This document shows, in pieces, positions 1 through 35,606 of a DNA stretch of 35,606 nucleotides. A program made the position numbers and the translations under genes. The stretch is taken from assembly GCA_018725175.1 (NCBI GenBank), contig QLTX01000003.1:1-35606 (forward strand). The letters run 5' to 3'. The stretch comes from Candidatus Psychracetigena formicireducens (lineage in GTDB: Bacteria; Coprothermobacterota; HKB111). Positions within the stretch are counted from its first letter, which is position 1. Each line of letters begins with the position of its first letter. A model generated the notes under the pieces. It ran no database searches. It worked only from the letters and a program-made list of their open reading frames with translations, and was not told the DNA's origin.

Positions 1-439
1 TATTAATACTAACTGTCAATTGAGCTTGGTAAATATCTTCAAATTTTTCAGCAATTAGCTGGGCAAGTCTAAGGGGGTCTTTTTCAGCCTCTGACTTGAA
101 CTTAAGTTCTGATACTTTGTTTGTTAAGTTTTTAAGGTTCAATGAATTAAATATCAATTCTTCACTCATAATTTTTTTAGCAGTTCTGGTTTCAGGGTAG
201 TGAGCAAGAATTTTCTCCCATTCTTGTAAGGCATGACTAAAGTAAAAGTAAGATTTTTCAAAGCTATAATCCAGAGCTTTATTGCCTTTATCAAGGGTTT
301 TAAGGGAATTTGCCAGAACTCTTTCGGAGGTGGCTTCAGGACTAAAGTAATAAGTCATAAAAATAGATAAAGTAAGTGTTAACAGTATCATTACCGCCAG
401 CAATCCTATCTTATACTTATTATATTTTTTATCTAACAC
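1..439 (-). CDS. Membrane-anchored hypothetical protein, 3' end cut by window edge
   Basis: The minus strand carries an open frame of 146 codons that runs off the left edge. I start it at the GTG at 439-437, because a strong GGAGGA ribosome site (453-448) lies 8 nt upstream. The product begins with a short basic stretch (LDKKYNKYK), then one hydrophobic segment at about residues 12-32, then a soluble part rich in charged and aromatic residues. It looks like a type II membrane protein or uncleaved-signal protein with a helical outer domain; the pattern around 'FYFSHALQEWEKILAHYPET' resembles a tetratricopeptide-type helix pair, as in anchored TPR proteins. I do not recognise the family. It is transcribed away from the rimP operon and shares the 440-720 intergenic region with it. 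Confidence 0.75.
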   Translation of the reverse strand, partial: MLDKKYNKYKIGLLAVMILLTLTLSIFMTYYFSPEATSERVLANSLKTLDKGNKALDYSFEKSYFYFSHALQEWEKILAHYPETRTAKKIMSEELIFNSLNLKNLTNKVSELKFKSEAEKDPLRLAQLIAEKFEDIYQAQLTVSIN

Positions 440-454
440 AGATCCTATCCTCCG

Positions 455-474
455 TAACCATTAAAATATGGTTA
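455..474 (-). promoter_or_regulatory. Leader hairpin just upstream of the ribosome site of the left-edge gene
   Basis: TAACCAT (455-461) and ATGGTTA (468-474) form a perfect 7-bp inverted repeat with a 6-nt loop. On the minus strand it would sit in the mRNA leader directly before the GGAGGA ribosome site at 453-448. A second small inverted repeat, CTGTT-CTT-AACAG (485-497), lies just before it, close to the predicted transcription start. They could be a protein operator or an RNA element; the function is unknown. Confidence 0.35.
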
Positions 475-507
475 TTTAATAAATCTGTTCTTAACAGTTT
501 CTGAATT

Positions 508-534
508 ATTATACCCTAATAAAGGGTTAGTCAA
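508..534 (-). promoter_or_regulatory. Possible promoter for the left-edge minus-strand gene
   Basis: On the minus strand TTGACT (534-529) is followed by TATAAT (513-508) with a 15-nt spacer. Both boxes are near consensus but the spacer is one or two bases shorter than ideal for a housekeeping sigma factor. Transcription would start near 501, giving a leader of about 60 nt. The spacer contains CCCT-N5-AGGG, a small palindrome. Confidence 0.4.
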
Positions 535-620
535 GTTGAAGAGCCAGGTCAATCCACTTTACAATATGTATAGAAAGCAATAATCAAGTTTCGGATAGAT
601 TATTGATAAGATAATTCGCC

Positions 621-649
621 TTGACAGTTACACTGGGGTGTAATATAAT
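621..649 (+). promoter_or_regulatory. Consensus housekeeping promoter of the rimP-nusA-infB operon
   Basis: TTGACA (621-626) and TATAAT (644-649) are both perfect consensus boxes separated by exactly 17 nt. Transcription should begin near 656, about 66 nt before the rimP start codon. This is the best promoter in the window and fits high, constitutive expression of a translation operon. Confidence 0.9.
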
Positions 650-673
650 ATAGACAATTAAATAAAGATGTTA

Positions 674-697
674 ATAGGAGTGGAAAACCACTCCTAT
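674..697 (+). promoter_or_regulatory. Perfect leader hairpin of the rimP-nusA operon
   Basis: The arms 674-683 and 688-697 are perfectly complementary over 10 bp (core AGGAGTGG / CCACTCCT) with an AAAA loop. It begins about 18 nt after the predicted transcription start and ends 24 nt before the rimP start codon. It is followed by an interrupted U-rich stretch (ATTGTTATATAT) and not a clean U-tract, so it could be a weak, NusA-responsive terminator, a 5' stabilising stem, or a protein-binding site. Confidence 0.7.
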
Positions 698-721
698 ATT
701 GTTATATATAAGAGGATTGAG

Positions 722-1183
722 ATGAAAAAAGTAGAAGAAAGAATTGAGGAGATTGCCCGAGAAGTGGCTGAATCCAGAGGACTTGTGCTGCTGGAAGTGG
801 AATATTTTCCCAGTAAAACTAATTCTTTGATCCGCTTATATCTGTATAGAAAAGAGAAGCAGGTTTCTTTAGTGGATTGTGAACAGGTGTCCCGAGAAGT
901 TGAACTGTTGCTTGATGAAGAAGATTTTATGCCAGGGAGTTATACTCTGGAAGTATCCTCACCTGGTTTATTCAGAAAAATCAAGCACCAAAAAGAGTAT
1001 GAGCTATTTTTGAGTCAAAGAATTAGAGTTTTGTATCGGGATGAAATGAATAATACTTTAGAGGTAACAGGAGTAATTATTCGTACAGGAGAAAACAGTC
1101 TAACCTTAGATTTAGGGGAAAAAGGATTGGTAACAATTAATTTTAGATTAATATTACAGGCTAATTTAGCCCCGGAGATATAA
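722..1183 (+). CDS. rimP: Ribosome maturation factor RimP
   Basis: RimP assists maturation of the 30S ribosomal subunit in the cytoplasm. I place the start at ATG 722 (MKKVEERIEEIAREV), which gives 153 residues, the usual family length. The frame is open upstream to 668, but that extension would be translated from the leader hairpin and has no family resemblance, whereas AGAGGA sits just before 722. The N-terminal alpha/beta domain ends around the family motif 'LEVSSPGLFRKI' (about residues 80-91), and a C-terminal SH3-like barrel follows. It is the first gene of the operon and is followed by nusA after a 1-nt gap, the standard order in Bacillota and many other bacteria. Confidence 0.95.
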   Translation: MKKVEERIEEIAREVAESRGLVLLEVEYFPSKTNSLIRLYLYRKEKQVSLVDCEQVSREVELLLDEEDFMPGSYTLEVSSPGLFRKIKHQKEYELFLSQRIRVLYRDEMNNTLEVTGVIIRTGENSLTLDLGEKGLVTINFRLILQANLAPEI

Positions 1184-1184
1184 G

Positions 1185-2237
1185 ATGGCAAGCAGAGAGT
1201 TGATTTCAGCAGTTGAAGAAATAGAGAAACTGAAAGGCATTCCTAAAATCAAGATTATTGAAGGAATTAAAAAAGGAATTACCTCGGCTTATAGAAAGAA
1301 GTATGGTGCAGGCGAATTTTTTGTAGATATTAATGAAAAAAGCGGCGAACTTAGATTATTGGTCAGGAAAAAAGTGGTGGAAGAGGTGCTGGACCAAGCT
1401 ATGGAAATTAATCTGACAGAAGCTTTAAGTTTTAACCCGGCGGTTCAAATAGGCGACTCTGTGGACATATACCTACCAATCCCCAAGGAGTTTGGGAGGA
1501 TTGCTATTCAGGTAGCCAGGCAAATAATATCCCAGGCTGTTCGTGAAGGAGAAAGAGAAGCTATCATCAGTAGTTTTGCAGCTCGCGAGGGAGATATTAT
1601 TTTAGGCCAGATATGGAGAAGTGACACTAAAGGGTATTATGTTAAACTATCCGTAGGTGAAGGACTCTTGCCCAATAAAGAACAGGGTCAGGAACAATAC
1701 AACATGGGTGATAGACTGAAAGTTTATATTTTAAAAGTAGAACAAACGAGGCGAGACCCATTGGTTATTGTGTCCAGATCTCACCCGGGACTTTTAAGGA
1801 AAATTATGGAAATGGAGATTCCAGAAATACAACAGGGTCAAGTAGAAATTGTGGATATAGTTAGAGAAGGCGGCTTAAGGTCAAAAGTAGCTGTTCGTTC
1901 CCGTAACGATAGAATTGAACCGGTAGGTTTATGCATTGGACCAAAGGGTCATCGTATTCAAAGTATAATTCACGAACTTAAAGGTGAAAGAATTGATATT
2001 ATCAAATGGAATAAAGACTTAAAAGAGTATGTTATGAGTGCGTTAAGTCCAGCACAGGTAAGCAGAGTGGAGATTGTAGAACTAAATAATCCTGAAGGTA
2101 CTCGAGAAAAAGTTGCCAGAGTTTTTGTCTCTAAGACGGGGAACGCTAAGTCAGTAGCTATCGGTTCTCGGGGTTTAAATGTTCATTTGGCTGCTCGCTT
2201 AACCGGTGTAAAAATAGATATAATAGAGGAAGAGTGA
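1185..2237 (+). CDS. nusA: Transcription termination/antitermination factor NusA
   Basis: NusA binds RNA polymerase and nascent RNA and modulates pausing, intrinsic termination and antitermination. The 350 residues hold the N-terminal polymerase-binding domain (about 1-125), an S1 domain (about 130-200), and two KH domains, with the KH signatures 'VGLCIGPKGHRIQSI' and 'AIGSRGLNVHLAARLTG' visible. It lacks the acidic repeats found at the end of the E. coli protein, as usual in Bacillota. GGAG near the end of rimP provides its ribosome site, so the two are probably translationally coupled. Its 3' end overlaps the ylxR start by 4 nt (GTGA). Confidence 0.97.
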   Translation: MASRELISAVEEIEKLKGIPKIKIIEGIKKGITSAYRKKYGAGEFFVDINEKSGELRLLVRKKVVEEVLDQAMEINLTEALSFNPAVQIGDSVDIYLPIPKEFGRIAIQVARQIISQAVREGEREAIISSFAAREGDIILGQIWRSDTKGYYVKLSVGEGLLPNKEQGQEQYNMGDRLKVYILKVEQTRRDPLVIVSRSHPGLLRKIMEMEIPEIQQGQVEIVDIVREGGLRSKVAVRSRNDRIEPVGLCIGPKGHRIQSIIHELKGERIDIIKWNKDLKEYVMSALSPAQVSRVEIVELNNPEGTREKVARVFVSKTGNAKSVAIGSRGLNVHLAARLTGVKIDIIEEE

Positions 2238-2527
2238 AAACTAATCCATTAAGAACTTGTATTGTATGTAAAAGTGAGCTACCTAAGAGTAAATTGCTAA
2301 GGTTAGTGAGAATTAATAATTGTGTTCAGTGCGATTTTAGTTATAAACTATCCGGTAGAGGAGCTTATGTATGCCCTCAAATCGGATGTATCAAGGGTAT
2401 ATTGAAAAAAGGTATTCTTGATAAACATTTAAAGTTAGATGTTGCTACCAAAGAAGCCAGCAATATACTTGCCTATTTAACGGAGTATATAAAACAGAGG
2501 AATGATGAGCAAATTAAGCCCGCGTGA
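2234..2527 (+). CDS. ylxR: YlxR family RNA-binding protein (DUF448; RnpM)
   Basis: YlxR is a small basic protein of the nusA-infB operon. In B. subtilis it has been linked to RNase P RNA binding (RnpM) and to transcription control. The 97-residue product shows the family marks: 'RTCIVCKSELPKSKLLRLVR' near the start and 'GRGAYVC' in the middle. It starts at a GTG overlapping the nusA stop codon. The next gene in many Bacillota, ylxQ (an L7Ae-like protein), is missing here and infB begins inside the ylxR 3' end. Confidence 0.93.
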   Translation: MKTNPLRTCIVCKSELPKSKLLRLVRINNCVQCDFSYKLSGRGAYVCPQIGCIKGILKKGILDKHLKLDVATKEASNILAYLTEYIKQRNDEQIKPA

Positions 2528-4283
2528 ATTGGCTAAAAAAAATGGATTAGATGTAAAAGAAGTTATAAAAGCCTTACTATCTTTGGGTCTTAAGGTAGCC
2601 GAAACATCTAAAAAAATTGATGAAGATACCACTCAGATGGTCATAGAGCTGTTAAGTAAGAAAGAGACTACTCCAGAACCAATACTTGACATACCTCCAA
2701 CTGAAGCATCTAAGACAGGGATACCTCCTTCCATAATTAAAGAAGTTAAAATAGAGAAACCTACTCCACCAGCTAAACCTGAAGCAAAGAAAGAAACCAG
2801 CATAATCACTAAAGCACCAGTGGTTACTGTCATGGGTCATGTTGACCACGGTAAAACAACTTTATTAGATACTATCAGGAAAACAGCTGTGGCAAGCGGC
2901 GAGGTGGGAGGAATAACTCAAAAAATAGGTGCATATGAGGTAAAAGTAAAAAATAAATCTATCACCTTTATTGATACTCCTGGTCATGAAGCTTTTACCT
3001 CAATGCGTGCCCGGGGAGCCCAGGTTACTGACCTGGTTTTACTGGTAGTAGCTGCTGATGAAGGAATTAGACCTCAAACCCTGGAGGCATTAAACCATGC
3101 TAAGGCAGCTAAAGTACCGGTAATGGTAGTAGTAAACAAAATTGACAAACCTGGCTCAGATAACCAGAAAATAAGGCAAGAATTGTCATCCTATGGATTG
3201 TTGCCAGATGTTTGGGGTGGGGATACCGTATATGTTGATGTATCAGCTAAAGTAGGTACCAACATCCAGGAATTATTAGAAATGGTGTTAACTTTTACTG
3301 AAATCCTGGAATTAAAAACCGATCTTGGAGTACCAGCTAATGGGGTAATCATTGAATCCAGAATGGATAAAGGTAGAGGACCCCTGGCCACAGTAATATT
3401 AAAAGAAGGGATACTCAGGATTGGTGATTATATTGAGGCTGATGAAGTGGTAGGTAAAACCAAATCTCTGGTTGATAGCTTCGGTAAACAATTAAAAGAG
3501 GCGTTACCATCAATACCTGTTGAAATAAGTGGCTTTGAGCAAATTCCTCCAGCGGGCTCCCTGATGAGAATAATCACCAGCAAAGAGGCTCGCGATAAGC
3601 TTTCAGACCAGCAAAAAACACCCATAGAGCAAACTGCCAAACCTCTTCCCAGCCTGGATGAACTAATCAAAAGAGGAGAACAGGAGCGCAAAACTGTTGA
3701 TATTATTTTAAAAACAGACTCTGTTGGGTCTATGGAGGCTTTAAGTCAGTCCATATTGAAGCTTTCTCATGAGGGTATTACTCCTATGATTCTACACCAG
3801 GATATAGGAGGAATTAATAGCTCTGATGTCAATTTAGCTTATGTTTCCCGTGCTGTCATTGTGGGATTTAATGTTAGGCCTGACCCTCAAGCAAATCAGC
3901 TTATTGAAGAATTAAATATTCCTATAAAACTGTACCGAATTATATACCAGGCTTTAGAGGATATAGAGAATTTGCTCAAGGGAGCGGTAGTTAAGGTAGA
4001 AGTAGAAAAGGTAATAGGCAAAGCCAGAATACAAGCACTTTTTAAGGTTCCTAAAATAGGTATAGTTGCTGGGTGCCTGGTTACTTCCGGTAAGGCAGTG
4101 AGGAGCTCTTCAGTTAGGGTAATTAGAGATGGGGTTGTCATAAGAGAGGGTAAGATCGCCTCTTTAAGAAGATTTAAAGATGACGCTAAGGAAGTACCCG
4201 CAGGAACGGAATGCGGTATTCGTCTGGAAGGTTATCAGGATTTTTTTGAAAACGACGAGATAGAGTTTTTTATTAAGGAATAG
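2502..4283 (+). CDS. infB: Translation initiation factor IF-2
   Basis: IF-2 is the GTPase that brings initiator tRNA to the 30S subunit and promotes subunit joining. The 593-residue protein has a short N-terminal region: one IF2_N helix bundle (about 3-55) and a Pro/Lys/Glu linker (about 58-105). The GTPase domain follows with G1 GHVDHGKT, G2 'GGITQKIGAY', G3 DTPGH, G4 NKID and G5 SAK, then beta-barrel domains and the C-terminal fMet-tRNA domain. It is shorter than the B. subtilis protein (about 716) because the N-terminal linker is reduced. Two adjacent ATGs (2502 and 2505) follow AGAGGA. It overlaps ylxR by 26 nt. Confidence 0.97.
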   Translation: MMSKLSPRELAKKNGLDVKEVIKALLSLGLKVAETSKKIDEDTTQMVIELLSKKETTPEPILDIPPTEASKTGIPPSIIKEVKIEKPTPPAKPEAKKETSIITKAPVVTVMGHVDHGKTTLLDTIRKTAVASGEVGGITQKIGAYEVKVKNKSITFIDTPGHEAFTSMRARGAQVTDLVLLVVAADEGIRPQTLEALNHAKAAKVPVMVVVNKIDKPGSDNQKIRQELSSYGLLPDVWGGDTVYVDVSAKVGTNIQELLEMVLTFTEILELKTDLGVPANGVIIESRMDKGRGPLATVILKEGILRIGDYIEADEVVGKTKSLVDSFGKQLKEALPSIPVEISGFEQIPPAGSLMRIITSKEARDKLSDQQKTPIEQTAKPLPSLDELIKRGEQERKTVDIILKTDSVGSMEALSQSILKLSHEGITPMILHQDIGGINSSDVNLAYVSRAVIVGFNVRPDPQANQLIEELNIPIKLYRIIYQALEDIENLLKGAVVKVEVEKVIGKARIQALFKVPKIGIVAGCLVTSGKAVRSSSVRVIRDGVVIREGKIASLRRFKDDAKEVPAGTECGIRLEGYQDFFENDEIEFFIKE

Positions 4284-4289
4284 TATATA

Positions 4290-4577
4290 ATGTCTATTGG
4301 TACTGGCAAAGTAGTCTTAAGACTGCCAGGTATTAAAACACTAAAAGATAAAAGAAATCTCATGAGAAGGATTTCAGCATTTTTAAAAAAGAATTATGAG
4401 CTTTCATTAGTGGAGATTAATACTGAGGATGTCGCGAGTATTTCAGTTCTAGAATTAACTCGGGCAGCACATTCCAGAATGATGGCTATGTCAACCTTAA
4501 ATAAAGCTATAGATGCCATTGAGGATAACTTTGATTGCCTGGTCGTAGGTAGAGAAGTGAAAGTTCTGGAGGTTTAG
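4290..4577 (+). CDS. ylxP: YlxP family protein (DUF503)
   Basis: A 95-residue DUF503 protein, the standard gene between infB and rbfA in Bacillota. The family signature is visible near the N-terminus ('LRLPGIKTLKDKRNLMRRI') and in the middle ('HSRMMAMSTLNKAIDAIE'). It has a ferredoxin-like fold in known structures, and its role, probably in ribosome assembly or translation, is not settled. It starts 6 nt after infB with AAGGA 10 nt upstream. Confidence 0.92.
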   Translation: MSIGTGKVVLRLPGIKTLKDKRNLMRRISAFLKKNYELSLVEINTEDVASISVLELTRAAHSRMMAMSTLNKAIDAIEDNFDCLVVGREVKVLEV

Positions 4578-4579
4578 AT

Positions 4580-4927
4580 TTGAGTTTTAAAAAAGAAAGA
4601 TTGGAATCCCAGATAAAAAAAGAAATCGGCGAAATACTAATAAAAGATATGGGAAATCCAGCTCTTACACATACCACCGTTACCGGAGTAGAGATTTCCC
4701 CCGACCTTAAACATGCTTCAATATATCTTAGTACTTATGGTACACCCCGAGAAAAGAAATTATCGGTAAACATTATGAATAATAACTCTCCATGGATAAG
4801 GAGGGAACTCGCCAAGAGAATCAGGACCAGATATATTCCTGATTTTACCTTTTTTGAAGACTATTCTATTGAGAAAGGTTTTAGAGTTGATGAAATTTTA
4901 AATGAAATCAAAAAAGGTAACCAGTAA
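4580..4927 (+). CDS. rbfA: 30S ribosome-binding factor RbfA
   Basis: RbfA is a KH-fold protein that binds immature 30S subunits and helps process the 16S rRNA 5' end. The 115 residues match the usual length, with the family elements 'ALTHTTVTGVEISPDLKHA' and 'RTRYIPDFTFFEDYSIEKG'. The start is the TTG at 4580: GGAGG at 4568-4572 sits 7 nt before it and no ATG fits better. It overlaps the next gene by 26 nt. Confidence 0.95.
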   Translation: MSFKKERLESQIKKEIGEILIKDMGNPALTHTTVTGVEISPDLKHASIYLSTYGTPREKKLSVNIMNNNSPWIRRELAKRIRTRYIPDFTFFEDYSIEKGFRVDEILNEIKKGNQ

Positions 4928-5894
4928 TAACTTTTTAGAATTATTAGCAAAACATACCCCTTTATTAATCATCACGCATGAAAATCCTGATGGAGACGCT
5001 ATTGGTGCGATATTTGGTTTAAAAACTTTTCTAAATTATCATTCTCTTAGTTCTACGGTTTTACTTAGCGAAAGCCTTCCTTCAGCGTATAACAATCTTA
5101 TAAATAAAGAAGATTATGAATATTTAACGAATCCCGATGAGTTTAGCAAGTATAAAGGGATAGTGGTTCTTGATTCAGCAAATACATCCAGAACTATTTT
5201 GAAAGATTTAGCTACAACTGAAACGAGCTCAGTTATTTTCAATATTGACCACCATGTAAGCAATGATTTATTTGGTGACTTTAACTGGGTAGAACCAAAA
5301 TGGTCCTCCACCTGCGAAGGGTTAGTCAGACTTCTTAAGGGAGAGCAAGCTTTACCAAAGGAATCAGCCAGGTTATTTTTAATGGGGATTCTTACAGATA
5401 CGGGCTATCTTGCCTTTGCAGCAGCTGGGCTAGATACCTTAGAGATAGTTACTTATCTTTATAAAAATGGCGTAAGTATTTCTGAGATTCACCGTTCAGT
5501 TAAAGAAAATATGAATAAAAGGCAGATGAAGTTATGGGGGTATGCCATCTATAATTGCCAATATGAGGATGAGTATGGAATTATTTGGAGTAGCATACCT
5601 AACCAGATTTATTCAACCCTCAATGTAAAAGATGGTGATTCTGAAGGTTTAGTGGAATTTTTCAGGAGATACCGGGATTGCCGGTTAGCCTTACTCATCA
5701 GGGAGGTGGAGCCATCTATATTAAGGGTTAGCCTCAGGTCAAAAGGAGAAGTTGATGTTAATTCCCTTGCCTCAATATGGGGTGGAGGAGGACACCCTCG
5801 TGCAGCAGGGTTTACCATATCTGGAGAACTAAATTTAGTCTTAAAGGAAATATTAGATATTATAAAAGGAAAAATTGGTATATGCAATCATTAG
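4902..5894 (+). CDS. nrnA: DHH-family phosphoesterase, NrnA-type nanoRNase/pAp phosphatase
   Basis: NrnA degrades very short RNAs (2-5 nt) left by other RNases and dephosphorylates 3'-phosphoadenosine 5'-phosphate. The 330-residue protein carries the DHH-domain metal motifs: 'HENPDGDAIGA' (H26, D30, D32), an aspartate in 'VVLDSA', and 'NIDHH' at about residue 114. The C-terminal DHHA1 domain has the RNA-binding 'GGGGHPRAAG' motif near residue 297. The start at 4902 lies inside rbfA; no later start codon precedes the conserved strand, so I keep it. In most Bacillota truB follows; here ribF follows directly with a 13-nt overlap. Confidence 0.94.
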   Translation: MKSKKVTSNNFLELLAKHTPLLIITHENPDGDAIGAIFGLKTFLNYHSLSSTVLLSESLPSAYNNLINKEDYEYLTNPDEFSKYKGIVVLDSANTSRTILKDLATTETSSVIFNIDHHVSNDLFGDFNWVEPKWSSTCEGLVRLLKGEQALPKESARLFLMGILTDTGYLAFAAAGLDTLEIVTYLYKNGVSISEIHRSVKENMNKRQMKLWGYAIYNCQYEDEYGIIWSSIPNQIYSTLNVKDGDSEGLVEFFRRYRDCRLALLIREVEPSILRVSLRSKGEVDVNSLASIWGGGGHPRAAGFTISGELNLVLKEILDIIKGKIGICNH

Positions 5895-6778
5895 TGATTA
5901 TTGGTTCATTTGATGGTGTCCACCTTGGACATCAACAGTTAATAAAAGAAGCAAAAGATAGGGCTTTAAAGTGTGGATTATTATTGACAGCCATCACTTT
6001 TGAGCCTCAACCCTCTTTATTTTTTAACCGAACCTCCAAGGTTTTAAGTTCATTAGAAGAAAGGCTTCTTTTACTCAAAAAATACGGTGTTCCTCGGGTA
6101 GAAGTTGTTGATTTTGAATCAGTTTATAATTCTACAGCTGAAGAGTTTTTAAGAGGCATACATACAGAAATGCAAGTTTGCCAGGTAGTGGTCGGAGAGA
6201 ACTTTACTTTCGGTAAAGACAAAGGAGGGGAAGCTTCTGATCTGGTAAAATATGCTTCTGAGATAGGTATGGAAGCTAGGGTAGTGCCACTTTTTTCCAA
6301 CTCTTCAGGACCTATTTCCAGTTCAAAAATCAGGATATTAATAAACGAAGGAAAGTTAGAAGAGGCTAATAGTATGTTAGGGCATCCCTATTTAATTTAC
6401 GGTGTGGTGGTAGCTGGAAACAAAATTGGAACACAAATTGGATACGAAACTGCTAATATGAGGCATCCTGGTTACAAACTTCTCCCACCTCTGGGAGTTT
6501 ATGCTTCCTGGGTTAATTATAAGGGTAATTTCTACATGGGTGTATTAAATATAGGCATAAGCCCAACTTTTAACCGTAACAGTATAGTACCTGAAGTGCA
6601 TATTTTAGACTACTCACAAAATTTAATGGGCGACTTCCTGGAAATATACCCGGTAAAATATTTAAGAGAAGAGAAGAAATTTAGTGGACCAGAAGAACTG
6701 AGATTAGCAATATCTAGAGACATAGAAAAAACAAGATATTTACTTAACATGGTGTCGGTACCAGATTTTATGGTATAA
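5882..6778 (+). CDS. ribF: Bifunctional riboflavin kinase/FAD synthetase
   Basis: RibF converts riboflavin to FMN and FMN to FAD in the cytoplasm. I start it at ATG 5882, giving 298 residues. The frame is open upstream to 5777, but that part is inside nrnA and unlike the family. The N-terminal adenylyltransferase domain has 'GSFDGVHLGH' (residues 8-17) and an ISSSKIR motif near residue 143. The C-terminal flavokinase domain has 'IGTQIGYETAN' in place of the more usual LGRTIGFPTAN, then 'LLPPLGVYASWV' and 'GVLNIGISPTF'. The N-terminus is about 15-20 residues shorter than in B. subtilis RibF. It overlaps nrnA by 13 nt. Confidence 0.95.
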   Translation: MQSLVIIGSFDGVHLGHQQLIKEAKDRALKCGLLLTAITFEPQPSLFFNRTSKVLSSLEERLLLLKKYGVPRVEVVDFESVYNSTAEEFLRGIHTEMQVCQVVVGENFTFGKDKGGEASDLVKYASEIGMEARVVPLFSNSSGPISSSKIRILINEGKLEEANSMLGHPYLIYGVVVAGNKIGTQIGYETANMRHPGYKLLPPLGVYASWVNYKGNFYMGVLNIGISPTFNRNSIVPEVHILDYSQNLMGDFLEIYPVKYLREEKKFSGPEELRLAISRDIEKTRYLLNMVSVPDFMV

Positions 6779-6779
6779 T
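6771..6779 (+). promoter_or_regulatory. Extended -10 promoter for rpsO-pnp
   Basis: TGG followed by TATAAT (6771-6779) is a perfect extended -10 element at the very end of ribF. There is no good -35 box, but extended -10 promoters can work without one. Transcription would start near 6786, giving a leader of about 24 nt for rpsO. This would let rpsO-pnp be expressed apart from the nusA operon. Confidence 0.5.
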
Positions 6780-6809
6780 AAATAAATAATAAATGAAGGA
6801 GGTATATCC

Positions 6810-7079
6810 TTGGTTTTAGAAAAAGATAAAAAAAATGAGGTGATAACCAGTTACGCTGTGCATGAAAAGGATACTGGCTCTCCTGAGGTTCAAATAGCCC
6901 TGATTACTGAAAGGATTCAAAGTCTTTCTACTCATATGAAAGTTCATAAAAAAGATTTTCATTCACGACTGGGTTTATTGAAATTAGTGGGCCAACGGAG
7001 AAGGCTGTTGAGTTATCTTAAGAAAAAAGATTTCCATAGATATGTGGTCATTACTGACCGGTTAAACCTTAGAAAGTGA
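6810..7079 (+). CDS. rpsO: 30S ribosomal protein S15
   Basis: S15 binds the central domain of 16S rRNA early in 30S assembly. The 89-residue product has the full family pattern: '[19 protein letters not shown]', '[20 protein letters not shown]' and 'YLKKKD' near the end. The start is the TTG at 6810, set by AAGGAGG at 6796-6802, 7 nt upstream. The rpsO-pnp pairing is conserved across bacteria. Its stop codon overlaps the pnp start (TGATG). Confidence 0.98.
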
Positions 7080-9166
7080 TGAATAAAATAAGAAAAACTA
7101 TAGAGTATTTTGGTAGGATTCTTGAATTAAGTACAGGTGATTGGGCAAAACAGGCTGGTGGGTCGGTGTTAGTTCGCTATGGCGACACTGTGGTTCTGGT
7201 TGCTGTCACTGCAGATAAAAAAGATAAAGAAGACCTGGACTTTCTTCCTCTAACTGTTGAGTACAGTGAACGAATGTATGCTGCTGGGAAAATACCCGGT
7301 GGTTACTTTAGAAGAGAAGGGAGGCCAACTGAAGAGGAAATACTTAAATCCAGGTTAATAGATAGGTCCATAAGGTCGCTATTTCCTGCAGAATATAAAA
7401 AGGAAGTTCTAGTTGTAGCAACTGCTCTTTCAGTTGACCAGGAAAATCTTCCTGATATTCTGGGAATAATCGGGGCTTCAGCAACTTTGTGCCTTTCAAA
7501 TATACCTTTCTCTATCCCCCTGGGAGCAGTCCGAATCGGTAAAATTAACGGTGAATTTGTAGTTAACCCAATAGCTCAAGAATTAGATATGAGTTCACTA
7601 GACCTGGTAGTTACAGCTACCAAGGATAATGTAGTGATGATAGAAGCTAACGCCAAGGAAATTCCCGAAGAACAAATATTAGAAGCGGTGATAATTGCCA
7701 GGGAGGCAATAGAACCTATTATTAACTTGATTACAGAACTGGTTAAGGAAGTAAACCCTCAAAAAGATATTTTGAAGACAGTTGAATATGATAAAGAACT
7801 GGTTGATAAAGTGAAAAGATTTGTAGAAGAAAGATTTAGCAGGGGAGACTTTCAGACTGGTGATAAGCTTCAGCGAGAAGATGCCATGTATTTACTCCTT
7901 GAAGAAGGGGTAGAATATTTTAAAGAGGATTGTTCAGGAAAAGAGGCATTAATTCGATCTATTGTTTTTAAATATTTTAAGTCTGCTTTAAGATATCAGG
8001 TTATTCATGATAAGATAAGAATTGATGGAAGAAAACCTGACGAAGTAAGAGAGATTGGCGTAACCACAGGTGTTTTGCCGAGAGTTCACGGTTCAGCTGT
8101 ATTCAGCCGGGGTCAAACTCAGGTGCTTACAACTGTAACTCTGGGAGCATTTCAAGATGTTCAACATATTGATGGATTAGGAATGGATGAGTATAAAAGG
8201 TATATGCATCACTATAACTTTCCACCTTACTCAGTTGGTGAAGCCAGGCCTATGAGAGGTCCTGGAAGAAGAGAGATAGGCCATGGGTCACTGGCTGAAA
8301 GAGCCATTGTTCCTATTTTACCTGAAGAAGAAACCTTTCCCTATACTATTAGAACAGTATCCGAGGTTTTAGAATCAAACGGTTCCACCTCTATGGCTTC
8401 GGTATGTGGTAGTAGCCTGGCCTTAATGGATGCTGGTGTTCCCATAGTATCTCCTGTTGCAGGTATCTCTATTGGTTTAATAAAAGAAGGACCAGAATAT
8501 GCTCTACTGGTAGATATACAGGGAATAGAAGATGCTTTGGGAGATATGGATTTTAAAGTAGCAGGAACCCGAACTGGGGTAACTGCTATCCAGTTGGATA
8601 ATAAAACTGTTGGTATTGAGGTTAACCTTTTAAAAGAAGCTTTTGAGGAAGCACGTAAGAGCCGTAATTTTATACTTGACTGTATGGAGAACAATATATC
8701 CTCATCCAGGACAGACCTTTCGCTTTATGCGCCTCATATCACCTCTTTTGAAATAGAAGCCGGTAAAATTGGTGAATTAATAGGCCCGGGTGGTAGAGTG
8801 ATTCGCAAGATAAGCCAGGACACTGGGGCTCAAATTGATATTAAAGACTCAGTTGGTAAAGGCTATATTACTGCTCCAAGTAAAGAAGCCTTACAAAAAG
8901 CTCAAAAATACATTGATGCTATTTTAAAAGGTGTAAAAGTTGGAGAAACTTATGAAGGTAGGGTTACCCGAATAGTGCCTTTCGGTGTTTTCGTTGAAAT
9001 TGCTCCTTCTAAAGAAGGTTTGTTACATAACTCTCAGATTATTAATACTTATAAGTCAAGAGGCCAGGTTTCCTTAAATATAAATGACCAGGTTATGGTT
9101 GTGGTAAAAGAAATAGACCATTTAGGAAGGATAAATCTTACTCAGAAAGGTTCAACTGAAGATTAA
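7079..9166 (+). CDS. pnp: Polyribonucleotide nucleotidyltransferase (PNPase)
   Basis: PNPase is the phosphorolytic 3'-5' exoribonuclease of bacterial mRNA decay. Starting at ATG 7079 it has 695 residues, the normal length; a GTG at 7076 is the alternative. Order of domains: RNase PH-like domain 1 (about 10-225), helical linker, catalytic RNase PH-like domain 2 (about 310-540) with 'GPGRREIGHG' and 'ALGDMDFKVAG', KH domain with 'IGELIGPGGRVIRKI', and a C-terminal S1 domain ('YEGRVTRIVPFGVFVEI'). It is coupled to rpsO by TGATG. RNase J follows 30 nt later, so two main RNA-decay enzymes are adjacent. Confidence 0.98.
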   Translation: MNKIRKTIEYFGRILELSTGDWAKQAGGSVLVRYGDTVVLVAVTADKKDKEDLDFLPLTVEYSERMYAAGKIPGGYFRREGRPTEEEILKSRLIDRSIRSLFPAEYKKEVLVVATALSVDQENLPDILGIIGASATLCLSNIPFSIPLGAVRIGKINGEFVVNPIAQELDMSSLDLVVTATKDNVVMIEANAKEIPEEQILEAVIIAREAIEPIINLITELVKEVNPQKDILKTVEYDKELVDKVKRFVEERFSRGDFQTGDKLQREDAMYLLLEEGVEYFKEDCSGKEALIRSIVFKYFKSALRYQVIHDKIRIDGRKPDEVREIGVTTGVLPRVHGSAVFSRGQTQVLTTVTLGAFQDVQHIDGLGMDEYKRYMHHYNFPPYSVGEARPMRGPGRREIGHGSLAERAIVPILPEEETFPYTIRTVSEVLESNGSTSMASVCGSSLALMDAGVPIVSPVAGISIGLIKEGPEYALLVDIQGIEDALGDMDFKVAGTRTGVTAIQLDNKTVGIEVNLLKEAFEEARKSRNFILDCMENNISSSRTDLSLYAPHITSFEIEAGKIGELIGPGGRVIRKISQDTGAQIDIKDSVGKGYITAPSKEALQKAQKYIDAILKGVKVGETYEGRVTRIVPFGVFVEIAPSKEGLLHNSQIINTYKSRGQVSLNINDQVMVVVKEIDHLGRINLTQKGSTED

Positions 9167-9196
9167 GAAATTTTGTTTTTTAAACAATACCAATAA

Positions 9197-10882
9197 ATGA
9201 AAAAACTTTTGATGATACCCCTGGGGGGTTTGGGGGAAATAGGTAAAAACTCCACTATCTGGGAATATGAAAACCAGATAGTAGTGGTGGATGCCGGGTT
9301 AAAATTTCCAGGTGAAGGCGATTGGGGGGTAGATTTTTTAATCCCCGACTTTTCTTATCTTAAAAACAAAAAAGTGTTAGCTGTAATTTTAACCCATGGT
9401 CATGAAGACCATGTAGGTGCACTGGCCTATCTTTTACGAGAGGTAAAAGCTCCTATTTATGGTACACCTTTAACACTTGGTTTAGCAGAGCATAGATTAA
9501 AGGAGCAGGGTATTGAGGCAGACCTGGTTTGCCTTAAACCTGAAGAAAATCTCAAGATAGGACCATTTCAATTTGAGTTTGCTCGGCTCAGCCATAGCAT
9601 ACCTGATGGTATAGGCTATGCTTTAAACACTTCTCAGGGATTGATAGTCCATTCGGGCGATTTCAAAATTGACAGTACCCCTGTTGATGGGCAATACACT
9701 GACCTGGCTCGCTTTACTGAATGGGGTAAGAGAGGGGTTAATTTATTTATGTCTGATAGTACTAATGCTGACGAACCCGGCCAGGTAAAGAGTGAAAAAA
9801 TGGTGGGAAAAAACCTGGATGCTATTTTCTCTACCTGTAAAGGATTAATCGTAGTTACCACTTTTGCTTCTAATGTACACCGGCTTAGTCAAGTAGCTGA
9901 GTATGCTCGTAAAAATGGGAGAAAAGTTGCTGTTGATGGCAAAGCTATGTTAAAAACCATTGAGACTGCACGCAAATTAGGTTATTTGGAAGATGTATAT
10001 GATGTTTTTATCAATATGGATGATATTTCGCGACACCCCCGCAGTAAAATGGTTGTTTTGACAACTGGAAGTCAGGGCGAACCAATGTCAGTACTAAGAA
10101 GAATGGCTAACAAGGAGTATAAAAAGCTACAATTAGTGAAAGGTGATTATGTAATTATCTCAGCTGACCCTATACCAGGCAATGAAAGGTCGGTAAATAG
10201 CATAATAAATAGCCTGATGTGGCAGGGTGTGGAGCTGTTTCATTCAGAAGCTTTAGGTGTCCATACTTCTGGACATGCCAAGCAGGAGGAGTTAAAGCTT
10301 CTCCTTAGCCTGGTTAAGCCAAAGTATTTTATGCCGGTGCATGGAGAAGAAAGGCATCTCATTTCTCATGCTCGTTTAGCAGCGGAAATGTTAATTCACC
10401 CTAAAAGAATTATGTTATTACAAAACGGAGATAAGTTAGAAATTATAGATGGGAAAATTAGGATAGCGGCGAACTTACCTCTGGATAATATTTATGTTGA
10501 TGGATTGGGAGTAGGAGATTTAAAGGAAGTAGTTCTCTACGAAAGATCCATACTCTCTAGGGAAGGCGTGGTAGTAGTAGGGATTCATCTTTCCGATAGC
10601 GGAAAGGAGCTGATTAAAGACCCCGAGGTTAAGGCTATAGGTTTGTTATACGAAAGAGGTTCTGAAGAATTATTTGCTGAATTAAAAATATATATAAAAA
10701 AGTTGGTTACCACAGGAATGCCCAGCAAGAGAGAATGGGAAAAAAAGATTTCACAGTTCTTTTTTGATAAATTAATGAGAAAACCCTATGTGGTAGTGTT
10801 ATTATTTAATGGTGAAAAAAATTATGAACTACCAGGAAGCAGGGCACAAACTAAGAGAACGAAGAATATCCCTAAATCGTGA
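9197..10882 (+). CDS. rnj: Ribonuclease J
   Basis: RNase J is a zinc-dependent metallo-beta-lactamase/beta-CASP nuclease with 5'-3' exonuclease and endonuclease activity on RNA. The 561 residues match the RNase J1/J2 length. The metal motif HGHEDH is at residues 67-72, and 'GVHTSGHAKQEEL' and 'YFMPVHGEERHL' carry the later conserved histidines. Only one RNase J gene is in the window, so J1 versus J2 cannot be decided. No recognisable ribosome site precedes ATG 9197 (the 30-nt gap is A/T-rich), which is odd for an abundant enzyme. An internal ATG at codon 6 is no better placed. Confidence 0.96.
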   Translation: MKKLLMIPLGGLGEIGKNSTIWEYENQIVVVDAGLKFPGEGDWGVDFLIPDFSYLKNKKVLAVILTHGHEDHVGALAYLLREVKAPIYGTPLTLGLAEHRLKEQGIEADLVCLKPEENLKIGPFQFEFARLSHSIPDGIGYALNTSQGLIVHSGDFKIDSTPVDGQYTDLARFTEWGKRGVNLFMSDSTNADEPGQVKSEKMVGKNLDAIFSTCKGLIVVTTFASNVHRLSQVAEYARKNGRKVAVDGKAMLKTIETARKLGYLEDVYDVFINMDDISRHPRSKMVVLTTGSQGEPMSVLRRMANKEYKKLQLVKGDYVIISADPIPGNERSVNSIINSLMWQGVELFHSEALGVHTSGHAKQEELKLLLSLVKPKYFMPVHGEERHLISHARLAAEMLIHPKRIMLLQNGDKLEIIDGKIRIAANLPLDNIYVDGLGVGDLKEVVLYERSILSREGVVVVGIHLSDSGKELIKDPEVKAIGLLYERGSEELFAELKIYIKKLVTTGMPSKREWEKKISQFFFDKLMRKPYVVVLLFNGEKNYELPGSRAQTKRTKNIPKS

Positions 10883-11522
10883 GCTTGAACAGGTTACCAG
10901 CGACTTAAAGATTTCGCAGGAAAAGTTAGAGGCTATCGAAACCGGGGATGTAAGTTTTTTTGGCGATTTATTTATTTACCAACTGTTTTTTTCAACTTAT
11001 GCTCGCTATTTAGGTATAGAAAGCGAAGATGAACAACAAATTACCATACCCGAAAAACTATATCCCGAAGAAAAAAGTAAAGAAAAAGTTAAAATAAATA
11101 TGATTTTTATTTTAGTTCCTGCGGTCTTTATTGTGCTGATTTCAGTAATTATGTTGTGGAATGATGAACCCAACCTTAAACCGATAAATGGTAATCAACC
11201 ACCTCAAGTTGAAGAACAACCTGTTGAGGGTAAACCGATAGAAAACCTTCCCATACCACCTATAGTAAAAGAAGTTACAGTTAAACTGGTGGTTGTCAAA
11301 GATAGGTGTTGGATTCAAGTAAATATTGATGAGATAGAAACCCCTGTTTTCAGAGGAACACTTTATGCGGGTGAGGAAATGGAGTTTAAGGGAGAAAAAG
11401 AGGTCCGCCTCTGGATTGGTAATGCAGGAGCTATAAAATTAATCGTTAATGGTGTAGAGCAACCGGCTATCGGCAAAGATGGTGAAGTAATAAGAGATCT
11501 TGTCTTTTATCCTCCTGATTGA
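10824..11522 (+). CDS. RodZ-like helix-turn-helix membrane protein
   Basis: RodZ family proteins link the MreB cytoskeleton to the membrane and help set rod shape; the Bacillota version is YmfM. The product (232 residues from ATG 10824) has an N-terminal Xre-like helix-turn-helix ('AGHKLRERRISLNRELEQV', about 6-65), a charged linker, one membrane helix (about 92-112), a proline-rich periplasmic or external linker, and a C-terminal DUF4115-like beta domain (about 150-232). GGTG at 10811-10814 favours 10824, but an in-frame ATG exists at 10809. The gene starts inside the 3' end of rnj (59-nt overlap). Placement before rimO is the usual Bacillota order. Confidence 0.85.
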   Translation: MNYQEAGHKLRERRISLNRELEQVTSDLKISQEKLEAIETGDVSFFGDLFIYQLFFSTYARYLGIESEDEQQITIPEKLYPEEKSKEKVKINMIFILVPAVFIVLISVIMLWNDEPNLKPINGNQPPQVEEQPVEGKPIENLPIPPIVKEVTVKLVVVKDRCWIQVNIDEIETPVFRGTLYAGEEMEFKGEKEVRLWIGNAGAIKLIVNGVEQPAIGKDGEVIRDLVFYPPD

Positions 11523-12823
11523 TGAAATATTACCTGGTTTCGCTCGGCTGCCCTAAAAACAGGGTTGATTCTGAAATATTAGCTTCACACCTGGTAAAGA
11601 ATGGAGATGAAATAGTATTGTTACCAGATAAAGCTGATACAGTGGTTATTAATACCTGTTCCTTCATCAAGCCTGCAGTAGAAGAATCGCTGGATGAAAT
11701 TCACAGATTATCAAAAATAAAGGAAAAATATGGTTTCAAGCTTATCCTGGCTGGCTGTCTGGTAGATAGGTTTACAGATAGAAGCTGGCATAATTATGAA
11801 GGCATAGATATGGCAGTAAGTTCATCCCTACTACCTCAAGTAGCTGAGTTTCTTAAGGAGAATAAGCGGGAAACGATATTAGGACCTCCTGGCTTACTGT
11901 CTGTCAGCGATGATAGACATACAATCTCAACCTTTCCCTATGCTTATGTTAAATTGTCTGAGGGATGCGATATTAAATGCTCCTACTGCACCATACCCAG
12001 TATTAAAGGTCAATTCAGGAGCCGACCCCTGGAGGACATCGTTACTGAGGCCGAAAATCTATTGGCTCAAGGTATCAGAGAGTTGGTGCTGGTTTCCCAG
12101 GATTCCGGATTTTATGGAAGAGACCTTGTCGGTAAATACTCTCTGGCGTGTTTACTTAAAAAACTCAATAAACTTCCAGGTAACTTCTGGATTCGTTTGA
12201 TGTATTTAAACCCGATGCGAGTTAACAATGAGCTGATAGACACCCTGGCAGGTTTAGAAAAAGTAGTTAAATATATTGATTTGCCTCTTCAACACACCCA
12301 TGATGATATATTAAAACTTATGGGAAGACCATATCGGTACAAGTTTATAGTTAATTTATTGGAGAAAATAAAGAAAGTTATCCCGGAAGTAGCCATAAGA
12401 AGCTCTTTTATTATTGGTTTTCCCGGAGAAAGTAGAAATCATTTTAACCATCTTCTTCATTCACTTTCTGATTTACGCATACCCAAAGCAGGTTTTTTTC
12501 CATATTACCCAGAAGAAAATACCCCTGCTTTTGCTTTTAAGGGAAGGTTATCCTCCCGGACGATTTCTCGTAGGTTAAGAGAATCTCGGGAACTGCAAGC
12601 TACAATATTAGAAGAATACAATAAAAGTCTGGTTGGGAGTATTAGAGAACTACTGGTTGAAACTAATCAGGGTTTGGTTTATGGAAGATTACAGTATGAT
12701 GCCCCGGAAATTGATTCGCTGGTTTATATCCATAATAAAAGAAGAAAACTAACTGTAGGCGACTTCGTAAAAGTGAAAATAATCGGGTATGAAACTGTTG
12801 ACCTGAGGGGTAAACTAATTTGA
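11522..12823 (+). CDS. rimO: Ribosomal protein S12 methylthiotransferase RimO
   Basis: RimO is a radical-SAM enzyme that adds a methylthio group to an aspartate of ribosomal protein S12. The 433 residues contain the three N-terminal cluster cysteines (C10 in 'SLGCPKNRVDSE', C46, C79 in 'AGCL'), the radical-SAM motif C149-x3-C153-x2-C156 ('EGCDIKCSYCTIP') and a C-terminal TRAM domain. The motif SLGCPKNxVDSE separates it from MiaB. It starts at ATG 11522 overlapping the previous stop codon (TGATG). Confidence 0.96.
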   Translation: MKYYLVSLGCPKNRVDSEILASHLVKNGDEIVLLPDKADTVVINTCSFIKPAVEESLDEIHRLSKIKEKYGFKLILAGCLVDRFTDRSWHNYEGIDMAVSSSLLPQVAEFLKENKRETILGPPGLLSVSDDRHTISTFPYAYVKLSEGCDIKCSYCTIPSIKGQFRSRPLEDIVTEAENLLAQGIRELVLVSQDSGFYGRDLVGKYSLACLLKKLNKLPGNFWIRLMYLNPMRVNNELIDTLAGLEKVVKYIDLPLQHTHDDILKLMGRPYRYKFIVNLLEKIKKVIPEVAIRSSFIIGFPGESRNHFNHLLHSLSDLRIPKAGFFPYYPEENTPAFAFKGRLSSRTISRRLRESRELQATILEEYNKSLVGSIRELLVETNQGLVYGRLQYDAPEIDSLVYIHNKRRKLTVGDFVKVKIIGYETVDLRGKLI

Positions 12824-13365
12824 GAATATTTTCAGGCATTCCTATAACCGGGCAGTGTTATGGCAAGCTTAATTCTGTATTGCAAGAGTTATCTGTTAAC
12901 AATACCGAATATCGCTGGGTTTTACCGCAAAACACGCATATTACTTTGCATTTTTTTGGCGAAAGAAAAATTGAGGAAGTAGAATTAATTCACAGAATTA
13001 TGCAGAAAAAAATCTCTCAATTTACCTCCATTATAATTAGAATAACTAATGCTGGCGCCTTTCCTGATAATAGGAAACCTCGGGTAATTTTTTTCAATCT
13101 GGAGGACAAGGGGTACCTAAAAAATATTTATCAGGATATTTCTGGTGCTTTGAGGGAACAAAAAGTTGATTTTGACGATAAGTCTTTTGTTTCCCACCTA
13201 ACTTTGGGAAGGTTAGCCAGAAAATATACAAACTCCAAAATGCCCTCAATTGAACCTTTAAATGAGTTATTGGAAATAAAGCAGGTAAATCTTTACCAAA
13301 CTGTATTAAATCCTGCCGGTGCAGTGTATACTGTTTTAAGAGAATATCCTCTCACAAATTTGTAA
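12820..13365 (+). CDS. thpR: RNA 2',3'-cyclic phosphodiesterase (2H family, ThpR)
   Basis: ThpR hydrolyses 2',3'-cyclic phosphate RNA ends; in older annotation the family is called 2'-5' RNA ligase. The 181-residue protein shows both HxT motifs of the 2H phosphoesterase fold: 'HITLHFFG' (H40, T42) and 'SHLTLGRL' near residue 127. It starts at a TTG that overlaps the rimO stop codon. Placement before recA is common in Clostridia-like genomes; the pgsA and cinA genes often found here are absent. Confidence 0.92.
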
Positions 13366-13385
13366 AAAAAGGTAGGGAAGTAAAT

Positions 13386-14429
13386 ATGTCTGTAGATAAG
13401 GAAAAAGCTTTAGAACAAGCTTTTGCAATGATTGAAAAAACACATGGTAAAGGTTCAATTATGAAGTTGGGCTCAGCCGATGTTGCTAATGTGGAGGTAA
13501 TTCCTTCGGGAATCTTACCTCTGGATATAGCCCTGGGAATTGGTGGATTTCCCCGTGGGAGAATTATTGAGATTTTTGGCCCTGAAGGGTCGGGAAAAAC
13601 TACTGTCGCCCTGCATGCTGTCAGTGAAACGCAGAAGTTGGGAGGGACAGTTGCTTTTATTGACACCGAACATGCTCTTGACCTTTCCTATGCCCAAGCA
13701 CTGGGGGTCGATGCCAAGAACCTACTGATATCCCAACCAGACTATGGAGAGCAAGCACTGGAGATAGCTGAGATTCTGGTAAGAAGCCAGGCCGTTGATT
13801 TAGTAGTAATTGATACGGTAGCCGCCCTGGTTCCTAAAGCGGAGTTAGAGGGAGATTTTGGCGATTCCTTCATGGGTTTACAAGCTCGTTTAATGTCTCA
13901 ATCCTTGCGAAGGTTAGTAGGGTCTATTAATAAATCCCGAACTTGTGTAATTTTTCTTAACCAACTGAGAGAGAAGATTTCCACAGGTTTTCAAGCAGGA
14001 CCACATGAAACCACTCCTGGCGGAAGGGCTTTAAAGTTTTATGCTTCTCAACGGGTTGATATCAGAAAGATTGATGTAGTTAAACAGGGAACTGACACCA
14101 TTGGGTCAGTTGTTAAAGTAAGGATAGTTAAGAATAAACTATCTCCACCATTCAAGCAAGCCGAGTTTGAACTTATTTATGGTAAAGGTGTATCTAAAAC
14201 AGCTTCTCTTATTGACCTGGGAGTGCAGGCTGGAGTTGTTTCCAAGAGTGGAAGCTGGTTCTATTGGGGAGATTTAAGGTTAGGACAGGGTAAAGAGAAT
14301 GCTAAGCTTTATCTGGAAGAGCATCCCGAAGCTTTTGCTGAATTGGAAAAAATAATTAAAGATACTTTTTTTAACCTTAAAAGTAAAACTGTAACGGCTA
14401 AAAATAAAGAAAGTACAGCAGAAATATAA
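13386..14429 (+). CDS. recA: Recombinase RecA
   Basis: RecA forms filaments on single-stranded DNA, drives strand exchange and triggers LexA self-cleavage. The 347 residues are the normal length. Walker A is GPEGSGKT (65-72), the catalytic glutamate is in 'FIDTEHALD' (E95), and Walker B is '[12 protein letters not shown]'. The L2 DNA-binding loop (about 198-212) reads [15 protein letters not shown], two residues longer than the E. coli-type GVMFGNPETT. The proline after EHALD is also replaced by leucine. No clear LexA box of the Gram-positive GAAC-N4-GTTC type is visible upstream. recX follows after 13 nt. Confidence 0.98.
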
Positions 14430-14442
14430 CCTAATAAATATA

Positions 14443-14925
14443 ATGTCTATTACCTACGAAGAAGGGATAAAGCAAGCTCTTCGTCTTATCGGTTTTAAGG
14501 ATTATCCAAATAAATTGCTTATGAGAAAGCTGATCAGTAAAGGTTTTGAACCTTCCCTGGCAGAGAAGGTGATTAACGAACTTGTACAAAAAGGTTATTT
14601 AGATGAAAAGAAGCAAATTATCAGAGCCTGGGAAAAGCTGAAGGCAAACTGCAATTATGGTAGAAAAGCGTTTTTATACAATTTAAAAAGAGAAGAGTAT
14701 GATAGTGAATCATTAGAACTAGCCGAGTCTCTTTATACTGAAGAAGAAGAGGCTTTGCTGGCTAATGAGGTATTTAAAAAAATATCTAGAAAGATAACAA
14801 AAAGCAATATAGATCAAGCCAAACAAAAACAGAAAATTTATTCATTTCTAATAAGAAAAGGGTTTTCTCAAGGAATTATCCTTGGCTTGATTAAAGAATT
14901 TGAAAAAGAAAAAGGTGATATATGA
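14443..14925 (+). CDS. recX: Regulatory protein RecX
   Basis: RecX binds RecA filaments and limits their activity. The 160-residue product is helical throughout and shows the three-helix repeats of the family, for example 'EEGIKQALRLIGFKDYPNKL' followed by 'LMRKLISKGFEPSLAEKVIN' and 'LVQKGYLDEKKQIIRAW'. Direct position after recA supports the call. Its stop overlaps the rny start codons (ATGATG). Confidence 0.9.
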   Translation: MSITYEEGIKQALRLIGFKDYPNKLLMRKLISKGFEPSLAEKVINELVQKGYLDEKKQIIRAWEKLKANCNYGRKAFLYNLKREEYDSESLELAESLYTEEEEALLANEVFKKISRKITKSNIDQAKQKQKIYSFLIRKGFSQGIILGLIKEFEKEKGDI

Positions 14926-16448
14926 TGGAAACGATTATTTACAGCTTTATAGGAGGAGTTGCCTTTTTTGCGGTGGTAACCTATTTATTATTGGTTATTT
15001 ACCGTAAAAAAGAAGAAGAGAAGAAGCGTTTATTTTTAGAAGCCTATTACAAGGAAGCTCTGGAAAAGAAAAGGGAGATGCTTTTAGAAGCCAAGGAAGA
15101 AATTCACAGGAAGAAGAATGAAATAGAAACAGAAATTAAAGAAAAGAAAAATGAACTTTCAAAGTTGGAGCGAAGAGTTATCCAGAAAGAAGAGACAGTT
15201 GATAAAAGAATTGAAAACATTGAAAGAAAAGAAAGATCAATTCATGATAGAGAAACATATTTAAACCGCCTGGAAAGAGATTTAAAAGACTCTTTAGAAA
15301 AAGAAAAGGCTGTTTTATATAAACTGAGCAACCTTTCAGAGAGCGAAGCTAAATCTCTACTGTTAACTAAAATTGAGCATGATCTTACTGAAGAAATTGG
15401 AATAAAGGTTAAGGAAGCCACTAAAATTATTGAAGAGGAATCAAAAACTAAAGCTCAACATATTCTGGCTACAGCTATCCAGAGATGCGCTCTTGACCAC
15501 ACTGCTGAAATTACGGTAACTACGGTTTCTTTACCTAACGATGAAATTAAAGGCAGACTTATTGGAAGGGAAGGAAGGAACATAAGGGCATTTGAAACTC
15601 TCACGGGAGTTGATTTGATTGTTGATGACACACCTGAAGCTGTGGTACTATCTTCTTTTGACCCAATAAGAAGAGAGATAGCCCGTATTTCTCTGGAAAG
15701 ACTGATAAGTGATGGAAGAATCCACCCGGGTAGAATTGAAGAAATGATTGAAAAAGCAAAAAAGGAAGTTGACGAGAAAATTAAGGTGGAGGGCGAAAAA
15801 GCTGTTCTACAGACCGGTACTCGGGGAATAAAGCCTGAGGTAGTAAAAACATTAGGTAGACTATTTTTTAGAACAAGTTATGGACAGAATGTCCTACAAC
15901 ACTCTATTGAGGTTGCCCAGCTTTCAGCAGCTCTGTCTACAGAATTGAAATTAGATGTAAATATTGCCAGAAGAGCAGGACTTCTGCATGATATAGGTAA
16001 AGCCATTGACCATGAAGAGGAAGGCACCCATGCTTTATTGGGTGCTAAATTATTGGAAAGGTATGGGGAAAACTCTGAGGTAATTCATGCGGTAGCTGCT
16101 CATCATGAAGATGAAGAAATGAGGACTCTTTACCCCGTTATTGTTCAGGTTTCCGACTCTATTTCTGCGAGTAGGCCTGGCGCCAGGAGGGAAAACCTGG
16201 AAGTTTATCTAAAAAGACTGGAGTCTTTAGAAAAAATAGCTGATTCAATCCAGGGCGTGGAAAAAGCTTTTGCTGTTCAGGCTGGTAGAGAGGTGAGAGT
16301 AATTGTTAAACCTGACAAAATTACCGATAATCAAGCAGCTAAAGTAGCGCATGATATTGCTCAAAGAATTGAAAAAGAAGTAGCCTATCCAGGTCTTATA
16401 AAAGTTACAGTTATAAGAGAAACTCGGGTGGTTGACTACGCTAAGTAA
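14925..16448 (+). CDS. rny: Ribonuclease Y
   Basis: RNase Y is the membrane-anchored endoribonuclease that starts mRNA decay in many Gram-positive bacteria. I start it at ATG 14925 (507 residues), 6 nt after AGGTGA; an in-frame ATG at 14922 is the alternative. It has an N-terminal membrane helix (about 4-24), a long charged coiled coil (about 28-180), a KH domain with 'IKGRLIGREGRNIRAFE', and an HD domain with 'RRAGLLHDIGKAIDHE' and 'HAVAAHHEDEE'. The recA-recX-rny-ymdB order is typical of Bacillota. Confidence 0.97.
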   Translation: METIIYSFIGGVAFFAVVTYLLLVIYRKKEEEKKRLFLEAYYKEALEKKREMLLEAKEEIHRKKNEIETEIKEKKNELSKLERRVIQKEETVDKRIENIERKERSIHDRETYLNRLERDLKDSLEKEKAVLYKLSNLSESEAKSLLLTKIEHDLTEEIGIKVKEATKIIEEESKTKAQHILATAIQRCALDHTAEITVTTVSLPNDEIKGRLIGREGRNIRAFETLTGVDLIVDDTPEAVVLSSFDPIRREIARISLERLISDGRIHPGRIEEMIEKAKKEVDEKIKVEGEKAVLQTGTRGIKPEVVKTLGRLFFRTSYGQNVLQHSIEVAQLSAALSTELKLDVNIARRAGLLHDIGKAIDHEEEGTHALLGAKLLERYGENSEVIHAVAAHHEDEEMRTLYPVIVQVSDSISASRPGARRENLEVYLKRLESLEKIADSIQGVEKAFAVQAGREVRVIVKPDKITDNQAAKVAHDIAQRIEKEVAYPGLIKVTVIRETRVVDYAK

Positions 16449-16451
16449 AAG

Positions 16452-17255
16452 ATGAGTTTAATAAGGGTATTATTTTTAGGGGACATAATCGGTTTACCTG
16501 GAAGAAGTGCTGTAAAAAGATATTTACCTCTCTTTCGTGAACAGTATTCGGTGGATATGGTTATTGCCAACGGAGAAAACCTCGCCGGTGGGACGGGTTT
16601 AACTCCTGACACTATAAATGATATATTTGAGTCAGGGGTGGATGTGGTTACCACGGGTAACCATGGTTTTGATAAGAAAGAAGGTCTTTCTTGTTTTAAT
16701 ACTGAGCATTTCTTAATTAGACCACAAAATTATCCCCCTTTAGCACCGGGAAAGGGTTATGTCTTCTGGGAAAAGAAGCAATTAAAAATAGGAGTTTTAA
16801 ATCTACAGGGAAGGGTTTTTATGCCTACCCTAGATTGCCCGTTTCGTATTGGTAAAGAATTCGCTCTAGCTATGAAGAAAGAATCTCCCATACTGATTAT
16901 AGACTTTCACGCTGAAGCAACTTCAGAAAAAATAGCTCTTGCCCATTATTTGTCCGGAACAGCATCAGCAGTAATAGGGTCGCACACCCATGTGCAAACT
17001 GCTGACGAAAGAATATTGGCAAACAGCACCCTTTTTATCAGCGATGTAGGGATGATTGGATCGTTAGATTCGGTTATTGGAATGAAAAAAGAGAGTATTA
17101 TAAGAAGATTTTTAACTCAGGTTCCTGAAAGGTTTGAAGTGGAAACGAAAAGTCCACTTATCTGGGAATCAGTTCTCCTGGTCATAAATTATACAGGGGA
17201 GGGCGTTTCTATAGAAAGAATTAGGAAAATTCTTGAACCCTCCCCTGTATCTTAA
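16452..17255 (+). CDS. ymdB: YmdB-family metallophosphoesterase (TIGR00282)
   Basis: YmdB is a binuclear-metal phosphodiesterase, described as acting on cyclic nucleotides and affecting biofilm and late developmental genes in Bacillus. The 267 residues carry the metal ligands: D11 in 'FLGDIIG', 'ANGENLAGGTG' (E42, N43), 'TTGNHGFDK', 'DFHAEATSEK' and 'GSHTHVQTAD'. It follows rny by 3 nt, the conserved pairing. The last 60 nt of the gene contain a long inverted repeat (17193-17248). Confidence 0.95.
   Translation: MSLIRVLFLGDIIGLPGRSAVKRYLPLFREQYSVDMVIANGENLAGGTGLTPDTINDIFESGVDVVTTGNHGFDKKEGLSCFNTEHFLIRPQNYPPLAPGKGYVFWEKKQLKIGVLNLQGRVFMPTLDCPFRIGKEFALAMKKESPILIIDFHAEATSEKIALAHYLSGTASAVIGSHTHVQTADERILANSTLFISDVGMIGSLDSVIGMKKESIIRRFLTQVPERFEVETKSPLIWESVLLVINYTGEGVSIERIRKILEPSPVS
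17193..17248. terminator. Inverted repeat at the end of ymdB, possible two-way terminator
   Basis: An 11-bp perfect GC-rich inverted repeat (17193-17203 and 17238-17248, sequence ACAGGGGAGGG and its complement) encloses 34 nt. The enclosed part can itself fold, with AAGAATT pairing to AATTCTT. It lies inside the last codons of ymdB, before the convergent rpsT. No strong U-tract follows in either direction (ATAATTT on the minus side), so termination is only one possibility; an mRNA 3'-end stabilising structure is another. Confidence 0.45.
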
Positions 17256-17274
17256 ATAATTAATAAGAAATATA

Positions 17275-17532
17275 CTAAACTTTAAGGCTTTTCATCAAAC
17301 TACTTTTCTTACGGGAAGCTGTATTTTTATGTAATATGCCTTTTTTACACGCCTTGTCAATAGTTTTTTGAGCCATTCTTATCATTTCTTTTGATAAATC
17401 AGCGTTTGCAGAGTCAATAGCCTGGCGACATTTTTTAGTGGCTGTTTTAACCTGAGTTTTTAAGGCTTTATTTATATTAGTTTCCTTTTCAGTAATTTTA
17501 ATTCTTTTTATCGCAGATTTAATATTTGCCAA
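17275..17532 (-). CDS. rpsT: 30S ribosomal protein S20
   Basis: S20 binds 16S rRNA near the bottom of the 30S body. The start is the TTG at 17532-17530, giving 85 residues beginning ANIKSAIKRI, the exact family N-terminus. GGAGG at 17545-17541 lies 8 nt upstream. An in-frame ATG at 17547 overlaps that ribosome site and would add residues no S20 has, so I reject it. The rest is lysine-rich and helical with 'KNTASRKKSSLMK' near the end. It follows the M48 protease gene closely on the same strand. Confidence 0.96.
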   Translation of the reverse strand: MANIKSAIKRIKITEKETNINKALKTQVKTATKKCRQAIDSANADLSKEMIRMAQKTIDKACKKGILHKNTASRKKSSLMKSLKV

Positions 17533-17571
17533 CCTGGATACCTCCAAAAAATAATTTAACCTGTAATATTA

Positions 17572-18690
17572 TCATTTTCTGAATTTTTTAGCAAGATTTA
17601 TTCTATCAATGATAGGAGGATGGGTAAAAAATAATATTCTGATTAAATAGTGAGGGTTAGGGTCTTTCAAGTTGCTTTCCATAAACTTTTCCATGATAGA
17701 AATAAAAGAACGAGAATTATTAATTGCCTTAATGGCAAATCGGTCCACATTGTACTCCCACTCTCTTTTTATGCTGAGATATAAGGGCCAACCTACTAAG
17801 TTTATGATTAGCAGAAACAGAAATAATAAGGGAAAATTCGCCAGATCGGGTAAGGCGCCTGAGTTTAGGGCTTGACCAAACCTTTTAAGTAAAGATATTC
17901 CGATATAGGTATAGAAGAAAATTAAAGCAGAAAATAGGGTTAAACCTTTTAAAAAATGACCATAACGGTAATGTCCAATTTCATGAACACCTACAACTTC
18001 TAACTCCTCCTGAGCAGCTTTTTTTAGTAAATTTTCTGAAAATACAATTTTTTTGAATGGGCCAAAGCCTGTGAAAAATGCTGACATACTATTTGTTTTA
18101 TCGCTATCTTTAAAAGTTGCCAGGTGGGATGGTTTCAAATGGTGCTTATTAAGTAATTTATTAAATCTTTTGGAAGTGCTTTCTTCCAGAGGAGAAAGTT
18201 TCAAAAACTTAGGTACTAATGGAGAGCATAAAAGAGTTAAACCAAAAATCAGTATAGCTATGACCGAGGGAGTAATTAAAACGGAAAAAGCAACCGGTAT
18301 AAAACCTGGAAGCTTTAAGGGAATACTGTAATAATACAGGTAGGAATAAAGTGTGAGCAGCAGATAAATAATTAACATAGATTGAGCTGATTTTTTTAAG
18401 AAATGGAATAAGTTATATTTAATCAGCCCAAACTTTTTAGGGATGTAATATAGTAAAGACCAATCAAATAGTAGTTTTAGGGGTAGTAAAGGTAATAACA
18501 TAAGTAAAGTAAACAAACCAACAGACCACCAATCGGGTTCTTTAAACAAACTAAATTCCCTTATCCTATCCACCAGGTTCAGTCTGATGAACAAGGTCAG
18601 ATAAGTTATTAAGATAAGATAAAATCCACTTTTTAAGAGAACAGTTTGTCGTGTATTTTCTTTAGCTAAAGCTGCTCTTTGGGGATGCAT
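17572..18690 (-). CDS. M48 family (Ste24-like) membrane zinc metalloprotease
   Basis: A 372-residue integral membrane protease. The zinc motif HEIGH (H236, E237, H240) lies near a membrane helix, and the third ligand is probably the glutamate in 'KREWEYNVDRFAI'. About seven hydrophobic segments can be counted, four before and two or three after the motif. This matches the Ste24/CaaX protease family more than the two-helix HtpX. Bacterial Ste24-like enzymes probably act in membrane protein quality control; the substrate here is unknown. ATG 18690 is preceded by AAGGAAGGA. rpsT follows 24 nt after the 3' boundary of the gene on the same strand, so they are probably co-transcribed. Confidence 0.9.
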   Translation of the reverse strand: MHPQRAALAKENTRQTVLLKSGFYLILITYLTLFIRLNLVDRIREFSLFKEPDWWSVGLFTLLMLLPLLPLKLLFDWSLLYYIPKKFGLIKYNLFHFLKKSAQSMLIIYLLLTLYSYLYYYSIPLKLPGFIPVAFSVLITPSVIAILIFGLTLLCSPLVPKFLKLSPLEESTSKRFNKLLNKHHLKPSHLATFKDSDKTNSMSAFFTGFGPFKKIVFSENLLKKAAQEELEVVGVHEIGHYRYGHFLKGLTLFSALIFFYTYIGISLLKRFGQALNSGALPDLANFPLLFLFLLIINLVGWPLYLSIKREWEYNVDRFAIKAINNSRSFISIMEKFMESNLKDPNPHYLIRILFFTHPPIIDRINLAKKFRK

Positions 18691-18730
18691 TTCGTAATCC
18701 TTCCTTTAAATCGTTTTTTTTATTTATAAT

Positions 18731-18759
18731 TTTACCAGATTAACAAAAACCTTTATAAT
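18731..18759 (+). promoter_or_regulatory. Probable promoter of the HIT-NTP transferase genes
   Basis: TTTACC (18731-18736) and TATAAT (18754-18759) are separated by 17 nt. The -10 box is perfect and the -35 box matches at four of six positions. Transcription would start near 18766, about 40 nt before the HIT gene. The region is shared with the divergent M48 protease gene. Confidence 0.5.
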
Positions 18760-18804
18760 ATATTCATAATATCATTTGAAATATTTGAACACTGGAGGTT
18801 CTAG

Positions 18805-19287
18805 TTGTTTGAAAATATAATGTTCAGACCCTGGAGGATAATTTACCTGCAACAGGAAAAAGAAACGGGATGCATTCTTTGTTCAATTGCCAAATCAGAG
18901 AATGATGCGAAAAATCTTGTACTCATGCGTAGTAAATACTGCTTAATTATGTTAAATAGGTACCCCTATAATATCGGTCACCTGATGGTTGTTCCTTACC
19001 AACATCTTAGTAATATGGGTGATTTACAGGAAGGAGAAATGATTGATATAATAAAAACAGTTATTTTGAGCATAGATAATCTTAAAGCTGTGTTTAATCC
19101 CCAGGGGTTTAATCTTGGGGTTAATATCGGGAAAGCAGCTGGGGTAGGAATTGATAATCATATCCATTTTCATATTGTTCCCAGGTGGGAGGGTGATACC
19201 AACTTTATGCCCGTAATCTCCGACATAAGAGTATTAGGAGAAGCCCTGGAAGATACTTTCAGAAGGTTAAAAGGAGTATTTTTATGA
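18805..19287 (+). CDS. HIT family hydrolase/phosphorylase
   Basis: HIT proteins act on nucleoside phosphate bonds, such as AMP conjugates or diadenosine polyphosphates. The 160-residue product has the HIT motif 'NHIHFHIVPRW' (H119, H121, H123), the strand-turn 'YNIGHLMVVPYQH', and an N-terminal CxxC (C23, C26) that in related proteins binds zinc. It resembles the short Ap4A-phosphorylase-like HIT branch; the true substrate cannot be read from sequence. The start is TTG 18805 with GGAGG 6 nt upstream. It overlaps the next gene by 4 nt. Confidence 0.92.
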   Translation: MFENIMFRPWRIIYLQQEKETGCILCSIAKSENDAKNLVLMRSKYCLIMLNRYPYNIGHLMVVPYQHLSNMGDLQEGEMIDIIKTVILSIDNLKAVFNPQGFNLGVNIGKAAGVGIDNHIHFHIVPRWEGDTNFMPVISDIRVLGEALEDTFRRLKGVFL

Positions 19288-20012
19288 TAGATATTGTAGT
19301 TTTAGCTGGAGGCAGAAGCTTTTTGCCAGAAAAAGCCAGCTATAAATCTCTCTTACTTATTAATTCAAAGCCCATGGTTTGGTATCCTTTACAGGAATTA
19401 AAAAGTGTGAATAATATTGGTAAAGTTGTATTGGTAGCCAGCAAAGAGGTTGCCGAAGTGGTAGGGAATGATTACCATTTCTGGGTTGATAGCAATGCCA
19501 GTCTAACAGATAATCTTTTCAAAGGTTTTGAGAAAACATCATCAGACTATATCTTAATCTGTAGCGCAGACATTCCTCTGGTTAAAGCTAATCATATTCA
19601 GTGGTTTATAGATGAAGGCCTGAAAAGTAGTGCCCGGGTAGTTATGCCCTATATTACCAAAAATGTTATTGATAAGAGTTATCCTGGAGCAAGAAGAACT
19701 TATGTCCGCTTGAAGGAGGGCTTGGTTACCCTGGGAAATATTGCTCTGGTTGAGAGGAACCTTCTGGGGGAAATAAAACAATTAATAAAAAAAGCAACTG
19801 ACTATCGTAAAAATCCTTTAAAAATTGCTAGGTTGGTTGGGTATGATATAGTTGCCCTTTATCTATTGGGATTATTAAGCGTTAAATACATTGAGAGAAG
19901 AGCTTATCATTTCGTTAAGGGTCCAGTTAGAGGGTTGCTCTGTCCCTATCCTGAAATAGGTATGGATGTAGATAAAATTGAAGACCTAGAAGTAGTAAAA
20001 CGGTTTATCTGA
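19284..20012 (+). CDS. MobA-like NTP transferase domain protein
   Basis: A 242-residue protein of the nucleotidyltransferase family with a MobA-like fold. The start 'MIDIVVLAGGR' is the nucleotide-binding loop, and 'YILICSADIPLV' (about residues 90-101) holds the metal-binding aspartate. These enzymes transfer a nucleotide from CTP, GTP or UTP to a sugar phosphate or cofactor. The middle part ('YVRLKEGLVTLGN') and the C-terminal half, predicted helical, mark a subgroup often found in Clostridia-like genomes whose substrate I cannot name. ATGA overlap with the HIT gene implies translational coupling. Confidence 0.85.
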   Translation: MIDIVVLAGGRSFLPEKASYKSLLLINSKPMVWYPLQELKSVNNIGKVVLVASKEVAEVVGNDYHFWVDSNASLTDNLFKGFEKTSSDYILICSADIPLVKANHIQWFIDEGLKSSARVVMPYITKNVIDKSYPGARRTYVRLKEGLVTLGNIALVERNLLGEIKQLIKKATDYRKNPLKIARLVGYDIVALYLLGLLSVKYIERRAYHFVKGPVRGLLCPYPEIGMDVDKIEDLEVVKRFI

Positions 20013-20123
20013 TATAATTTCCTAATTGATAAACAACTTATAATAAGGGTAGAAAGTTTAGTTTTAAAAGGGGTATTATTTAAAAAAATGGCTATTACCC
20101 AGAACAACAAAAAAAGGAGAGTG

Positions 20124-20132
20124 ATGGCATAG
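20124..20132 (+). promoter_or_regulatory. Two-codon upstream ORF in frame with the DUF4388 gene
   Basis: AAGGAG (20114-20119) is followed closely by ATG GCA TAG (20124-20132), and the stop codon is directly followed, in the same frame, by GTG GCA, the only usable start of the next gene. The GTG itself is 12 nt from the ribosome site, which is long. This could be a minimal leader peptide with re-initiation, a recent amber mutation in codon 3, or a sequence error. Confidence 0.4.
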
Positions 20133-20954
20133 GTGGCATTAGAAGGTGATTTAAAGGATTTTTCGCTTACTGACCTTATTAACCTGGTTATAATCTCTAA
20201 GAGAAAAGGTGCATTGGTGTTTCACCCTTATCCTGGAGACGAGTGGAGTATTTATTTTGATGAAAAAGGGGTTATTCATGCAGAACATGGAGAAAATGAG
20301 GGTGAAAAAATTCTGGAAAGGTTATTAATTTTAAAAAGTGGACCTTTTATTTTTAACCCTAATAAAATAACCTCAAATAATACTATAACCAAGTCTCATG
20401 AAGAGCTTTCTATGTACTTATCAGTGTTAGGTGACATCTGGAATGAAATAAAGGATTTTATTCCCCCTTTAGACACCGATTTAGTTGTGGAAAGTGATTA
20501 CTCGGAAATAGTACTAAGTAGCCTTGAGTTAAAAATGTTGTTACTGGTAGCTACCCGGGTCAAAATGAAAGCTATCTTAGATGAAGAGGGTAAGGTAGGT
20601 ATCAAAGAGCTTGAAGCCTTAATCCACCTGATCAGGGCTGGAATAGTAAGACCTGGTAGCCCTTCTCCTGTTAAAAAGGCAGTTTCTATGCCTACAACAG
20701 ATGCTCCAGGAATTAAGTTAACCGTGGTGAAGAGTTTCTCTATCTCAAAAGATATGGTGCAAATGGATAAAAATATAGCAAATAATTGGGTAGAAAACAA
20801 TTTATTCACCGGTAGAGTGTTTATCAGAGGAACTATATTTATTGCTGAACTTAAAACGGGTTTAGGAAAAGCTCTGGTAATTGCTGATAAGTCAGCCCGA
20901 ACACTGGGTTTAAAAGAAGGGGAAGAGGTAGAAGTTAAACCTTACTTTGAATAG
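20133..20954 (+). CDS. DUF4388 (PATAN) domain protein with C-terminal barrel-like domain
   Basis: A 273-residue cytoplasmic protein. Residues 1-75 match DUF4388: 'LEGDLKDFSLTDLINLV', 'KGALVFHP', 'IYFDEKGVIHAEHGENEGEK' and a final 'GPFIFNP'. These domains occur in bacterial signalling proteins, often with response regulators, and are thought to mediate protein contacts. The middle (about 85-175) is mostly helical. The last 80 residues end with 'IADKSARTLGLKEGEEVEV', which resembles the closing segment of a double-psi or AbrB-like beta barrel; this is inference. Start GTG 20133 follows a two-codon upstream ORF. I cannot assign a function. Confidence 0.75.
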   Translation: MALEGDLKDFSLTDLINLVIISKRKGALVFHPYPGDEWSIYFDEKGVIHAEHGENEGEKILERLLILKSGPFIFNPNKITSNNTITKSHEELSMYLSVLGDIWNEIKDFIPPLDTDLVVESDYSEIVLSSLELKMLLLVATRVKMKAILDEEGKVGIKELEALIHLIRAGIVRPGSPSPVKKAVSMPTTDAPGIKLTVVKSFSISKDMVQMDKNIANNWVENNLFTGRVFIRGTIFIAELKTGLGKALVIADKSARTLGLKEGEEVEVKPYFE

Positions 20955-20993
20955 TTTTTTTATTAAAAATAAAATAATGGAGGTTCAAGAACG

Positions 20994-22214
20994 ATGATTA
21001 AAACAGCATTTGTTTCCTTACAACTTCTTGTTGTTGCCTACAGCGGTATAGTTTTTATTTCTACCGCTATGGGTGTCCCAACCAACCTGTCACTCCTGGG
21101 TGCAGGAGTATCTACTTTTATTATGTTTTTTGTAGGTAAAGGTAAAGTGCCAGTATTTATGGGAGTTTCTTTTGCTTATATTGCCCTTATCAGTTCAATA
21201 CGGATAGAATTACTCACTGGTGGCGTAGCATTTGCAGTTATGATTTCCGCTATTGCTTACTTTGCAATGAGCTTCTTAATTAAATTAGTTGGTCTTTACA
21301 GAATTCCCAAATACTTTCCTCCGGTGGTTATTGGTCCCATAATTGTATTGGTAGGGCTTACTTTATTACCCGATATTTCTGTCAATGTATCTGCTGATTT
21401 GACCTTATCCCTAATAACCATTTTATCAATTGTAGCTTTAAGCTACAGGAAAGAAACCCGACCCTACTCATTATTATTGGGAATAGTAGTAGGTGTAATT
21501 GCAGGTTTCTTTAGAGGTAACATTGATCTTACCAGATTTATTAACGCTCCTATGTTTTCTATTCCTGAATTTGTCTACCCTACCTTTCAATTACGTGCTT
21601 TCTTGTGGATAATACCCGGTGCTATTGCTGCTATGATAGACCATATTGGTCAGGTTTTTGCTGTCAGTCAGGTAGTAGAAAAAGATGTGTTTATTGAACC
21701 TGGGCTTAGTAACACTTTATTGGGGAATGGAATTGCTAACCTGATAGTAGGATTGGTGGGGTCTCCCCCGGTAACGCCCTATGGCCAGATAACAGGGTCA
21801 ATGGCACTTTTAGATGAGAAAAAGACTTTACCAATTTTAATAGCTGCTGGATTAACTATTTTATTAGCTTTTTCTGGAAAACTGGAAGCCCTGGTTGGAG
21901 CAATACCTTTTTCCGTTTTGAACAGCTTGTTGATGGTTACAGTTGGCTTGATTATTGTTCTCGGTTTTAAAATTATGATAACCGGGGATGTAGATTTCTC
22001 TCAAGCTAAGAACCTGATAATCCCCGTTGTAATCATCGGCCTTGGCTTAATGCCTGGAGGTATCCTGGTGTTTGGCGAGGGAGCATTAGAAGGAACTGGA
22101 GTTTACTTTGGTGGGTATAAAGTGTCGATTTTAGCTCTGGCTTCTTTCACTGGGGTCTTATTAAATCTACTGTTTGTTTTGCTGGAAGATTTTATAGCAA
22201 AAAGAGGTAAGTAA
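20994..22214 (+). CDS. NCS2 family uracil/xanthine permease
   Basis: A 406-residue polytopic membrane protein with about 12-14 hydrophobic helices, probably a proton-coupled nucleobase importer of the NCS2/NAT family. The two substrate-site helices carry 'AAMIDHIGQV' (compare AEHIGH in UraA, with the acidic residue kept as D) and 'GSPPVTPYGQITGSMALL' (compare the GxPxTTYxENxG region). 'PPVVIGPIIVLVGLTL' is also typical. The substrate, uracil versus a purine, cannot be set. GGAGG lies 10 nt before ATG 20994. tldD follows after 4 nt. Confidence 0.88.
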   Translation: MIKTAFVSLQLLVVAYSGIVFISTAMGVPTNLSLLGAGVSTFIMFFVGKGKVPVFMGVSFAYIALISSIRIELLTGGVAFAVMISAIAYFAMSFLIKLVGLYRIPKYFPPVVIGPIIVLVGLTLLPDISVNVSADLTLSLITILSIVALSYRKETRPYSLLLGIVVGVIAGFFRGNIDLTRFINAPMFSIPEFVYPTFQLRAFLWIIPGAIAAMIDHIGQVFAVSQVVEKDVFIEPGLSNTLLGNGIANLIVGLVGSPPVTPYGQITGSMALLDEKKTLPILIAAGLTILLAFSGKLEALVGAIPFSVLNSLLMVTVGLIIVLGFKIMITGDVDFSQAKNLIIPVVIIGLGLMPGGILVFGEGALEGTGVYFGGYKVSILALASFTGVLLNLLFVLLEDFIAKRGK

Positions 22215-22218
22215 TGAA

Positions 22219-23661
22219 ATGAAGAATGAAACAAGAGAAATCTTAGGGTTTCTTTCTCTCCCCGGGGTAAATTATGCAGATGTGAGGATAGTCCGAAGAG
22301 AGATTGAAAAAATTAAAGTAAAAAATCAAAGAGTTGAAACAGCCTCCTCTATTGTTGATTATGGTTATGGTGTAAGGGTTTTATTTAAAGGAGCCTGGGG
22401 TTTTAGCTCATCATCTCAATTTGGAAGCGAAGGCTTTAAAAGAACAGCTGAAGAAGCTTTCAATATCGCCCGTGCTTCCAGAATGGTGAAAGATAGAGAG
22501 ACTATTTTAGTTCCCACCGAAGTTATAAACGATAAATGGGTAACCAATTGTGAGAAAGACCCCTTCAAAGTACCGTTCAACGAAAAAGTTAAGTTGATGA
22601 TGGAAGCAGAAAAATTACTTCATACTTCTGAAGATATTAAGATTGGGGAAGTATCTATGGAGTTTTTTAAAGAAGACAAAACCTTTGCCTCTTCCGAGGG
22701 CTCATATATTGAACAATCATTTATAGAAAGTGGTGCAGGAATTTCCGCTTTAGCCATTAAAGATGGAGAGGTTCAAACGAGAAGTTACCCCAGTTCCTTT
22801 GGTGGAGACTATCGTAAAGCCGGGTGGGAGTTTGTAGAAGGATTAAAATTATCCGAAAACGCTGCCCGAGTTGGAGAAGAAGCTACTCAACTGCTCAAAG
22901 CACCACCGGTACCTGCAGTAGTTTCCACCCTTATTCTGGATAGCACTCAGATGACCCTGCAAATCCATGAATCTTGTGGTCACCCAACCGAATTAGACCG
23001 GGTTCTGGGGAGTGAAGCGAGTTATGCTGGTACCAGTTTTTTAACCCCCGATAAATTGAATAACTTTCAATATGGTTCGTCGCTGGTAAACCTATACCAG
23101 GATGCTACTGAGCCTTATGGACTAGGAAGTTTTGCTTATGATGACGAGGGAGTTAAGGCCAGGAAAACCTATCTGGTAAAAGCAGGACAGTTTGTTGGTT
23201 ACCTCACTTCCAGAGAAACAGCAATGATTTTGAATCAGAAGAGCAACGCTACCATGAGAGCTGATGGTTGGAATAGGCTTCCCCTCATCAGGATGACCAA
23301 TATAAATATAGAGCCCGGAGATAAAACCCTGGAAGAACTTATCGGTGAAGTTGACCATGGTTTCTACATGTTAACTAACAAGTCCTGGTCCATAGATGAT
23401 AAACGGTTAAATTTCCAGTTTGGGTGCGAAATCGCTTATGAAATCAAAGATGGAAAACTGGGAGAAATACACAAAAATCCTACCTATACCGGTATTACCT
23501 ATGAGTTCTGGAGAAGTATGGATGCTTTGTGTAATGCTGACTACTTCAGGGTTTGGGGTTTGCCTAACTGCGGCAAGGGAGAACCTCCCCAAACTGCCAG
23601 AGTTGGTCATGGCACAGTTCCCGCCAGGTTTCGGAATGTGCGAATGGGGGTAGCCAAATGA
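22219..23661 (+). CDS. tldD: Metalloprotease TldD
   Basis: TldD is the zinc-bearing half of the TldD/TldE heterodimeric protease, which trims unfolded or modified peptides such as microcin B17 precursor and CcdA. The 480 residues include the HExxxH zinc motif (H250, E251, H255, in 'LQIHESCGHPTELDR'), and the third ligand is probably the C-terminal cysteine of 'WGLPNCGKGEP'. Length and full-length similarity agree with the family. It overlaps the partner gene tldE by 4 nt, ensuring equal production. Confidence 0.95.
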   Translation: MKNETREILGFLSLPGVNYADVRIVRREIEKIKVKNQRVETASSIVDYGYGVRVLFKGAWGFSSSSQFGSEGFKRTAEEAFNIARASRMVKDRETILVPTEVINDKWVTNCEKDPFKVPFNEKVKLMMEAEKLLHTSEDIKIGEVSMEFFKEDKTFASSEGSYIEQSFIESGAGISALAIKDGEVQTRSYPSSFGGDYRKAGWEFVEGLKLSENAARVGEEATQLLKAPPVPAVVSTLILDSTQMTLQIHESCGHPTELDRVLGSEASYAGTSFLTPDKLNNFQYGSSLVNLYQDATEPYGLGSFAYDDEGVKARKTYLVKAGQFVGYLTSRETAMILNQKSNATMRADGWNRLPLIRMTNINIEPGDKTLEELIGEVDHGFYMLTNKSWSIDDKRLNFQFGCEIAYEIKDGKLGEIHKNPTYTGITYEFWRSMDALCNADYFRVWGLPNCGKGEPPQTARVGHGTVPARFRNVRMGVAK

Positions 23662-24998
23662 TTGGTGAAAAGAAGTTAAGGGAGATAGGTTTAAAAGCTT
23701 TAGAATTAGCTGGTAAGGCTGATTTAAAAGTAACTATTTTATCTACTGTTTCTAACCTTACCCGTTTTGCCAGGGGAGAGATACATCAGAATGTTTCAGA
23801 AAACAACACTGAGCTAACCTTATCTTATATTCAAGACCAAAAGATGGGTATTAGTTCTACTAACGATACTTCTAAACTGGGAGTTGAAAAAGCGTTATCT
23901 AATGCCAGGACGATTGCGCAGTTAATGCCAGTTAACCCTTACCTGCCAGACCTACCTGAACCACAAATTTACCATACTGTTAATTCAGTATCCGAGTCCA
24001 CCATTAAGGCTTCGCCGGAGGATAGGGCTGTAATAGTCGGTAGGGCTGTTCAGAAGGCAAAAGCTCGCAGAGTTGAAGCTTATGGAGCACTTACCACGGA
24101 AGTTTTAGAGCTGTGTATTATGAATACTAAAGGCTTGAAAGCCTATTTTCCTTTTACCAGGTCTGAGTTTAGGATTATATGTCTTCAAGAAGGTGGTAGT
24201 GGGTATGGCGAAACAGTTAATGCAGGTTTAGACAAGCTTGATATTATCAAAATTTCTGATGAGGCTATAACTACCTGCCTGAATACTTTAAATCCCCAAT
24301 CTATTGAAGCAGGTGAGTATGATGTAGTAATCAAACCTTACGCCACTTCAGATATATTACAGATGTTATCTTATTTAAGCTTTAATGGTAAGGCTGCTGA
24401 AGAAGGGCGCTCCTATATAAAAATGAAAATGGGACAGCAGGTTGCTTCACCCCTGGTCACCATATACGATGACAATCAGAACCATCTGGGCATGCCTATT
24501 CCATTTGATTTTGAAGGTTTAGCCAAGAAAAAAATTCCCCTGATTGAAAGAGGTATAGCTAAAGGCCTGGTTTATGACTCCTTTACTGCGAAAAAAGCTG
24601 GCGTGGAACCAACCGGGCACAATTTACCGGCCACCTTTGCTTACTACGGTGCCTTACCTTCCAATCTGTTTATGGATGCTGGTGAATTTAGCCTGGAAGA
24701 AATGATTAAGTCAGTGGAAAAAGGAGTATTTGTTACCCGTTTCCACTATACTAATCCTATTGACCCGGTGAAAGCGGTCATTACGGGTATGACTCGAGAT
24801 GGAACCTTCTTGATAGAAAATGGTAGGACTGTAAAACCGATAAAAAACCTTAGGTTTACCCAGTCCTATTTTGAAGCCCTGGAAAAAGTGGAGATGGTGG
24901 GAAAAGAACGGAGTTTAATACCTCTAGGGTTTGGGGCTTCTTTGGTACCAGCACTGAAGATAAAAGGATTTAAATTCACCGGTGTAACTGAGTTTTAA
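23658..24998 (+). CDS. pmbA: TldE/PmbA, non-catalytic partner of TldD
   Basis: The 446-residue product has the PmbA/TldE fold without an HExxxH motif, as expected for the inactive subunit that forms the substrate cavity with TldD. Recognisable elements are 'SNLTRFARGEIHQNVSENNT' near the start, 'GEYDVVIKP' in the middle, and 'PTGHNLPATF' and 'IENGRTVKPIKNLRFTQSY' toward the end. It is the last gene of its transcription unit and is followed by a strong terminator. The ATGA overlap with tldD suggests coupling. Confidence 0.94.
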   Translation: MIGEKKLREIGLKALELAGKADLKVTILSTVSNLTRFARGEIHQNVSENNTELTLSYIQDQKMGISSTNDTSKLGVEKALSNARTIAQLMPVNPYLPDLPEPQIYHTVNSVSESTIKASPEDRAVIVGRAVQKAKARRVEAYGALTTEVLELCIMNTKGLKAYFPFTRSEFRIICLQEGGSGYGETVNAGLDKLDIIKISDEAITTCLNTLNPQSIEAGEYDVVIKPYATSDILQMLSYLSFNGKAAEEGRSYIKMKMGQQVASPLVTIYDDNQNHLGMPIPFDFEGLAKKKIPLIERGIAKGLVYDSFTAKKAGVEPTGHNLPATFAYYGALPSNLFMDAGEFSLEEMIKSVEKGVFVTRFHYTNPIDPVKAVITGMTRDGTFLIENGRTVKPIKNLRFTQSYFEALEKVEMVGKERSLIPLGFGASLVPALKIKGFKFTGVTEF

Positions 24999-25023
24999 TT
25001 AAAAACAGAAGAATCGGCAACAG

Positions 25024-25055
25024 AAAAGGGGGTTTTTAAGAAAGCCCCCTTTTTT
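25024..25055. terminator. Bidirectional intrinsic terminator between tldE and the spoIID-type gene
   Basis: AAAAGGGGG (25024-25032) pairs with CCCCCTTTT starting at 25045, and the internal TTT/AAA pairs can extend the stem. A run of T's follows on the plus strand (25050-25055), and the A-run before the left arm gives a U-run on the minus strand. It serves both convergent genes. Confidence 0.92.
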
Positions 25056-25056
25056 A

Positions 25057-26658
25057 TTAATAAATTTTGGTAACTATAGTACCTGGGTAGAAATGTTGCA
25101 GGATTCTTTCAAAATTCCAACCATTTTGAGCCAGGCCCTGTGCACCCCATTGAGACATGCCCACACCGTGACCCCAGCCCCTACCAGAGACTGTCACATT
25201 TTGCCATCTAACGGGGATATTTTCCTGGGATTCCCGACCTTTGATAACAATGCTCTGGTTGTTTCCTATAGATGAAAAATCAAGTAAATCTCCCAGTCGG
25301 GATTCCACGACATTATTAGAGGCATTAATGGTAAAAACTTTTCTACCTGGACCACCATCAAACTCAAAAAAAGCCCAGGTTTCTCTAAGCGAAAGAGCAG
25401 ATCTTATAAATCCTCCGCTCACATCAGCATTTCCCCTGTCTCCAATAATTCGAGCAGTGAGGATTCGAGGCGACTGTCCGCGTCTTAATACCTGAATATC
25501 TCTAATATTGCCTACCGAGGAAAGTCCTCTACTTACTAAAAGCCGATTAATCATATCAGTTATCTGGGGTAAGGTTAGGTTTCTAACCCAGGTAAAGTGA
25601 GGAGATGCAGTTTCAAAAGGGCTATCAACAGCCACTAAATAGGGAATGGGTAGCCCACCCCAAACATTTTCAACATTTTCTGTTCTTCCTCCTGAAGTGG
25701 AATGGTAAAAGGTATGGGCTAAATCTCCATTATGGTGCAATACCATTCCGTAAGTGTCTATTAAAGCTTGGGTAGAGTTTGGTCTTTCAGCTGTAAAACC
25801 TCTATATACCTGACTGATAGAAGTATCGCATAAATCAAACCCTTTTCTTCTAAATCTACCAAAGTTTCTTAGAGCATAAGTTCTAGCTGCTATTGCCTGG
25901 GCTTTCAAAGCTTCAATATTAAAAGAATCAGGCATTTCCGAAGGAACTACGCCCAATAAGTAATCCTCTATAGGTAGTTCATTAATTACCTGAAAATCTT
26001 CCTGCGAAGGGGACCAGAATATTCCTAAAGATCCTCTATAGGTTCTGGTACCATAATTAAGGAGACCAGAGCCAAAAGGCCTAATATTTATGATTTTTGA
26101 TAAAGGGACACTATCAAAGGTTGGGTAAAATATTTCAAATTCAGGGTGTCTTATTAACACTCCATTCCTCAAGGTAGGAAGAATTACTGGACCCGAAAAA
26201 TGTGCTTCCAGTTGAAGACGGAAAATTTCGGCTTCCAGGATATCCTGAAACCTACCAATCTCAATTACATAGGTTGGTATAGAAGTGAAAGCGATGATAT
26301 TGCCCAGAAAGCCTAAATTGTTTATTTTAATAAGAGCTTTCAAGGCTCCTTCCTCATTTTCAAAAGGGAAAAGACCTAACCTAACAAAAGGGCCTACCAC
26401 CACAGAGAAGGTTGGTTGGCTTCTGTGGTTTATTTGAATTGTTAACCTGTCTGATTCGTTGAGTAGCGCGCTCTCCTGGCTCAGGGGGATTTCCAGGAAA
26501 TACATACCTTTATTAATGGAAATATTTGCAGAAGTCTGTCTTACCGCTAATCCAATCTTAATATCCGGGTTAGCGCTCGCCTGAGTTATGGGTATAGTTA
26601 CTAACGCAATTAGAAATATGATTAGGGGGATAATCTTACGAATCCAGAGTGAACCCAT
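25057..26658 (-). CDS. SpoIID/LytB domain protein, probable peptidoglycan lytic transglycosylase
   Basis: A 533-residue exported protein: basic start, hydrophobic segment 8-28 ending in 'TQASAN', so a signal peptide is likely. Residues about 82-158 look like a SPOR-type or related domain ('FSVVVGPF', 'YVIEIGRFQDILEAEIFRL'). The SpoIID domain follows, with the likely catalytic glutamate E241 in 'GVVPSEMPDS', then 'ALKAQAIAARTYAL', 'STSGGRTE' and 'GRGWGHGVGMSQWGAQG'. In sporulating bacteria SpoIID cuts denuded glycan strands; family members also occur in non-sporulators (LytB/YfaA-like), so this alone does not imply sporulation. It overlaps the SH3b gene upstream by 37 nt. Confidence 0.92.
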   Translation of the reverse strand: MGSLWIRKIIPLIIFLIALVTIPITQASANPDIKIGLAVRQTSANISINKGMYFLEIPLSQESALLNESDRLTIQINHRSQPTFSVVVGPFVRLGLFPFENEEGALKALIKINNLGFLGNIIAFTSIPTYVIEIGRFQDILEAEIFRLQLEAHFSGPVILPTLRNGVLIRHPEFEIFYPTFDSVPLSKIINIRPFGSGLLNYGTRTYRGSLGIFWSPSQEDFQVINELPIEDYLLGVVPSEMPDSFNIEALKAQAIAARTYALRNFGRFRRKGFDLCDTSISQVYRGFTAERPNSTQALIDTYGMVLHHNGDLAHTFYHSTSGGRTENVENVWGGLPIPYLVAVDSPFETASPHFTWVRNLTLPQITDMINRLLVSRGLSSVGNIRDIQVLRRGQSPRILTARIIGDRGNADVSGGFIRSALSLRETWAFFEFDGGPGRKVFTINASNNVVESRLGDLLDFSSIGNNQSIVIKGRESQENIPVRWQNVTVSGRGWGHGVGMSQWGAQGLAQNGWNFERILQHFYPGTIVTKIY

Positions 26659-27083
26659 CCTGTTCTACCATCCCTAAGTCTTATTTGAAGCCATACTCCT
26701 TCTGTTCTAAGGACTGTAAACTCTGTTCCCAGTGTTAGAGTTCTGATAACAGAGAAGTTAGTCCCCGATCCTGATCTCATATTTAAAGATGAGGAAGTAA
26801 CTGTTCCGGTTTGTGTGGGGGTTGATGGAGTAGTCGTTAAAGTAGCTATTTGGTTTTTAAGAGTGGCAATCTCTTGTAAAAAAACTCTATTCTGAGCTTT
26901 AAGTAGGTTAATTTCTCTCATTAGCTCATCAAATTTTGCATCTACATAAGATTTGGTTACAATGGGGTCGTTACTTGACCCTGGTGGAGCAGTTTGGGCT
27001 ATCAGCAAGTCGTTAATTCCAATTACTGATAATAAACCCACTACAGAGATTAAAATAGCCAGCAAATAAATCTTTTTCTTCAT
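26622..27083 (-). CDS. Secreted or anchored coiled-coil protein with SH3b domain
   Basis: A 153-residue protein with an N-terminal hydrophobic segment (about 5-28), a short coiled coil (about 48-85, 'FDELMREINLLKAQNRVFL'), a Thr/Pro linker, and a C-terminal bacterial SH3 domain (about 94-150: 'LNMRSGSGTNFSVIRTL', 'GRTGWVHSGFV'). SH3b domains usually bind cell-wall peptides. AAAGGAGG (27098-27091) lies 7 nt before ATG 27083. The overlap with the SpoIID-type gene suggests that the two act together on the cell wall; the exact role is unknown. Confidence 0.88.
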   Translation of the reverse strand: MKKKIYLLAILISVVGLLSVIGINDLLIAQTAPPGSSNDPIVTKSYVDAKFDELMREINLLKAQNRVFLQEIATLKNQIATLTTTPSTPTQTGTVTSSSLNMRSGSGTNFSVIRTLTLGTEFTVLRTEGVWLQIRLRDGRTGWVHSGFVRLSP

Positions 27084-27127
27084 ATTAAATCCTCCTTTTA
27101 AAAGTAATTAATTCTAACTAACTCACT

Positions 27128-27158
27128 ATTATACGCAATTATTGCGTCTATATGACCA
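27128..27158 (-). promoter_or_regulatory. Promoter with overlapping palindrome for the SH3b-spoIID-type operon
   Basis: On the minus strand TATAAT (27133-27128) lies about 35 nt upstream of the SH3b ribosome site. A weak -35 (TGGTCA, 27158-27153) is 19 nt away. The spacer next to the -10 box contains a palindrome, ACGCAAT-T-ATTGCGT (27133-27147), placed where a repressor would block polymerase. Confidence 0.45.
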
Positions 27159-27301
27159 TTTTGGGAGTTACTTATCTTCATCCCGATTCTCTATCAAAAT
27201 GATAGCATATCACTTATTTATAATCAATAACCGTAGCACTGTGTCCAACAGAACTATCCTTAAGCTGCTTATAGTAGTCCACCAGCTTATAACTGTGATG
27301 T

Positions 27302-27345
27302 TAGAATTATATTATAATATAATAGAATTATATTATAATATAATT
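27302..27345. repeat. Two tandem 21-bp AT-only palindromic repeats
   Basis: The 21-nt unit starting TAGAATTATATTATAATATAA occurs twice without a gap (27302-27322 and 27323-27343). Each copy contains a perfect palindrome (18 bp at 27306-27323, 20 bp at 27326-27345), so the symmetry centres are 21 bp apart, two DNA turns. It ends 16 nt before the DUF1461 start. The rest of the 278-nt gene-free stretch 27084-27361 holds the SH3b promoter and a 7-bp inverted repeat (27261-27267 with 27283-27289); I see no gene in it. Confidence 0.85.
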
Positions 27346-27361
27346 AAGTTAAAAACAATCA

Positions 27362-28075
27362 ATGGTGGTTTTTGTGACGATTAATAAAGGATTAATAACC
27401 TTGGTTTCTATGTTGGTTTTAATAGGTGTGGTAATGAGCTCTACTTATATAGTTGCTTTTAATCCTCTTTTTTATATCTACGGGTTAGATAAGCATAACA
27501 CCCTGGAGCAGGCTGAATTACATACAGTTGATAGGCCTATTGAAATATACAATTCCCTAATTAGATTTTTCTTTTCTTTTTCTACCCCCTCAGTTTTTTC
27601 TGTAAAAACAGATTCTGGTTACCTGACCCTATTTAATACCAAGGAAATAATCCATTTACAGGATGTGAGAATTTTAATTCTCCTGGGGATAGTGGTTCTA
27701 TTCCTGATTATAGCTGCTTTATATATGCTTTTAAATAAAAAAGATATTAAGTTAAGGAGTAATCTTCTTTCTATTAGTAGTGGTTTTAGTTTTATAGTTC
27801 TTCTTTTTCTGGGCCTCTTGATTTACTATTTTTTTGATGGGGCTTTTACGCTTTTTCACGAGATTCTTTTCTGGAACGATTTCTGGCTTCTTGACCCCAC
27901 CACCGACATCATGGTAGTTATTTTCAATGAAAACTTCTTTTTTGACTCTTTTCTTTACATCTGGATTATCAGCTTGTTTATCACTCTGGTTACTTTTTCT
28001 ATTACTTTTTTTAGCAGGAAGGTTATTTTCAAATTCCAGGATAACTCCATCTTCAGTAATAACCAGAGAAGCTAA
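27362..28075 (+). CDS. TIGR01906/DUF1461 family integral membrane protein
   Basis: A 237-residue membrane protein of unknown function from a family found mainly in low-GC Gram-positive bacteria. Hydrophobic helices lie at about 10-32, 101-124, 137-158 and 192-217. Family marks are 'HTVDRP' after helix 1, 'FNTKEIIHLQDVR' before helix 2, and 'LFHEILFWNDFWLLDPTTD' with 'NENFFFD' in the second half. No good ribosome site precedes ATG 27362; GTG 27374, 5 nt after GGTGG, is a good alternative that removes four residues. The last 107 codons (324 nt with the stop) overlap the 3' end of topB on the opposite strand in codon register. The strong family match in the overlapped part shows this is a real gene and not a shadow of topB. 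Confidence 0.88.
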   Translation: MVVFVTINKGLITLVSMLVLIGVVMSSTYIVAFNPLFYIYGLDKHNTLEQAELHTVDRPIEIYNSLIRFFFSFSTPSVFSVKTDSGYLTLFNTKEIIHLQDVRILILLGIVVLFLIIAALYMLLNKKDIKLRSNLLSISSGFSFIVLLFLGLLIYYFFDGAFTLFHEILFWNDFWLLDPTTDIMVVIFNENFFFDSFLYIWIISLFITLVTFSITFFSRKVIFKFQDNSIFSNNQRS

Positions 28076-30088
28076 ATATTTTTTCCCTGCTCTGGAGGTA
28101 AACCATAAAGGTCCAATCTTTTTATTTTCCAATAATTTTTCTGCTTCTTTAGAAGATATAATTCTACCAAAGCTTTTTTTCCAGATGGTCATTTTACAGC
28201 CCTCTTTGTATCCTTCACAAGCGTAGGCTAAACGGTTTTCTTTTACATTTTTCCCGCATAAAGGGCAGGCTGTACCCAGGGCCACCCTTCTGGTTACCGT
28301 AAGTGAAGAACTGGTTTCGGAGGCTTTAATACCTTCGACCATATTGACAACAAACTCTTTGATATCTTTCATAAAAGCGTCTCTGGTTTCCTTTTCTTTC
28401 TCAATCATTTTAAGTCTGAATTCCCATTCGGCGGTAAGGTCTGGAGAAATTAAATCTAGGTTTTCTTTTTCAATAACTTCCACGAACTCTTTACCCTTAG
28501 AGGTAATTTTTAATAAATTAGCTTCCCTCTCTATGTACCCATACAAAATTAGCTTGTCAATTATTTGTGCTCGGGTGGCTGGAGTGCCCAGTCCTTTGTC
28601 TTTTAAAGCCTCTTTTAGTTCTTCATCATCTATTAGTTTCCCGGCAGTTTCTAAAATGGAAATAAGGGTACCATCATTGTAATGAGGAGGAGGTTGGGTA
28701 ACTCCTTCTTCTATATGAGAATTAATAACTTTTGCAGGGTCGCCTTTATTTAACTGGAAAGCTATCCTGGTTTCTCCAGGTGCCCGGTCATAAACTACCG
28801 ACCATCCAGGTTTGATCATTACTTTTTCTGAAGTAATAAACAGTTCTTTTTCCACCAGGGTTTCTATATATACTTTCCGGTATAGGTCTGGATGGTAAAA
28901 AGCAGCTAAAAACCTTCTTACTATTGCATCGTAAACTCTAACTTCATCTTTGCTTAAACTGGTTAAAACCGGTTCAGTGGAGGTGGGTACAATGGCGTGG
29001 TGGTCAGTTACTTTGGTGTCATTAAATATTCTGGTTTTAAGGTTGGTTGTTTTTCCCAGAGGAATTGTATAGGGAGAATAAACCGAGCTCTTTAATGCTT
29101 TTATTATTGCTGGCATCTCTTTGGTATAGGAAGCAGGTAGGTATCTGCTATCGGTCCTGGGATAGGTTATTAATTTCTTAGATTCATACAAAGTTTGAGC
29201 GATTTTCAAGGTACGAGAAGCAGAAAAGCCAAATCTCTGGTTAGCTTCTTTTTGCAAAGAGCCCAGGTCAAATAAAAGGGGAGCAATTACCTTTTCTTCA
29301 GCTTCTTTAAAAGTTTTTATCGTACCGTTTTTATTTTTTATCCTCACATTTATTTCTTCCATTGATTTTTTGTCAAAAGACCTGTCGCCCTCGGAGCCCT
29401 GCCATTTTCCTTGATAAGAACCTTTATCAGTTAAAAAATCTGCAAATAATTCGTAGAAAGTTTGTGGGATGAAGGATTCTATCTCCCGGTCCCGCCTGGC
29501 AATTATTGCCAGAGTTGGTGTTTGAACTCTACCTACAGGAAGAAGAAGCTTGTGTTTTAAAGTAAAGGAGCGGGAACCGTTAATACCTACCAACCAATCA
29601 GCTTCAGCTCGACTTTTAGCTGCTATATATAATGGATTTAGGGACTCCTGGTTAATTAAATTTTTAAGTGATTCAGAAATAGCTTCCTGAGTTAAGGCAT
29701 TTAACCAGAGCCTTTTCACTGGAGTCTGACATTGGCTGTATTCGTAAATATATCGGAAAATTAACTCTCCCTCTCTTCCTGGATCGCAAGCATTTACTAA
29801 CTGTTTAACCTCTTTTTTCTTGATTAGTTTTAAAAGTATATCCAGTTGTTTATGGTCTTTGGATTTGATTTTAAAGACCTCGGGAATTATCGGAAGAGTT
29901 TTCCAGGACCACCATTTAAGTTTCTTGTCATAATCATCAGGATTATAAAGTTCAAGTAAATGCCCTGATGCCCAGGAGACAATATAATTATTCCCCTGAA
30001 AAAAACCACCCTTACTTTTTTCAAGTTTTAAAAAACGGGCAAGAGAATCTGCCACACTAAGTTTTTCTGCAATAATCAGCGTATTCAT
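27752..30088 (-). CDS. topB: DNA topoisomerase III (type IA) with lysine-rich tail
   Basis: A type IA topoisomerase that passes single strands and resolves intermediates of replication and recombination. From ATG 30088 (AGGTG just upstream; a GTG at 30094 is possible) it has 778 residues. The Toprim domain has 'LIIAEK' (E8) and 'CDPGREGELI'; the catalytic tyrosine is Y309 in 'LITYPRTDSRYL'. 'GLGTPATRAQIIDKL' is typical of TopB. A zinc-finger-like CPLC...C...C element lies near 620-645 and a final type IA C-terminal repeat ends at 'ILEFEN'. The last 90 or so residues are low-complexity and basic (23 Lys and 4 Arg). That tail, plus about 18 residues of the conserved end, is encoded opposite the DUF1461 gene. 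Confidence 0.95.
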   Translation of the reverse strand: MNTLIIAEKLSVADSLARFLKLEKSKGGFFQGNNYIVSWASGHLLELYNPDDYDKKLKWWSWKTLPIIPEVFKIKSKDHKQLDILLKLIKKKEVKQLVNACDPGREGELIFRYIYEYSQCQTPVKRLWLNALTQEAISESLKNLINQESLNPLYIAAKSRAEADWLVGINGSRSFTLKHKLLLPVGRVQTPTLAIIARRDREIESFIPQTFYELFADFLTDKGSYQGKWQGSEGDRSFDKKSMEEINVRIKNKNGTIKTFKEAEEKVIAPLLFDLGSLQKEANQRFGFSASRTLKIAQTLYESKKLITYPRTDSRYLPASYTKEMPAIIKALKSSVYSPYTIPLGKTTNLKTRIFNDTKVTDHHAIVPTSTEPVLTSLSKDEVRVYDAIVRRFLAAFYHPDLYRKVYIETLVEKELFITSEKVMIKPGWSVVYDRAPGETRIAFQLNKGDPAKVINSHIEEGVTQPPPHYNDGTLISILETAGKLIDDEELKEALKDKGLGTPATRAQIIDKLILYGYIEREANLLKITSKGKEFVEVIEKENLDLISPDLTAEWEFRLKMIEKEKETRDAFMKDIKEFVVNMVEGIKASETSSSLTVTRRVALGTACPLCGKNVKENRLAYACEGYKEGCKMTIWKKSFGRIISSKEAEKLLENKKIGPLWFTSRAGKKYLASLVITEDGVILEFENNLPAKKSNRKSNQSDKQADNPDVKKRVKKEVFIENNYHDVGGGVKKPEIVPEKNLVKKRKSPIKKIVNQEAQKKKNYKTKTTTNRKKITP

Positions 30089-30148
30089 AAACACCTGTTA
30101 ATTTATAGTATAATCATAGTATACAAGAATTTATTAAGGCGGTGTTAA

Positions 30149-31327
30149 TTGAATAAAAAATATATTGTTATTATTACTGTTTTATCAGTATTAATAATCA
30201 CCTTAGCCGGAGGAGTGTATTATTTTGTCAGAAAGAGCGGTTTGCCGTTTTTACCTATAGATATAACTACTAAAGCAGACGAATTAGTAATAGAGATACC
30301 TAAAATTGAAATGCCAGGGAGAGAAGAAGGTCAAACAATTCAACAGGATATCTGGATAGACGCAGGAATAGCTTTACCAGATGGTGAAATTAGCTTTGTT
30401 TTTTCGCAAGTAGCAAACCGCTTTTATCATATTGATAAAAGCGGGGTTTTTATATCGTTAAGAGCTCCAAGTAGAGGGGTTGTAATGACCGTAACCAGAG
30501 ACAAGATGGCTTTTATCGGAGAGGATAAAAGTGTGGGAATAGTTTCTAATGAAGGAGAACCTCTTTATTTTGAATTTATAGCTGATGCACCAAAATCGTT
30601 AGTTTTTCAGGATGATGATGTTTTACTGGTTTCTGCTGAACTAAACGATAAAAGTGGGGTTATTCATAAAATAAGTTCATCTCAGGCTAAAATCATAGAA
30701 ACTATGAAATACGCTGAAACACCTTTAGAGTTGTATAAACATACCGATGGGAATATTTACTACCTTACTTCCACAGGGATATACAGGTTGGATAAGAGAA
30801 ATGTTTTTAAAGTGCAAAATGCTGTTGATTTTCTTATGGATACAAGACATACTCTGGCTGCTACAGTTCCTGCTGAAAACAGGACCATTCTCCTTAGAAA
30901 CGATAACCAATCACTGGAAATAAAGGGTACTTTCCTCAGTTTTTTTAACCACCCCCGACCGGGTCATTTTCTCGTTTCTACCCACTATAATGATATTTTT
31001 AGCCTGTATCTTATCAAAAGCGGAGAAAAAATGGAAACGGTATGGAGTTATCAAAATACCACTAATATTTTACGAAGGGAAATCGTAGCTATTATGAGAA
31101 ATGGTGAAATTGTTATCTCAACCCGGGGCGAAAGAGATATAGAAACTGGTCATTTTATCTGGAATCTGAAAGCTTTTCAGTTTACCCAAAATAACAGAGT
31201 TGAGAGTAAAGGAACCTATTCTTTGAACACTATTCCTGTTTTCTCTCTCTTTCCATGGGGAGACCTTCTCGGAGTTGGCACAACCAGGGGAAAAATCTTA
31301 AGGTTATCTTTAAATTCTTTTGAATAA
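30149..31327 (+). CDS. Membrane-anchored beta-propeller-like protein of unknown function
   Basis: A 392-residue protein with an N-terminal signal-anchor helix (about 5-27) and a large external part made almost wholly of short predicted beta strands with repeated patterns such as 'DGEISFVFSQVANRFYHID', 'DGNIYYLTSTGIYRLDKR' and 'RNGEIVISTRGERD'. This looks like a WD40/NHL/PQQ-type propeller, but no repeat is close enough to name the family. Start TTG 30149 follows GGCGGTG. It is probably co-transcribed with the methyltransferase (2-nt gap), murF and murD, which hints at a cell-envelope role. A perfect 12-bp hairpin lies inside the gene (30418-30444). Confidence 0.75.
   Translation: MNKKYIVIITVLSVLIITLAGGVYYFVRKSGLPFLPIDITTKADELVIEIPKIEMPGREEGQTIQQDIWIDAGIALPDGEISFVFSQVANRFYHIDKSGVFISLRAPSRGVVMTVTRDKMAFIGEDKSVGIVSNEGEPLYFEFIADAPKSLVFQDDDVLLVSAELNDKSGVIHKISSSQAKIIETMKYAETPLELYKHTDGNIYYLTSTGIYRLDKRNVFKVQNAVDFLMDTRHTLAATVPAENRTILLRNDNQSLEIKGTFLSFFNHPRPGHFLVSTHYNDIFSLYLIKSGEKMETVWSYQNTTNILRREIVAIMRNGEIVISTRGERDIETGHFIWNLKAFQFTQNNRVESKGTYSLNTIPVFSLFPWGDLLGVGTTRGKILRLSLNSFE
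30418..30451 (+). other. Intragenic terminator-like hairpin
   Basis: CCGCTTTTATCA (30418-30429) and its exact complement (30433-30444) form a 12-bp stem with a 3-nt TAT loop, followed by GG and five T's (30447-30451). It lies about 270 nt into the propeller gene. The shape is that of an intrinsic terminator, apart from the two G's before the T-run. It may cause partial early termination or pausing. Confidence 0.5.
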
Positions 31328-31329
31328 AG

Positions 31330-32076
31330 TTGGAAGATTGGGTTAACTCATATTTTGACCAGGATTACCTCTGGACACTTCTTAATAAAGACGATCCCCA
31401 TAGAAATATTAAGCAGGTAAAGTTTGTTGTTAGTGAAACCGGGGTTAGCAGGGATAGCTGGATTCTTGACCTGGGATGTGGTTACGGAAGACACCAGGAA
31501 ATATTTTTCCAGTATTCTTATAAAGTTGTTGGGATAGATTTTAATCGCCAATACCTGTTAAAAGCCCGGGAAAAAAATAACAGCAAAGACAGAAAAATGG
31601 ACCTGGTTCAGAGTGATATGAGGAAACTTCCTATACAAAACAATACTTTTGATTTAGTAGCCTTATTTTTCACTTCTTTTGGGTATTTTACCGAAGAAGA
31701 TGACGCTAAGACTCTGTTAGAAATTAAGCAGGTGTTAAAAAAAGGTGGTTATTTATTTCTGGATATGGAAAACCGCGACCATATAATCAGATACTTCAAA
31801 ACAGATGAAATTCGGGAGTACCCTTATTTTACTTTACTGGAAAGGCACCGTTTTGACATTCACACAGGCATTCAACATACTCGGAGAATCTACTATTATA
31901 ATAATAATGAAAAGAAAGAAGTTCACAGGGAACTAAGACTTTACTCCTTTACTGAAATGAAACGGCTGTTGGAAGAAACAGGATTTATGGTGGATAAGGT
32001 ATTTGGGGATTATAACGGGACGATATTTAATCTTGAATCAACCCGGATGTTGATACTAGCGAAAAATGTTAATTAA
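31330..32076 (+). CDS. Class I SAM-dependent methyltransferase
   Basis: A 248-residue cytoplasmic methyltransferase. Motif I is 'WILDLGCGYGRH' (about residues 44-55), the acidic end of strand 2 is in 'VVGIDFNRQYL', motif II/III is 'VQSDMRKLP', and motif IV is 'FDLVALFFTSFGYF'. 'VLKKGGYLFLDMENRDH' is the usual post-motif region. The substrate is unknown. The FFTSFGYF segment and the C-terminal 'REYPYF' region resemble small-molecule or lipid-type methyltransferases more than rRNA enzymes, but this is weak. TTG 31330 starts 2 nt after the propeller gene, and the 3' end overlaps murF by 11 nt. Confidence 0.85.
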   Translation: MEDWVNSYFDQDYLWTLLNKDDPHRNIKQVKFVVSETGVSRDSWILDLGCGYGRHQEIFFQYSYKVVGIDFNRQYLLKAREKNNSKDRKMDLVQSDMRKLPIQNNTFDLVALFFTSFGYFTEEDDAKTLLEIKQVLKKGGYLFLDMENRDHIIRYFKTDEIREYPYFTLLERHRFDIHTGIQHTRRIYYYNNNEKKEVHRELRLYSFTEMKRLLEETGFMVDKVFGDYNGTIFNLESTRMLILAKNVN

Positions 32077-33409
32077 AGCAGATTTATTAAGTCAGATAAC
32101 TTCTGGGAGACTCTTAGGAGATGCAGGTATCAGTTTCTCCCATTATGTCGCTGATTCAAGGCAGGCAACCGAGGGGTCTTTTTTTATTGCTTTAAAAGGG
32201 GAGAATACCGATGGACATCTTTTTGGTGCTGATGCTCATGAAAGGGGTGCCAAAGGAGCCTTACTAACACAAAAAATGGGAGTTTTCCCCTTAGAAATTG
32301 TCGTGGAAAATACGCTATTAGCTTTAATTAACCTGGGTAAGTGGGTTTCTCAAAAAAACCCCGCTTTTACTATAGGGGTAGGTGGCAGTGCAGGAAAAAC
32401 CACTACCAAAGAAATGATAAAAGAAGTGTTATCCTGTAAATATCAGGTAACTGCTACCCCGGGAAATATGAACACTGAGATAGGCATACCTTTATATCTG
32501 CTTAATGATGAAGAAACTCCCCAAGTAAGAATAGTAGAGTACGGAGCTCAAAAAATAGGTGATTTAAATCTCTTGACAGATATTATAAGACCTACTTCTG
32601 TTATAATTACTACCCTTGGACCCTCTCATACCGAATACTTTGGCTCTTTAGCAGGAGTCAAAGAGGAAGAGGGGGGCGTTCTTCTGAAATCAATTTCTGA
32701 AACTGGCTGGGTAGTATTAAATGCTGATGATGAACTGGTTATGTCGTTAGGTAGGGATTGTCCTAATAAGATTTTTACTTATGGTTTTAAGGGAGATACT
32801 TTTTTGATGAAAGATAGCAATTCTAGCCCGGAAGGAATAAAAATAATAGCCTCTACCCCCGAAGGTGAGATTAATTATTTTATGAAAGATGCTATAGGGG
32901 AACATATGGCGATGAACTCTTTAGGCGCTTTAACTGTTGGATATCTTATGGGTGTTCCTCCCTACGATGGAGCAAAAGCTTTAAGTAATTTTAAACCAGT
33001 TTGGGGAAGAATGGAAAAGAAACTGTTTTACGGTGCCTTATTATTAATAGATTATTATAATTCAAATCCACTATCTCTAAAAGCATCTCTGGAGTTATTT
33101 AGCAATCTTGAAGGTAAGAGAAAAGTGTTAATCCTGGGAGAGATGCGGGAATTAGGGATACTGGCTGAAGAGGAGCATAAGAAATTTGCTCCTGTTATTG
33201 AGAATTTATCACCCCAGATACTTATTACGGTTGGGGAAAAGGCCAGGCTATTTCGCAGCAAAGGTGTGCCCGGTAAGCATTTTAATGATTCAAAAATGGC
33301 GGGTAGGTGGTTAGAGAAAAATCTTATAAAAGATGACTTGGTGCTTATAAAGGGTTCACGAGGAGTTAAAATGGAAGAGATATTAAAGGTGTTAAATAAT
33401 GGATTATGA
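32066..33409 (+). CDS. murF: UDP-MurNAc-tripeptide--D-Ala-D-Ala ligase
   Basis: MurF adds D-Ala-D-Ala to UDP-MurNAc-tripeptide, the last cytoplasmic step of the peptidoglycan precursor. The 447 residues show 'VADSRQATEGSFFIALKG' in the N-terminal UDP-binding domain, the ATP loop 'GVGGSAGKTTTKEM', 'GNMNTEIGIPL', 'LIDYYNSNPLSLKASL' (compare DxYNANPxS) and 'KGSRGVKMEEI' near the end. The P-loop has GGSAGKT where most MurF have TGSxGKT. It overlaps the methyltransferase and murD by 11 nt each. mraY, which normally sits between murF and murD, is absent. Confidence 0.93.
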   Translation: MLIKADLLSQITSGRLLGDAGISFSHYVADSRQATEGSFFIALKGENTDGHLFGADAHERGAKGALLTQKMGVFPLEIVVENTLLALINLGKWVSQKNPAFTIGVGGSAGKTTTKEMIKEVLSCKYQVTATPGNMNTEIGIPLYLLNDEETPQVRIVEYGAQKIGDLNLLTDIIRPTSVIITTLGPSHTEYFGSLAGVKEEEGGVLLKSISETGWVVLNADDELVMSLGRDCPNKIFTYGFKGDTFLMKDSNSSPEGIKIIASTPEGEINYFMKDAIGEHMAMNSLGALTVGYLMGVPPYDGAKALSNFKPVWGRMEKKLFYGALLLIDYYNSNPLSLKASLELFSNLEGKRKVLILGEMRELGILAEEEHKKFAPVIENLSPQILITVGEKARLFRSKGVPGKHFNDSKMAGRWLEKNLIKDDLVLIKGSRGVKMEEILKVLNNGL

Positions 33410-34751
33410 GGGAAAAAAGTGCCTGATAGTGGGGTTAGCTGATAGCGGTATAGGCTCAGCTAAACTTTTACTGAATAAGGGTGCCCTGGTAACAGGAACA
33501 GATTTGAACTTTAGTGTTAAAGAGCGTTTTAAAGAACCACCATTAGATCAAGTGCAACTGGTTCTGGGAAAACATCCCTCAAATTTGTTGGAAGATACTG
33601 AGTTAATTATTATAAGCCCGGGGGTTTCTCCTGGAATCCCGTTAGTTGAAGAAGCTAAGAGAAAAGGAATACCAGTTTGGGGGGAGCTGGAGTTAGCTTA
33701 CAGGAATACTAAAACGCCGATAATTGCTATAAGTGAGACTCATGGGAAAAGTACTACAACCTCACTTATTTACAAAATACTTAAAGATTCGGGTGTTCCA
33801 GCGGGCCTGGGTGGCAATATAAGGCCAGCTTTAACCGAAGTGGTTAAAAAGGTTTCAGCAGATGGTTGGCTGGTAGTTGAAGCCAGTTCTTTTCAACTGG
33901 AATCTATTGATACTTTTTGTCCCCGTATTGCCCTGATTCTTAATATTTTTCCCGACCATCTGGATAGGCATAGTACTCTTGAAGAATTTGAGTCCACTAT
34001 CTCCCGCCTTTTTAAGAATATGGTGCCATCGGATTTGCTTATTGGAAATTTAGACGATATCAGGGTGCAAATTTTAATGGAAAAAGCCCCTACCCGGAAA
34101 GCATATTTTTCCCTTAAAGAACATAAAATGGAGGGAGCTTTCCTTAAAAATAGTCATATTTATTACCGATATGAAAATGAAGAAATCCTGGTTATATCTA
34201 CTAAAGATATATCTTTACCCGGGATTCATAACCTGCAAAATGTCTTAGCCGCAGTTTCAGCAACCTCTTTTGTGGGTGTCCGACCTCAACAAATAGCCAA
34301 ATCCATAAAAGATTTTAGCGGATTACCTCACCGTTTACAGAAAGTTAAGGAAATAAGAGGTGTAGTCTATATAAACGACTCTAAAGCCACCACTCCACAG
34401 GCTACTATCACAGCTTTAAAAGCAGTGCCCGGTCCTAAACACTTAATTTTAGGTGGTAGTGAAAAAAATATGGACTTTTCAGATATGGGTAAAGAGATTT
34501 ATAAAAACAAGGTCGTTTTAGCCTACCTTATAGGAAGTACCAAGCATAAAATTGCTGAAGCGCTCTACCTGGCTGGATTTAATAAATTTTTTATTCTGGA
34601 AAACCTACAGGAGGCGGTTCAATTAGCTTATGAAAAGTCTATAAATGGAGATACTGTTTTACTTTCCCCAGCCTGCGCCTCATTTGACCAGTTTTCTAAC
34701 TTTGAAGAGCGAGGAGAAATATTTCAAGAATTAGTAAATAAACTAACCTGA
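33399..34751 (+). CDS. murD: UDP-MurNAc-L-Ala--D-Glu ligase
   Basis: MurD adds D-glutamate to UDP-MurNAc-L-Ala. The 450-residue product carries the MurD marks: 'CLIVGLADSGIGSAKLL' at the start, 'VEASSFQLESI', 'LNIFPDHLDRHSTLEEF', 'NDSKATTPQATITAL', and 'LLSPACASFDQFSNFEERG' at the end. The ATP loop reads ISETHGKSTTT (residues 111-121) in place of the usual ITGTNGKST: the first glycine is a glutamate. 'GGNIRPAL' also differs from the common GGNIGxPL. All other catalytic motifs are intact, so I expect it to be active. Its last 28 nt overlap the convergent lipid-kinase gene. Confidence 0.95.
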   Translation: MDYEGKKCLIVGLADSGIGSAKLLLNKGALVTGTDLNFSVKERFKEPPLDQVQLVLGKHPSNLLEDTELIIISPGVSPGIPLVEEAKRKGIPVWGELELAYRNTKTPIIAISETHGKSTTTSLIYKILKDSGVPAGLGGNIRPALTEVVKKVSADGWLVVEASSFQLESIDTFCPRIALILNIFPDHLDRHSTLEEFESTISRLFKNMVPSDLLIGNLDDIRVQILMEKAPTRKAYFSLKEHKMEGAFLKNSHIYYRYENEEILVISTKDISLPGIHNLQNVLAAVSATSFVGVRPQQIAKSIKDFSGLPHRLQKVKEIRGVVYINDSKATTPQATITALKAVPGPKHLILGGSEKNMDFSDMGKEIYKNKVVLAYLIGSTKHKIAEALYLAGFNKFFILENLQEAVQLAYEKSINGDTVLLSPACASFDQFSNFEERGEIFQELVNKLT

Positions 34752-35521
34752 GGCTTGATAATATTTACCTTTTTGGGAGATAATTTTACTTCTAAATAAC
34801 GGGTTAAGAAGTTTTCTCCATCAATATGAGCGTTAATCTCTTCCTCGGTTTTTAGGGTAAATGCCTCTCCCTTTATTGTTTTAGCTCCTTCCCAATCCGG
34901 AAATTGACCCAGTAAAAATTTGAAAGCAGCCATTAAAGGGTTTCCTTTTATCATGGTCAGGTAAGGACCAATGGTAGAGCTATTAGTAAAGGGCAAACCA
35001 TAGCCAGCCATACCCCAGAGTGAAATTTCTACGGTTAACAAATCAGGATAAAGGTTGTTATTAATTGTGAAGCTATAAGCAGGAGTGGTCTGGATAGATT
35101 TTAAGGTGCTTAAAATGTAGGAGGGAAATCCAAATTGGGAATAAGGGTTGGCATAGTGCATAACTTCTCCACCCTTACCCATACCTGTAGCAAAAATAGC
35201 CAGGCGATTGTTAACTTCCAGGAGCTGGACCTCCAGCTCCTGGCCTGTGAGGATATCTTTGTCAGATAAAAGACCTATAGGAAGATTAAAAATCCTGGCA
35301 AAAGCGTTGCCCCTTCCTAAAGGTAAAACTAATAGTTTAGTTTTATCTAAGTTTATACGATTAACCGCATAATGAATGGTTCCATCGCCGCCTGCAGTAA
35401 CCAGTAGGGGAGCTTCGGGGATTTTTTCACCTATTTTAATCCACTTGATTTTATGCTGGTAAAGTAAATATTTAGCTATGAACTTGCTTTTAGTATGTGG
35501 ATACAGAACTGTTAATTCCAT
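34724..35521 (-). CDS. Diacylglycerol/lipid kinase family protein, short N-terminus
   Basis: A 265-residue protein of the DAGK catalytic family, which phosphorylates diacylglycerol, sphingoid bases or related lipids. The nucleotide motif 'TAGGDGTIHYAV' (G44-T48) is intact. The second loop reads 'PLGRGNAFAR' in place of PxGTGNDxAR, and 'AHIDGE' near the end matches the family's DGE. The N-terminal strand and NPxSG loop usual before GGDGT are replaced by a short unrelated start, making it about 30-40 residues shorter than YegS or DgkB. A TATAAT box is only 5 nt before the ATG and no ribosome site is visible, so the mRNA may be leaderless or the true start may be elsewhere. Confidence 0.82.
   Translation of the reverse strand: MELTVLYPHTKSKFIAKYLLYQHKIKWIKIGEKIPEAPLLVTAGGDGTIHYAVNRINLDKTKLLVLPLGRGNAFARIFNLPIGLLSDKDILTGQELEVQLLEVNNRLAIFATGMGKGGEVMHYANPYSQFGFPSYILSTLKSIQTTPAYSFTINNNLYPDLLTVEISLWGMAGYGLPFTNSSTIGPYLTMIKGNPLMAAFKFLLGQFPDWEGAKTIKGEAFTLKTEEEINAHIDGENFLTRYLEVKLSPKKVNIIKPQVSLFTNS
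35218..35243. other. Perfect 11-bp GC-rich hairpin inside the lipid-kinase gene
   Basis: CCAGGAGCTGG (35218-35228) and its complement (35233-35243) enclose a 4-nt loop. Eight of eleven stem pairs are G-C in an otherwise AT-rich gene. On the coding (minus) strand it encodes the stretch QELEVQLLE. It would form a very stable RNA structure in the message. Confidence 0.6.
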
Positions 35522-35606
35522 ACCATATTATAAACTAACGGTAACTATAAATAACCCAAAATCCGCGATAGAAAACTAAATTTCTTTTTTGCAGCAAAAA
35601 CTGGGG

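Follow-up and report, generated by a model that had tools for sequence, protein, structure and literature searches.

A 324-nucleotide convergent, in-register overlap between a Lit-family membrane protein gene and topB in Candidatus Psychracetigena formicireducens

Cells seldom have long overlaps between established genes, and those that have been surveyed were mostly judged to be annotation errors. What is to be made of a locus at which a membrane protein gene and a topoisomerase gene run into each other for more than 300 nucleotides? The locus lies in a window of 35,606 nucleotides, the whole stretch of DNA analysed here (contig QLTX01000003.1, positions 1 to 35,606), from Candidatus Psychracetigena formicireducens. 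A Lit/DUF1461 gene (27362-28075, forward strand, 237 aa) and topB, encoding DNA topoisomerase III (27752-30094, reverse strand, 780 aa from a GTG codon), converge there, and direct reading confirmed the claim of an earlier note on this DNA that they overlap in register, with exactly 324 nt in common. The locus provides a clean natural case in which to ask whether a DNA enzyme can acquire a basic tail by overprinting the opposite strand of a membrane gene, and how far one gene constrains the synonymous codons of another. Most probably, these are two genuine genes that overlap tail over domain, topB having lost its stop codon and overprinted an older Lit gene, with the resulting tail either tolerated or kept.

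The two genes and the geometry of their overlap

By their profile matches, both products are genuine proteins of unrelated families, in agreement with the earlier note. The forward-strand product matches PF07314 (E=1.3e-26, 94.1 bits for a cut-off of 24), a Pfam family formerly called DUF1461 and now “Lit,” for lipoprotein intramolecular transacylase, an identity that had previously been missed. Its residues 14-217 also match TIGR01906 (76.5 bits, cutoff 74.8). Since it misses the cut-off of the NCBIfam equivalog lptranacylLit (41.6 bits vs. 400), it is classed as a member of the DUF1461/TIGR01906 family, with a transacylase activity that is only presumed. Lgt (PF01790), the maker of the diacyl precursor, is found in the same genome. 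Four transmembrane segments are predicted (residues 14-32, 104-122, 136-154, and 197-215), and the protein matches the crystal structure of Bacillus cereus Lit (7b0o, E=5.8e-10), in which His85 and His153 are catalytic and Val89, Phe149, Phe157, and Trp162 are conserved (PMC8275575). In the alignment, His85, His153, Val89, Phe149, Phe157, and Trp162 correspond respectively to His98, His166, Val102, Phe162, Phe170, and Trp175, His98 and Val102 being placed via the HxxDV motif, where the phmmer pairwise alignment slipped by a few residues. His98, Val102, His166, Phe170, and Trp175 are also invariant among the homologues of relatives belonging to another family of the phylum (family f2). His98 (27653-27655) lies outside the overlap and His166 (27857-27859) inside it, as do Phe170, Asn172, and Trp175 downstream (27869-27886, all on the forward strand); the overlap thus contains Phe162, His166, Phe170, Trp175, and the family motif. 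A scan of IMG/VR for Lit relatives returned nothing, and a single-sequence structure prediction of low confidence (mean pLDDT of 54.9) was excluded from the analysis. The start of Lit is uncertain, either ATG at 27362 or GTG at 27374, with no clear Shine-Dalgarno sequence before 27362. Just upstream, an AT-rich direct and inverted repeat (27302-27350) with TATAAT-like boxes and an inverted match to itself (27305-27345) is possibly the promoter region of Lit; the sequence agaattatattataatataat is present in it twice.

The topB product matches NF005829 above the family cut-off (E=5e-203, 676 bits) as well as PF01131, PF01751, and PF13342, and has a Toprim domain, a type IA core and a C-terminal repeat. 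Its more likely start is ATG at 30088, preceded by GGTG, over the GTG at 30094. The PF01131 match in TopB (28367-29632, reverse strand) is the sole one in this assembly, and a single match was likewise found in the sister species and in each of five same-phylum relatives, one of which is a genome on one contig (survey of G001-G003, G005, G007, and G008). No TopA was found by this PF01131 search in the assembly, the sister, or the five relatives, and topoisomerase III may be the only type IA enzyme of the lineage.

The overlap (27752-28075, both strands) sets second codon position over second codon position (phase 123:321), so that Lit codons 131-238 lie opposite topB residues 674-780 and the topB stop. 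In this register, the Lit codons TTA, CTA, and TCA read as stops in topB. Reading upstream from the Lit stop, the first in-register leucine codon of the forbidden kind is the TTA of codon 131, the complement of which is the topB stop TAA. The topB frame is free of stops until 27754 and, therefore, if topB is translated, the ribosome has to continue for 86 codons along the strand opposite the Lit catalytic domain. The domains meet tail to tail: the TIGR01906 match of Lit ends at codon 217 (28012) and the Toprim_Crpt C-terminal repeat of TopB (residues 632-688, 28031-28201, reverse strand) ends at 28031. The overlap is thus two-sided, a second point that the earlier note lacked, with the tail of each gene covering a domain of the other. 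On the one hand, the C-terminal tail of Lit (codons 224-238, stop included) covers the last 15 codons of the TopB repeat, a part of the topB core. On the other hand, the TopB tail (residues 695-780, 27755-28012, reverse strand), 86 aa with approximately 22 lysines and a net charge of about +17, runs beneath the catalytic domain of Lit. No intrinsic terminator was found within 26900-28500, which comprises the overlap and its surroundings.

Codon usage and composition of the TopB tail

With 324 nt, this overlap far exceeds all others among 38 convergent junctions in approximately 600 kb of this genome: after the spacing of -324 come -41, -28, and four of -4, and the remainder are zero or positive. 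The genomic background for codon statistics comprised 668 kb of contigs of this genome; contigs whose GC is atypical, L113 (GC 0.421) for example, inflate the empirical background and were excluded from it. The region L113:7426-8607 displays strongly atypical third-position usage, and this contig is perhaps a binning contaminant or a recent transfer.

The codon counts of the earlier note proved exact: TTA or CTA encode 11 of the 20 leucines of Lit outside the overlap vs. 0 of 14 inside (Fisher's exact test, p=6.6e-4), and none of the 12 serines inside is encoded by TCA. The accompanying estimate, a chance of about 1.4 in 100,000, was right as to improbability and too extreme in size. When the Lit protein and the codon use of the genome are taken as given, a frame of 106 codons is open with a probability of 5.6e-5 and the 86-codon tail with one of 1.2e-4. 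Empirically, on contigs of typical GC, in-register windows within genes are equally open in 0.27% of cases at a length of 106 codons and in 0.77% at 86 codons. The overlap is therefore unusual, yet less extreme than 1.4e-5, and it was ascertained by its openness.

These figures bear on two explanations of the tail. According to the first one, the overlap is functional and selected: the basic tail would bind DNA, and selection on topB would keep Lit free of TTA, CTA, and TCA and poor in purine-ending codons. The modelled probability of about 1e-4 favours it, as does the depletion of purine-ending Lit codons inside the overlap (11 vs. 26.2 expected) compared with outside (42 vs. 39.4 expected), a contrast that just 0.03% of gene segments equal. 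The coding score across the overlap, +16.8 in the topB frame vs. a neutral 0.0 in the Lit frame, points the same way. However, once leucine and serine are omitted, the contrast is weak, being matched by 3.4% of segments for purine endings and 7.9% for A endings. What is strong in the codon signal is thus the avoidance of stops, the very property by which the overlap came to notice.

According to the second explanation, the overlap is a by-product of chance: topB would have lost its stop and met a stop-free stretch of Lit, and the tail would be neutral and shorten once Lit drifts to TTA, CTA, or TCA. Movement of stop codons is the accepted source of convergent overlaps (PMC2174442; PMC4161906). 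Among 1257 combinations of a gene 3′ end with a register on contigs of typical GC, 26 leave the antisense frame open over 86 codons or more (of 419 genes, 3, 22, and 1 in the respective registers). Nonetheless, the 2-over-2 register is a strict one with 3 of 419, and Lit is rich in leucine and serine, hence the value of 1.2e-4 for the tail.

The composition of the tail counts in favour of chance and against selection. The earlier note had pointed out that T-rich hydrophobic codons of the membrane protein are read as Lys, Asn, and Glu codons in topB, and simulation bears this out: with the Lit protein, the codon use of the genome and no in-register stops, 21.3 ± 2.7 lysines are expected over the whole overlap and 23 are observed. 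Likewise, the net charge over the whole overlap is 14 vs. 17.6 ± 5.2 in simulations, and the acidic content is also what Lit and codon use yield anyway. Because the Lit protein and codon use already predict the composition, the basic character of the tail is a by-product of the register that requires no selection. Selection for lysine-richness was consequently discarded as an unnecessary explanation. A deficit of aromatic residues in the overlapping part of TopB (4 vs. 9.5 expected, attained in approximately 1% of simulations) is the sole compositional hint of selection on TopB. By analogy, a lysine-rich tail could nevertheless aid TopB in holding DNA, since lysine repeats raise the processivity of Streptomyces TopA and the lysine-rich C-terminal extensions of actinobacterial TopA bind DNA (PMC7398561).

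The locus in relatives and the direction of overprinting

The nearest relative compared is the sister species, Candidatus Lithacetigena glycinireducens HKB111 (QLUP01000032.1, 85% TopB identity), a serpentinite-spring bacterium (PMC9751293). Its topB contig ends within the overlap, of which 34 codons are readable, 13 of them tail codons. A second HKB111 contig begins just short of the repeat upstream of Lit, and the remainder of Lit is absent from the HKB111 assembly, falling in the gap between C128 and C131. Overlap codons 131-204, the remaining 74, rest on one contig of a metagenome-assembled genome (MAG), and none of the relatives compared spans the whole overlap. The earlier note had proposed to look for persistence of the overlap among orthologues, and in this second species it persists over the 34 readable codons, approximately the first third: they are collinear without indels, the Lit stop is at the same place (TAA replaced by TGA), and both frames are open, topB passing the point where the TopBs of family f2 end and remaining open to the end of the contig. 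Of the 18 substitutions, 9 affect the third and 7 the first codon position of Lit, and only 2 the second position, which both genes share. Within the 13 tail codons, it is Lit that is conserved: there are 8 changes, 6 of which affect third positions of Lit, where they are silent for this gene and mostly alter TopB, and every Lit change is either silent or a replacement of Thr by Ser or Ala.

That the sister is still open speaks for a selected tail and, as persistence over at least 34 codons, against a mere accident, but the tail residues have changed freely (D/N, S/R, N/Y, S/G, and K/E). Furthermore, only 3 of the 13 HKB111 tail codons are one synonymous change away from a topB stop, and therefore the sister says little on selection for openness. 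The earlier proposition that the open frame “is now kept” thus goes beyond these data, with 13 tail codons in the sister, 3 of them informative, and a codon contrast matched by 3-8% of segments when leucine and serine are left out. A tail kept by selection and a tail merely tolerated are given about equal weight, neither of them reaching an even chance by itself. A bolder version, in which a single step equipped the topoisomerase with a functional tail for DNA binding, read from the complement of a membrane gene in codon register, and selection now polices the synonymous codons of Lit, is unlikely; the genetic code would make such a step productive by turning a hydrophobic strand into a lysine-rich one.

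A sequencing or assembly artefact, i.e., a false base that removed the topB stop or a misjoin that fused the two genes, has precedent: of 178 convergent overlaps annotated as longer than 60 bp, 124 were put down to 3′-extension errors (PMC2478687). In addition, the locus comes from a single MAG, and the sister contig breaks here. Yet the collinear HKB111 contig, with no indels and both frames open past the end of the f2 TopBs, largely refutes an artefact for codons 205-238, and an indel would break Lit too, the motif of which is intact. A frameshift artefact is ruled out on these two grounds, and an artefact of any kind is very improbable.

The ancestral state is deduced from family f2, which has 38-40% TopB identity and a different gene order. 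In four of its five representatives, the topB open frame encodes 687-698 aa and the tail past residue 697 or so is missing, TopB here being approximately 85 residues longer; the length rule of a survey of convergent overlaps (PMC2478687), applied to this pair, designates topB as the partner that exceeds its relatives. The fifth representative (G003) has a 743-aa TopB frame with a basic tail that appears unrelated by inspection. The length of Lit is normal and its C-terminal tail is similar in length to that of the longest-tailed relative compared. The direction previously proposed, with topB extended across a Lit gene that was already there, is supported because the conserved domain and catalytic residues of Lit fill the overlap, Lit has its usual length, and the topB tail is absent or unrelated in family f2. 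The reverse order, Lit laid over an older topB tail, could appeal to the basic tail of the 743-aa frame of G003, which occurs with no such overlap, but it is the least probable of all, given that this tail bears no resemblance to the present one and that the overlap is filled by Lit residues common to relatives and B. cereus.

Under the preferred reading, overprinting of Lit by topB, the ancestral topB would have ended near residue 690-700 (approximately 28000-28020 in the window), like its family-level relatives. Loss of its stop, or of a spacer between the genes, would have let topB run on to the TTA of Lit codon 131. The new tail would have been lysine-rich and hydrophilic automatically, because the register converts T-rich hydrophobic codons into Lys, Asn, and Glu codons. 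Lit would dictate most of the tail sequence, and the only strong demand of topB on Lit would be that leucine and serine codons avoid TTA, CTA, and TCA. The tail probably acts as a flexible, basic appendage to what is apparently the sole type IA topoisomerase of the cell; it would be tolerated, and it may be of mild use in holding DNA.

In family f2, Lit and topB share a strand, Lit preceding topB by approximately 2 kb (approximately 4 kb in G003, contig L040), with one to three genes between them. Lit and topB are thus near neighbours in two families of the phylum, in differing orientations (f2 contigs L037-L041). The convergent arrangement may have arisen via local inversion.

Known overlaps and basic tails

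Long convergent overlaps of prokaryotes have been surveyed (Palleja et al., 2008, PMC2478687; PMC2174442) and reviewed (“Overlapping genes: a window on gene evolvability,” PMC4161906), and the Lit/topB pair is an extreme, unusually long example of this already known type. As in known cases, the genes overlap 3′ to 3′ in one of the three known phases, one partner is longer than its orthologues, and the origin would be stop movement; 324 nt is far beyond the 60-bp threshold for long overlaps (PMC2478687). Unlike the surveyed overlaps, the pair involves two well-characterised families, includes a catalytic residue and is retained, over the readable part, in a second species. The laoB, ano, asa, and pop genes of E. 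coli O157:H7 are similarly encoded opposite genes that are older than they are (PMC5810103; PMC5960689; PMC6294744; PMC7103648). These are new embedded or nearly embedded ORFs supported by RNA-seq or ribosome profiling, whereas in the Lit/topB overlap, as read from the sequence, an old gene has been lengthened at its 3′ end and therefore needed no new promoter or start. The pair also follows the hydropathy rule of 2-over-2 sense/antisense registers, by which one strand gives a hydrophilic product and the other a hydrophobic, membrane-type one (PMC10400600); here, both products come from real genes and the membrane protein is the older partner. Finally, the tail resembles the lysine-repeat tails of actinobacterial topoisomerase I (PMC7398561) in that it extends the C terminus of a type IA topoisomerase with basic residues, but it is found on TopB instead of TopA, is not repeat-based, and has a composition imposed by another gene.
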